Source of the DNA: a virus
Virus record (IMG/VR): IMGVR_UViG_3300010885_021009
Location: 1-42,322 of that record
Reading direction: 5' to 3' (one strand)
DNA length: 42,322 nucleotides
The stretch's first letter is position 1. Every line of letters begins with the position of its first letter. Below, piece after piece: positions 1 through 42,322 of the stretch. The translations under genes were made by a program, and so were the position numbers. A model generated the notes under the pieces. It was not told the DNA's origin. It did not search any database and worked only from the letters and a program-made list of their open reading frames with translations.

Positions 1-123
1 CGTCTGACAAAGCAGAGACGGGCAAGTTCCCTGATCTTATGGCGTTGTTAAACCGTCCGAACCCCGTGCAAGATGGAGTGGCGTTTCGGCAAGATGTTTT
101 TTCGGATTTTTTGCTAGGTGGGA
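1..123. repeat. Terminal direct repeat, left copy (assembly overlap of a circular genome)
   Basis: Bases 1-123 are identical to bases 42200-42322. The repeat falls inside the portal reading frame, which continues in phase across it. This is what is expected when a circular or circularly permuted genome is assembled with one overlap length left at both ends. A physical terminal repeat of a packaged genome would more usually lie outside a head gene. The unique circle is therefore 42,199 bp. Confidence 0.93.
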
Positions 124-1094
124 ACGCTTTTATTGAGCGGGTTGATTTATACACCAAGCCAAAGGAACTTTATTCTCTCCGTCCCGATCGGATGCGAGTT
201 ATTCCGGGCGAACGGGGTTGGCCTCAAGGATATGTTTATCAAACGGCGTCGGGAAAGAAGCAATTTGATGTAGACCCAACGCGGCCGGAAAAAATGCCAA
301 TCTTTCACATGAAAGATTATTCTCCGGTTGATGATTTCTACGGCATGAGCGCTATTGATCCAGCTGCATTTGCGGTTGATGGTCACACTGGCGTTTCGGC
401 TTGGAATAAGGCGTTGATTGATAACGGCGCTCGTCCTTCGGGCGTTATGGTATATGATCCGAAGGAAGGGCCAGCATCCCTTACCGAAGATCAATTTGCA
501 CGGCTTAAAAGCGAATTGGAGCAATCCTATACGGGAGCTGCTAACGCTGGGCGCCCGATGCTGTTTGACGGCGGATTAAATTGGCAGCAGCTTGGTCTTA
601 GCCCGTCTGATATGGATTGGGTCAATGGCAAGAACTCGGTTGCCCGTGATATCGCATTGGCATTTGGTGTCCCACCGATGCTTCTGGGTATTCCTGGCGA
701 TAACACGTATTCAAATTACCAAGAGGCTAATAAAGCGTTTTACCGTCAAACGGTTATTCCGCTTGTTGGGCAGTTCTGCCGCGGGTTGAATTGGTGGATT
801 TTGCCTTCGTATGGCAAAAATATCTCGCTCGAACCCGATCTTGATGATTTGCCAATTTTTGCCGAAGAACGCGAAGCATACTGGGACCGCATTGAGGCGG
901 CAACCGATTTAACCATTAACGAGAAACGGGCAGCCAAAGGATACCCTCCCGTTAATGGTGGGGACGTTATTCTTGTGTCATCCACTATGATTCCGCTTGA
1001 AAGCGCAGGCGCTCAAATCGCAGGGGGCCCTGAACCGGAAGATGATCAGATCGAAGGCGATGACGAAGCCGAAAACGAAAGCGCAGATGACTAA
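1..1094 (+). CDS. Portal protein, HK97 type (C-terminal part; 5' end at 41950)
   Basis: The portal forms the dodecameric DNA channel at the capsid vertex, where terminase docks during packaging and the neck attaches afterwards. The frame is open from base 1. Joined across the 123-bp overlap to the ATG at 41950 it gives 447 residues, the usual size for HK97-family portals. Family-like stretches include NRPNPVQDG, LGIPGDNTYSNY and a C-terminal half ending in an acidic tail rich in Glu and Asp. It follows TerL and its stop overlaps the next start (TAATG at 1092-1096), so head genes are translationally coupled. An internal ATG at 39 is not the real start. Confidence 0.93.
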   Translation, partial: SDKAETGKFPDLMALLNRPNPVQDGVAFRQDVFSDFLLGGNAFIERVDLYTKPKELYSLRPDRMRVIPGERGWPQGYVYQTASGKKQFDVDPTRPEKMPIFHMKDYSPVDDFYGMSAIDPAAFAVDGHTGVSAWNKALIDNGARPSGVMVYDPKEGPASLTEDQFARLKSELEQSYTGAANAGRPMLFDGGLNWQQLGLSPSDMDWVNGKNSVARDIALAFGVPPMLLGIPGDNTYSNYQEANKAFYRQTVIPLVGQFCRGLNWWILPSYGKNISLEPDLDDLPIFAEEREAYWDRIEAATDLTINEKRAAKGYPPVNGGDVILVSSTMIPLESAGAQIAGGPEPEDDQIEGDDEAENESADD

Positions 1095-1870
1095 TGAAGC
1101 GCAATTACCGAGGACGATTAGCCCGAGCATTGGCTAGGGCGCGGATCGTCGCGGCTTTAGAGCGTTCGTTGGAGTCCGATATAGCCAGTTGGCTTGCCAG
1201 AGTGGGCAACGCGGCGGCAGCGGCGGCCAAAGAAGGACATGCGGCGCAAGCCGAGAAGATACCGCATCAAATGCAAGGGCGGCTTCTCCGCACGTTTAAA
1301 GCTCGTTTAAAGGCCATTGCCACCACGATTGTAAAACATGAGTTTTATGGTCCTGATCTGGGCAAGTCAGCAAGCGAGTTAGAAAGTAAAGGTTGGTTAG
1401 AAGATTTTCTTGCCGCGGCTCTGGACTGGATAGACGATTACGCGGCAATGCGTGTGTTTCAAATAGCGGACACAACGCGAGAACAAATCAGAACGGTCAT
1501 TCACGAAGCCGTTGAGCAACCTATTCCTCCAAAGGAAACGGCGGCTAAAATAGTAGAGCGAACGGGCGGGGATATCGGCAAAGCCCGTGCAATTCGTATT
1601 GCTCGGACAGAAACGCACGGTGCGAGTGAACGCGCCACGTTTGAAATGATGCGGAAACAAAACCTACCCTACGATAAGGAATGGGTAGCAGTAGAAGACG
1701 CAAGAACGCGTTTAGCGCACAGACTGGCAGATGGTCAGACGGTAGCGACCAATGAACCTTTTATCGTCGGTGGTGAGGCCATGATGTTTTGTGGCGACCC
1801 TTCGGCTTCACCTCGCAATTTAGTGAATTGCCGCTGTGTGACCATTTATATTCCAAGGATTCCGAAATGA
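1094..1870 (+). CDS. Phage head morphogenesis protein, SPP1 gp7 / Mu F family
   Basis: This is a 258-residue minor head protein of the SPP1 gp7 class, a few copies of which associate with the portal inside the procapsid. The C-terminal half carries the family signature: ARTETHGA near residues 169-177, EW near 196, DARTRLAHRLADGQ shortly after, and the NCRC cysteine pair near 245. The N-terminal half is Ala/Arg-rich and probably helical. It overlaps the portal stop by one base and the protease start by four (ATGA). Position between portal and protease is the standard place for this family. Confidence 0.9.
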   Translation: MKRNYRGRLARALARARIVAALERSLESDIASWLARVGNAAAAAAKEGHAAQAEKIPHQMQGRLLRTFKARLKAIATTIVKHEFYGPDLGKSASELESKGWLEDFLAAALDWIDDYAAMRVFQIADTTREQIRTVIHEAVEQPIPPKETAAKIVERTGGDIGKARAIRIARTETHGASERATFEMMRKQNLPYDKEWVAVEDARTRLAHRLADGQTVATNEPFIVGGEAMMFCGDPSASPRNLVNCRCVTIYIPRIPK

Positions 1871-2544
1871 GGCAGTTGAAATACCTTCCCGTCGAATTTG
1901 ACGCCAAGTCAGTTAAAGAAGACGGCACTTTTGAGGGTTACGCATCAACCTTTGGAAACGTAGATAACGGCGCCGATGTTGTTATGCCGGGTGCTTTTAC
2001 AAAGTCTCTCACTGTTCGGCCGGCAAACAAAATTAAAATGCTTTGGCAGCATGATTCGTCTTCACCGATTGGCACTTGGACAGCAGCGCGGGAAGATGAA
2101 AAAGGTCTATATGTTGAAGGCACTATTTTACGCGACGTTCAAAAGGGCGCGGAATGCTATTCAATGATGAAAGAAGGCATCATTGATTCAATGTCTATTG
2201 GTTATCGCACGATGGATGCGGAATACGCCTCAAATGGCGTTCGCCAGCTTAAAGAGCTTGGATTGTATGAAGTTTCCCTTGTCACCTTCCCGATGAATGA
2301 TCAGGCAACGGTGACAATGGTAAAGAACGATCTGACCGATCGTGAGATTGAGAGCTTGCTTCGCGACGAAGCAAAGCTATCGAACCGAGATGCGAAGGCT
2401 GCGGTCTCTGTATTTCGAAAACTCCTCCGGGACGGAGGGGAGACGGTTTCTGCGCATCGGGATGATGCGAACGAGGAAGCTATCACCAGCGCGTTGGCTC
2501 ACATTTCGGCTTTGACCGAGCTAGCGGCGCGCATTCGTTCCTAA
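1867..2544 (+). CDS. Prohead protease, HK97 family (U35)
   Basis: This 225-residue protease matures the capsid by removing scaffolding or delta-domain sequence after procapsid assembly. Motifs of the family are visible: FEGYASTFGNVDNGADVVMP near the N-terminus, the histidine of WQHDSSSPIG near residue 61, and the serine motif SMSIGYR near residues 108-114, followed by LYEVSLVTFPMN. A longer reading frame begins at 1789. I chose ATG 1867 because it gives the typical N-terminus and an ATGA overlap with the gene before. The Arg/Ala-rich C-terminal tail after about residue 170 is common in this family. Confidence 0.93.
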   Translation: MRQLKYLPVEFDAKSVKEDGTFEGYASTFGNVDNGADVVMPGAFTKSLTVRPANKIKMLWQHDSSSPIGTWTAAREDEKGLYVEGTILRDVQKGAECYSMMKEGIIDSMSIGYRTMDAEYASNGVRQLKELGLYEVSLVTFPMNDQATVTMVKNDLTDREIESLLRDEAKLSNRDAKAAVSVFRKLLRDGGETVSAHRDDANEEAITSALAHISALTELAARIRS

Positions 2545-2554
2545 AGAGGATACT

Positions 2555-3895
2555 ATGTCAAATATGGCCTTACACGGCTCGCTTTCGCATAAGAGCGATA
2601 GCGGCGATACTACCCCTTTGAACCTTGAAGCTAAAAACGCAATCGAAAATGTTGCTCGTGCGTTTGAAGAATTTAAGTCCAAAAACGATCAAAACCTTGC
2701 TGAAATCAGCAAGAAAAAAATCGATGACGTTGTGTTGCGTGAGCAAGTTGATCGTATCAACGCCAGCATTGATGCCGAACTTAAAAAGCGGGATGACGAA
2801 ATCATTGAGCTAAAGCGTCAGGCGATCTTTGCTAAGAGCGGCCAAGGCGAAAACGCAATGGCTCCTGAACTTGCCGATTACGCTAAGAAGATGAACGCTT
2901 ATCTTCGCGGTGAATACGGTAGCGAAGAAAAGCCACGCGAGCTTAAGGAAGCTCTTGCCAAGGCTATGGAAGTCAAGGCACTTGCTACCAACTCGGATAT
3001 CGACGGTGGTTTTACGGTTATTCCACAGGTCGATCAGTCGATCCGAGAAATCCAACTTCTCGTTTCGCCTATTCGTGATCTGGCTCAAGTTCAAACCATC
3101 TCCACGGGTTCGCTGAAATTCTTGGCTAACCAACGCGGCACGGCTGCCGGTTGGGTTGGTGAAACGGATACGCGCTCGCCGACTGCGACATCGACTTTTA
3201 AGGAAATCGAAGTTACGCCGGGCGAATTGTATGCTCAGCCTGTTGCTTCTCAACAGATGCTCGAGGACTCGTTCATCAATGTTGAGCAATGGATGGCAAA
3301 CGAAGTTGCCTTGAAGTTTGCACAGGTTGAAGGTGCGGCGTTCATTTCGGGCGATGGTGTTAAAAAGCCAAAGGGCTTTCTTTCCTACACGGTTGTGGCT
3401 GATACCTCGTGGTCATGGGGTAACGTCGGCTATATTCCTACGGGTTCTTCGGGTGCGTTTGTTTCTCCTGCGATGGGTCCGCCCGTTGTTCAGGGTGCCG
3501 ACGTATTCCTTGACCTTATTAGTTATTTGAAGCCCGGCTATCGTCCAAACGCTCAGTTCTTGGCTAACCGTCGCACGATTGCCGCGATGCGTAAACTGAA
3601 GACAGTGTATGCGGAATATCTCTGGGCTCCCGGCCTCAATGGTGGCGCAGTGGATAGCTTTGCAGGTTATCCTTTGGCTCAGGTCGAAGATATGCCTGAC
3701 ATCGCAGCTAACTCTTACTCAATCGCATTCGGTGACTTTAAACAGTTTTACCTGATTGTTGATCGTGTGGGTGTTTCGCTTCTCCGCGATCCATACACCA
3801 ACAAGCCTTACGTGAACTTCTACACCCGCAAGCGCGTTGGTGGTGCCATCCAGAATTTTGAAGCGGCAAAGCTGCTTAAGTTCTCGGCTTCTTAA
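2555..3895 (+). CDS. Major capsid protein, HK97 fold
   Basis: The 446-residue shell protein starts 10 bases after the protease stop, with AAGAGG as ribosome binding site. Residues of about 20-100 are charged and helical, consistent with a delta (scaffold) domain. A cleavage near residues 95-110 by the adjacent protease is inferred, leaving a mature protein of roughly 340 residues. The rest fits the HK97 fold: an early SDIDGGFTVIPQ segment, a central GDGVKKPKGFL loop and the C-terminal GYPLAQVEDMPDI...IAFGDF...VDR sequence of the P and A domains. A strong terminator follows at 3907. Confidence 0.95.
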   Translation: MSNMALHGSLSHKSDSGDTTPLNLEAKNAIENVARAFEEFKSKNDQNLAEISKKKIDDVVLREQVDRINASIDAELKKRDDEIIELKRQAIFAKSGQGENAMAPELADYAKKMNAYLRGEYGSEEKPRELKEALAKAMEVKALATNSDIDGGFTVIPQVDQSIREIQLLVSPIRDLAQVQTISTGSLKFLANQRGTAAGWVGETDTRSPTATSTFKEIEVTPGELYAQPVASQQMLEDSFINVEQWMANEVALKFAQVEGAAFISGDGVKKPKGFLSYTVVADTSWSWGNVGYIPTGSSGAFVSPAMGPPVVQGADVFLDLISYLKPGYRPNAQFLANRRTIAAMRKLKTVYAEYLWAPGLNGGAVDSFAGYPLAQVEDMPDIAANSYSIAFGDFKQFYLIVDRVGVSLLRDPYTNKPYVNFYTRKRVGGAIQNFEAAKLLKFSAS

Positions 3896-3906
3896 TTGAA
3901 AGACAG

Positions 3907-3933
3907 GGCGCGGTTTAGATCGCGCCTTTTTTC
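3907..3933 (+). terminator. Intrinsic terminator after the capsid gene
   Basis: GGCGCG (3907-3912) pairs with CGCGCC (3921-3926) around an 8-base loop and is followed directly by a run of T. It lies 12 bases after the capsid stop inside the late operon. It would reduce expression of the downstream neck and tail genes relative to capsid, unless transcription is antiterminated. Confidence 0.85.
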
Positions 3934-3969
3934 TTTTCCCTCATCATTTTTACGAAAGGAGTCGCTATC

Positions 3970-4452
3970 ATGCGCTCAATCGGTTCTCTTGTGACGCCTA
4001 AGCGTCTTATCGGGGAGGCAACTGTTACGGCTTCCCCATCCTCAGTTACTATTGACCGTGGCAGCACGAACAATAACCTATACGAAGCTATTGAATTAGC
4101 TATGTATGTTGGTGCAGGTGGTATTACGTTTACCAGCACAAACTACATTGCTTTGAAGCTCGAGGATTCGGACGATAACTCAACATTCACGGCGGTCACG
4201 TCTTCGTCTTCGGTTCTGCAATATACAACTAATGCCAATATCACTTTTAGCCAATCGCCTGATTCCAACGGTTTTGTCCGTTTGATCGCTTCGGCTAAGG
4301 CTTCGGCTGATACCGATCCTTTTTCAGTCGGATACGTGGGTGGCAAGCGTTACCTTCGCGTGACGATTGTATTCGGTGGTACGCACTCAACGGGTACAAA
4401 CGTCGGCCTTTGGGCTGTTCTTGGCTTACCTCAGAGCTTACCAGCTGCTTAA
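3970..4452 (+). CDS. Hypothetical beta-rich structural protein (decoration candidate)
   Basis: This 160-residue protein has no family I recognise. The start follows a good ribosome binding site (GAAAGGAG). The sequence is rich in Ser, Thr, Gly and Val, has no signal peptide or membrane segment, and reads as a beta-sheet domain with motifs such as SDDNSTFTAV and GGKRYLRVTIVFGG. It sits between the capsid and connector genes, between two hairpins. In related gene orders this slot often holds a capsid decoration or stabilising protein, but that role is inferred from position only. Confidence 0.7.
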   Translation: MRSIGSLVTPKRLIGEATVTASPSSVTIDRGSTNNNLYEAIELAMYVGAGGITFTSTNYIALKLEDSDDNSTFTAVTSSSSVLQYTTNANITFSQSPDSNGFVRLIASAKASADTDPFSVGYVGGKRYLRVTIVFGGTHSTGTNVGLWAVLGLPQSLPAA

Positions 4453-4464
4453 TGATTGATACTG

Positions 4465-4489
4465 ACGGGCGCATATTCCGTGCGCCCGT
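4465..4489 (+). terminator. Hairpin between structural genes, weak terminator candidate
   Basis: ACGGGCGCA (4465-4473) and TGCGCCCGT (4481-4489) form a perfect 9-bp stem with a 7-base loop, 14 bases after the stop of the preceding gene. No clear T run follows, so it may be a partial terminator, an RNA-processing site or an mRNA-stabilising hairpin. Confidence 0.55.
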
Positions 4490-4513
4490 TCAACCCTTCT
4501 AAAAGGTTTACCT

Positions 4514-4777
4514 ATGGCACTCATGCGAATGATCCGCGATTTTATGATCGCGCCTAACGGTTACGACAGCGCCCTTTACCTCAAAGGCCAAGAAATCGAA
4601 GTAACAAACGATTTGGCTATTGAGCTTGAATTGTCGCACATTGCGGTTCCGGCCGAAGCATCGGCAAAAGACGAAAAAGAGGCTTTGTCTGCTCTTGCAG
4701 AGGTTCAAGCTAAAGAACTTGCCGATATTGCAGAGTTTAACGCTGCTTCCGCTCCAGCTATGCTTCGTGGCGCTTAA
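4514..4777 (+). CDS. Small hypothetical protein in the head-neck region
   Basis: This 87-residue protein begins at ATG 4514 behind an AAAAGG ribosome binding site and ends 2 bases before the connector gene. The first 35 residues have a compact pattern (MIRDFMIAPNG, LKGQEIEV) and the rest is acidic, Ala/Glu-rich and probably helical. I do not recognise a family. Small proteins with this pattern occur between capsid and gp6-like connector genes in other phages, where they may be minor head or packaging accessory proteins. Confidence 0.7.
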   Translation: MALMRMIRDFMIAPNGYDSALYLKGQEIEVTNDLAIELELSHIAVPAEASAKDEKEALSALAEVQAKELADIAEFNAASAPAMLRGA

Positions 4778-4779
4778 TC

Positions 4780-5472
4780 ATGCGTTACCGTCTGGTCACT
4801 GACGCTACAAGCGAGCCGGTAACACTGACGGAAGCGAAAGACTATTGCCGCATTGATGATGCAAATTCCGATGTTCGGATCACATCGTTAATCAGTGCGG
4901 CAAGACGTAATATTGAGAATGAAACTGGCCTTGCGTTGTTAACCCAAACGTGGGTCGGCGTTCTTGATCGTTACCCCGACACGCCTGCACCTGATTATAA
5001 GCGGGGTTTAACTGGTGGGTATTCCAACGGCTTTGCTAATCAAAGCTCATGGTGGGACGGAATGCGTCAAGGCGCCGTTTCAATGTTTGGAAGCGTCGGC
5101 ATGATTGAAATTGGCAAGCGCCCGTTTCAATCGGTGGATTCCATTAAAATCCGTGGAATTGACACGACGTTTTCAACCGTCAGTTCGTCCTCTTATTATG
5201 TCGAAACGTCTGGCCTTCAGGGTCGGATCGGTAGAGTGCCAGGCGCATCGTGGGATATTCAAGGTGTTGCATTAGACGGGATTGAAATTCAATTTAAATG
5301 TGGGTATGGCGATGCCGCGTCAGCGGTGCCGGACGATTTAAAGCTGGCTATCCAAATGCTAGTGCTTCATTGGTATGAAAGCCGAGAAGCTGTCACCGAT
5401 GGGCGTTTCGGCCTTACATCGAGGCATTTAGCGTCAATCCTTCAACCTTATAAAGCGTTGAGATTAAGATGA
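4780..5472 (+). CDS. Head-tail connector protein, gp6-like (phiE125 gp8 family)
   Basis: This protein of 230 residues would form the ring attached under the portal. The N-terminus TEAKDYCRIDDANSD followed by helices (ISAARRNIENETGLAL) is the typical opening of the HK97 gp6 / phiE125 gp8 connector class, and a closing DDLKLAIQMLVLHWYESRE helix matches the family. The middle holds a beta insertion with a Gly/Ser-rich stretch near residues 70-100, which accounts for the length slightly above the usual 190-200. It overlaps the next gene by four bases (ATGA). Confidence 0.87.
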   Translation: MRYRLVTDATSEPVTLTEAKDYCRIDDANSDVRITSLISAARRNIENETGLALLTQTWVGVLDRYPDTPAPDYKRGLTGGYSNGFANQSSWWDGMRQGAVSMFGSVGMIEIGKRPFQSVDSIKIRGIDTTFSTVSSSSYYVETSGLQGRIGRVPGASWDIQGVALDGIEIQFKCGYGDAASAVPDDLKLAIQMLVLHWYESREAVTDGRFGLTSRHLASILQPYKALRLR

Positions 5473-5816
5473 CGGCGCCTGTTCGAATCGGTGATTTACG
5501 GGAAACGATCGTTATTCAGTCAGCGACCACGGCTATTGGCACATTCGGTAACATAGTAAATACGCTTTCAACTTTTGCCACAGTTTCTGCAATGGTGGTG
5601 GAAAAGCGAACAAGTGAAATATTCATCGCGGAGCGTATGTCTGCAAACGCTACTTACGCCATTACCATCCGATATTTAGAAGGTCTTTCGCCAAGTATGC
5701 AGGTTCAATGGCGCGGGAGACAATTAACAATTAAATCCATCAAGCGCTTGGATATTCTTAAAAAATTTCTATTAATCGAATGCGATGATATTAACCCAGA
5801 CGCGGGCGCTACCTAA
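5469..5816 (+). CDS. Head closure / head-tail joining protein (SPP1 gp16-like)
   Basis: This 115-residue protein fits the phage head-tail joining family, which forms the stopper ring closing the portal channel after packaging. The opening RIGDLRETIVIQ, the ERMSANATYAITIRY stretch and the later WRGRQLTIKSIKRLD strand are the conserved pattern. It is coupled to its neighbours by an ATGA overlap upstream and a TAATG overlap downstream, in the standard connector, stopper, gp10, terminator order. Confidence 0.85.
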   Translation: MTAPVRIGDLRETIVIQSATTAIGTFGNIVNTLSTFATVSAMVVEKRTSEIFIAERMSANATYAITIRYLEGLSPSMQVQWRGRQLTIKSIKRLDILKKFLLIECDDINPDAGAT

Positions 5817-6298
5817 TGGCAAGCATTAACGTACAAATTCAGGGGCTTGATAAAGTAGCTGCCGAATTTGATCAAACGCCAGACGAGGTAGGAGACGCCA
5901 TGCGAGAGGGCATGGTGGCTGTCGCTCAGTTAATTCGGGGAAATGCTGTCAAGGCCATTCAGCGCGGGGCTAAGACAGGGCGGGTTTACAAAAAGTATAA
6001 TCCTAACCGCGTTCATAGGGCATCGGCTCCCGGCGAGGCTCCGGCGTCTGACCTTGGGCATCTCGCGGGAAGCGTTCAAGCGGCACCCGGACAGGATTCG
6101 GGCGATGGGTTTGTGATCCTGTTCGGATCGGATGGATTATCGGTTGATCTTATAGCGCGCGCGGAATATGCGGGCTATTTAGAATACGGCACAAGCAAAA
6201 TGGCACCTCGTCCATTTATGCAGCCGACGGTTGACGCGTTCCGCGATCAAGCGGGACAAATCATAGCAGACACGATGAGGGCGCTTTTAAAACGGTGA
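5816..6298 (+). CDS. Neck / tail component, HK97 gp10 family
   Basis: A 160-residue protein of the HK97 gp10 type, which acts at the head-tail junction or in tail completion. Visible features are the N-terminal beta strand and helix (GLDKVAAEFDQTPDEVGDAM), the basic central loop (KTGRVYKKYNPNRVHRASAPGE) and the highly typical AEYAGYLEYGTSKMAPRPFMQPT segment near the C-terminus. The GTG start of the next small gene overlaps its stop (GTGA). Confidence 0.88.
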   Translation: MASINVQIQGLDKVAAEFDQTPDEVGDAMREGMVAVAQLIRGNAVKAIQRGAKTGRVYKKYNPNRVHRASAPGEAPASDLGHLAGSVQAAPGQDSGDGFVILFGSDGLSVDLIARAEYAGYLEYGTSKMAPRPFMQPTVDAFRDQAGQIIADTMRALLKR

Positions 6299-6468
6299 CA
6301 AAAAAATCAATTTCCATACCGCCGGTTAAGGCGTGGCTAGATCCAGTGACACGGGAAGCCGTTGTCATGCTCGGAGATGTGGAAATTATCCGTGATAAAC
6401 TTGACGACCTTGAGTGGGAACGGAAAAAGCGCAAAGGCTGGAAGGTGAAATACAATGTCAAGCCTTGA
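6295..6468 (+). CDS. Small hypothetical protein with GTG start (57 residues)
   Basis: An open frame begins at GTG 6295, overlapping the gp10-like stop (GTGA), and ends at TGA 6466-6468 inside the start of the next gene. It fills an otherwise empty gap of about 160 bases, so coupling at both ends supports it. The predicted protein starts MTKKSISIPPVKAWLDP and becomes strongly charged (LEWERKKRKGWKVKY). I do not recognise a family. Its position between the gp10-like and terminator genes suggests a tail accessory role, which is inference. Confidence 0.6.
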   Translation: MTKKSISIPPVKAWLDPVTREAVVMLGDVEIIRDKLDDLEWERKKRKGWKVKYNVKP

Positions 6469-6913
6469 TGCCTCAATGACGCTTATGGCGGCTATACGTT
6501 CTTATCTGAATTCAGATGCTACGTTAAAAACCATTATGCCAGACGTTTCGGTTGGTGGCGTAACGGTTCCGTCAATCTTTGATTATCCATACCCTCAAGC
6601 AACTACGCCTTATATCACTTTAAACGATGTCTCATCGTCTGATTGGTCAACGGCCAGCAATCTAGGACAAGAGTTTAGGCTTCGATTGTCGTTTTGGGAT
6701 AATCTCAGCACCAATATTCCAGAAACGCTTCGCATTCGTAAAATGCAAGAGCGCACGTATCAGCTGTTGCATTATACCACAAGTATCACGTTGGCTTCAC
6801 CTTATAGCCTAACGCTTATGAGAATTTTAAATTCTGCACCGCCTAAAACACAAGGCGATGGATCAACGCTTTACGCCTATCACACGATACAGGCATTGAT
6901 CGATCATACCTAA
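6455..6913 (+). CDS. Tail terminator, DUF3168 family (gp17-like)
   Basis: The protein has 152 residues and matches the DUF3168 pattern: an N-terminal helix (AAIRSYLNSDATLKTIM), a FDYPYPQATTPYITLND strand pair, then RLRLSFWDN and a helix with RTYQLLHY. Members cap the tail tube at the head-proximal end and fix tail length together with the tape measure. It directly precedes the major tail protein, separated by a terminator at 6941. Confidence 0.85.
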   Translation: MSSLDASMTLMAAIRSYLNSDATLKTIMPDVSVGGVTVPSIFDYPYPQATTPYITLNDVSSSDWSTASNLGQEFRLRLSFWDNLSTNIPETLRIRKMQERTYQLLHYTTSITLASPYSLTLMRILNSAPPKTQGDGSTLYAYHTIQALIDHT

Positions 6914-6940
6914 TTCAGCGCCGCCCGGCCTGATCTAACC

Positions 6941-6965
6941 GCCGCCCTTCGATGCGGCTTTTTTT
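6941..6965 (+). terminator. Intrinsic terminator before the tail tube gene
   Basis: GCCGC (6941-6945) pairs with GCGGC (6954-6958) and runs straight into seven T residues. It separates neck genes from tail genes inside the late operon. Confidence 0.8.
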
Positions 6966-6985
6966 ATGCCGAAAGGAACAGTACC

Positions 6986-7396
6986 ATGGCCGCAGTAGCA
7001 GGCAATAACATGGCGCTCTCAATCTTAATTAACGGTACGTACACCGTGATTGCTGGGTTGCAAGCGCGCTCTTTTAAGATTGACGAAACAAACGTCGATG
7101 TAACAACCGTCGATTCCACAAGCCGTTGGCAAGAAATGCTCCCCGGCGCTGGCGTTCGAAAATTGGAAATTGACGCATCTGGTATTTGGCAACGTGATGC
7201 TGGAACTAAAACAGTTGTCAATACCATGTTGGCAGGCTCATTGATTACCGCTCGCATCGCATGGCCGAACGGTGGCGTTCAATTCGACGCTTCCTTTTTG
7301 GTAGACAATTTCAGTTGGGATACGCCCTATGATAATGCCGGAAAGTTCTCTCTGAAACTCAGCTCATCGGGCGCCGTGACGCTCACTTTCTCGTAA
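6986..7396 (+). CDS. Major tail (tube) protein
   Basis: A 136-residue tail tube subunit of the TP901-1-like class, with ribosome binding site GAAAGGA. Typical features are the opening segment with a beta hairpin (LINGTYTVIAGLQARSFKI), the NVDVTTVDSTSRWQEMLPG loop, which resembles the conserved segment of tube proteins, and the closing GKFSLKLSSSGAVTLTF strands. It is small for the family but complete. Hexamers would stack around the tape measure to form the tail tube. Confidence 0.87.
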   Translation: MAAVAGNNMALSILINGTYTVIAGLQARSFKIDETNVDVTTVDSTSRWQEMLPGAGVRKLEIDASGIWQRDAGTKTVVNTMLAGSLITARIAWPNGGVQFDASFLVDNFSWDTPYDNAGKFSLKLSSSGAVTLTFS

Positions 7397-7417
7397 TAAC
7401 TTAAAAGGATTAGTGCC

Positions 7418-7774
7418 ATGGGATCGTATACCCCTATTTCGATTGTTCCGACGGGCCTTGCTCCAAGCTATAACTCGGTTGCCCTTGCGGATACATTCGC
7501 TAGCCCTCAAGATCAGTTGACTTTCCTTCATGTCAAAAATGGCAGCGGATCGGCTGTTACCGTGACGATTGCACCATATCTTACCTCGGTTCCAAACGGT
7601 TTGGCTGGTACGCAAACGGTGTCTTCGTTGTCGGTTTCTGTTCCAGCTTCGGGCGATCGTATGATCGGACCTTTTGCACCAGCGTTTATTGATGCAAGCG
7701 GCAACGTGAACGTCTCCTATTCGTCGATTACCTCGGTCACGGCAGCGGCCATTCGTATGCCGCGTGTGGCTTAA
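7418..7774 (+). CDS. Hypothetical structural protein next to the tail tube gene
   Basis: This protein of 118 residues follows the tube gene by 21 bases with an AAAAGGA ribosome binding site. It is Ser/Val/Pro-rich and reads as a beta sandwich (LTFLHVKNGSGSAVTVTIAP, VSVPASGDRMIGPFAPAFID). No catalytic motif, signal peptide or membrane segment is visible. Its composition resembles the 160-residue protein after the capsid gene. A tail-surface or decoration protein is possible, on position alone. Confidence 0.72.
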   Translation: MGSYTPISIVPTGLAPSYNSVALADTFASPQDQLTFLHVKNGSGSAVTVTIAPYLTSVPNGLAGTQTVSSLSVSVPASGDRMIGPFAPAFIDASGNVNVSYSSITSVTAAAIRMPRVA

Positions 7775-7789
7775 TAAGGAGCTTACCTA

Positions 7790-8140
7790 ATGGCTAATTC
7801 AATCAGCGGTGAATTCGATCTTATAATCGGTGATATCAAATATGCGGTTAAAGTGACTTTGGATACTTTGGCTAAATTAGAAGATGAGTTTGAAACTGAT
7901 TTTACGTCGATTTTTCCCCGTCTGGGAACCATGATGGGAATTCGCAAAGCATTGCCAATTATCCTGGAGGCAAACGGTCATACAGTGGATCATGCGGTGA
8001 TCGGTGCGATGGCACCTAAAGATGCTTTGGTGGCTTCGAATTCAATCTTGACGGGTTCGGGATTATACGACGAGCGGCCTAGCGAGGGCGCGACAAACGA
8101 TACCCCTTTAGCCGAACCGAACGCTGGCGTCTCTGGATGA
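7790..8140 (+). CDS. Tail assembly chaperone, GTA gp10-like
   Basis: The 116-residue product resembles the small GTA-type protein coded between tail tube and tape measure: a beta hairpin opening (GEFDLIIGDIKYAVKVTLDTLAKLEDEFE) followed by a helical part. Such proteins bind the tape measure before tube polymerisation. It overlaps the next gene by four bases (ATGA). The C-terminal 25 residues are acidic and unstructured. I see no slippery heptamer at the junction, so the two chaperone parts appear to be separate coupled genes rather than a frameshift pair. Confidence 0.75.
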   Translation: MANSISGEFDLIIGDIKYAVKVTLDTLAKLEDEFETDFTSIFPRLGTMMGIRKALPIILEANGHTVDHAVIGAMAPKDALVASNSILTGSGLYDERPSEGATNDTPLAEPNAGVSG

Positions 8141-8343
8141 AAATAGGGTTGGGGCATTTAAACCATGCTCCAGCCGTTTTCTGGTCTATGACACCTCGAG
8201 AATTTTTTGCCGCGATCGATGGATATGTTGAGCGCAAGGGTGGCGGCAAACGCAAAAATGATCTGACTCATGAATCGGTTGATGAGTTGATGCAATACGT
8301 CGATTCCGAAGGCAATTTGCTTTCTACGATTAAAAACGAATAG
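8137..8343 (+). CDS. Tail assembly chaperone, TAC_6 / GTA type
   Basis: The 68-residue protein carries the short family pattern GLGHLNHAPAVFWSMTPREF, in which a Trp-x-Met-Thr-Pro-x-Glu motif starts the main helix. This is the second chaperone of the GTA-type pair and is expected to help fold the tape measure. It lies 10 bases before the tape measure gene and overlaps the preceding chaperone. Confidence 0.78.
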   Translation: MKIGLGHLNHAPAVFWSMTPREFFAAIDGYVERKGGGKRKNDLTHESVDELMQYVDSEGNLLSTIKNE

Positions 8344-8353
8344 GTAAGCTGAC

Positions 8354-10423
8354 ATGGCTGAATTAGACCCGCTTGTCGTTAAAATCCGTGCGGATATGGC
8401 GGATTTTGCTTCACAGATGAACGGCGTTAAAGCGTCAATGGTCGATATGCAGTCAAAGCTAAAATCAGCAACCGATGGCATGACGGCAGGCTTTAAATCG
8501 ACGACAAAGGAGCTTGAGAACCATACGAAGGCAATGGGCCTAAACCGCATGCAGATGATGGAATTGACGCACGCGGGGCGTGCTATGGCAGAAATGCTAT
8601 TGGCTGGGCAAACTCCCATGAGGGCGCTCATGATTGAAGCCCCGCGTCTTGCTCAGGTATTAGGGCAGGGCGGCCTTGGCAAAGCAATGCTTTATACCAG
8701 CGGTGCAGTATTGGGCCTCGGCTTGGCGATAGGTGGCACGCTTGCCTTGATGAAAACATGGGCGACCGAGTATCGCGCCTTAGACGATGCCGCGAAATTA
8801 ACCGGAACGGCTATCAACGACCTTGTGAGAATGCAGCAAATCGCAGCGAAAACCACTAACGGCTATGATGCCGCAAAAGGTTACTCCGAATTTGGCGCAA
8901 AAATCTACGAAGCGCAGGTAGCAGGCGGAAAACTTGCTCAAATGCTCTCAAAGAACGGTATCGCGATCAAAGAGGCGAATGGGCATTTCAGAGACCAGAA
9001 AGCCATTCTTATCGACATTGCAAATTTGGTCGCAAAAACCCAAAGCGGTTACGCTAAGCAAGAATTTGCCAGCCAATTAGGCCTCGGTAGGGATTCGGTC
9101 GAATTTTTAGAAAAATATTCAAAGGCGATTAAAGAGGGCAACACTGGCCTAAGTGAAGCCGAACAGCACCTCCTCGCCATGAAAGAACAGGCCGTTGAGA
9201 TAGACAAAAAATTTAGCGAGATGGCCGAAACCATCGGCACCAAGATTAAGGAAGGCACGATTAACGCATTTCAAGCCTTCGGGGATTATGCCGACAAATT
9301 GTCGAGCGATAACTCATACCGGAAAGCGATGGACGAATACACGGCCTATATTGAGGCACTAAAGAAGGAATCGGCCGCCCTAGTTCCCGTTATGCAAGAT
9401 GCGGCGGCGGAACTTCAAAAAATGAGGGATGAATTTATTGCCCTATCGACGTCTAATAATGCCGACGGATTGAGCAAATTAACCGACGAAATGACGGCGC
9501 TTGAAAAGGCAACGCAAGGCGAGCTTGACCGATATAATGAGCTTCAACGGCTAATGTTGCAGCCCATTCCACTCCAAACGACGATACTCAAAAAAACGTG
9601 GCTCGACGATCAACCCACGGCTTTGCCTTCGGGAATGGACGGGCGAGGCCTGCCAGCCACGGGCGCGCCCAAATTTAACGCTGGGATTGATCCGAACAGC
9701 CTCTACAAGCCAGCCGCAATGGACGAGGTGCAGAAATATCTCATTTCATTGCAAAAGGCGGCGGACCTTGCCAAAGCCGAATATGAAACGCTTGGAAAAT
9801 CAAAAGAAGAACAGTTACTTGCTAAAAATATTCTTGACGCACAGACTATTGCACAACAACACCAACTGACGCTTTCAAATTCTCAAATTCAACAAATTAA
9901 AGAAAAGACCAAAGCCGAAGCTGAATGGATGACGCGCCTTGAAGAAGGCAAGCGTCACATGCAAGAAATGCAACAGGTCGGCAACGATATCACAAGCGCG
10001 CTTGATGATTGGATTGTAAAGGGTAATTCATTTAACGATGTCATGGGCAACCTTGCTCGCACGATGGCATCCATGGCTTTGAAAGATGCGTTTACTTCAA
10101 AGGCTGGCACCAACATCATTGGTGATTTGCTAGGTGGAATATTTGGTAAAGCCGTTGGCGGGCCTGTTAACGCTGGCGTCCCATATCTCGTGGGTGAACG
10201 CGGGCCGGAATTGATTGTGCCAAACGCGGCATCAACCGTTATGACAAATGATCGGACGTCTCAAATGTTAGGCGGCTCAAACGATAACGGCGTTTCCGTT
10301 GTGCAGAATATTTCCGTTCAAGGCGGCATGTCCACAAGTGAAAAAGTGGCATTTGCGCAACAGATCAAGAGTTCCACTATGGCGGCGGTGTTCGAGGCTC
10401 AGAAACGCGGCAATAGAGCGTAA
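8354..10423 (+). CDS. Tail tape measure protein
   Basis: This protein of 689 residues sets tail length; at about 0.15 nm per residue the tail would be near 100 nm. The N-terminal 60 residues form a coiled coil (MNGVKASMVDMQSKLKSATDG), a hydrophobic segment at about 111-134 could insert in the host membrane, and long Glu/Lys/Ala helices follow. The C-terminus has the lambda-type ending: LARTMASMALKDAF, a Gly-rich stretch, then GVPYLVGERGPELIVP near residue 610. It is short for the family but complete, with start and stop tightly packed between neighbours. Confidence 0.93.
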   Translation: MAELDPLVVKIRADMADFASQMNGVKASMVDMQSKLKSATDGMTAGFKSTTKELENHTKAMGLNRMQMMELTHAGRAMAEMLLAGQTPMRALMIEAPRLAQVLGQGGLGKAMLYTSGAVLGLGLAIGGTLALMKTWATEYRALDDAAKLTGTAINDLVRMQQIAAKTTNGYDAAKGYSEFGAKIYEAQVAGGKLAQMLSKNGIAIKEANGHFRDQKAILIDIANLVAKTQSGYAKQEFASQLGLGRDSVEFLEKYSKAIKEGNTGLSEAEQHLLAMKEQAVEIDKKFSEMAETIGTKIKEGTINAFQAFGDYADKLSSDNSYRKAMDEYTAYIEALKKESAALVPVMQDAAAELQKMRDEFIALSTSNNADGLSKLTDEMTALEKATQGELDRYNELQRLMLQPIPLQTTILKKTWLDDQPTALPSGMDGRGLPATGAPKFNAGIDPNSLYKPAAMDEVQKYLISLQKAADLAKAEYETLGKSKEEQLLAKNILDAQTIAQQHQLTLSNSQIQQIKEKTKAEAEWMTRLEEGKRHMQEMQQVGNDITSALDDWIVKGNSFNDVMGNLARTMASMALKDAFTSKAGTNIIGDLLGGIFGKAVGGPVNAGVPYLVGERGPELIVPNAASTVMTNDRTSQMLGGSNDNGVSVVQNISVQGGMSTSEKVAFAQQIKSSTMAAVFEAQKRGNRA

Positions 10424-10429
10424 TCACCC

Positions 10430-11053
10430 ATGACCATTTCATACCCGCTCTCAGTGCCTTCGGCTTTGAAGGCCGCGACTTTTTCTTTAACGCCTAGAAA
10501 AATCAACGCGGGAACTGCTTCGACTTTTACAGGCGCTCAACAAATTGTAAAATGGGCTTCAATCTGGGAATTAACGATTATCACGCCACCTATGAACCGT
10601 GACAATGGCGGGGCGAGCGTTGAGGCTTTCATCAATTCTCTTGATGGGCAGTATGGAACCTTCCTATTTGGTCCACCTCATGCCAAGGCTATTCGTGGTA
10701 CTGCTAACACCAGCGGCGTTACCGTTTCAGCTGTTGCTTCGTCTGGATCCACTAGCCTTAGTTTGACAGGGCTAGGTGCCACGACCACTTTAAAAGCCGG
10801 TGACTATTTCCAGCTTGGCTCATCGTCCACAACGCGGCTTTATCAAATTATGGCCGATGTGACTTCCGATAGTTCTGGCAATGCAACGATTGAAATCAGA
10901 AACCCTCTTCGATCGGCTGCTGCTATCGGGGATACGGTCACTTTAGCCAGTCCCCAAGGGTTGTGGCGGTTAAAGAATAACGGCGTTGGGTGGTCGGTTG
11001 GCGTAGGTGGTCTTTATCAAGCCATTACGATTGAAGCGGTTGAGGCTCTATAA
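10430..11053 (+). CDS. Minor tail protein (distal tail candidate)
   Basis: The 207-residue protein begins 6 bases after the tape measure stop. The N-terminal half looks like a tube-derived distal tail domain (YPLSVPSALKAATFSLTPRK, WELTIITPPM, INSLDGQYGTFLFGPP). An inserted Ser/Gly/Thr-rich beta domain follows at about residues 80-160, then a closing GLWRLKNNGVGWSVGVGGLY. Position between tape measure and hub genes indicates a baseplate or distal tail role. I do not place it in a named family with certainty. It overlaps the next start by one base (TAATG). Confidence 0.75.
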   Translation: MTISYPLSVPSALKAATFSLTPRKINAGTASTFTGAQQIVKWASIWELTIITPPMNRDNGGASVEAFINSLDGQYGTFLFGPPHAKAIRGTANTSGVTVSAVASSGSTSLSLTGLGATTTLKAGDYFQLGSSSTTRLYQIMADVTSDSSGNATIEIRNPLRSAAAIGDTVTLASPQGLWRLKNNGVGWSVGVGGLYQAITIEAVEAL

Positions 11054-11610
11054 TGCGGAGTGTCACAACGGCATTTAAAGCGGCAGCAGCTTCTAGCACT
11101 TTGCGGCCAGCGTTGTTTATGGAAGGGTTGTTCGATAGCGGGTCGCTTAGATTATGGACCGGATACGGAACAATCACTTGGAATAGCTACGACTGGACAG
11201 GCGCAGGCACGTTTATCAGCATAAAAGACATTGAGGAACGGTCAACAATTGAAGCCGTGGGAACAACGCTTTCTTTATCTGGGCTTCCTTCTGAAGTGCT
11301 TTCACTGGCGTTGAACGAGTCGTACCAGGGCCGAACGATCAATATTTATTTAGGATTCTTTGACAGCACGGGTTCCTTAATCTCTGATCTTGATACGATT
11401 TTCTCCGGTCTGGCAGACGTTATGACGATTGAAGAGGGTGGGGAAACTTGCACCTTATCAATGACGGTTGAAAATCGATTTATCGACTTACAGCGCGCGC
11501 GCGAACGCTATTACACGCATCAAGATCAGCAAATCAAATATTCTGGCGATCTAGGGTTGAATTATGTTTCAACTTTACAAGATCGGGTGGTCGTTTGGGG
11601 GCATTCGTGA
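11053..11610 (+). CDS. Tail tip / hub protein, DUF2163-like
   Basis: A protein of 185 residues with the pattern of phage proteins placed between the distal tail protein and the NlpC/DUF6950 protein: an opening PALFMEGLFDSGSLRLWTG, a GITW-like turn (GTITWNSYDWTG), LSLSGLPSEVLSLAL, and a closing RFIDLQRARERYYTHQDQ segment. The DUF2163 comparison is from memory of the layout and is tentative. The likely role is in the tail tip complex. The next gene starts within its stop (GTGA). Confidence 0.75.
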   Translation: MRSVTTAFKAAAASSTLRPALFMEGLFDSGSLRLWTGYGTITWNSYDWTGAGTFISIKDIEERSTIEAVGTTLSLSGLPSEVLSLALNESYQGRTINIYLGFFDSTGSLISDLDTIFSGLADVMTIEEGGETCTLSMTVENRFIDLQRARERYYTHQDQQIKYSGDLGLNYVSTLQDRVVVWGHS

Positions 11611-12020
11611 TCCGGCTTGATAATTGGATACCGCGCTTCCAAGACGTTTTAGAGGCCGCCGAAGGGCGGTCTTTTTCATGGGGTACATGGGACTGCACGC
11701 ATTTTGCAAATGCGTGTGTTGAGGCTCTGACAGGCCAATCGCTGCTTCCTAAAACATCGCCTTATTCAACAGCGCGTGAAGCATTATCAGCACTCAATGA
11801 AGCGGGTTATAAAGACATGCTTGATGCGTTGGATGCTTTGCTTGGTTCGCGAAAGCCTGTTTTAATGGCGCGTCGTGGCGACATTGTAGCTACAAACGAT
11901 AGTGCTATTTTTGCTTTGGGTGTGGTGGATTTAAGCGGCGAAAACGTCGTATTTTTAGCTGAAAGCGGATTATCTAAGCATCCGATTAGCTTTGCTGCTC
12001 ACGCGTGGAGCGTGGGTTAA
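11607..12020 (+). CDS. Tail tip protein, DUF6950 (NlpC/P60-like)
   Basis: This 137-residue protein has the DUF6950 core: [20 protein letters not shown] with a cysteine at the place of the NlpC/P60 nucleophile, a central [11 protein letters not shown] strand and a late histidine-containing [12 protein letters not shown]. Such proteins sit at the tail tip and may cut peptidoglycan during DNA entry or only be structural. I chose GTG 11607, which overlaps the previous stop and has GGGGG six bases upstream; a TTG at 11595 is the alternative. Confidence 0.82.
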
Positions 12021-15000
12021 TGGCTTTTATCGTCCCTATCATTGTTACTGCCATAGGATTAAGCGGAACTGCGGCAGCGGTAGCCACGTTCTTTTTAGAC
12101 GTTGGCGTTTCTGTTGCTTTGTCTTATGTGGCATCGCTTCTTTTATCCAAAGAGGATAGCTCGTTCTCAGGGATGAACCTGACGACCTCAAAACAAGCCG
12201 ATGCACCGCGTCGAATTGTATATGGTCGGACGCGTTTAGGCGGGACGATTGTTTTTGAAGCGTCTAGCGGGTCATCAAATGATTATCTGCATTTGGTCAT
12301 TGCTCTGTGCGAAGGCCCGATCGATGCGATTGAAACTGTTTATTTCAATGACGAAGCGCTCACTTTAGACAGTTCTGGAAACGTATCAGGCGGAACCTTT
12401 GGTGGTTATGCCAAGGTCAATCTCCATCTTGGAAGCACAAGCCAGACCGCAGATAGCGATCTGATATCGTCTCTATCATCTTACTGGACGAGCGCACATA
12501 GACTTCGCGGAATTGCCTATCTGTATGTCCGCTTAAAAGCCGATCAGAACGTATGGGCAGGCGGCGTTCCTAATATCACGGCGGTAGTTCGGGGAAAACA
12601 AGTTTACGATCCACGGACAAGCACAACCTATTGGTCAAACAATGCGGCCTTGTGCATTCGCGATTATCTGACAACTTCGCAGCTTGACGGCGGCGTCTCG
12701 GGGCAAACAAGCGCTGTCCAGATAGATGATACAAACTTTATAGCACAAGCAAATATTTGCGATGAGAGCGTCACGCTTAGTTCGTCGTTTGTTGGCACGG
12801 GTTCAATTTCAGGAACCGTTTTAACAATCACGTCAATTTCATCGGGAACGGTTGCCGTCGGTCAATCGATTAGCGGAACGGGCATCATTACCGGAACGAC
12901 GATCATAGCACTGGGGACAGGTTCGGGGGGGGTCGGAACCTATAGCGTCGGATCATCTCAAACGGTATCTTCTACCACGATCACGGCGCCAACGACTGAA
13001 TCTCGCTATACGATTAACGGAGTAATCCAGACCAGTTCAGCGAATACCCCGCAAGATCGCATGAGAGCTATGCTCACTTCATGCGGTGGACGCCTTGCTT
13101 GGTATAGCGGAAAATGGCGTTTATTCGTCGCTACGTGGCGTTCGTCTGTCTTTACAATTACGGATGACATGATCCGTGGTCCATTTCAGATGCAGACCAA
13201 GCTATCGATCCGCGAGAATTTTAACGCGATCAAAGGTCAATTTGTTGATCCGGGCTCTCGATATACCCCGGCAGATTATCCCGCGATTGTTAGCTCCACC
13301 TATGCGACGATCGATAATTCAAGCGGTCAATATCTCAATTATCCTTTGGAGTTCACAACCAGCTCGTCAATGGCTCAACGGTTGGCGAAGATTGAACTTT
13401 CACGCACTCGCTTACCAATTACAATCACTGTGCCCTGTACCTTAGCAGCATATCCTGTGACCATCGGGGATGTAGTAACCTTCACCCATGCTCGTTTTTC
13501 AACTTCGACGACTTACGAGGTTATGGGTTGGAAATTCGCTATTATTCAAGGCGCAGATGGGAACGGGCTAGGAATAGACCTAACACTTCGCCAAGTTGCA
13601 TCAACTATTTATGATTGGTCGTCGACCGAGCAACAGGTTATTTCCTCGGCTGTTTCGACATCGCTTCCGAATTGGCGAACGGTCACGGCGCCCACGGGAT
13701 TAAACATTACGGAAGAACTCTATTTATCCGGCCCTTTATCGGGCATTAAAAACAGAATTAAAATAAATTTTACATCTTCGGCGGATGCTTTTGTTACTCA
13801 ATATCAAGCTCAATATAAACCTTACGGTACTTCTAATTGGTATTCTGTTGCCCAAACTCCATATAGTCCGGCTATTATTGATGATTTACCTCCTGGCACT
13901 TATGATTTTCAGGTGCGCGCCGTTAATAGTTTTGGTTCAACGTCAAGTTATATTAACACGACCTACACAGTTGTAGGAAAAACTGCCGCTCCGTCTGACG
14001 TTTCAGATTTTACCGCCGTCATTGATCCATCGATCGGCGTAACGCTTAAATGGAGCGCGGTATCCGATGTGGATCTCGACCATTACGAAATCAGATCGGG
14101 CTCCTCTTGGTCAAGTGGTACGGTTGTTTCTGGTGATTTAAGTGCGACATCGCTTAAAATCAGTCAGATCGCTGCTACCTCGGTCACTTATTGGATTAAA
14201 GCCGTTGATACGTCGGGCAATTATTCGAGCAATGCTTCATCGGTCACGGCCACGATTACGGCAGCAAGCTCGCCAACGGTAACAGCGACGCTATCCAATG
14301 GCGTTATAACCCTATCATGGGCAGCGGTAGCGGGTACTTTGGCAACGTCTTATTATCAAATCGGTTATGGCTCGTCATTCGCTTCTGAAACGGTTCTGGG
14401 CAACGTCCAAACGACGACTTATTCGATTACTGTAAACTGGGTTGGAAACCGGACGTTCTACGTTGCGGCGGTTGATCTTGCGGGTAATGTCGGATCGGCG
14501 GGGAGCGTTTCGTTTAATATTTCCGCACCAAGTGCGCCGACGGTTACAAGCTCGATTATCTCGAATAACGTGTTGCTTTATTGGACGGCCTCCACGGGCT
14601 CACTTCCGATAAGCTATTACGAAATTCGGAAAGGCTCAACTTACGCAACCTCGACGTTAATTGGAACGGTTAATAGTACCTTTAACGCTTTGTTCGAGTC
14701 GACAGCCGGAAGCTATACCTACTGGGTGACGGGCGTTGATAGCGCAGGAAACTACGGCACGTCCTCTTCGATAACGTGTGTAGTGTCTCAACCTTCGAAT
14801 TTCCAGCTCTATTCGAGCAAAGACTCTACCTTTAACGGCACCCTGACAAATATGGTGTTGTCCAACGGTTCGTTGATTGGTCCAGTCAATACGACCGAGA
14901 CGTTTCAGCAGCACTTTACGACCAACGGCTATTCTTCGCTTCAAGATCAAATTACGGCCGGATATCCATATTTCGTTCAACCGACCCAACTCACGGGCAG

Positions 15001-15532
15001 TTATTACGAAATCATTGATTACGGCGCGACGCTTTCATCATCGTCTATTCTGGCGACACTGACTTATTCAACAATAACGGGAACGGTAACTGTTACTCCG
15101 ACAATATCGGTCAGCACGAACGGCACAACATGGACGGCTTTGACGACAGGGCAATCAAACGTCTACGCAACGAATTTTCGCTATGTGAAAGTTTCTTATG
15201 CGTTCACTGCATCGGATCGCACGAGTTTCGTTCAGATTACGGGCCTGAATATTAAATTGTCGATTCAAACGTCGCTTGATTCCGGTTCTGGAACAGCGGT
15301 TTCGACTGACAGCTTGGGAACTCTCGTTACGTTTAACAAGACGTTTGTGGATGTGATTTCAATTTCGGTCACGCCATCGTCGATAGGATCCAGCTCTTCC
15401 GTGACTGAAGTTGTTAATTTCGACTTTTCACAAACCTATCCGACGAGCTTCCGCGTGCTGCTTTTCAATTCGTCCGGCACCCGCGTTTCGGGCTCGTTTA
15501 CGTGGCAAGCCACGGGTCAAACCCTTAATTAA
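12020..15532 (+). CDS. Central tail hub / host-specificity protein, J-like, with FN3 domains
   Basis: The 1,170-residue tail tip protein starts at ATG 12020, overlapping the previous stop (TAATG); an upstream in-frame GTG at 12005 is less likely. The hydrophobic N-terminus is followed by the J-type core ([34 protein letters not shown]). Four fibronectin type III-like domains lie near residues 555-650, 655-745, 750-835 and 838-922, and a beta-rich C-terminal receptor-binding part follows. An unusual beta module of about 60 residues is inserted near 260-322, between CDESVTL and SRYTINGV. It would contact the receptor and gate DNA release. Confidence 0.92.
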
Positions 15533-15553
15533 TCCTTACAAGGTAGCATAGAC

Positions 15554-16663
15554 ATGACTGACTGGTCTTTACCGAGTCTTACGTCAACCTATACGCAGGT
15601 TTTGACATACCTAAATGCTCGAGATGTTGATGCGGCAACGATGGGTTTGAGTGGACTTCCAAGTAACCCTCCCACTAATTTTGTCTATGCGGACACCACG
15701 AACAAATATCTCAGTTATTACAACGGCTCTTCCTATCAGCCTCTTTTTAGTGGCATTTGGTCGATTAACATCACCGGCAATGCGGCGACGGCCACTTATG
15801 CAACATCGGCAGGTTCGGCTACAACGGCAACGACTGCGACAACGGCTACAACGGCAACACTTGCAAATTCCGTAACCTCAATCACATCCGCACAAGTGAC
15901 GGCTGCGCTTGGTTATATCCCATTATCGGGAATCACATCTTCGCAGGTGACAACGGCTTTGGGCTATACACCCCTTGCATCCATCAGTTCATCGCAGGTA
16001 ACGGCAGCGCTTGGTTACACTCCGCTTTCATCCTCGGGCAATGCTGCAACGGCAACTAGCGTTTCAGGAGCGGGCGTCATCACTACTGCTAATCTTGCTG
16101 CAGGTGCTGCGACGCTTGCAAAGTTGGATACGACTGGAACGATGGGCTATGTTTTGACAGCTCAAGGTTCGGGAAGTGCGCCTGTTTGGGCAACTCCTAT
16201 TAAATCTTCAACAATAGTATCTACCACATCCGGCACGTCGGTAACATTTCTTAATATCCCATCGTGGGTACGGCGCATCACTCTTATGTTTAACGGCGTA
16301 AGCACTACCGGCACCGCAAATATCCTTGTTCAACTTGGCAGTGGGTCTACCACAACGTCGGGGTATGTCGGCTCCGCTCTTGCTGCTCAAGGCTCGGCGG
16401 TTAGCAGCACTGCTGTGGCGTATTCAGCTTCATTTGTCGCAATGACAGCAATTCTAACGGCGGCGGATACACACTCTGGCATTGTTACCTTGGCCAACCT
16501 TTCGGGCAATACTTGGGTTCAGTCTGGAACAGTGGCTAATAATGCGGGTAGCCGTGTAACCGTTAGTGGTGGTTCACTACCGCTGTCAGGGACTTTAGAT
16601 AGGGTAGTTATTTCAACTACAGACGCCTTTGACGCGGGTTCCGTCAACATCTTGTATGAGTAA
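15554..16663 (+). CDS. Tail fibre protein with ALGYTPL repeats
   Basis: A trimeric fibre of 369 residues is likely. The shaft has an Ala/Thr repeat (TATTATTAT at about residues 93-105) and three copies of an SxQVTxALGYxPL repeat near 120-165, a common phage fibre motif. The C-terminal 170 residues form a Ser/Thr/Gly-rich globular part that includes IPSWVRRITLMFNGVSTTG, a pattern seen in fibre tip domains. It starts 21 bases after the hub gene with AAGGT upstream. The host-binding tip is the part expected to vary between relatives. Confidence 0.9.
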   Translation: MTDWSLPSLTSTYTQVLTYLNARDVDAATMGLSGLPSNPPTNFVYADTTNKYLSYYNGSSYQPLFSGIWSINITGNAATATYATSAGSATTATTATTATTATLANSVTSITSAQVTAALGYIPLSGITSSQVTTALGYTPLASISSSQVTAALGYTPLSSSGNAATATSVSGAGVITTANLAAGAATLAKLDTTGTMGYVLTAQGSGSAPVWATPIKSSTIVSTTSGTSVTFLNIPSWVRRITLMFNGVSTTGTANILVQLGSGSTTTSGYVGSALAAQGSAVSSTAVAYSASFVAMTAILTAADTHSGIVTLANLSGNTWVQSGTVANNAGSRVTVSGGSLPLSGTLDRVVISTTDAFDAGSVNILYE

Positions 16664-16667
16664 GATC

Positions 16668-17003
16668 ATGGACAGAATTGAAATAGATGTTCAAACTGGT
16701 GAAATTAAAATTGTTTCGTTAACAGCTGATGAAATTGCAGCGCTTCCGCAACCTTTGGCAGAAATACCTTCAATTACACCGCTTCAAGCTCTTCTTTGGC
16801 TGTCAGCACACGGCAAAGGCGATGCAGATGTGCGAGCCGTAATTAATACAATATCGGAGACGACGACAAAGTTGCAGGCGCTTGCTTACTGGGATCGTGC
16901 GACAACATTTTTGCACGATAACACGTTTATTGTGATGCTTTGGTCAGCTCTTAGCATTTCAATATCAGTGGATGAAGCCTTTATTGAGGCGTCGAAGCTA
17001 TGA
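16668..17003 (+). CDS. Fibre-associated hypothetical protein
   Basis: This small soluble protein of 111 residues follows the fibre gene. It has a short acidic opening (VQTGEIKIVSLTADEIAALP), then an ITPLQALLWL segment and helices with ALAYWDRATTFLHDN. Similar small proteins follow fibre genes in many phages and may be fibre chaperones or tip-bound subunits; I know no proven function. ATG 16668 is chosen because it gives the compact N-terminus. ATG 16656, which overlaps the fibre stop, would add four residues. Confidence 0.68.
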   Translation: MDRIEIDVQTGEIKIVSLTADEIAALPQPLAEIPSITPLQALLWLSAHGKGDADVRAVINTISETTTKLQALAYWDRATTFLHDNTFIVMLWSALSISISVDEAFIEASKL

Positions 17004-17263
17004 AGGGATGGGTTTATAATATCCTCAACGCGCTTGATCGGTTGGGTTGCGCTATTCTGGGTTGGAACCCTGATTACACAATTAGCTATCGCCTCGCAAT
17101 TGAACAAAAAGCCGCAACATGGTGGCCTCGTTGGCCAGCGTGTCAAATTTGTAAATTGTTGAATTTTTACGAGCCTGATCATTGCAATAAAGCCATCATA
17201 TCGACCAAGGCTAAATGGAAAGCCCTAGCCGAAGAAACGGCGCGTGGCGTCGACCCAACTTAA
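17000..17263 (+). CDS. Conserved small phage protein (LNALD motif)
   Basis: The 87-residue protein overlaps the previous gene by four bases (ATGA). Its opening, ILNALDRLGCAILGWNPDYT followed by IS, and a later CQICKLLNFYEPDHC segment resemble a small family found near tail fibre or lysis genes of many phages, with no function known to me. The paired cysteines in CxxC and HC could bind a metal, though this is only a suggestion. No membrane segment or signal peptide is evident. Confidence 0.72.
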   Translation: MKGWVYNILNALDRLGCAILGWNPDYTISYRLAIEQKAATWWPRWPACQICKLLNFYEPDHCNKAIISTKAKWKALAEETARGVDPT

Positions 17264-17280
17264 AATAAGAGCACCTCATC

Positions 17281-17580
17281 ATGAGCGATACCACAATCAC
17301 GATCAACAAAGGATCGGATGCTACGTTTACCGTGTCTTGGACGGATTCAAGCGGTAGCGTATTTGATCTGACGGGTTATACCGTATCGCTTTATGATGCG
17401 TCATCTACGGTTCTTTCAAGCCAGTTGTCGCTCGCAATTACGAACGCAACAAGCGGTCAGATTACCGGAACGCTCACTTGGTCGGATGATCTCGGGACGG
17501 GCAGCACATTGAGCTTTCGTATTCGCGTGACCAAGACGCTTAGAAAAACCTCACAAAAGATCAAGCTGAATATCATATGA
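17281..17580 (+). CDS. Small Ig-like tail accessory protein
   Basis: This 99-residue protein has a beta-sandwich pattern similar to N-terminal domains of baseplate upper proteins: an INKGSDATFTVSWTDSSGSV strand pair and the DLTGYTVSLYDA motif, ending in RIRVTKTLRKTSQKIKLNI. It overlaps the next gene by four bases. A role as a tail accessory or fibre-anchoring subunit is inferred from fold pattern and position before the giant fibre. Confidence 0.72.
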   Translation: MSDTTITINKGSDATFTVSWTDSSGSVFDLTGYTVSLYDASSTVLSSQLSLAITNATSGQITGTLTWSDDLGTGSTLSFRIRVTKTLRKTSQKIKLNII

Positions 17581-17972
17581 TTGACGTCGTATCGTCTCAA
17601 CCGACAGCGGATGTTTCAAGCACTTATTCGCAAGTATCGGTTGTCGTCGATTCTACGCCGTCGGTTTCAGTCAGTAATGCGGACCAGTCGGTAAGCGTAT
17701 CATTGATAAGCGAGGCTTTGGTCAGTGCATCAATCGATTCCGTTGTGACTTCGGAATGGGTGCCTGAAACTGTCTGGATGTATCTTGTGACAACCTGGAC
17801 GGTTGAACCTTCGCTTGTCGCTACCACGGCCTCGGCCTCGATCTATTCCTACACTCTCAACGGAACTACCCGCTATCGCAGTGTGCCGTTGACCTATGAT
17901 GCGACGCTTGATGCGTTTTATTCGACCTATAGCAGCGGCGTTCTATCGGGCTTTATCGTCGCTCGAGGATAA
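17577..17972 (+). CDS. Hypothetical Ser/Val-rich protein between tail genes
   Basis: I do not recognise this 131-residue protein. The first 60 residues are an almost pure Ser/Val/Thr/Asp stretch (SVSVSNADQSVSVSLISEAL), probably beta or extended. The second half has aromatic-rich strands (WMYLVTTWTVEPSL, YRSVPLTYDATLDAFYST). It overlaps the Ig-like gene and is followed 24 bases later by the giant repeat protein, so a link between tail and fibre is possible. Confidence 0.65.
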   Translation: MIDVVSSQPTADVSSTYSQVSVVVDSTPSVSVSNADQSVSVSLISEALVSASIDSVVTSEWVPETVWMYLVTTWTVEPSLVATTASASIYSYTLNGTTRYRSVPLTYDATLDAFYSTYSSGVLSGFIVARG

Positions 17973-17996
17973 TTTTTTAAAATTCGGAATTGACCA

Positions 17997-20900
17997 ATGA
18001 CGTTTGCTTACGCAGCCACGGCGACAGGTACGGCTATTACCGGGTCTATTTCCGGCATTACGCTGACTGTGACCTCTGTTACAGGAACAATTTATCTATA
18101 TTCAACTTTAAGTGGTTCTGGCATCACGACTTGCCGCATTCTGTATCAGCAGAGTGGTACGGCTGGAGGTGCAGGAAACTATGTCATCGATACATCGCAG
18201 ACCGTCGCATCATTCACGGGTGCGACATCAACTGAAACGGTAATCAATCAAACTGGCACTGACACTTCTTTGGCCGGCGCGACGGGTTTAACAGGCGTTA
18301 CCACAACCGCACTTGATTCTTCAGGTGGGTTCACAATTTACAATTTTGGTTTTAATAGATTAAATATAAACGGCACGTTGTCGATTGGAGTCACAACCCC
18401 ATACGAACAGCTTGTGATCGGCTCACCTTACACGCAAACCGGGGGCATAACACTAAACGCCTATGTGCAAGTTCTTGCAACAGGCACGCTCAACCTTGGC
18501 GCAACCGAAACTGCGGGTAGTGTTTCGGACGGCTATCAAAGTAATGTTCTCATTTATCAGCCCGGCTCAGGCTACGGCTCACCACAAAGCCAAGGCCTAA
18601 CTGCTTCAAGCAATAATTTTTCTGGAGCATTTTTTGGCATTTACTCAGGTGGTACGGTTAATTGGAAATATGGAACAATTAGTTGCTGGGGCGGTATTGG
18701 GTTCAACACCACGGCAAACGTCAATATCGGCGTATCGGGTTCACGGCAAAAGCCTGTTCTTGATTACTCGCGCACACGACAAGCAGGTAGCACGACAAAC
18801 ACCCAAGCTGTTTATAATTTTGGCACAACCAACCTTTACGGATTAGTGCTTCAAGGCGGTTCTCTTGGAACGACGGGTGCCTATGGTGCAACGTGGGCGC
18901 AGCTTAAAGCACCGACTAACTTTATCGGCTTTGAGCCTCGTTTTTGTTACTCAGGTTTCTCGGGTTCGACTGCAATTCCCGCAGGAACGTACACAATTTC
19001 AAATTATGCCGGAAACTACGGCGGCACTTGTGACATTTCCAAGAGATCAACCACCGCGGTAACTTATAACTTCAAGAATAGTGCGCTTGGCACTGCTTTG
19101 GTTGTTGCGGCCAACGCTTCAACGGGCAATTTCCTTGTCAATGCTTATCAAGATTTGACGGTGACAGGGTACACGGGCGCGATTGTTTGCTTCCAAGACT
19201 CATCAAACGTCTTTTATCAAGCCACGGCGACAAGCGGCACCGCGTCTTTCACGAACATCTTATTAGGCGCACAGCTTAATTATTTGACCGCTGTATGGAC
19301 CCAATACTTTGGCGCAAGCGACATAGCAACGATTAGCCAGTGGGCTTATGATCAGCAATATGGATCTGCTTCGGTGCAACTGCGTGGTGTTGGCGGTACG
19401 ACTTCGAACTTGCTTTCTGTAACGGACTCAAACGTCACTCTGTCGCAAACAGCGGCGAACACAATTTTGGCAAGTAATTTTACGGTTAACTCAACGACGG
19501 GAACGATCACGGTTCGTGCAAGTTCAACGCTTGACCAACTGTACGACGCCTTAAAAGCGTGGAAATGCACTGCCACACAAGCAAACCTAATTTACCCAAC
19601 AATCTCGACCCAACCCGTTACTGCGAGTGGCACCACGCTTTCAACCGCGATGAGCATCGTTGTGAACAGCGGGGCGACATTAAGCGCCGGAACAAAGTTT
19701 ACATCAATCACATCTTCTGGAACCGTGACAAGTGCAGGTACTATCGCGTGTAATGTGACTAGCTCCGTCACAAGCACAGGGACGATTTCAAGCGGCGTTA
19801 CGATCACGGGTAGCGTAGCGCAGGCTACTCCGATCAACTTGTCTGGCGTCACTATTGTCGGAAATCTAACTTACAACACCGCTTCTGCTACAACTGTCAC
19901 ATTCACTAGCACATCGGTAAGCGGGACCGTCAGCAATAGCGGTGTGGGTGCGGTAATTATCAAACTTTCCAGCAGTTCTGTCGGAACCGTTGGTTCAAAT
20001 GTCACAACGCAGTTGGTGACAGGAATTGCCCTAACGCTTGCCTCTGGGCTTCAGGTTTATGTGGCCAACGGATCGGGAACGCAAGTCGCCTATGTCTCGT
20101 CGAGCAGCACGACTTATGCGCTTGATACCACCGGCGGAACTGGAACATGGACCGTTAAGGTCACGGGATATGGCTATTACTCGCAGTCCTACACCTTCAC
20201 TCCAGCTACATCGGGCTTGAGCGCCGCGGTATCGTTAGCGACTGATCCTTATATTACGCAGGCAACGAAGGCCACAGTCGCGGCGTACACTAGCCTAGCT
20301 AATGCGGATCAGACCTATGATTACGCAGCCTACTGGGAGACAACTAACACGGGCATCGCGACAGCCCGTGTTGCGTCAAAGGTCGCTTCTCAAGTCGGGC
20401 TTGGGTCATATAACATTGCGTTGAATAGTTCGGCAGGCTCGGTCTGGTCCCTGTCCGCCGGAACAGTCACCATTAAAGCCGCCACATTCTCCGGCGGCTC
20501 AACCATGACGGGTGGTATCTACACTACAGGGACAGTAAGCCTTGACAGTGGTATAACCTACACCACAAGCTTAACTGCCTCGACCATCACGAATGCCGGA
20601 ACGCTTACAGGCACGTTGATCGGCGCTGTAGTTAATACCGGAACAATTAATTCATGTTCCATCACAGGTAGTGTGAGCCAGGCTACCCCAACTAATCTGA
20701 CCAGCACGACCATCACTGGAAGTTTGACTTACAACACTGGGTCGGCGATTGCGGTCACTTACACAAGTTCATCCATCACCGGAACGGTTTCCAATTCTGG
20801 AATTGCGACGGTAACGATCAACCTGTCAAGCAGTACGATTGGAACAGTTGGTTCAAATGTTTCATCGCGCCAACTCACCTATCTAAACTTAAATGGTTTG

Positions 20901-22508
20901 ACGGCAGGGTCTCAGATTTATGTCGCAAATGGTTCTGGCACACAGGTTGATTATGTCAGTAGCTCTGGCACTAGCTACAGCCTACTGACAAGCGGTTATA
21001 CCGGAACGTGGACGTGGAAGGTTACGAATTACGGGTATACTTCCCAATCCGGCACTCACTCCCCAGCCGTTGCGACCACGACTACCACAGTCTCGCTTGT
21101 TGCTGACGCCTTCATTACGCAAGCGACAAAAGCCACAGTGGCCGCGTATACGACGCTACAAAATCCTGACCGTGTTTACGACTATGCAGCGTACTGGGAA
21201 ACGACCAATGTGGGCATTCCGACCGCACGAGTCATTAGCAAGGCAGCAACCTATGCCAGCGCGGGATCGTATCCGCTTGTTCTAACCACGTCGGGTTCGC
21301 CTTGGTCGCTTGCTTCTGGAATTTTGACACTCAATGTCACAAGTTCGTTTGTTGGCGGGTCAACAATGACAGGTGGTATTGTCACGACAGGAGCGATCAC
21401 GGATAACGCGCAGCCTAGCTCATCTGGTACATACGGCGCGATTTCAGGAAATACGATTGCCATATCATCGGTCAATTACCAGCCCTTGATTGCCACAACT
21501 AGCATTAGCGGTTTCCCCACAACGGGAGCGTTCAGCAGCGGCGGTTCAATCAACTTTGGCTCCGGTACATCGATCACGCCAACAGGAACTTTGACGGCTT
21601 CCTCGACTGCGTTTTCAGGCACTTTAAATTTGAGCACGTCAATCGCTCGCATCGTTACGCTGACCGATTGCACATCTTCCGGTCTTACCATCAATGCAAC
21701 TGGCGGCGGAACGGTCACAGTGAAATGCTACGGCACGACAGATGCCACGACCATCACGGCGGGGACGAATGTTACTGTTGTCAAGATTGCTCCAATTACT
21801 GCTCCGAACCTAATCTCAGGTTCTCGCGTTCGTCTTTATAACGACACCGATGGCGTAGAAATCTATAATGGGGTTCTGTCGAGCAATGGATTTAGCTATG
21901 AGTACACATGGACGACTAATAAAAACGTCACGTTGACGGCGACGTATTGTTCTGGGTTAGTTGCCAAACTAGGAATATCAGCTTCGGGTATTATATCATC
22001 AACGGGGGTTGTTTTCCTTGACTCTCAAAGCGAGGATACCGTCTATACGTCATACGGGATTGATGGTAGCACGGTTACAGAATACGCGGCCGACTACGTG
22101 AATGATGAAATCAATCTTGTCATGGCAAGCGATTTTACAGGCGCGTCGTTATATTCCTGGTGGGTGTATAACCTTACCTCTGAACTCGGAATCAGAGATT
22201 TCTTTGGTGGCGTTACAGCGAAAGATTCGGCTAACATCCGGTTCAATGCCGATGTGATATCGCTTCGCCTTGATAACGTCACATCGACCAATTTAATTCA
22301 AACGGACAATATCAGAATTTACCGAAGCGATAGCGCCTATCCGGTTATTAATCCGACAACAGGAAAAGGCGGAATTGATATTAACTGGCGTTCATCGGTT
22401 TATATCGGAACGGTTGATATTGTATCGGCTCTTGAGCCAGACCTCACTATCATTAACGAAGGCGTCAAAAAAGCAAGCCTTCTCATTCCTCATACAACCT
22501 CAATTTAA
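17997..22508 (+). CDS. Giant repeat-containing tail fibre / adhesin (1,503 residues)
   Basis: This is the largest gene of the genome. The protein is dominated by Ser, Thr, Gly and Val and reads as a long beta-structured fibre. Its first 80 residues form a small module that also occurs inside the hub protein (GSISG...SQTVAS). A repeat of about 287 residues occurs twice, around 19809-20537 and 20667-21398, each copy with VSNSG, TVGSNV, YVANGSGTQV, QATKATVAAYT and GGSTMTGG. Residues after about 1,250 form a different C-terminal domain ending near LIPHTTSI. No signal peptide is seen. A host-surface adhesin is inferred. Confidence 0.85.
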   Translation: MTFAYAATATGTAITGSISGITLTVTSVTGTIYLYSTLSGSGITTCRILYQQSGTAGGAGNYVIDTSQTVASFTGATSTETVINQTGTDTSLAGATGLTGVTTTALDSSGGFTIYNFGFNRLNINGTLSIGVTTPYEQLVIGSPYTQTGGITLNAYVQVLATGTLNLGATETAGSVSDGYQSNVLIYQPGSGYGSPQSQGLTASSNNFSGAFFGIYSGGTVNWKYGTISCWGGIGFNTTANVNIGVSGSRQKPVLDYSRTRQAGSTTNTQAVYNFGTTNLYGLVLQGGSLGTTGAYGATWAQLKAPTNFIGFEPRFCYSGFSGSTAIPAGTYTISNYAGNYGGTCDISKRSTTAVTYNFKNSALGTALVVAANASTGNFLVNAYQDLTVTGYTGAIVCFQDSSNVFYQATATSGTASFTNILLGAQLNYLTAVWTQYFGASDIATISQWAYDQQYGSASVQLRGVGGTTSNLLSVTDSNVTLSQTAANTILASNFTVNSTTGTITVRASSTLDQLYDALKAWKCTATQANLIYPTISTQPVTASGTTLSTAMSIVVNSGATLSAGTKFTSITSSGTVTSAGTIACNVTSSVTSTGTISSGVTITGSVAQATPINLSGVTIVGNLTYNTASATTVTFTSTSVSGTVSNSGVGAVIIKLSSSSVGTVGSNVTTQLVTGIALTLASGLQVYVANGSGTQVAYVSSSSTTYALDTTGGTGTWTVKVTGYGYYSQSYTFTPATSGLSAAVSLATDPYITQATKATVAAYTSLANADQTYDYAAYWETTNTGIATARVASKVASQVGLGSYNIALNSSAGSVWSLSAGTVTIKAATFSGGSTMTGGIYTTGTVSLDSGITYTTSLTASTITNAGTLTGTLIGAVVNTGTINSCSITGSVSQATPTNLTSTTITGSLTYNTGSAIAVTYTSSSITGTVSNSGIATVTINLSSSTIGTVGSNVSSRQLTYLNLNGLTAGSQIYVANGSGTQVDYVSSSGTSYSLLTSGYTGTWTWKVTNYGYTSQSGTHSPAVATTTTTVSLVADAFITQATKATVAAYTTLQNPDRVYDYAAYWETTNVGIPTARVISKAATYASAGSYPLVLTTSGSPWSLASGILTLNVTSSFVGGSTMTGGIVTTGAITDNAQPSSSGTYGAISGNTIAISSVNYQPLIATTSISGFPTTGAFSSGGSINFGSGTSITPTGTLTASSTAFSGTLNLSTSIARIVTLTDCTSSGLTINATGGGTVTVKCYGTTDATTITAGTNVTVVKIAPITAPNLISGSRVRLYNDTDGVEIYNGVLSSNGFSYEYTWTTNKNVTLTATYCSGLVAKLGISASGIISSTGVVFLDSQSEDTVYTSYGIDGSTVTEYAADYVNDEINLVMASDFTGASLYSWWVYNLTSELGIRDFFGGVTAKDSANIRFNADVISLRLDNVTSTNLIQTDNIRIYRSDSAYPVINPTTGKGGIDINWRSSVYIGTVDIVSALEPDLTIINEGVKKASLLIPHTTSI
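19809..20537 (+). repeat. Long internal repeat of the giant fibre gene, copy 1
   Basis: Copy 1 of a diverged coding repeat, from a GSVAQATP segment to beyond GGSTMTGG. The matching points are 858 bases apart at the start (19809 and 20667) and 861 apart at GGSTMTGG (20493 and 21354), so one codon was gained or lost. Confidence 0.82.
20667..21398 (+). repeat. Long internal repeat of the giant fibre gene, copy 2
   Basis: Copy 2 of the diverged coding repeat. Highly similar blocks include YVANGSGTQV, ITQATKATVAAYT and DYAAYWETTN, with more divergence between them. Conserved and variable blocks alternate along the unit. Confidence 0.82.
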
Positions 22509-22520
22509 TTTGACACATAA

Positions 22521-22542
22521 ACCGCTTTTAAGCGGTTTTTTT
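22521..22542 (+). terminator. Intrinsic terminator after the giant fibre gene
   Basis: ACCGCTT and AAGCGGT form a 7-bp stem with a 2-base loop, followed by a run of T. The TTTTTTTATGGAGC that follows also brings the ribosome binding site of the holin gene. Confidence 0.87.
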
Positions 22543-22556
22543 ATGGAGCAAATGCA

Positions 22557-22964
22557 ATGGATTTTATGACTCTTTTGGGACCAATTACACCAATCATTAA
22601 TAAACTGATCGACATGATCCCCGATCCAAATGCTAAACAAAAGGCTCAACTTGAAATTGATACTGCCATTGCCATGGCTGATATCGAAAACCGCAAGGCT
22701 CAACTTGAAATTAATAAGGTCGAGGCTGGCAACACAAATTGGTTTGTTTCCGGTGGACGCCCTGCCGCTTTATGGGTTGGCGTTATTGGGCTTGCCTATC
22801 TTACATTAATTGAACCCTTTCTTCGTTTTATTGCGATCGTGTGCTTTCATTACAACGGGCCGTTCCCAGTTCTGGACAGCAATTTAATCATTTCGATTGT
22901 TACCTCAATTCTTGGTCTGTCGGGTTGGCGTTCGTGGGATAAGAAGAATGGGGTGGCACGATGA
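22557..22964 (+). CDS. Holin, GTA 3TM type
   Basis: This 135-residue membrane protein matches the holin type described for gene-transfer-agent release. A charged helical N-terminus (DPNAKQKAQLEIDTAIAMAD) precedes a GGRPAALWVGVIGLAYLTL segment and further hydrophobic stretches near residues 83-97 and 108-120. It would form holes in the inner membrane to release the peptidase coded next. The start is preceded by GGAGC, and its stop overlaps the endolysin start (ATGA). Confidence 0.85.
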   Translation: MDFMTLLGPITPIINKLIDMIPDPNAKQKAQLEIDTAIAMADIENRKAQLEINKVEAGNTNWFVSGGRPAALWVGVIGLAYLTLIEPFLRFIAIVCFHYNGPFPVLDSNLIISIVTSILGLSGWRSWDKKNGVAR

Positions 22965-23452
22965 TCTGGCCGCACCAGAACGACGTCATTTCCGTCTTTG
23001 GCGACCCTCGCGATCCCGATGATATCACCCGCCCGAATGCCAAATGGGAGGCGGACAACCTGGTATCGGTTAAACCGCCTTTTGCGCTTTTCTACGCCGG
23101 TCAACCCGTGCGATCCGTCCGCTGCCACCAGCTTGTCGCGACGGCCTTTACAGGAGCACTAGAAGCGATCCGTGATGCGGCGGGGGATGATATCGAGCAG
23201 CTTGAGGAATGGGGTATTACGACCTTTGGAGGCTCGTACAATTACCGCCTGATGCGCGGGCTCAATTCGCTCTCAATGCATGCGTACGGCATCGCCTTCG
23301 ACTTTGACACCGCACGCAATGGCCTTAACGATCCCGCTCCGAATTTCGGAACGATCCCAGAAATCCTGAAGGCATGGGAATCGGTCGGTGCGACATGGGG
23401 TGGGAGTTTCTCCCGGCCGGACGGGATGCATTGGCAATTTGCCAGTCTTTAA
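22961..23452 (+). CDS. Endolysin, M15 family D-Ala-D-Ala carboxypeptidase-like
   Basis: A 163-residue zinc peptidase expected to cut peptide cross-links of peptidoglycan at lysis. The metal-binding pattern is present: SMHAYGIAFDFD with H107 and D114, and DGMHWQF with H157 near the end. R54 in VRSVRCHQL and the central YNYRLMRG segment fit the fold. No signal peptide is present, so export would depend on the holin, to which it is coupled. Confidence 0.88.
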   Translation: MIWPHQNDVISVFGDPRDPDDITRPNAKWEADNLVSVKPPFALFYAGQPVRSVRCHQLVATAFTGALEAIRDAAGDDIEQLEEWGITTFGGSYNYRLMRGLNSLSMHAYGIAFDFDTARNGLNDPAPNFGTIPEILKAWESVGATWGGSFSRPDGMHWQFASL

Positions 23453-23478
23453 CCACATAAGTCGAAGGAATTTCAATA

Positions 23479-23799
23479 ATGCTTGATGGTCCTTTTTGGC
23501 TCCCATTTTTTGGCGTGGCCTTGACCGCCTTTGGCGGAATGATTGGCGCGGTGATTGCCCGCCGTCCTGCCATGAAGCAGGCGGAAACATCGGAAAACGC
23601 AATTATTTTTGAGGGTTTTAAAGCCCTCATGGAGCAGCTTCAAAATCAAAATCATGCTTTGGCCGAAAAAGTAGAACATCTTTCGCAAGAGGTGGCGGAC
23701 CTCGGAACTCATATCGATATGCTGAACGCAGAGCTTCGGCGCCATAATATCGAACCGCCGGTGAGAAAACGCAAACCGGCTGAAAGGAGAGCGGCATGA
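23479..23799 (+). CDS. Small membrane protein with coiled coil (spanin-like or accessory lysis)
   Basis: The 106-residue protein has one N-terminal membrane segment (about residues 7-27, FWLPFFGVALTAFGGMIGAV) followed by a long helix with heptad pattern (ALMEQLQNQNHALAEKVEHL...VADLGTHIDMLNAEL) and a basic end. This is the topology of an inner-membrane spanin subunit, and it lies just after the endolysin, but no nested lipoprotein partner was found. A second holin or antiholin is the alternative. Confidence 0.68.
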   Translation: MLDGPFWLPFFGVALTAFGGMIGAVIARRPAMKQAETSENAIIFEGFKALMEQLQNQNHALAEKVEHLSQEVADLGTHIDMLNAELRRHNIEPPVRKRKPAERRAA

Positions 23800-25040
23800 C
23801 ACAGAAACCTTTGAGCCAAGCCCAAAAAGATGAGGCTATTGCCGCTGTAAAGGCTGCAAATGGCAATATCACCAAAGCTGCTAGGGCGCTAAACATGCCG
23901 CGTGGCACGCTTGCCAGTAGACTTCGCGCTCCTGTGCCAAGAGGTGAATCCACGCCCGTCGAAAACCGGCGCGAGGTGCATGACAGTTCTTTCTGGCGGT
24001 TGCGCGCCAAAGAGCACGAAAACCATTTGGCCAAAGCCGAAAGCCTGATTGAGCAGTTGAGCGGGGTTCGATCGATGCGCATTCTTCCGCCCGATTGGTT
24101 GCTCACCAAACCAACGGGCGGCAAGCGTGGGCGATCCGTCATTGGTCTTTTGCTCACCGACATCCACGCAGGTGAAGTGATCGCTTCTGATGAAGTGCTG
24201 GGCCTCAACGAATTCAACATTACCGTGTGCCGCGACCGTTTGCGCCGCTATTTTGCCGCTGTCTGCGAGGTGGGTGCCCGATGGGGCTCAGACACCACCA
24301 TTCAAGGCGCTGTCTTGAACCTTGGCGGCGATCTAATCTCGGGTGATATTCACGAGGAACTTCGTATCACAAACGAATTGACGGCGCATGAGCAGGTACG
24401 CTTTGCGGTTGAGGAAATTATTGCAGGTATCAAGCATTTAAAGCGCGCTTTTCGCCGCGTGCATGTGCCTTCCGTGCCCGGAAACCATGGCCGGACAACA
24501 ATGAGGCCGACTGCAAAACTCTATTCAAGATTGTCCTACGACACGATGATTGCGCAGATGGTGGCAGATCATTTTGCCGGGGACGATGATGTGACGTTTC
24601 AAATTACGGCGGCACCGGATGCGGTGTATCCGGTACTCGGGTTCACCCATTTGCTCACCCATGGCGACAAAATGGGCACCGGCGGCGGGCAGGGCTTTGC
24701 CGGGCCGGTCTTGCCCATCGTCCGCGGCACCAAGAAAGTGGAAGCGCAACAAGCGCGGGCCGGTCGACGGCCTGATCTGATTCTGCACGGGCATTACCAT
24801 ACCTCGGCCAACCCGGGAGCCGTGCTTTCGAATGGATCTGTTCCAGGCTACTCGGAATATGGCCACGGCCTGCGCGCCGCCATCGAGCCGCCCCAACAAT
24901 GGGCCTATCTGGTGCATGAAAGATGGGGCTTGCGCGAACGGGCGGAAATCAAACTCTCGGACCCAAGCAAACTCGAATTGCCACGCGTTCGCATTCCGGC
25001 GGTGATGGCAAATTCTACAACAAGATTGGCGGCTGCATGA
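23796..25040 (+). CDS. Metallophosphoesterase with N-terminal HTH
   Basis: A 414-residue protein. Residues 8-45 form a helix-turn-helix of the type seen in fis-like or resolvase-like domains (GNITKAARALNMPRGTLASR). From about 115 on it has the calcineurin-like phosphoesterase motifs: DIH (D122, H124), GGD (D179), GNHGR (229-233), HGD near 287 and GHYH near 337. It would act on DNA or nucleotides using two metal ions. It overlaps the membrane protein gene by four bases, so it is part of the late operon although its role there is not clear. Confidence 0.82.
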   Translation: MTQKPLSQAQKDEAIAAVKAANGNITKAARALNMPRGTLASRLRAPVPRGESTPVENRREVHDSSFWRLRAKEHENHLAKAESLIEQLSGVRSMRILPPDWLLTKPTGGKRGRSVIGLLLTDIHAGEVIASDEVLGLNEFNITVCRDRLRRYFAAVCEVGARWGSDTTIQGAVLNLGGDLISGDIHEELRITNELTAHEQVRFAVEEIIAGIKHLKRAFRRVHVPSVPGNHGRTTMRPTAKLYSRLSYDTMIAQMVADHFAGDDDVTFQITAAPDAVYPVLGFTHLLTHGDKMGTGGGQGFAGPVLPIVRGTKKVEAQQARAGRRPDLILHGHYHTSANPGAVLSNGSVPGYSEYGHGLRAAIEPPQQWAYLVHERWGLRERAEIKLSDPSKLELPRVRIPAVMANSTTRLAAA

Positions 25041-25630
25041 TGAAGCCTCTCTTGATTGGCCTGATGGGCTATGCGGGCTCGGGCAAGAGCACTGTGGCGC
25101 GTATCCTGATGGAACATCACGGTTTCGCGTATGGCCGCTTTGCCGGTCCGCTGAAGGCCATGCTTGCGGCGCTCCTGCATAATGCGGGCGAGAACGCGGA
25201 AACCATTGAGCGCATGATCGACGGGAACTTGAAAGATTTACCATCACCGGCGCTCTCCGGCCGCTCCCCGCGCCATGCGATGCAGACACTTGGCACCGAA
25301 TGGGGCAGGGACTGCATGGCACCGGATTTCTGGCTTGATCAAGCCGAGGCAGGAATAGACCGGCATTTATCCGACGGCATCCCTGTGGTGCTCGACGATG
25401 TGCGATTTGGAAACGAGGCCGATCTCATTCGCGCTAAGGGTGGCGTTGTGTTGCTTGTCAAACGGCCCGGTATTGGTCCGGTCAACCAGCATGTGAGCGA
25501 CAATATCGCCATTAAACCCGATGGCGTATTGCTCAACGATGGCCCTATTCAGGTCTTGCAAGCCCGCGTTCAAGGTTGGGTTGATCGCTTGTCCCGATCT
25601 TGCCAAACAACTCTAAAATTGGTAGGGTAA
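25037..25630 (+). CDS. Deoxynucleoside monophosphate kinase
   Basis: The 197-residue kinase phosphorylates dNMPs to dNDPs to feed phage DNA synthesis. The P-loop GYAGSGKST is at residues 11-19. The later LGTEWGRDCMAPDFWLD segment and VVLDDVRFGNEADLIRAKGG correspond to the substrate-binding and Walker B-like parts of phage dNMP kinases. The longer open frame from 24923 overlaps the previous gene; ATG 25037 gives the right N-terminus and an ATGA overlap. It is the last gene of the late operon. Confidence 0.88.
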   Translation: MMKPLLIGLMGYAGSGKSTVARILMEHHGFAYGRFAGPLKAMLAALLHNAGENAETIERMIDGNLKDLPSPALSGRSPRHAMQTLGTEWGRDCMAPDFWLDQAEAGIDRHLSDGIPVVLDDVRFGNEADLIRAKGGVVLLVKRPGIGPVNQHVSDNIAIKPDGVLLNDGPIQVLQARVQGWVDRLSRSCQTTLKLVG

Positions 25631-25641
25631 TTTTTAACAAC

Positions 25642-25688
25642 ACCCGCCACGCCTCTCAACGATGCGCACCACGGCGGGTTACTTTTTC
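25642..25688 (+). terminator. Terminator candidate at the end of the late operon
   Basis: ACCCGCC (25642-25648) pairs with GGCGGGT (25673-25679), with a 24-base loop and then a TACTTTTTC tail. The same stem sequence, with a shorter loop, is used in the terminator before the small terminase gene (40397). Confidence 0.65.
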
Positions 25689-25829
25689 AAAGTTCGTGCC
25701 GTCCGTTTTCGGAAGTGAAGCCTAGATTGAAGCTGGCATAGGGCCGATAGCCATTGATCTATCGGGGTTCGATCACAGACTGAAATGGATAGCTGGCAGG
25801 GTAACGCCTGTTCGACACGAAGCCTACAC
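25689..25829 (+). other. Gene-free stretch, possible small RNA
   Basis: No convincing reading frame is present between the two terminators. CCGATAG (25744-25750) and CTATCGG (25759-25765) make a perfect 7-bp hairpin, and the next strong structure is the terminator at 25830. A short structured transcript is possible, but I found no promoter that clearly supports it. Confidence 0.3.
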
Positions 25830-25865
25830 GCCGCCTCGGGAAACCGGGGCGGCTTTATTTTTTTA
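25830..25865 (+). terminator. Strong intrinsic terminator near attP
   Basis: GCCGCC (25830-25835) pairs with GGCGGC (25848-25853), the stem extended by CGG/CCG around GAAA, followed by TTTATTTTTTT. It isolates the attP region from late transcription. Confidence 0.85.
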
Positions 25866-25894
25866 AACATTCCTGTAATCCCGGATAGTTGCCA

Positions 25895-25924
25895 GACCAT
25901 TTTCCTGAAGTCAAGAAAATGGTC
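25895..25924. repeat. 10-bp inverted repeat beside attP
   Basis: GACCATTTTC (25895-25904) and GAAAATGGTC (25915-25924) form a perfect inverted repeat with a 10-base spacer. Its right arm lies in an 18-base sequence (25906-25923) that recurs with 16 of 18 matches at 25971-25988. It may bind an accessory protein such as IHF or excisionase. Confidence 0.55.
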
Positions 25925-25938
25925 AAATCGTCCGGAAT

Positions 25939-25961
25939 ATCTGCCCGCATATCTGCCCGCA
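25939..25961 (+). promoter_or_regulatory. Candidate integrase arm sites, left pair
   Basis: ATCTGCCCGCA occurs at 25939-25949 and again at 25951-25961, in direct orientation and 12 bases apart. The same core is repeated twice on the other side of the tRNA-like core, as expected for arm-type sites of a tyrosine integrase. Confidence 0.55.
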
Positions 25962-26007
25962 CCATATCGGTGACGTCAACAAAATGGTGCTAAGTTATTG
26001 AAAAGAT

Positions 26008-26056
26008 TGGTGGGCCCGGCAGGACTCGAACCTGCAACCAGACCGTTATGAGCGGT
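26008..26056 (-). other. attP: attP core: 3' half of a CAU-anticodon tRNA
   Basis: On the minus strand this is the 3' part of a tRNA: anticodon stem ACCG/CGGT around a CTCATAA loop (anticodon CAT, 26048-26050), T arm GCAGG-TTCGAGT-CCTGC, acceptor strand CGGGCCC, discriminator A and CCA. The acceptor end suggests tRNA-Ile2 (lysidine type). No 5' half is present, so it is not a tRNA gene but the shared sequence that would restore the host gene after integration. The homology seems to begin in the anticodon stem, because the fifth stem pair is lost. Confidence 0.82.
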
Positions 26057-26136
26057 ATCAGTTTGCACAAAAAGCGTTATTTTTCAACAAATTTCATTCC
26101 GTAAAATCGTCCTAAATCATGTTTTGTTCACGGGTT

Positions 26137-26158
26137 ATCTGCCCGTTATCTGCCCGCA
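26137..26158 (+). promoter_or_regulatory. Candidate integrase arm sites, right pair
   Basis: ATCTGCCCG occurs at 26137-26145 and, extended to ATCTGCCCGCA, at 26148-26158, in the same orientation as the left pair and 11 bases apart. The second copy overlaps the 3' end of the integrase gene. Confidence 0.55.
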
Positions 26159-27255
26159 GGTCGCCAGTCCATCGCGGCCACAGCGCGGCTTGATCGGTTG
26201 GGGTTGTGGTGCCCGTAGACACGTTCGACCATCATAGGCGACATGCCAAAAAATTCCCCGGCTTCCCATGCGGTAATCCCGCGCTGCATTGCCCATGTTA
26301 CGGCTGTATGGCGTAGGGTATGAGGTGTTACCCTACCCGGCAAACCAGATGCTTCTATGGCGCTTCGCCATGCGGTCTTGATGGATTTGACTGCATAGCC
26401 GTTAAACTCTACCGGGTAGCTCGCCACGAGCTTCATGCGGTGCCAGCGTTCCAAGTGTGCCAGAATGCGACGGGGAAGCTTGACGGGCGGCTGGCGCTTA
26501 TTGGTGACGGTTGCGCCCTCTGGCAGACGGTAGAACAAACCGGATTCCAGATCGATAAAGGATCGCCCCTCGCCACGATGGTAGGACGCTGACAGGATCG
26601 AGGCGGAACGAGTGCCGGTGTAAAGCCCGATCAAGATGAATCGCGCAAGGTGGCGCAAAGGGCGCTTGTCGGTCTCCACGCCCTCCTGCCTCTCGCGCAT
26701 CCGGTAGCAGGTCCATATCAGCCTGGCAGCTTCGTCTCGGGTAAGCCATCGCTCGGGGGCAGGGCGCTTGTCTGGCAGGACGACCCGGACAAGGCCGCGA
26801 TGAAAGCCCTCTTTGGCATGGTGATTGATCGCGGCGCGAAGCTCCTCTAGGTCGCGCCGCGCCCCGCCTCCTTTCGCGCCTGTAACAGCCTTGCGATGCT
26901 CCGCATAGGCCCTACAGCTTGCGCCCGTGACCTCCTCTAAAGTCTTTGTACCCCAAAACGCCAAAAGCCGTTCTAGGCGCTCCAGTGACTTCGCAGGGCG
27001 GCTATGAGCCGGTACGCAATCGGTCGCATAGAGGCTGATAACGTCGGCAACCGGAATTATGCTTCGGTCGCGCTCTTGGCGTTGGGGCTTGTGCTTTTGG
27101 GCAATGTAAATGCCAAGCTGCTTTTCAGCGCTTTCACGGTCGCCAAAGCTGCATCCTGTGCTTTTACGATATTCACCGTCTCGGATAATCCAGACGATTG
27201 CTCCGTCGCGTTGTCGTTTGATAACAAGCCTTGCACCTTTGGCGTGACGCGGCAC
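26146..27255 (-). CDS. int: Tyrosine-type integrase
   Basis: The 369-residue enzyme recombines attP with the host tRNA gene. Catalytic residues are visible: R216 in GLYTGTRSAS, H312 and R315 in TPHTLRHT, the late histidine of VYGHHNP, and Y347 in VERVYGHH. The N-terminus MPRHAKGARLVI...VWIIRDGEYRKSTGC matches the start I recall for alphaproteobacterial integrases, so the ATG at 27255 is favoured although it lies 199 bases inside the upstream gene. The gene is the last of the leftward operon and ends at attP. Confidence 0.93.
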   Translation of the reverse strand: MPRHAKGARLVIKRQRDGAIVWIIRDGEYRKSTGCSFGDRESAEKQLGIYIAQKHKPQRQERDRSIIPVADVISLYATDCVPAHSRPAKSLERLERLLAFWGTKTLEEVTGASCRAYAEHRKAVTGAKGGGARRDLEELRAAINHHAKEGFHRGLVRVVLPDKRPAPERWLTRDEAARLIWTCYRMRERQEGVETDKRPLRHLARFILIGLYTGTRSASILSASYHRGEGRSFIDLESGLFYRLPEGATVTNKRQPPVKLPRRILAHLERWHRMKLVASYPVEFNGYAVKSIKTAWRSAIEASGLPGRVTPHTLRHTAVTWAMQRGITAWEAGEFFGMSPMMVERVYGHHNPNRSSRAVAAMDWRPAGR

Positions 27256-27455
27256 CGTTCCCTCATTCTTTTTATCCCGGCCAGCGTGACAAAATGCTTT
27301 CCAGCAATTTCTTCGGCTTCAAGTCGCCCTTTGGCGATTTCGCGCCGTAACGACGATACCGTAATTGAACCGTCAGGAAAAGCCAAAGCTGCCGCCGTGT
27401 CAAGGCGAAGCGGCATCTCCTCGGTTGCTTCAAAGCGGGCGGCGGCGCGTGGCAT
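27057..27455 (-). CDS. Excisionase-like DNA-binding protein
   Basis: This protein of 132 residues has a short winged-helix or MerR-like part, FPDGSITVSSLRREIAKGRL followed by EEIAGKHFVTLAGIKRMRE, at about residues 27-67. Proteins with this pattern precede integrase genes in many alphaproteobacterial prophages. The C-terminal 65 residues are low in complexity and are coded in the same DNA as the integrase N-terminus. GGAG lies 8 bases before the ATG; a second in-frame ATG (MPLRLDTAAAL) is 13 codons downstream. It may direct excision or control integrase. Confidence 0.72.
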   Translation of the reverse strand: MPRAAARFEATEEMPLRLDTAAALAFPDGSITVSSLRREIAKGRLEAEEIAGKHFVTLAGIKRMRERCRVTPKVQGLLSNDNATEQSSGLSETVNIVKAQDAALATVKALKSSLAFTLPKSTSPNAKSATEA

Positions 27456-27458
27456 GTG

Positions 27459-27809
27459 TCATGCTCCGTTACTAAGTAAATAATCAGGGCAATCAAATTT
27501 TTTTCTTCTATTGATTGGCGTATGATTCCATTGATTATGAATATTTTTTAGAAATTCAACGCTCACCCCAAACGCTTTTGATAAGTCAGCGTATTGATCA
27601 TCTTCAATATTTGTATTCAAATCGTGAGGGGCACAAAGCAACATTTCAAAAGACAAACAATCAATTCTAAAATCGCGGTGCGGTCCTATGCGGGGCCCCA
27701 TGCGACCTGCAACATCGCGGCTTGTCCAATTGCGCTCAATCATTTCATCGGCCAAAATTTCAGCAAGGCCAATAACCATCATTTCGTCATTAGTTGAAAT
27801 TTTAAGCAT
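27459..27809 (-). CDS. XRE/HigA-like helix-turn-helix protein
   Basis: The 116-residue protein has the HigA-type pattern LADEMIERNWTSRDVAGRMG near the N-terminus, and later a YADLSKAFGVSVEFLKNIHNQW segment that is typical of the antitoxin/XRE family. No toxin gene is adjacent, so it is more likely a phage regulator or orphan antitoxin. The start overlaps the previous gene by 8 bases, and it lies 3 bases before the excisionase-like gene. Confidence 0.7.
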   Translation of the reverse strand: MLKISTNDEMMVIGLAEILADEMIERNWTSRDVAGRMGPRIGPHRDFRIDCLSFEMLLCAPHDLNTNIEDDQYADLSKAFGVSVEFLKNIHNQWNHTPINRRKKFDCPDYLLSNGA

Positions 27810-28092
27810 GGGTTAGCTCACCCCCATTCAATGCGGCACGGGAAAGAACCCATGCAAACGCTGCCTTCACTGTCCTCATTTCTTGCTGTGTCATTTCGCC
27901 AAGATGTAGACGGATTGTTTGATTGTCAGCTTTTAACGCTTCCCGCAGCTGCGCTGCATCCTCACGCGACGAATCGTACCATGCCCGCAAATCTTTGTTG
28001 GCGGCGAGAAGACTATCAATCACTTCCCTAAGCTGTTTGATAAGGTTGTTTTTCTCATCAAAAATCGCTTTTACTTCATCAACAATGTCCAT
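27802..28092 (-). CDS. Small coiled-coil protein in the leftward operon
   Basis: The 96-residue protein begins MDIVDEVKAIFDEKNNLIKQ and is largely helical with a long charged coiled coil (LREVIDSLLAANKDLRAWYD). A longer frame reaches 28221, but ATG 28092 overlaps the upstream stop (TAATG) and gives a sensible N-terminus. I recognise no family. The last residues, RTVKAAFAWVLSRAALNGGE, may form a separate helix. Confidence 0.65.
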   Translation of the reverse strand: MDIVDEVKAIFDEKNNLIKQLREVIDSLLAANKDLRAWYDSSREDAAQLREALKADNQTIRLHLGEMTQQEMRTVKAAFAWVLSRAALNGGELTHA

Positions 28093-28334
28093 TACCGCAC
28101 CATCCCGCAATAACCATGCGTCATTGGCTCTTCTGGCACAAGCGGAAGCACAAACCCACGCTTCAAATCTTGATGACCTGCCGGACGCCAACGCCAAACC
28201 ATGCAATAGGGGCCATGACACCCATGTTTTGATGCCTTAACATTGTTTTGAACCATCAGAAGACCGCCCATTGATTGTGGGCAAACTAACTTCGCGGCCT
28301 CTTCAGGCGTCACATAGTGTGGGTTGTCAGTCAT
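28092..28334 (-). CDS. Small Cys-containing hypothetical protein
   Basis: This 80-residue protein starts MTDNPHYVTPEEAAKLVCPQ. Four cysteines lie in C-x20-C-x4-C like spacing (KLVCPQS, KHGCHGPYC, GYCGMV), with several histidines, so metal binding is possible. A WRWRPAG motif sits in the middle. Its start overlaps the stop of a 17-codon open frame that has the stronger ribosome binding site, suggesting coupled translation. Confidence 0.68.
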   Translation of the reverse strand: MTDNPHYVTPEEAAKLVCPQSMGGLLMVQNNVKASKHGCHGPYCMVWRWRPAGHQDLKRGFVLPLVPEEPMTHGYCGMVR

Positions 28335-28384
28335 TGGTGTGCTCCATATACTTCAATCCATTCTTTTTGCAGTGTTAGTGTCAT
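28331..28384 (-). CDS. Very short open frame with strong RBS, related to the coiled-coil gene at 29392-29688
   Basis: Reading leftward from ATG 28384 gives a 17-residue peptide opening MTLTLQKEWIEVYG and ending at TGA 28331-28333, overlapping the next start. The upstream AGGAGGATGAGCA is the best ribosome binding site of the operon. The first ten residues equal those of the 98-residue coiled-coil protein coded at 29688, and the DNA around both starts is alike. It is either a leader peptide or the remnant of a duplicated gene. Confidence 0.5.
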   Translation of the reverse strand: MTLTLQKEWIEVYGAHQ

Positions 28385-28387
28385 TGC

Positions 28388-29032
28388 TCATCCTCCTACA
28401 ATTTCAAGAAACTTCTTTTTTTGGGCGGCCCATGCGGCGGCCCATGCGGCGTCCCATGCGGCGTCCCATGCGGCGGCCCCTGCGGTGGCGGCCCCTGCGG
28501 CGGCCCTTGCGTCCCATGCGGCGGCCCTTGCGGCGGCCTCTGCGGCGTCCCATGCGGCGGTCCCTGCGGCGGCCCTTGCGGTGGCGGCCCCTGCGGTGGC
28601 GGCCCATGCGGCGGTCAATCCGGCGGCCCCTGCGGCGGCCCTTGCGTCCCATGCGGCGTCCCATGCGGCGGCCCTTGCGGCGTCCAATGTGGCGGCCTCT
28701 GCGGCGGCCCTTGCGGCGGCCAATTCGTCACCAATCGCTTCACCGTTTGCGTATCGTTCTGCGACGTCCAACGCATCGAGACTACGTTGATCTGTCATTA
28801 AATGCTGAACTTGACGCGCGCACCAAATGGCGAACAATCGCCATTCTTTCGCGTATTGCGGCTCAACGCGACAGCACCACAAAGCATCATACAGCCCGTT
28901 GATTTCAAGAATTTTAGCGAACGGCAATGGCTCATCGTCTGGCTTCGTTTTACCAAGACCCTTCAGCAGTTTTTCCCACCCATTTTGACACGGCGAGTGT
29001 TCGCGAATGCGATTTAAAGTTGTCGTAATCAT
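28388..29032 (-). CDS. Ala/Trp-rich repeat protein of unknown function
   Basis: This 214-residue protein has an ordinary N-terminal domain of about 105 residues (HSPCQNGWEKLLKGLGKTKP, LPFAKILEINGLYDALWCCR, QVQHLMTDQRSLDALDVAER) and a C-terminal half built of AAWDAAWxA-type units. Proteins with this opening and an Ala-rich tail occur in many phages; the N-terminal part recalls a predicted Imm5-type helical domain, but I cannot assign a function. The repeat part would form amphipathic helices with regularly placed Trp. The DNA of the tail (28421-28735) is a degenerate GCN array. Confidence 0.75.
   Translation of the reverse strand: MITTTLNRIREHSPCQNGWEKLLKGLGKTKPDDEPLPFAKILEINGLYDALWCCRVEPQYAKEWRLFAIWCARQVQHLMTDQRSLDALDVAERYANGEAIGDELAAARAAAEAATLDAARAAAWDAAWDARAAAGAAGLTAAWAATAGAATARAAAGTAAWDAAEAAARAAAWDARAAAGAATAGAAAWDAAWDAAWAAAWAAQKKKFLEIVGG
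28421..28735 (-). repeat. GCN-rich degenerate tandem repeat coding the Ala-rich tail
   Basis: Short units built from GCGGCCCATGCG- and GCGTCCCATGCG-like blocks (plus-strand view) recur about every 12-15 bases. The array keeps the minus-strand reading frame open; long frames on the plus strand here are a by-product of the composition. Confidence 0.75.
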
Positions 29033-29044
29033 CTTTAATGTCCT

Positions 29045-29392
29045 TTATCCAATTTGTTTAATAACGGGCGCTGTTTCCCAAAATTCATCCCACCACGGAT
29101 CACCGCTATCAGGATGAAACTGTGGGTCTTTCACATCGGGCCAAAATTCAGCAACAATTTCTTGAATTGTTTTGCCCTTATACAAATTATACGGCAGATT
29201 AGCGATAATCCAGAAATCATCGTCATTGCGGACCATCACAACGCCATCTGGAACTTCATCATTGGTGTTTGGTTCAATAACATCTCGGTTAAAGTCAGTA
29301 AAAGGACCAATCTGCTTTGTTACTAAAGCGTAATATTCTGGATAATCCGCTTCAGAAAACTCTTCGTTATTTATGCGTACTATTTCACTCAT
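29045..29392 (-). CDS. Acidic hypothetical protein
   Basis: A 115-residue acidic protein that opens MSEIVRINNEEFSEADYPEY and contains a Trp/Pro/Asp-rich end (DSGDPWWDEFWETAP). It is soluble, with no motif I recognise. ATG 29392 overlaps the upstream stop (TGATG); a GTG at 29395 would add one residue. Small acidic proteins of early phage operons are sometimes inhibitors of host enzymes, but nothing in the sequence shows that here. Confidence 0.68.
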   Translation of the reverse strand: MSEIVRINNEEFSEADYPEYYALVTKQIGPFTDFNRDVIEPNTNDEVPDGVVMVRNDDDFWIIANLPYNLYKGKTIQEIVAEFWPDVKDPQFHPDSGDPWWDEFWETAPVIKQIG

Positions 29393-29688
29393 CACTCACC
29401 CTCCGTCATATCCCAACGATAAACTTCGCCATTGGGGAGGTGGCAGTCACTCTCAACATCGCGCTGAACCCATTTCGCTTTAGCGATGCCATCAGCTTTT
29501 TCAACAGCCCTCGCCCAAAGCTCGTTGCCCTCCACCCGAAGCTCGTCGGCCTTCGCCGAAAGCTCGTTGCCCTCCACCCGAAGCTCGTCAGCCTTCGCCC
29601 AAAGCTCGGTGGCCTTCATCCAAAGCTCGTCGGCCTTCGCCACGAGCTTTAAGTGCTCAAGCCATTCTTTTTGCAGTGTCAGTGTCAT
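29392..29688 (-). CDS. Coiled-coil repeat protein (KADELW repeats)
   Basis: The 98-residue protein has heptad-like repeats of the form KADELWxKATELWxK and RVEGNELSAKADEL at about residues 15-65, then a small C-terminal part with CHLPNGEVYRWD. Similar proteins with WAEGxKL repeats and a closing LPNG or LENG segment occur in other phages, function unknown to me. A 42-base period is visible in the DNA (29521 and 29563). It starts inside the stop of the small basic gene (ATGA). Confidence 0.72.
   Translation of the reverse strand: MTLTLQKEWLEHLKLVAKADELWMKATELWAKADELRVEGNELSAKADELRVEGNELWARAVEKADGIAKAKWVQRDVESDCHLPNGEVYRWDMTEGE
29521..29604 (-). repeat. 42-bp tandem repeat within the coiled-coil gene
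   Basis: Two consecutive 42-base units start at 29521 and 29563 and differ at very few positions; shorter, more diverged 21-base units continue to about 29645. The period equals 14 residues, two heptads, so copy number can change without breaking the coiled coil. Confidence 0.75.
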
Positions 29689-29831
29689 GCTGCTTTCCTT
29701 TTCGTAATCTTCTTCAATACCTTCACTTTTGTTGCCACGCGCAACGCTTTCGGCTTTGGCATTTTTGAAATTTCCTCCACCATGCGGCGCTTGAACTCAT
29801 CCCAGAATTCTTCGCTTAATATGTCTGTCAT
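29685..29831 (-). CDS. Small basic protein (48 residues)
   Basis: An open frame from ATG 29831 to TGA 29685-29687 fills the gap between the HNH gene and the coiled-coil gene and overlaps the latter's start by four bases. The product opens MTDILSEEFWDEFKRRMVEE and has a basic end (KVKVLKKITKRKAA). It may bind nucleic acid or a partner protein. No family is recognised; the overlap is the main support. Confidence 0.6.
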   Translation of the reverse strand: MTDILSEEFWDEFKRRMVEEISKMPKPKALRVATKVKVLKKITKRKAA

Positions 29832-29834
29832 CGC

Positions 29835-30248
29835 TTACCCCGCTGCCAATAAATCAGGATCAATCTTGTAAAGCTGTTTCGGTTTAAGCGACTCTTTGCC
29901 TTGCCGTTTTGCCGCCTTTTCTGACGTAGGAAACGGCGCGGATTGAATAGGCTTTGTTGACACCTTTTTGACGCCTAGAGCCTTCTTTTCGCGCCGTATC
30001 GCCTTAGCCAATACAGGGGCTTGCTGGCGGGTTATTTCCTTGTGGCAAGGCTTGCATAGCAACTGCCCTTGGTCGGCCGTCAGCTTGGCGCTTTTATCAA
30101 GCTGCATCGCGTCCTGATCGAGATGATGAATCTCTCCACCTACCGCGACCCCTTGGCAAATTTCACAACGGGCGATTCCATCAAGCGCCATGGCACGTTT
30201 GATGATTTCGAGTTTCACGTTTGCTGAAAACTCACGCCGTGCTATCAT
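29835..30248 (-). CDS. HNH endonuclease family protein
   Basis: This 137-residue protein has an HNH (His-Asn-His type) domain with paired cysteines: CEICQ near residue 28, GEIHHLDQDAMQ with the catalytic His pair, then TADQGQLLCKPCHKEIT. The basic C-terminal third is a probable DNA-binding tail. It lies next to the cytosine methyltransferase, overlapping its stop by four bases, so a restriction-like, homing or packaging-related nick are all possible. The linker position alone cannot decide. Confidence 0.83.
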   Translation of the reverse strand: MIARREFSANVKLEIIKRAMALDGIARCEICQGVAVGGEIHHLDQDAMQLDKSAKLTADQGQLLCKPCHKEITRQQAPVLAKAIRREKKALGVKKVSTKPIQSAPFPTSEKAAKRQGKESLKPKQLYKIDPDLLAAG

Positions 30249-31072
30249 GCGGCCTCCATTTGCAAAATTGCCTTTCCAAGCAATTCCGGTATTTGCGGAA
30301 CTACGGCGTTCCCGAGTTGCTTAAGTCGGTCCACCCGTCCGGGAAACCCATCAACCACTTGACCCACCCCGGGTTCAACATCCCAGATGGTCGATCGATG
30401 TCCTTCACTGAGGCGCAAAGATAACCCTTCGCCAACATATGGGTATAGCTCTTGCTGCCAACCGGGCCACAATCCTTGTGCTCGCTCGCTCGCGGCGTCG
30501 GCCAGTTCTTTACCGCCGTCGCCAAACCGTCCCCGCTGTCCTTGCTCAACCCCTTTCGGTTGTGATTGCCCGTGACGGTTGGGGTAGGCCACAACCCATA
30601 ATCGGTCGCGGCGGTGAGGGGCACCAAGGGCGGAAGCCGGTATGCAATGCCATTCTGCATCATACCCGAACGCGGCCAAGTCTCCGAGAACACGGTCAAG
30701 CCCGCGACCAAGCAATGCTGCGACGTTCTCCACGAAAACGTAGCGCGGTCGTAGCTCGCCAATAAGTCGGGCATATTCTGACCATAGGCCGGAACGCTCG
30801 CCTTCGATACCCGCGCCTCGTCCGGCAACGGAGATGTCCTGACAGGGGAATCCGCCGCAAATAGCGTCAATTGTAATGCCTCGGTCATTCAACACCCCGG
30901 CGGTTAAGGTGGTAACGTCATCGAAAATCGGCACATCCGGCCAATGCTTGCGAAGGACCTTTTGAGCCTTTTTGTCGATCTCGCAGAAAGCGACGGTTTT
31001 AAATGCGCCACTGCGTTCAAGGCCAAGCGAGAAGCCGCCAATGCCGCTGAAAAGATCAAGAAGTTGATACAT
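30245..31072 (-). CDS. C5 cytosine DNA methyltransferase
   Basis: A 275-residue enzyme that methylates cytosine at C5, probably protecting phage DNA from restriction. Motifs occur in the usual order: I (DLFSGIGGFSLGLE, 6-19), IV with catalytic C77 in GGFPCQDIS, VI (VFVENV, 112-117), VIII (HRRDRLWVVA, 153-162), a target recognition region at about 165-245, and X (QLGNAVVPQIPELLG). It is short, mainly through a compact recognition region. A second open frame of 195 codons is nested in it. No cognate cytosine endonuclease is recognisable besides the HNH protein. Confidence 0.93.
   Translation of the reverse strand: MYQLLDLFSGIGGFSLGLERSGAFKTVAFCEIDKKAQKVLRKHWPDVPIFDDVTTLTAGVLNDRGITIDAICGGFPCQDISVAGRGAGIEGERSGLWSEYARLIGELRPRYVFVENVAALLGRGLDRVLGDLAAFGYDAEWHCIPASALGAPHRRDRLWVVAYPNRHGQSQPKGVEQGQRGRFGDGGKELADAASERAQGLWPGWQQELYPYVGEGLSLRLSEGHRSTIWDVEPGVGQVVDGFPGRVDRLKQLGNAVVPQIPELLGKAILQMEAA
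30301..30888 (-). CDS. Nested reading frame inside the cytosine methyltransferase gene
   Basis: This frame codes 195 residues on the same strand as the methyltransferase, shifted by one base, and covers the enzyme's codons 62-257. It starts at ATG 30888. Segments such as TSQHCLVAGLTVFSETWPRS, YGLWPTPTVTGN, WPTPRASEHKDCGP and a closing WVKWLMGFPDGWTDL look like a conserved phage protein, not random translation. I recall proteins with such WPTP and LMGFPxGWTDL motifs near phage cytosine methyltransferases. Whether it is expressed is unknown. No ribosome binding site stands out. Confidence 0.55.
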   Translation of the reverse strand: MTEALQLTLFAADSPVRTSPLPDEARVSKASVPAYGQNMPDLLASYDRATFSWRTSQHCLVAGLTVFSETWPRSGMMQNGIAYRLPPLVPLTAATDYGLWPTPTVTGNHNRKGLSKDSGDGLATAVKNWPTPRASEHKDCGPVGSKSYTHMLAKGYLCASVKDIDRPSGMLNPGWVKWLMGFPDGWTDLSNSGTP

Positions 31073-31578
31073 TATGCGGCCTCCAATGCGTTCTTTTCAG
31101 CTTCGGGGACAGACACGCCAACAAGCGTTGCGGCATAGTCCAGAACGTCCTGTTTGCTTTGCTGAAATTCCTTTGCACCCATTGCCTTCACGGACTGACT
31201 CTTTGCCGTCCAGACACGCACTACAGCATCGCGGATCGTCACGATTGACGTGTCATCCGCTGGCTTGATAAAAGCCGCGATCCTTTGCGCTTCGGCTTTT
31301 GACGATGCCACAAGCGAGCGTTCGTCCCGATACCCTGTCATGATGAGACAGTGCTTTCGGAAATGCTCCTCGGATGGAAACCGATCTGCTTGTTCCTCTG
31401 GCAAGTTCTGCCAAAGCTCGTGCAGCGTGGCAAAGTAATGCCGGTGAGTGACAAGTGAGCGCGGCTTGATTTCCTCTAGCGTGTAGACTTGTCCGACCGT
31501 ATAGGCTCTATCGGCTTGTCTAGGGCGTAGAGGAATTAGGCTTTCACCGTCCCACCGGAATTGCAGGGGAGCGCTCAT
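31072..31578 (-). CDS. Conserved phage protein next to recT (unknown function)
   Basis: The 168-residue product has a HRHYFATLHELWQNLPEE segment near residue 45, a FPSEEHFRKHCLIMTGYRDE stretch and a closing SVKAMGAKEFQQSKQDVLDY part. I recall this pattern from phage recombination clusters. It lies three bases after recT and overlaps the methyltransferase start (TAATG). Recombination or replication accessory function is inferred from position. Confidence 0.72.
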   Translation of the reverse strand: MSAPLQFRWDGESLIPLRPRQADRAYTVGQVYTLEEIKPRSLVTHRHYFATLHELWQNLPEEQADRFPSEEHFRKHCLIMTGYRDERSLVASSKAEAQRIAAFIKPADDTSIVTIRDAVVRVWTAKSQSVKAMGAKEFQQSKQDVLDYAATLVGVSVPEAEKNALEAA

Positions 31579-31581
31579 AGC

Positions 31582-32508
31582 TTACCCTGCCGCCAGTAAA
31601 TCGTCATCGACAACATTTGCTCGGCGCCCGTCTGCCTGTTGCGCTGTTGCTTTAAGCTGGTCAACGATTGGCTTTGCAAATTGCTTCTCAGGCTTCGTTA
31701 AACCTTTGAACCATTTCTCAAGTGAAGCCATGCCTTCATGAGCGGATTCCAAAGCCTCTGACCGAATACGATCTTCAATCGCGGACGTGTCTTCAATTTC
31801 ACCAGTCTCTTCGTCCCATGTAACCATGTCAGCTTGATCAACATCGTCTGCCATATGCGAAGGCACATCATCGACGGGCGGCGGAGGTGGTGGCGCAACA
31901 CGTAATTTTGCCGGTTCTGCCTGCACTTGTGGCGCATAATCATCGCCCCGTGCGTCTTCAATTTCCTCAGGCAAATACATGCCGCCTAGCACGTCTGCAA
32001 ATAGGTCACGCAAGGCAAAAGCTCGGGCCCGCATTTGAAGCATTCGCTCTGGGTATTGCGTCCACGGTCCGCCCTTATTCCAAAGGCCCGCTTTTTTGGC
32101 GTCATTGACTGAAAAAGATCGAATAATAGGATCGGATTCACCACGACGCTTTGCCTCGCAAATCGCTACCCGATCATCGCCCTTTCCTTCGATCCGTTCT
32201 TTGACATAATCGCAAAGGCCGGAACCGCGTACCAATCCGATAGCGCCGTCTCCCCATATTGTCGGGCGTCCGTTTACCACCGCAATGCGCTGCAATGCTT
32301 GCAACGGCTTCATGCCGACTTCCATGCCCTGCATAATCGCAATAGATGCTTTTTCGACCGTATCAAGGCCCTTTGGTGCCATGCCAGCCTTACAAATTGC
32401 CGAAGCAATTCGCCATACGTCATCATAGGATTGCGGCACAATCGCCATAACCTGACCGCCTGAAGTCATAGGCGCTCGCGCCTCGTTCAATACCGTTACG
32501 TTGCTCAT
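31582..32508 (-). CDS. recT: RecT family single-strand annealing protein
   Basis: The 308-residue protein would pair single DNA strands in phage recombination. The family core is present between about residues 20 and 190: SAICKAGMAPKGLDTVEKAS, QALQRIAVVNGRPTIWGDGA, RSFSVNDAKKAGLW, and YPERMLQMRARAFALRDLFA leading to GGMYLPEEIED. The C-terminal third is acidic and Pro-rich, then helical. No RecE-like exonuclease is seen in this operon; the VRR-NUC nuclease lies in the other early operon. Its start overlaps the upstream stop (TAATG). Confidence 0.9.
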   Translation of the reverse strand: MSNVTVLNEARAPMTSGGQVMAIVPQSYDDVWRIASAICKAGMAPKGLDTVEKASIAIMQGMEVGMKPLQALQRIAVVNGRPTIWGDGAIGLVRGSGLCDYVKERIEGKGDDRVAICEAKRRGESDPIIRSFSVNDAKKAGLWNKGGPWTQYPERMLQMRARAFALRDLFADVLGGMYLPEEIEDARGDDYAPQVQAEPAKLRVAPPPPPPVDDVPSHMADDVDQADMVTWDEETGEIEDTSAIEDRIRSEALESAHEGMASLEKWFKGLTKPEKQFAKPIVDQLKATAQQADGRRANVVDDDLLAAG

Positions 32509-33452
32509 TATGCGGCCCTCATTTCTTTGTTAAGTTTTGCGCCTGGAATATCTGCCCCCGCCTTCAAAAGACGGGTTGCGATCTTCTCAATCACTTCGAC
32601 AAATTCTGTTGGAATGTTTGGCAACGCCGCGATGTGTGCAGCGGCGGCCTTAATATCGACAATCTCAATCACGTCATAAGAACGCATTGAAACTGTTCGA
32701 GCACTGTTACCGGCACGAACCGGTGCTGTCTCAACTGTTTGAACAATAACCGGCGCAACGGCCTCAACGCCTTTTGCAGCGGCTTCCTTTGCAATTTGCT
32801 CCGCTTCCTCACGGGCCTTTTGCGCGGCTTCTTCTGCAAGAGCGCGGCGCCTGGCTTCTTCTGTTCGCATCCAAGACGTAATGTCGCCTTTGACATCTTT
32901 CTTGTAATCATCAGCCTTGGCAATGATTGGTTTCCACGTTGCATCAACTTTGCGACCGGCTTCGAGGTGGGGTTCCTTTTCGACCTTGTGAATGCCGGTG
33001 GCTTTCTTCTCAAGTTTTGCAAATGTCTCGGCATAAGTCGCGGCTTTATCCGCTTGCTCTTGCGTTTCGATTTTGCCTTTGATGCTTTCAAGCCATGCGT
33101 TGTATGAAGATTTTACAACGTCAATTTCATCCGCAATCGCTTCGTGCTCGGGTGCGCCATTGTTGCCGGTGAACACGTCTTCAATTTCATCAGGCCATTT
33201 CGCGCCGTCAAAAACCGCTTTAAAAATATCGTATTTTACCGGATTTTTGCAAGCGAATGTCCAGACGTCATAGGGATTGACGTCTTCGCCTTTAATCGCG
33301 GCAATAAGGCCAAATTCCTTATCGTACCAGATCGCAAGCGGCTGGTTCCGGTAACGATAATAACCGCACTGTGGCTCGCCTTCGTGGATCGGACCAATAA
33401 CGCTTTTTTCGGTGGCATTGCGCCACCATTCGTAAGTGTGCATTGTCATCAT
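32508..33452 (-). CDS. RecT-associated coiled-coil protein
   Basis: This protein of 314 residues has an N-terminal half with aromatic strands (EPQCGYYRYRNQPLAIWYDK) and a long charged helical region from about residue 105 to 230 (LEKKATGIHKVEKEPHLEAG, ARRRALAEEAAQKAREEAEQ), then a C-terminal domain of about 70 residues. The helical middle resembles proteins coded just before recT in other alphaproteobacterial phages and roughly the DUF1351 type; this is a tentative match. ATG 33452 overlaps the previous stop (ATGA). Confidence 0.72.
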   Translation of the reverse strand: MMTMHTYEWWRNATEKSVIGPIHEGEPQCGYYRYRNQPLAIWYDKEFGLIAAIKGEDVNPYDVWTFACKNPVKYDIFKAVFDGAKWPDEIEDVFTGNNGAPEHEAIADEIDVVKSSYNAWLESIKGKIETQEQADKAATYAETFAKLEKKATGIHKVEKEPHLEAGRKVDATWKPIIAKADDYKKDVKGDITSWMRTEEARRRALAEEAAQKAREEAEQIAKEAAAKGVEAVAPVIVQTVETAPVRAGNSARTVSMRSYDVIEIVDIKAAAAHIAALPNIPTEFVEVIEKIATRLLKAGADIPGAKLNKEMRAA

Positions 33453-33748
33453 GCAGCCCTTTTCAGCTTTTCAATCTCAAGGCGCTTTGTCTTGAGGGTT
33501 TTAATAAGGCGCTCGATTTCCGAGACGCGGCGATGGGTGCGGCGCTGGTCGTCTGCAATCATCTTTGCAGCCCATTCTGCGGCCTGTAACCGGCGGTCAA
33601 CCAACTCAAGCGCGGCGGTCAAAAACAATACCACGCTTGACGGTGTGAAATGTTCAATACCGCGAATGATAATGTCGTCTTCGGATGTAAACCCGTGCGC
33701 TTCGATAAAATCAGCGAGCGTTTGTGGTGTGGCAATTGCTCGGGTCAT
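33449..33748 (-). CDS. Small helical protein of the leftward operon
   Basis: The 99-residue protein begins MTRAIATPQTLADFIEAHGF and has an acidic IIIRGIEHFTPSSVVLF segment followed by a long basic coiled coil (AAEWAAKMIADDQRRTHRRV...IKTLKTKRLEIEKLKRAA). A longer frame reaches 33853, but ATG 33748 overlaps the upstream stop by four bases and has GGGG upstream. I recognise no family. Confidence 0.65.
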   Translation of the reverse strand: MTRAIATPQTLADFIEAHGFTSEDDIIIRGIEHFTPSSVVLFLTAALELVDRRLQAAEWAAKMIADDQRRTHRRVSEIERLIKTLKTKRLEIEKLKRAA

Positions 33749-34233
33749 GCTGCAGCCCCTACGCCAAGTTCGCGAGCCGTCAGGCGGTGCTCGTCGTTCG
33801 GGTCGCGGCTCGGTGCGTCGTCCTGTTCGCGGAAAGATATGTTTTCCTGCCATGCGGCCTTGGCGAGGTTGCCGGACACATAGCCGTGGTGCTCTTCAGC
33901 CTTCTCGACCGCGCACTCAAGAATTTCGCGAGTTACATCCTTTATCGTGCCATCCTTCAGGTTGGCTTTGATGATGATAAAGGTATATTGAGGACAATCG
34001 AAGGCGACATCCTTGATGACTGTATCCCGGCTCGACACATCCCATGAATAGGCGTCCATGTGAACCGGGGTAACAATGACCTGATAAAAATCAGCCTGTA
34101 CAAAGCGCTGATATGCGGAAAGCTTTATGCCTTGCGTTTCGACAAGGGCAACGGGCTTAGCTGGTCGCGTGAGCATATCGGCAAACAAATTGGCCGTTGT
34201 GTTGCCCGTCTGGAATTCGGGTTCGGTGTCCAT
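33745..34233 (-). CDS. First gene of the leftward early operon (unknown)
   Basis: The 162-residue product starts MDTEPEFQTGNTTANLFADM and contains mixed alpha/beta segments (YQRFVQADFYQVIVTPVHMD, CPQYTFIIIKANLKDGTIKD). No family is recognised. GGGAG lies 8 bases upstream of the ATG at 34233. It is about 27 bases from the predicted transcript start of the leftward promoter, which makes it the first gene expressed. In-frame codons up to 34296 lie in the promoter and operator and are unlikely to be translated. Confidence 0.68.
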   Translation of the reverse strand: MDTEPEFQTGNTTANLFADMLTRPAKPVALVETQGIKLSAYQRFVQADFYQVIVTPVHMDAYSWDVSSRDTVIKDVAFDCPQYTFIIIKANLKDGTIKDVTREILECAVEKAEEHHGYVSGNLAKAAWQENISFREQDDAPSRDPNDEHRLTARELGVGAAA

Positions 34234-34267
34234 CTCAAATCTCCCACCGCGTCGTTGCGATGGGGGA

Positions 34268-34296
34268 TGTATCTCATATGGAAACAGGCATGTCAA
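34268..34296 (-). promoter_or_regulatory. Leftward early promoter PL
   Basis: On the minus strand TTGACA (34291-34296) and GATACA (34268-34273) are separated by exactly 17 bases. The operator GTTTCCATATGAGATAC fills the spacer and covers the -10 element. Its architecture is the same as that of the promoter before the Cro-like gene. Confidence 0.78.
34269..34285 (-). promoter_or_regulatory. Repressor operator, OL1
   Basis: This 17-base site reads GTTTCCATATGAGATAC on the minus strand and is identical to the site before the Cro-like gene. The half-sites GTTTC and GATAC make it an imperfect dyad. A repressor bound here would cover the -10 element. Confidence 0.78.
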
Positions 34297-34303
34297 TCGG
34301 AAT

Positions 34304-34320
34304 GTTTCTCATTTAGAAAC
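34304..34320 (+). promoter_or_regulatory. Repressor operator, OL2
   Basis: GTTTCTCATTTAGAAAC is the most symmetric of the three sites, with GTTTCT and AGAAAC half-sites around 5 bases. It lies upstream of the PL -35 element, 35 bases from OL1 start to start, so dimers on both sites would lie a little over three helical turns apart. Confidence 0.7.
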
Positions 34321-34337
34321 TTTTTTTGCAAAAAAAA

Positions 34338-34655
34338 TTAAGCTACTCGCTTGCTTTTTAAAAAATCAAAATATTTATGTATTTCAATAATTTCAATTTC
34401 GAGAAGCCCATCCAAAATTATTGCGATTCTTTTTTGGGCTGGTTCTATCAATAGATCGGCTGGTGAAATTTGAAGGGCGCTTGATATGCCTTTGATCCAA
34501 GTATCGTTCATTCTTAATTCGCCGCGTTCAAGTTTGGAAATTTGACCTCTATTTGTGTCAAGCAATTCCGCCAATCGGTCTTGAGTCAAACCTTTATGTT
34601 CGCGCCATTCGCGAATATACCATTTCAAAAAATTTTTATCGTTGGACCTGTTCAT
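34338..34655 (-). CDS. CI-like repressor, XRE family
   Basis: This 105-residue protein holds a helix-turn-helix domain near residues 18-72: HKGLTQDRLAELLDTNRGQI, SKLERGELRMNDTWIKGISS, followed by ALQISPADLL. The remaining 30 residues are helical and probably dimerise; there is no LexA-type peptidase domain, so release from lysogeny cannot follow the RecA-triggered self-cleavage route. It is divergent from the Cro-like gene. No Shine-Dalgarno sequence lies before ATG 34655, compatible with a leaderless transcript as in lambda cI. Confidence 0.85.
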   Translation of the reverse strand: MNRSNDKNFLKWYIREWREHKGLTQDRLAELLDTNRGQISKLERGELRMNDTWIKGISSALQISPADLLIEPAQKRIAIILDGLLEIEIIEIHKYFDFLKSKRVA

Positions 34656-34701
34656 GGTGCCAGTTTACAAAATCAAAAATTAAGAGAATGCATCTACAAT
34701 G

Positions 34702-34719
34702 GAATTTTTTCAAAAATTC
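34702..34719. repeat. AT-rich palindrome between the divergent regulators
   Basis: GAATTTTT and AAAAATTC flank a TC centre, an 18-base near-perfect dyad about midway between the repressor and Cro-like genes. It may be a further regulatory site or a bent, easily melted segment; its sequence differs from the three GTTTC operators. Confidence 0.45.
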
Positions 34720-34722
34720 TCA

Positions 34723-34751
34723 TTGACCTTTGTGTTTCCATATGAGATACA
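34723..34751 (+). promoter_or_regulatory. Rightward early promoter PR
   Basis: TTGACC (34723-34728) and GATACA (34746-34751) are 17 bases apart. The operator copy at 34734-34750 lies in the spacer and over the -10 element, the same geometry as in PL. The expected transcript start is at or next to the ATG of the Cro-like gene. Confidence 0.75.
34734..34750 (+). promoter_or_regulatory. Repressor operator, OR
   Basis: GTTTCCATATGAGATAC, identical to OL1 read on the other strand. Binding would block PR. Only one full copy is found here, against two at PL, although a TATGGAAACA half-site occurs at the start codon (34757-34766). Confidence 0.78.
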
Positions 34752-34757
34752 CGGGGT

Positions 34758-34979
34758 ATGGAAACACGATTTCGAAAGCTTTTAATTTCCGAGCGCGGCC
34801 TTTCGGCTCACGTGGCGCGTGAGGCCGGAGTTAAACGCGCCGCTGTATCAAAATGGTCGAAGCGCGGTATTCCCGCCGAGCGCGTTCTTGATGTAGAGCG
34901 CATAACCGGCATTCCCCGCGAGCAGTTGCGGCCCGACATTTACCCGCCCTGCGATGGCGGCGGACAGGAGGCCGCGTAA
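34758..34979 (+). CDS. Cro-like regulator (YdaS/Cro type)
   Basis: This 73-residue protein is a single helix-turn-helix domain: ISERGLSAHVAREAGVKRAA, VSKWSKRGIPAERVLDVERI and TGIPREQLRPDIYP. It would repress the early promoters or block the repressor promoter during lytic growth. The ATG lies only 6 bases after the -10 element GATACA, so the mRNA is probably leaderless. It is the first gene of the rightward early operon. Confidence 0.85.
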   Translation: METRFRKLLISERGLSAHVAREAGVKRAAVSKWSKRGIPAERVLDVERITGIPREQLRPDIYPPCDGGGQEAA

Positions 34980-35409
34980 TGGCCTCGCACACAAGTTTCT
35001 TGCCTCCGCGATTCCTAACGGTTCCCCGTGGCGGGGCCGGAACAAGTGGTTTGCGCTTAGCGTCAACGCGGTGCGGAGGGCCCAGTCGTTCGGGTTCAGA
35101 TGCCGCGAAAATCACTATCCGCTCGGGTATGGGGGAGGCGTCATGCCTCCCCCGTTCGGGTGGTCTTTATCAATCTGATTCCTTTTGGGGTTGCGAAGTC
35201 CCCGTCATCGTTTCGGCTTTGACTAAACTTCGTGGTTTCCTCCCACTGACTCGTCGGGTGCTTTCGCGCATCCGACGCCTTTTTTCTCGTGTCGTTGGCT
35301 GCAACCAACACCTGAGCCGCGGCTTTACCAAGTTCTATCCATCCGGACTTCACACTGAACTGCTCCTCTCCCACTGCTGCGATCATCAATGCAGCAAGGG
35401 ATTAAGCAA
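34980..35409 (+). other. Structured 430-base stretch without a convincing gene
   Basis: A 167-codon frame starts at 34979 overlapping the Cro-like stop (TAATG), but its Arg/Ser/Cys-rich sequence looks like chance translation. What stands out is RNA structure: CCCCG-TGG-CGGGG at 35024-35036, and a perfect 9-bp stem GGGGGAGGC/GCCTCCCCC at 35131-35153. The second has no T tail. This may be a leader or antitermination element that controls the rightward operon. Confidence 0.4.
35131..35153 (+). other. Strong GC-rich hairpin downstream of the Cro-like gene
   Basis: GGGGGAGGC and GCCTCCCCC pair around a five-base GTCAT loop. The position, early in the rightward transcript, recalls the site of nut or tR1 elements in lambda-like phages; no boxA-like match was identified with certainty. 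Confidence 0.55.
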
Positions 35410-35802
35410 ATGCATCAACGGATTCATGATAAAATGTCATCAATTGAAGTTCACACCGTCAGAACGCTTGAAGGGCTATTAGCCCGCGAGAAGGTTCGCA
35501 CTGGCGTGACAGTGCCAGACGCGATTCGGATTGTAGCGCGGCGGGCAAAGGTTGCTCCGGGCACGATATTTAATCTGATAAATGGGCGCTTAAAGAAGCT
35601 GTCCGTCGATGTTTGCGGCTCAATTCAGAGGCTCGCAATTTCCGAATTATCACAAGAAATACAGAGGTTAGAGCATGAACGCACGGTTCTTATTCAAAGT
35701 GGCGTGGCTCATACTTCAATCGATTTTTGCGAGGTCGAAACGTATCTCGCGAAGGCAAAGGCTCTCTTAACCGTGCCATTGGCACAACCGAAAGGAGAAT
35801 AG
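35410..35802 (+). CDS. Small DNA-binding protein of the rightward operon
   Basis: The 130-residue protein has a helix-turn-helix-like region (IRIVARRAKVAPGTIFNLIN followed by GRLKKLSVDV) and then a long helix (LSQEIQRLEHERTVL). I recall similar proteins in alphaproteobacterial prophages after cro, possibly in the place of CII. ATG 35410 has GGGA upstream; ATG 35389 (no RBS) and ATG 35434 (MSSIEVHTVRTL) are alternatives. Confidence 0.65.
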   Translation: MHQRIHDKMSSIEVHTVRTLEGLLAREKVRTGVTVPDAIRIVARRAKVAPGTIFNLINGRLKKLSVDVCGSIQRLAISELSQEIQRLEHERTVLIQSGVAHTSIDFCEVETYLAKAKALLTVPLAQPKGE

Positions 35803-35803
35803 C

Positions 35804-36184
35804 ATGAAGCATACCCTCCTAGCCTTAAGTGCAGCATTGGTTTTATCCACATCGGCTTTTGCTGATCCGGTGAAAACAAACGCTGATCTAAATTGTGTAG
35901 AAGCTGGTCCGTCGATTGCCGAGGCCAGTTCATTTTTACGGATGCACCCTGACAATAAACCGATGTTTTTGGATGGCGAAGAAGCGCAGGTTTACATTGC
36001 AGTCATCAATGCCGATGAGCCTGTGACCGCTTACGACGGTGAGTTTGTATTTGGCATTGAGCATCCCGACGGCTCTGCGATGATTGCGTTTATCTCGAAA
36101 GATCAAAAGACGTTGTGCGGACTGCTGAATATCAATCAGCGGCTCCAATCACGCGCTTTGCAAGCGGCAAAGACGGGGGTTTGA
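35804..36184 (+). CDS. Secreted (periplasmic) protein of unknown function
   Basis: This 126-residue protein has a clear Sec signal peptide (MKHTLLALSAALVLSTSAFA, cut expected after residue 20). The mature part is small and acidic, with two cysteines (C31, C105) that could form a disulphide, and PMFLDGEEAQVYIAVINADE and GIEHPDGSAMIAFISKDQ segments. A good ribosome binding site (AAAGGAG) precedes it. An early phage gene for a periplasmic protein suggests superinfection exclusion or host alteration, but there is no family match to support that. Confidence 0.72.
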   Translation: MKHTLLALSAALVLSTSAFADPVKTNADLNCVEAGPSIAEASSFLRMHPDNKPMFLDGEEAQVYIAVINADEPVTAYDGEFVFGIEHPDGSAMIAFISKDQKTLCGLLNINQRLQSRALQAAKTGV

Positions 36185-36186
36185 GT

Positions 36187-36444
36187 ATGACCGCACCAGC
36201 AAATCATAACCGCGTGGCTGGCGATCAGCTACGGGCCTACGTCGAGCGAGCTGAGAGCATCAATGCCGAGATTGCCGGTTTGAACTCGGACAAGTCCAAG
36301 ATTTTCAAAGAGGCCGAGGGCAACGGCTTTGATCCCAAGATCATTAAGAAAGTGATTTTCTTTCGTCGCCAAGACAAAGACGAGCGCGAGCTAGAAGCCA
36401 CCTTGCTTGAAATGTATCTGACAGCTTTAGGTGAGGCGGTATGA
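36187..36444 (+). CDS. gapR: GapR / DUF2312 family nucleoid protein
   Basis: The 85-residue product closely follows the GapR pattern: NRVAGDQLRAYVERAESINA, EIAGLNSDKSKIFKEAEGNG, FDPKIIKKVIFFRRQDKDE. Host GapR proteins wrap overtwisted AT-rich DNA and support replication in Alphaproteobacteria. A phage copy could aid replication or alter transcription. ATG 36187 is chosen because the family N-terminus starts there; the open frame extends further upstream into the signal-peptide gene. Confidence 0.9.
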   Translation: MTAPANHNRVAGDQLRAYVERAESINAEIAGLNSDKSKIFKEAEGNGFDPKIIKKVIFFRRQDKDERELEATLLEMYLTALGEAV

Positions 36445-36854
36445 CGTCAACTTTTAAACTTGAGACTCGCAAATCACGCGGTGCTTTCGGCCTTGATAAT
36501 GGCCGGAAGATCACCGAGCGAGAGATACAGTCCTCTATTGTTAAATGGGCGCGCATGGCGGCTCCCGATTGCGAGACGGTGGCAGTGCCTATGAACCAAG
36601 CCAATCGGATAGCGGGCGCTCTTATGCAGACGGCGGGAGCATTGCCGGGCGTGCCTGATTTATTGGTCATCGCACCTGGCGGCAAGACGCTTTTTATGGA
36701 GGTCAAGACTCCATCGGGTCGCTTGTCGGACGTGCAGAAAGAGTTTGCGAACAAGCTGCAAACGATGAGCCATCATTATGCATTGGTGAGATCGATCGAC
36801 GACGCTCGCAAGGCTTTTGAACGAGCAGAAATTAAAACGAGGGAAGCCGCATGA
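36441..36854 (+). CDS. VRR-NUC nuclease
   Basis: This 137-residue protein is a PD-(D/E)XK nuclease of the VRR-NUC type. Visible elements are the REIQSSIVKWARM helix with E28, GVPDLLVIAPGGKTLFMEVK with D73, E87 and K89, and SGRLSDVQKEFANKL after it. The family cuts branched DNA such as Holliday junctions. It lies in the replication operon and overlaps both neighbours by four bases. It could resolve recombination intermediates made by RecT. Confidence 0.88.
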   Translation: MTSTFKLETRKSRGAFGLDNGRKITEREIQSSIVKWARMAAPDCETVAVPMNQANRIAGALMQTAGALPGVPDLLVIAPGGKTLFMEVKTPSGRLSDVQKEFANKLQTMSHHYALVRSIDDARKAFERAEIKTREAA

Positions 36855-37507
36855 TGCAACCGTCCTATCAAATCGCGATCAGCAATCCGGCACTGGCAGC
36901 TATCCACGCGGCTAACAAAGCGCGTAAGGCGAAATTTTGGCCGGTCAAACCGATCATTATCCCGCCTCGTGTTCCTGCTTCGGTGGATGTGGTGGAAGAG
37001 CCTGTTGTTAAGGAAGCAGTTTTTGAGCCTTTGAAAATTATCTCGGTTGAGCCAGTGGAAACCAAACCTTCTATTGCTGAGGAATTTTCAAAGCTTATCC
37101 GACATCATTTTACCGAAGGTCGCTCAACGGCCGAAATAGCAAAGCTTGTTTACGCAATGGAGTCCACCATTACCGCCGTCATGGCTGCTCAAAACGAAAT
37201 TGAAATTGAGGCAGCAATAGCCATTCCACAAAAGCTAATTAGGCCAATTCAGAAGGAGGTCGCAGAAAAATTTCAAATTAGTTTTTTCGATCTAATCGGC
37301 CAAGGTCGGCAGGCCAATTTTGTCTTCGCCAGACAGTTTGCCATGTGGCGCTGCAAAACAGAAACCTTGCGCTCATTCCCTGAAATTGCGCGATATTTTG
37401 GCAATCGAGATCACACGACCGTATTGCACGCTGTCCGTAAGATTCAAGCGATGATTGACCGTGGCGAAATTGATGAGCGCGGGAATAAGATAAGGACGGT
37501 CTCATGA
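36851..37507 (+). CDS. DnaA domain IV-like replication protein
   Basis: The 218-residue protein carries the DnaA C-terminal DNA-binding signature near its end: a FQISFFDLIGQGRQANFVFA segment, RSFPEIARYFGNRDHTTVLH and AVRKI near residues 180-200. It lacks the AAA+ domain. The N-terminal half has a Pro/Val/Lys-rich linker and a small helix-turn-helix-like region (FTEGRSTAEIAKLVYAMEST). It could bind DnaA boxes and compete with or recruit the host initiator. A perfect DnaA box lies at 40326-40334. Confidence 0.85.
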   Translation: MMQPSYQIAISNPALAAIHAANKARKAKFWPVKPIIIPPRVPASVDVVEEPVVKEAVFEPLKIISVEPVETKPSIAEEFSKLIRHHFTEGRSTAEIAKLVYAMESTITAVMAAQNEIEIEAAIAIPQKLIRPIQKEVAEKFQISFFDLIGQGRQANFVFARQFAMWRCKTETLRSFPEIARYFGNRDHTTVLHAVRKIQAMIDRGEIDERGNKIRTVS

Positions 37508-38091
37508 GTGATACCGTTCCATATTCCCTAATCTATGCCGACCCGCCGTGGCAATTTCAAGTGCGTAGCCGCGAGTCGGGCTTAGATCGCGCGCCGGATA
37601 AGCACTATCAGACCACGCGGACGGCTGATCTTTTTACGTTCCTAACCGACGAAAAGGTAGAGGTCTCGAATAATGCGATCCTCATCATGTGGGTATACGA
37701 TCCGATGCTACCAGACGCCCTAACGCTTGCCCAAGCGTGGGGCTTTAGCTTTGTCACAGTTGCTTTCCGGTGGCTTAAGGCTCGCTCGGAAACGCCTGAT
37801 CTTTTCGGTGAGGATAGTGTCTGCTTTGGCCTTGGATACCATACCAGGGGCGGCGGCTGCGAAGAAGCATGGCTATTCAAGCGCGGCAGGGGTCTGCCAG
37901 TCCTCCGCCATGATATCCGAAAAGAATTCTACGCACCGAGGCGCGAGCATTCCCGCAAGCCGGGGCGCGTTCGGGGCTGGCTGACCGATCTCTATGGCGA
38001 TGTTCCGCGTGTGGAATTGTTCGCACGCGAAACCGCGCACGGTTGGGACGTTGTGGGTAACGAGACGGACAAATTCGGGAGGGCCGCATGA
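37504..38091 (+). CDS. MT-A70 family adenine methyltransferase
   Basis: This 195-residue enzyme has the DPPW catalytic motif at residues 13-16 and the family layout: MWVYDPMLPDALTLAQAWGF in the middle, FGLGYHTRGGGCEEAWLFKR and a closing YGDVPRVELFARETAHGWDV. MT-A70 phage proteins methylate adenine N6 in DNA or RNA. With the cytosine methyltransferase it gives the phage two modification activities. It overlaps both neighbours. Confidence 0.9.
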   Translation: MSDTVPYSLIYADPPWQFQVRSRESGLDRAPDKHYQTTRTADLFTFLTDEKVEVSNNAILIMWVYDPMLPDALTLAQAWGFSFVTVAFRWLKARSETPDLFGEDSVCFGLGYHTRGGGCEEAWLFKRGRGLPVLRHDIRKEFYAPRREHSRKPGRVRGWLTDLYGDVPRVELFARETAHGWDVVGNETDKFGRAA

Positions 38092-38195
38092 GCGACATTG
38101 AATATCGCGCTTTTATGGCTGGCATGATTGTGGCGGCTTTGATCGTCGCTGTCTGTATTCTGATTGAGGCCATTTATAAGGACTTAGCCGGATGA
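38088..38195 (+). CDS. Very small membrane protein (35 residues)
   Basis: A 36-codon frame overlaps the MT-A70 stop (ATGA) and ends in the next start (ATGA). The product opens MSDIEYRAFMAGMIVAALIV and is one hydrophobic segment followed by EAIYKDLAG. The double overlap is strong support for translation. The role is unknown; single-span microproteins in early phage operons may modulate host membrane enzymes. Confidence 0.7.
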   Translation: MSDIEYRAFMAGMIVAALIVAVCILIEAIYKDLAG

Positions 38196-38407
38196 AGCAA
38201 AAGCACTCCTTAAAGGCTCAAGGCGAAGGCGTCTCAATCCTCGTAATGAACGATGCCGTCGGCCTTATGGTCCGCGCAAAGAAAATTCGCGAGTCCGAGG
38301 CCGCTTTGCTTCTTGAGCAGCTTAGGGAGGCTTCGCAGACGCTCAGCTATCTTGGGCCAGTACAGACTGAATTAAGGGAATGGATTAGTGGGAGGGCGGG
38401 TACATGA
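38192..38407 (+). CDS. Small hypothetical protein
   Basis: This 71-residue protein starts MKQKHSLKAQGEGVSILVMN and is basic at the N-terminus, then helical (IRESEAALLLEQLREASQTL). It overlaps the microprotein upstream and the replication gene downstream by four bases each. No family is recognised. Confidence 0.68.
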   Translation: MKQKHSLKAQGEGVSILVMNDAVGLMVRAKKIRESEAALLLEQLREASQTLSYLGPVQTELREWISGRAGT

Positions 38408-39372
38408 CAGACTGGGTAAGACTTTGGCATGACATGCCCACAGATCCGAAATGGCGAACGATTGCCAAAAAATCAGGTCAACGAATTGGCGATGTCATAG
38501 CTGTTTTTAATTTTATGATGGTCAATGCTAGCGCGAATTCAAAGCAACGCGGTGCGATGAAAAGTTTTGATATTGAAGACGTTGCGTCGGCTTTAGATTT
38601 AGAAGAAACGGACGTGAAAGCGATTTTGTCGGCCATGCAAGGTAAAGTTCTAGATGGCGATAAATTGTCAGGATGGGAACGCCGTCAACCTAAAAGGGAC
38701 GATGACAGCACTTCACGTGTTGCAGCTTACAGAGAGCGCCAAGCATCAGAAAAACAAAAAGCAGATGAGCTTAAAATTGATGACGTAACACCATGTAACG
38801 CACTTGTAACGCAGTGTAACGCCCCAGAGACAGAGTCAGAGACAGAGTCAGATAAGAAGGATGTTGATGATAGCGCGAGCGCAAGCGCGATCTCTGAAAA
38901 TCCAGAACCCGATCCTGAGCCGCCTAAAATCGAAAACTCGAAAAAATCGAAAGCCGAACTTGACGATCTCGAAAACCGATTGACCGAGGCCGCCAGCAAA
39001 TCGCTAAGTCCGGTTAGTGCGGGCTTGCTCGTTTTGTCGAAACCGCTCGCTTGGCTTGAGGCGGGATGCGATCTGGAACTGGACATCCTGCCAGCAATCC
39101 GCGCTGCATCGGCACGCGCAAGCCCTCGATCAATCAAATCATGGGCATATTTCGAGGGTGCCGTGATGCAAGCCCTCGCCAACCGAACCGCACCAATTCA
39201 AAAATCGGAGCCTCAAAATGCAAACTCAGGCAGATCAGCCAAAGGCGAGAACCCTCTCATGGCAGCCATTGAAAAGCACAAGTCTCGCTTTGCGGCGGAG
39301 CGTGAAGGACGTGATGACGGATTTGGAAACAGTGCAAGCGTCATCGAATTGCGAGCTATTGCCACCGGATGA
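38404..39372 (+). CDS. Replication initiator, O-like
   Basis: The 322-residue protein resembles phage replication proteins of the O / replisome-organiser type: an N-terminal winged-helix region (DWVRLWHDMPTDPKWRTIAK, RIGDVIAVFNFMM, FDIEDVASALDLEETDVKAI), a low-complexity linker (PETESETESD, DPEPPKIENSKKSKAE) and a C-terminal partner-binding part. Four phased GTAAC repeats lie in the linker DNA (38785-38820), the place where lambda carries ori inside O. I infer that it binds there and recruits the helicase loader. Confidence 0.8.
   Translation: MTDWVRLWHDMPTDPKWRTIAKKSGQRIGDVIAVFNFMMVNASANSKQRGAMKSFDIEDVASALDLEETDVKAILSAMQGKVLDGDKLSGWERRQPKRDDDSTSRVAAYRERQASEKQKADELKIDDVTPCNALVTQCNAPETESETESDKKDVDDSASASAISENPEPDPEPPKIENSKKSKAELDDLENRLTEAASKSLSPVSAGLLVLSKPLAWLEAGCDLELDILPAIRAASARASPRSIKSWAYFEGAVMQALANRTAPIQKSEPQNANSGRSAKGENPLMAAIEKHKSRFAAEREGRDDGFGNSASVIELRAIATG
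38785..38822 (+). promoter_or_regulatory. ori: Candidate origin repeats inside the O-like gene
   Basis: GTAAC is repeated at 38785, 38795, 38806 and 38816, the last three as TGTAACGC. The spacings of 10, 11 and 10 bases place them on one face of the helix. A 12-base direct repeat (AGAGACAGAGTC-type) follows directly. The arrangement recalls iterons in the O gene of lambdoid phages. Confidence 0.6.
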
Positions 39373-39802
39373 ACTCAACGCGGCTCTGGCTATGCTTTCG
39401 GAAGCATTGACAGAAAAAACAACAGCTGAGCAAGCAGTCCAGGCGACAAGGCGCATTACGGGCGTTTATCGCAAATCGGATTTGAACGACCCCGAAATGT
39501 ATTCCGCAGCCTTGATTGCGGTTTTCAGCGAATACCCGCCCTCAATCATCAATCGGGCCTCGCATCCAGTGCATGGCCTTCCGTCGCGGTCGAAATTCCT
39601 GCCGACGGTTTCCGAGGTGCGTGAGGCTTGCGAGGTTGAAGCCAAGCGTCATCGAACTTTGGCAGCGATGGCAAAGTGGCAAATCGGAGAGCATGAACGG
39701 CGGCAGAAAATCAAGGCGGAGCGCAAGGCCGCTCAAAACCAGCCGGTTGATCCGGCTCGGGTCGATGAAATTCTGGCACGGTTTCGAAAGGACGCAGCAT
39801 GA
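39218..39802 (+). CDS. Putative replication accessory / helicase loader protein
   Basis: The protein has 194 residues from ATG 39218, which is preceded by GGAG seven bases away. It then overlaps the O-like gene by 155 bases. ATG 39314 (MTDLETVQASSNCELLPPDE), preceded by AAGGA, would shorten it to 162 residues. The middle contains DPEMYSAALIAVFSEYPPSI and RSKFLPTVSEVREACE, a pattern I recall from phage proteins next to O-like genes. Its basic helical end is rich in Lys and Arg. The helicase-loader idea rests on position. Confidence 0.68.
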   Translation: MQTQADQPKARTLSWQPLKSTSLALRRSVKDVMTDLETVQASSNCELLPPDELNAALAMLSEALTEKTTAEQAVQATRRITGVYRKSDLNDPEMYSAALIAVFSEYPPSIINRASHPVHGLPSRSKFLPTVSEVREACEVEAKRHRTLAAMAKWQIGEHERRQKIKAERKAAQNQPVDPARVDEILARFRKDAA

Positions 39803-40320
39803 GCAGGGCAGGGCGGAAACGTAAAAGTCTGGATCGTGAGCCAAATGGACGCGTTCAGCGCGATCAGTCGGCAGCGGTTCAAATGCAAAGGGTTAAAACC
39901 ATGATCAGAGTCGGACATATTGAACCACGGTGGGGTAGCCCTCTCGGATTGGCTTTGATTCAAAAACAAATTGACCCTGAGCAATACGAGTCTGGGGTCA
40001 AATACGCTGCGCAAAGATTGGCTGTAGACATTCTGATTGGGTTGCCGACGCGGTATGTGCGGGCGATTGATTATAGCAGTCTAAGGGGCGGTGAGTCCGG
40101 TATTTTAGAGCTTTCCGATGCTGATTTAGCGGCTATTAAGCGATTTCGTGAAGCTGACGAAATACTGGGTCAGCACGCGGCGGATCATCGGATTGTGTGT
40201 CAAGTGGTCGTTTACGACGAGCCCTTTGCGTATTTTGAGCGTCAAGCTCTTATATCTGGACTTGAACGGTTATCAGCTCATTACGGGCTTCGAAACCCCG
40301 CTAAAAAGAAGGTAGCTTGA
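39799..40320 (+). CDS. Last gene of the rightward early operon (antiterminator candidate)
   Basis: This 173-residue protein begins with a basic N-terminus (MSRAGRKRKSLDREPNGRVQ) and has HIEPRWGSPLGLALIQKQID and PEQYESGVKYAAQRLAVDIL segments, then a helical end. I recall homologs with unknown function just before the packaging genes. It is in the position of lambda Q, directly upstream of a candidate late promoter and terminator, so late-gene antitermination is a reasonable hypothesis. No zinc finger or known Q motif is seen. Confidence 0.7.
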   Translation: MSRAGRKRKSLDREPNGRVQRDQSAAVQMQRVKTMIRVGHIEPRWGSPLGLALIQKQIDPEQYESGVKYAAQRLAVDILIGLPTRYVRAIDYSSLRGGESGILELSDADLAAIKRFREADEILGQHAADHRIVCQVVVYDEPFAYFERQALISGLERLSAHYGLRNPAKKKVA

Positions 40321-40325
40321 AATGC

Positions 40326-40334
40326 TTATCCACA
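40326..40334 (+). promoter_or_regulatory. DnaA box
   Basis: TTATCCACA is a perfect match to the high-affinity DnaA box and lies six bases after the last early gene, just upstream of the candidate late promoter. A target for host DnaA or for the phage DnaA-like protein. Confidence 0.6.
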
Positions 40335-40340
40335 AGCTGA

Positions 40341-40369
40341 TTGACAAATCAATATCCTTTAATTATCAG
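40341..40369 (+). promoter_or_regulatory. Candidate late promoter (PR'-like)
   Basis: TTGACA (40341-40346) is a perfect -35 element and TATCAG (40364-40369) lies 17 bases downstream. The transcript would start near 40376 and meet a strong terminator about 20 bases later, the arrangement of lambda PR' and tR'. Confidence 0.62.
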
Positions 40370-40396
40370 TCATTAATAGAAGCTGATCTTACTGCG

Positions 40397-40425
40397 ACCC
40401 GCCATGTTTATAGGCGGGTTTTTTA
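40397..40425 (+). terminator. Strong terminator before the packaging genes
   Basis: ACCCGCC (40397-40403) and GGCGGGT (40413-40419) pair around a 9-base loop, followed by TTTTTTATT. It ends rightward early transcription and would also stop transcripts from the promoter at 40341 unless they are antiterminated. Confidence 0.88.
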
Positions 40426-40432
40426 TTATCCC

Positions 40433-40454
40433 CACGCGCGTGCACGCGCACGCA
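40433..40454. other. Alternating purine-pyrimidine palindrome upstream of the terminase gene
   Basis: Twenty-two bases strictly alternate C/T with A/G, and the centre GCGCGTGCACGCGC (40436-40449) is a perfect 14-base palindrome. Such a sequence can form Z-DNA or a cruciform. It lies 30 bases before the small terminase candidate, where packaging signals often occur. Confidence 0.5.
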
Positions 40455-40483
40455 AATCGGCGGCAAAAGTTGCGTAAAGTACG

Positions 40484-40801
40484 ATGAAAAAAATTGCACC
40501 CGAAGGTTTTAAAAAGCAGCAAGGCAAAGGCCGGCCAGTCGGCAGCGCTAACAAAACCACAACCGCACTCAAAGAAGCCATATTAAAGGCGGCAGAGAAC
40601 GCCGGAAACCGGATTAATCAAAAGGGGTTGGTCGGTTATTTAGAAGATTTGGCTTTAACTGAAAAATCCGCTTTTTCTTCATTGCTCGGGAAAGTTCTTC
40701 CTTTGACATTGGCCGGAAACGATGGCGGGCCTATTCAATCTCGGGTCGTGGTGGAATTTGTGAGCCCGAAAAATGACGGTGCAGATACCGGAAGCATTTA
40801 A
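40484..40801 (+). CDS. Putative small terminase subunit
   Basis: This 105-residue protein opens with a basic stretch (KKQQGKGRPVGSANKTTTAL) and a helical middle (KEAILKAAENAGNRINQKG), then a YLEDLALTEKSAFSSLLGKV segment and a beta-rich end. It is coded directly before TerL and overlaps it by 29 bases, the usual position of TerS. The Gly-Arg-Pro-x-Gly-Ser-x-Asn-Lys-Thr motif is common in proteins beside phage terminases. No clear helix-turn-helix is seen, so the call depends on context. Confidence 0.65.
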   Translation: MKKIAPEGFKKQQGKGRPVGSANKTTTALKEAILKAAENAGNRINQKGLVGYLEDLALTEKSAFSSLLGKVLPLTLAGNDGGPIQSRVVVEFVSPKNDGADTGSI

Positions 40802-41948
40802 AGAGCTTTTCACGCCGTCCAGATACAAAGCATATTACGGGGGCCGCGGTAGCGCTAAATCTCACTCGTTTGCTACGGCAGCCGTCCTTAGAGCTACTTT
40901 AGGCCATGAACGCATTCTATGTGGTCGTGAAATTCAGAAATCTATTCGTGAATCGGTAAAACGCCTTCTGGACGATAAAATAGATGCTTGCGGGTTGCGT
41001 GAGCATTTTAAATCGACAGACACGGAAATCAAAGGCCCGAATGAATCCGTATTTATATTTGCGGGGCTTCGGACCAATCCAGACACGATCAAGTCAACCG
41101 AAGGTATAACGATCGCGTGGATTGAGGAAGCCAATACGGTTTCTCAAAACTCGCTTGAAATTCTGATTCCGACAGTTCGTCGTCCTAAATCGGAACTGTG
41201 GTTTAACTGGAACCCTCGGTTTCCTACCGATCCCGTGGATGCGATGTTTAGAGGTGGTGAACCACCCCCAGATTCAATTATTCGGGAAGTTGGTTTTGAA
41301 GATAACCCGTTCTTTCCTGACGTTCTCAGGCAAGAAATGGAATGGGACAAGCGCCGCGATCCTGACAAATACGCGCACATTTGGCTTGGAAAGTATCGGC
41401 GCAATTCTGAAGGTCGCGTGTTTAAGAATTGGCGTATTGATAATTTTGACACGCCATACGGGGTTCATTTCCTGTTTGGTGCTGACTGGGGGTTCTCAAT
41501 CGACCCTACCGTTTTAGTCAGATGCTTTGTTGACGGGCGTACGCTTTATATCGATCGAGAAGTCCGACAGATCGGTTGCGAGATAGATAAAACGCCTGCC
41601 CTTTTTGATAAAATCGAAGATTCTCGCAAGTTTACAATTCGAGCTGATAGCGCAAGGCCCGAGACAATTTCCTATATGCAGCGGCAAGGGTTTAACATTG
41701 TTGCGGCTAAAAAAGGAAAAGGTTCTGTCGAAGACGGAATTGAGTTTCTAAAATCCTACGACATCGTGGTTCACCCTAGCTGTAAGCACACAATAGACGA
41801 GTTGAGCCTGTACTCTTATGAGACAGACAAACTCACAAATGAGGTTTTACCGATGGTCGAAGACAAGAATAACCATGTCATCGACGCACTTCGGTACGCG
41901 GTAGAATCCGTTCGTCGTGCGACAGAGCCACGGGTTAGGGCCCTCTAA
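40773..41948 (+). CDS. terL: Large terminase subunit, PBSX type
   Basis: The 391-residue packaging motor has an ATPase domain with Walker A GGRGSAKS (23-30) and Walker B ITIAWIEEAN (112-121), and an RNase H-like nuclease domain with D238 in GADWGFS, D292 in RADSARPE and a late acidic DALRYAVE motif. WFNWNPR and DNPFFP are also family-like. It pumps DNA into the procapsid and cuts the concatemer. Its start overlaps the TerS candidate by 29 bases, and the portal start follows its stop by one base. Confidence 0.95.
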   Translation: MTVQIPEAFKELFTPSRYKAYYGGRGSAKSHSFATAAVLRATLGHERILCGREIQKSIRESVKRLLDDKIDACGLREHFKSTDTEIKGPNESVFIFAGLRTNPDTIKSTEGITIAWIEEANTVSQNSLEILIPTVRRPKSELWFNWNPRFPTDPVDAMFRGGEPPPDSIIREVGFEDNPFFPDVLRQEMEWDKRRDPDKYAHIWLGKYRRNSEGRVFKNWRIDNFDTPYGVHFLFGADWGFSIDPTVLVRCFVDGRTLYIDREVRQIGCEIDKTPALFDKIEDSRKFTIRADSARPETISYMQRQGFNIVAAKKGKGSVEDGIEFLKSYDIVVHPSCKHTIDELSLYSYETDKLTNEVLPMVEDKNNHVIDALRYAVESVRRATEPRVRAL

Positions 41949-41949
41949 A

Positions 41950-42322
41950 ATGGGAATGTTTGATCGCCTATTTAAGCGAACAGATACGGTTATTCAGCAA
42001 CCGTTTTCTGTCAAAGAAAGCGCGGTCGGTTCGTTAATCGCTGCTTATAGCTTAGGTAAACCTGTTTGGAATAAGCGGGATTTTGCCAAGGTTGCGCAAG
42101 AAGGCTACCAGCAAAACATTATTGTATATGCGTGTGTTTGGCTAACGGCTCGAGCAGCAGCTCACATTCCTTTGTCCATTATGATTGATAATGGCAAGGC
42201 GTCTGACAAAGCAGAGACGGGCAAGTTCCCTGATCTTATGGCGTTGTTAAACCGTCCGAACCCCGTGCAAGATGGAGTGGCGTTTCGGCAAGATGTTTTT
42301 TCGGATTTTTTGCTAGGTGGGA
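41950..42322 (+). CDS. Portal protein, HK97 type (N-terminal part; continues at 1)
   Basis: The true ATG of the portal lies at 41950, one base after the TerL stop. The first residues read MGMFDRLFKRTDTVIQQPFS and continue with YQQNIIVYACVWLTARAAAH, the typical N-terminal helix of HK97 portals. The frame leaves the window open; positions 42200-42322 equal 1-123, so the complete protein of 447 residues is made of this part and the segment at the start of the window. Confidence 0.93.
   Translation, partial: MGMFDRLFKRTDTVIQQPFSVKESAVGSLIAAYSLGKPVWNKRDFAKVAQEGYQQNIIVYACVWLTARAAAHIPLSIMIDNGKASDKAETGKFPDLMALLNRPNPVQDGVAFRQDVFSDFLLGG
42200..42322. repeat. Terminal direct repeat, right copy
   Basis: Identical to bases 1-123. 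Together they show that the sequence closes on itself. Confidence 0.93.

Follow-up and report, generated by a model that had tools for sequence, protein, structure and literature searches.

Overlapping pairs of proteins that make up a single DNA methyltransferase (MTase) have been known since M.EcoHK31I was described in the 1990s, and the small subunit of this enzyme is reportedly translated from an alternative frame within the gene for the large one. The monomeric C5-cytosine DNA methyltransferases (C5-MTases; Pfam PF00145), with M.HhaI among them, are single polypeptides with motif IX in frame, and the +1 frame of their genes is unprotected from stop codons. In M.EcoHK31I (YGGCCR), motif IX lies on the smaller polypeptide, and the predicted target-recognition region (TRD) has been placed in the large subunit (PMC3404938). 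M.AquI (CYCGRG) is a C5-MTase split within its variable region into two polypeptides (PMC3404938). C5-MTases cut in two after motif VIII, ahead of the recognition region, are able to complement (PMC5944983).

Here we describe a related locus in a virus record of 42,322 bases, the whole of which is referred to as the window. An outer gene, alpha, has the catalytic motifs of a C5-MTase; a second open reading frame (ORF), beta, lies fully within it in frame +1, spanning alpha codons 62-257, with both on the minus strand (Table 1). Judged by sequence comparison, alpha and beta very probably form a single C5-cytosine DNA methyltransferase of the M.EcoHK31I kind, as its two subunits. Compared by description, the likeness to M.EcoHK31I lies in a large subunit with motifs I-VIII and X and a smaller polypeptide with motif IX. 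In contrast to that system, the window gene is a phage gene with no restriction endonuclease recognised adjacent to it in the genes examined, and its variable region is seemingly governed by beta. With M.AquI the locus shares a two-polypeptide division near the variable region, but the small subunit of M.AquI carries both motifs IX and X, whereas in the window motif X belongs to alpha and beta is fully nested. The M.AquI division, with IX and X together on the small subunit, is found in gp77/gp76 of Mycobacterium phage Peaches, discussed below. With the monomeric enzymes, the locus shares the large-domain fold of alpha and the motif IX pattern at the C-terminus of beta.

Layout of the locus

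The MTase gene is preceded by two co-directional genes, one of the RecT family (PF03837) and one of 168 aa. Gene junctions around the MTase overlap by 1-4 bases and resemble those of a coupled phage operon, and the 137-aa ORF downstream of alpha is likely co-translated with it. Two further minus-strand ORFs carry repeats: a 214-aa ORF (28388-29032), in which an Ala/Trp/Asp-rich repeat (AAWDAAWDARAAAGAA...) makes up the C-terminal half and where long ORFs on the opposite strand look like by-products of the repeat, and a 98-aa ORF (29392-29688) with short repeats (KADELRVEGNELSAKADELRVEGNELW).

The hexamer GGGGTG ahead of the beta ATG forms an anti-Shine-Dalgarno duplex of -8.8 kcal/mol, better than those of the other window ATGs tested in the beta frame. 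Across the family, ATGs in the beta frame cluster at codons 40-75, where 180 occur, against 1 and 16 ATGs in the two remaining frames; the start codon of beta differs between relatives. A family-wide Shine-Dalgarno test was non-discriminating, the pooled ATGs lying little above background.

Table 1. Features of the methyltransferase locus in the window
Feature	Coordinates	Strand	Basis
Alpha, predicted C5-cytosine DNA methyltransferase large subunit, motifs I-VIII and X, 275 aa	30245..31072	-	Pfam PF00145, AF2/M.HhaI match
Beta, nested +1-frame gene, 195 aa, ATG start, predicted motif IX/recognition subunit	30301..30888	-	Stop avoidance, silent-site suppression, homologues, PHROG 1008
Candidate Shine-Dalgarno sequence GGGGTG	30893..30898	-	4 nt upstream of beta ATG
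Beta residues 1-39, leader, stop-free, no residue-level constraint	30772..30888	-	4-fold divergence, stop counts
Beta residues 40-98 (SWRTSQ...ETWPRSGMM.NGIAY), over alpha motifs VI-VIII, both frames constrained	30595..30771	-	4-fold divergence
Beta residues 99-168, WPTP-repeat variable region, likely target-recognition region	30385..30594	-	Close-pair identities, alpha pLDDT
C5-MTase motif IX LNPGWVKWLMGFPDGWTDL, beta frame	30322..30378	-	Pattern counts, 4-fold divergence ~0.06
C5-MTase motif X (KQLGNAVVPQ), alpha frame	30293..30322	-	Weak profile matches, invariant G254 N255
137-aa ORF, sub-threshold HNH match, downstream of alpha, 4-base overlap with alpha stop	29835-30248	-	

The outer gene

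Alpha matches Pfam PF00145 with an E-value of 3.2e-45, although the match covers only positions 2-166 of the 324 in the profile. Both catalytic signatures, PCQ and ENV, are present, with P76 and C77 of the former and E115 and N116 of the latter invariant. A canonical C5-MTase profile aligns to alpha over positions 3-166 and again, weakly, over 281-301 at motif X, skipping motif IX. The alpha profile likewise follows M.HhaI through motifs I-VIII and then has a weak second match at 295-319, again at motif X. An AF2 model of alpha matches the M.HhaI structure with Z 23.8 and an rmsd of 2.5 over 205 aligned residues. The large domain is modelled with confidence; segments 177-214 and 230-238 have pLDDT values below 50, and the alpha frame across the region of beta residues 99-168 is mostly below 55. 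Both model and sequence make alpha look like a C5-MTase minus its small domain.

Stop codon avoidance in the nested frame

Under synonymous codon shuffling of the window alpha gene, a +1 open run as long as the one observed has p = 0.005. The open +1 run averages 229 codons across 116 related MTase genes, compared with 105 in within-gene synonymous shuffles, and 107 of these genes reach p < 0.05. Some members of this set had been found via beta, and the test was hence redone on 81 genes, including that of the window, which were gathered by the MTase alone; the expected number of stops was derived from each gene's own codon usage with the amino acids fixed. Over alpha codons 62-250 these 81 genes contain 7 stops in frame +1 against approximately 406 expected, and over codons 62-100 they contain 5 against 71. 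At codons 1-40 and 257-275, +1 stops are as many as expected, or more. Their number dips partially at codons 41-61 (40 vs 64 expected), which fits a beta start that varies between relatives. Stops in frame +2 are near expectation, except for an excess in the motif IX zone (223 vs 114). In a control set of 77 canonical phage C5-MTases found with M.HhaI, the number of +1 stops equals expectation (ratio 1.03-1.05), and in all 77 the +1 runs are shorter than 150 codons. Because the family loci are related, the counts lack independence, yet kinship falls far short of explaining an effect of this size.

On this comparative evidence, beta is a real, conserved coding gene. An earlier note on this DNA had pointed to a 195-codon ORF nested in a shifted frame inside the C5-MTase gene; that ORF is indeed present, its translation contains the peptides quoted there, and it coincides with the zone protected from +1 stops. 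The suggestion that the second frame might be coding is borne out by the stop counts. Frequent stops in this frame among related MTase genes, which would have spoken against it, are not what was found, stops being strongly avoided. The purifying selection that it proposed to look for is visible as a non-random substitution pattern with suppression of silent sites.

Selection on the two frames

In this overlap the third codon positions of alpha are the second positions of beta, and position 1 of alpha is position 3 of beta. Between genes of 65-80% alpha identity, fourfold divergence in alpha is 0.447 ahead of the overlap and falls to 0.336 across motifs IV-VIII and to 0.060 where the C-terminus of beta is encoded; past the beta stop it is 0.523. 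A sliding profile resolves this further: 4-fold third-position divergence is 0.53-0.67 at alpha codons 61-105, like the non-overlapping part of the gene, silent-site suppression sets in at about codon 101, and a value of 0.057 is reached at codons 231-245. Over beta residues 40-98, divergence drops to 0.27-0.48. This succession of normal silent divergence followed by suppression suggests that residues 1-39 of beta are a stop-free but unconstrained leader, and that the functional core starts from about residue 40.

In close pairs, the identity of beta exceeds that of alpha both in the motif IX zone (0.859 vs 0.793) and in the variable region (0.741 vs 0.648), where position 1 of alpha changes fastest; variable-region alignments between distant genes are unreliable. 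By these substitution patterns, beta is the dominant frame in the variable region.

Motif IX and the homologues of beta

The most constrained segment of beta, LNPGWVKWLMGFPDGW at the C-terminus, has the layout of C5-MTase motif IX. Its counterpart in M.HhaI is LHPRECARVMGYPDSY, and the C-terminus of beta fits the M.HhaI motif IX pattern LxPxxxxxVMGYPD. A motif IX pattern was found in the +1 frame of 74 of the 81 family genes, and in none of the 81 in either the alpha frame or frame +2. Among canonical MTases, it occurs in frame in 74 of 78. Both the pattern and its conservation identify the C-terminus of beta as the C5-MTase motif IX, which is absent from alpha.

Beta matches PHROG 1008 (E 1.9e-31), and tblastn matches were obtained in 206 phage records with a best identity of 46%. 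Such database matches are possibly a by-product of MTase conservation, and for this reason the frame itself was tested. Beta alone has no match in Pfam or NCBIfam, its profile gave only a chance hit against the PDB (E 1.2), and AF2 modelled it alone with low confidence (pLDDT 57). Among known defence-system families, PADLOC returned no match for beta, in a library that may not contain a fitting family.

A search of viral and bacterial genome contigs with the beta profile found no free-standing homologue away from an MTase, apart from one locus (L160) where the genes are split. Among 280 loci found by either protein, L160 is also the only one in which the beta match lies well clear of the MTase; the match otherwise overlaps the MTase in phase +1 or is a motif IX exception. 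The nearest approach to a separate protein is a barely overlapping split pair in actinophages.

Nested, split and fused relatives

Among 213 distinct loci, 188 have motif IX solely in beta, six solely in alpha and two in both, and the pattern missed it in the remaining 17; nearly every relative carries the motif a single time, in one of the two frames. In relatives of the L030 type, the motif lies in the MTase frame (LNPDWVEWLMGYP / LNPDWVEWLMGYPISWTD). The MTase of this type aligns to positions 2-321 of the 324 in Pfam DNA_methylase, compared with 2-166 for the window alpha, and the aligner places its peptide on the canonical motif IX, 'prkLtprEcarLqgfpds'. At codons 62-110 the nested frame holds a mean of 3.17 stops in the six alpha-only loci vs 0.06 in the beta-only loci. 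This is suggestive, in loci that are few and related, of a nested frame that is mostly degraded where motif IX sits in alpha. Five loci (L030, L034, L035, L036 and L038) have motif IX in the main frame and PTP repeats still readable in +1, an apparent transfer of the motif between frames.

The genes gp77 and gp76 of Mycobacterium phage Peaches (NC_013694; L282, 804-1899), both annotated as DNA methyltransferase, constitute a split C5-MTase. The product of gp77 contains motifs I-VIII and ends directly after motif VIII; gp76, in frame +1 and overlapping gp77 by about two dozen bases, contains the PTP repeats together with motifs IX and X. Adjacent paired MTase annotations like these are present in many mycobacteriophage records. 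The MTase of Mycobacterium phage Llama (L003, 1308-2067) is also annotated as two genes, because its alpha frame shifts midway; the gene is intact in ShroomBoi (L283).

In the viral contig L294 (1669-3910), motifs IV-VIII, the PTP repeats and motif IX are all found in one frame, and the beta profile matches the last repeats and motif IX. The same parts are distributed over two frames in a close relative, L293 (1891-3184). The simplest reading of these sequences is that the PTP repeats and motif IX represent the C-terminal, DNA-facing half of a C5-MTase. For the nested class, we infer an order of events in which the alpha frame reached motif X by overprinting the old motif IX, the older motifs VI-VIII being overprinted by beta.

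A probable two-subunit enzyme and its alternatives

We propose that ribosomes would initiate at two sites on this gene, one being the start of alpha and the other an internal +1-frame start. With motifs I-VIII and X, alpha would be the large domain, which binds AdoMet and performs catalysis; by docking on it, beta would complete the small, DNA-binding domain, and the two would form a physical complex whose activity would depend on beta. Beta would also carry the target specificity. The resulting enzyme would methylate phage DNA and probably protect it against host restriction; this anti-restriction role is suggested by two points: the MTase belongs to a phage, and the neighbouring genes examined include no recognised restriction enzyme.

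Some openness of the nested frame is favoured by the codon choice of alpha and by the high G+C content of relatives, and a few single genes are non-significant on their own in the shuffle test. We nevertheless give practically no credence to a chance ORF that is open and conserved merely through conservation of the MTase frame: the deficit of stops is confined to the ORF and is absent both from frame +2 and from canonical MTases, and the silent sites of motif IX are nearly frozen. Shuffles, stop counts, the canonical control and synonymous-site tests all led to its rejection. It also appears very unlikely that beta arose de novo by overprinting as an accessory protein outside the enzyme, such as an anti-restriction, nicking or immunity protein or a regulator of the MTase. 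In favour of this reading, where beta covers motifs VI-VIII it is written over a frame that already existed, and homologues of this part were found nowhere but in the overlap, but the most constrained segment of beta is a motif that L030-type relatives carry in alpha's own frame, the PTP repeats and motif IX belong together in the one-frame L294, and beta has no defence-family match in PADLOC, whose library may lack such a family. Among the roles that the earlier note had offered, a methyltransferase partner fits the presence of motif IX in beta and its absence from alpha; nicking, immunity and anti-restriction functions for beta find no support, its most constrained segment being an MTase motif. 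The separate phage proteins with the same motifs that the note mentioned did not appear as free-standing proteins among the 280 loci. The lack of homologues outside the overlap, which it had held to count against a coding frame, is not clearly what we see either, as homologues exist, though always tied to an MTase.

Two further readings concern how the two frames are used. Programmed frameshifting from the alpha into the beta frame would yield a fused polypeptide and no separate subunit. In the split L293 and Peaches genes, one +1 shift past motif VIII would give the canonical order of I-VIII, variable region, IX and X, of which L294 is a natural one-frame fusion. In the nested class, however, motif X is in the alpha frame and two shifts would be required; moreover, stop avoidance begins at about codon 62, well ahead of motif VIII, the beta-frame ATGs cluster at codons 40-75, and the window ATG has a Shine-Dalgarno-like site. 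The likelihood of this mechanism therefore seems slight. A two-subunit enzyme in which the TRD resides in alpha and beta gives motif IX only overlaps with our preferred explanation, and we consider it possible, if on balance doubtful. It would agree with the summary of M.EcoHK31I, where the predicted TRD is in the large subunit (PMC3404938), and the variable region of alpha is likewise open and partly conserved. Against it, close pairs conserve the variable region better in beta, with alpha position 1 the fastest to change, the variable region of alpha is predicted to be disordered (AF2), and the alpha of Peaches ends immediately past motif VIII.

The preferred reading, that of a two-subunit enzyme with its recognition region in beta, can be extended to the whole family. 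A recognition half built of WPTP modules may shuffle in the nested frame, and motif IX may be mobile between frames, giving rise to nested, split and fused enzymes in which beta sets the target; our judgement of this wider proposal is evenly balanced. Its least certain part is the setting of the target by beta, which is drawn from the close-pair substitution patterns, the predicted disorder in alpha and the Peaches split.

Distribution and annotation

Loci matching the beta profile were found in 80 bacterial genome contigs from many phyla, as well as in many viral contigs. Each of the 65 aligned beta proteins has a match in PHROG 1008. This family is named 'DNA methyltransferase', which implies a catalytic MTase, yet the matching beta proteins are without catalytic motifs and correspond to the nested partner.

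A related MTase subfamily is represented by Salmonella phage SW5 (L302, 2125-3048). The N-terminus of its alpha is different, but a comparable +1 frame is open in the gene, and its translation includes WPTP repeats and LNPNLSRWLMGLPPEW. DNA similar to the SW5 MTase is present in 68 of 5,426 complete E. coli genomes; the MTase DNA of the window has no match in E. coli genomes. In the single E. coli record opened (L383, 1495-2415), the outer gene alone is annotated, and the nested gene is without annotation in the opened records of the SW5 subfamily. Across this large family of phages and prophages, the second protein is for the most part absent from databases or wrongly named there. The two-polypeptide kind of MTase is already known; its spread, its misannotation under PHROG 1008 and the switching of motif IX between frames seem to be under-appreciated. 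We found no literature report of the nested arrangement across phages, in a search mostly confined to journals that need no subscription, which proves little.

Implications

Many of the 'DNA cytosine methyltransferases' annotated in phages and prophages are probably half an enzyme. Re-coding such an annotated MTase gene for expression would destroy the nested subunit, and would probably yield a dead enzyme. The nested partner explains why phage records carry double MTase annotations, and why there are PHROG 1008 'DNA methyltransferase' proteins that lack catalytic motifs. Finally, the nested, split and fused versions of this methyltransferase provide a natural series for the study of overlapping genes, covering their origin, the exchange of segments between frames and their separation.
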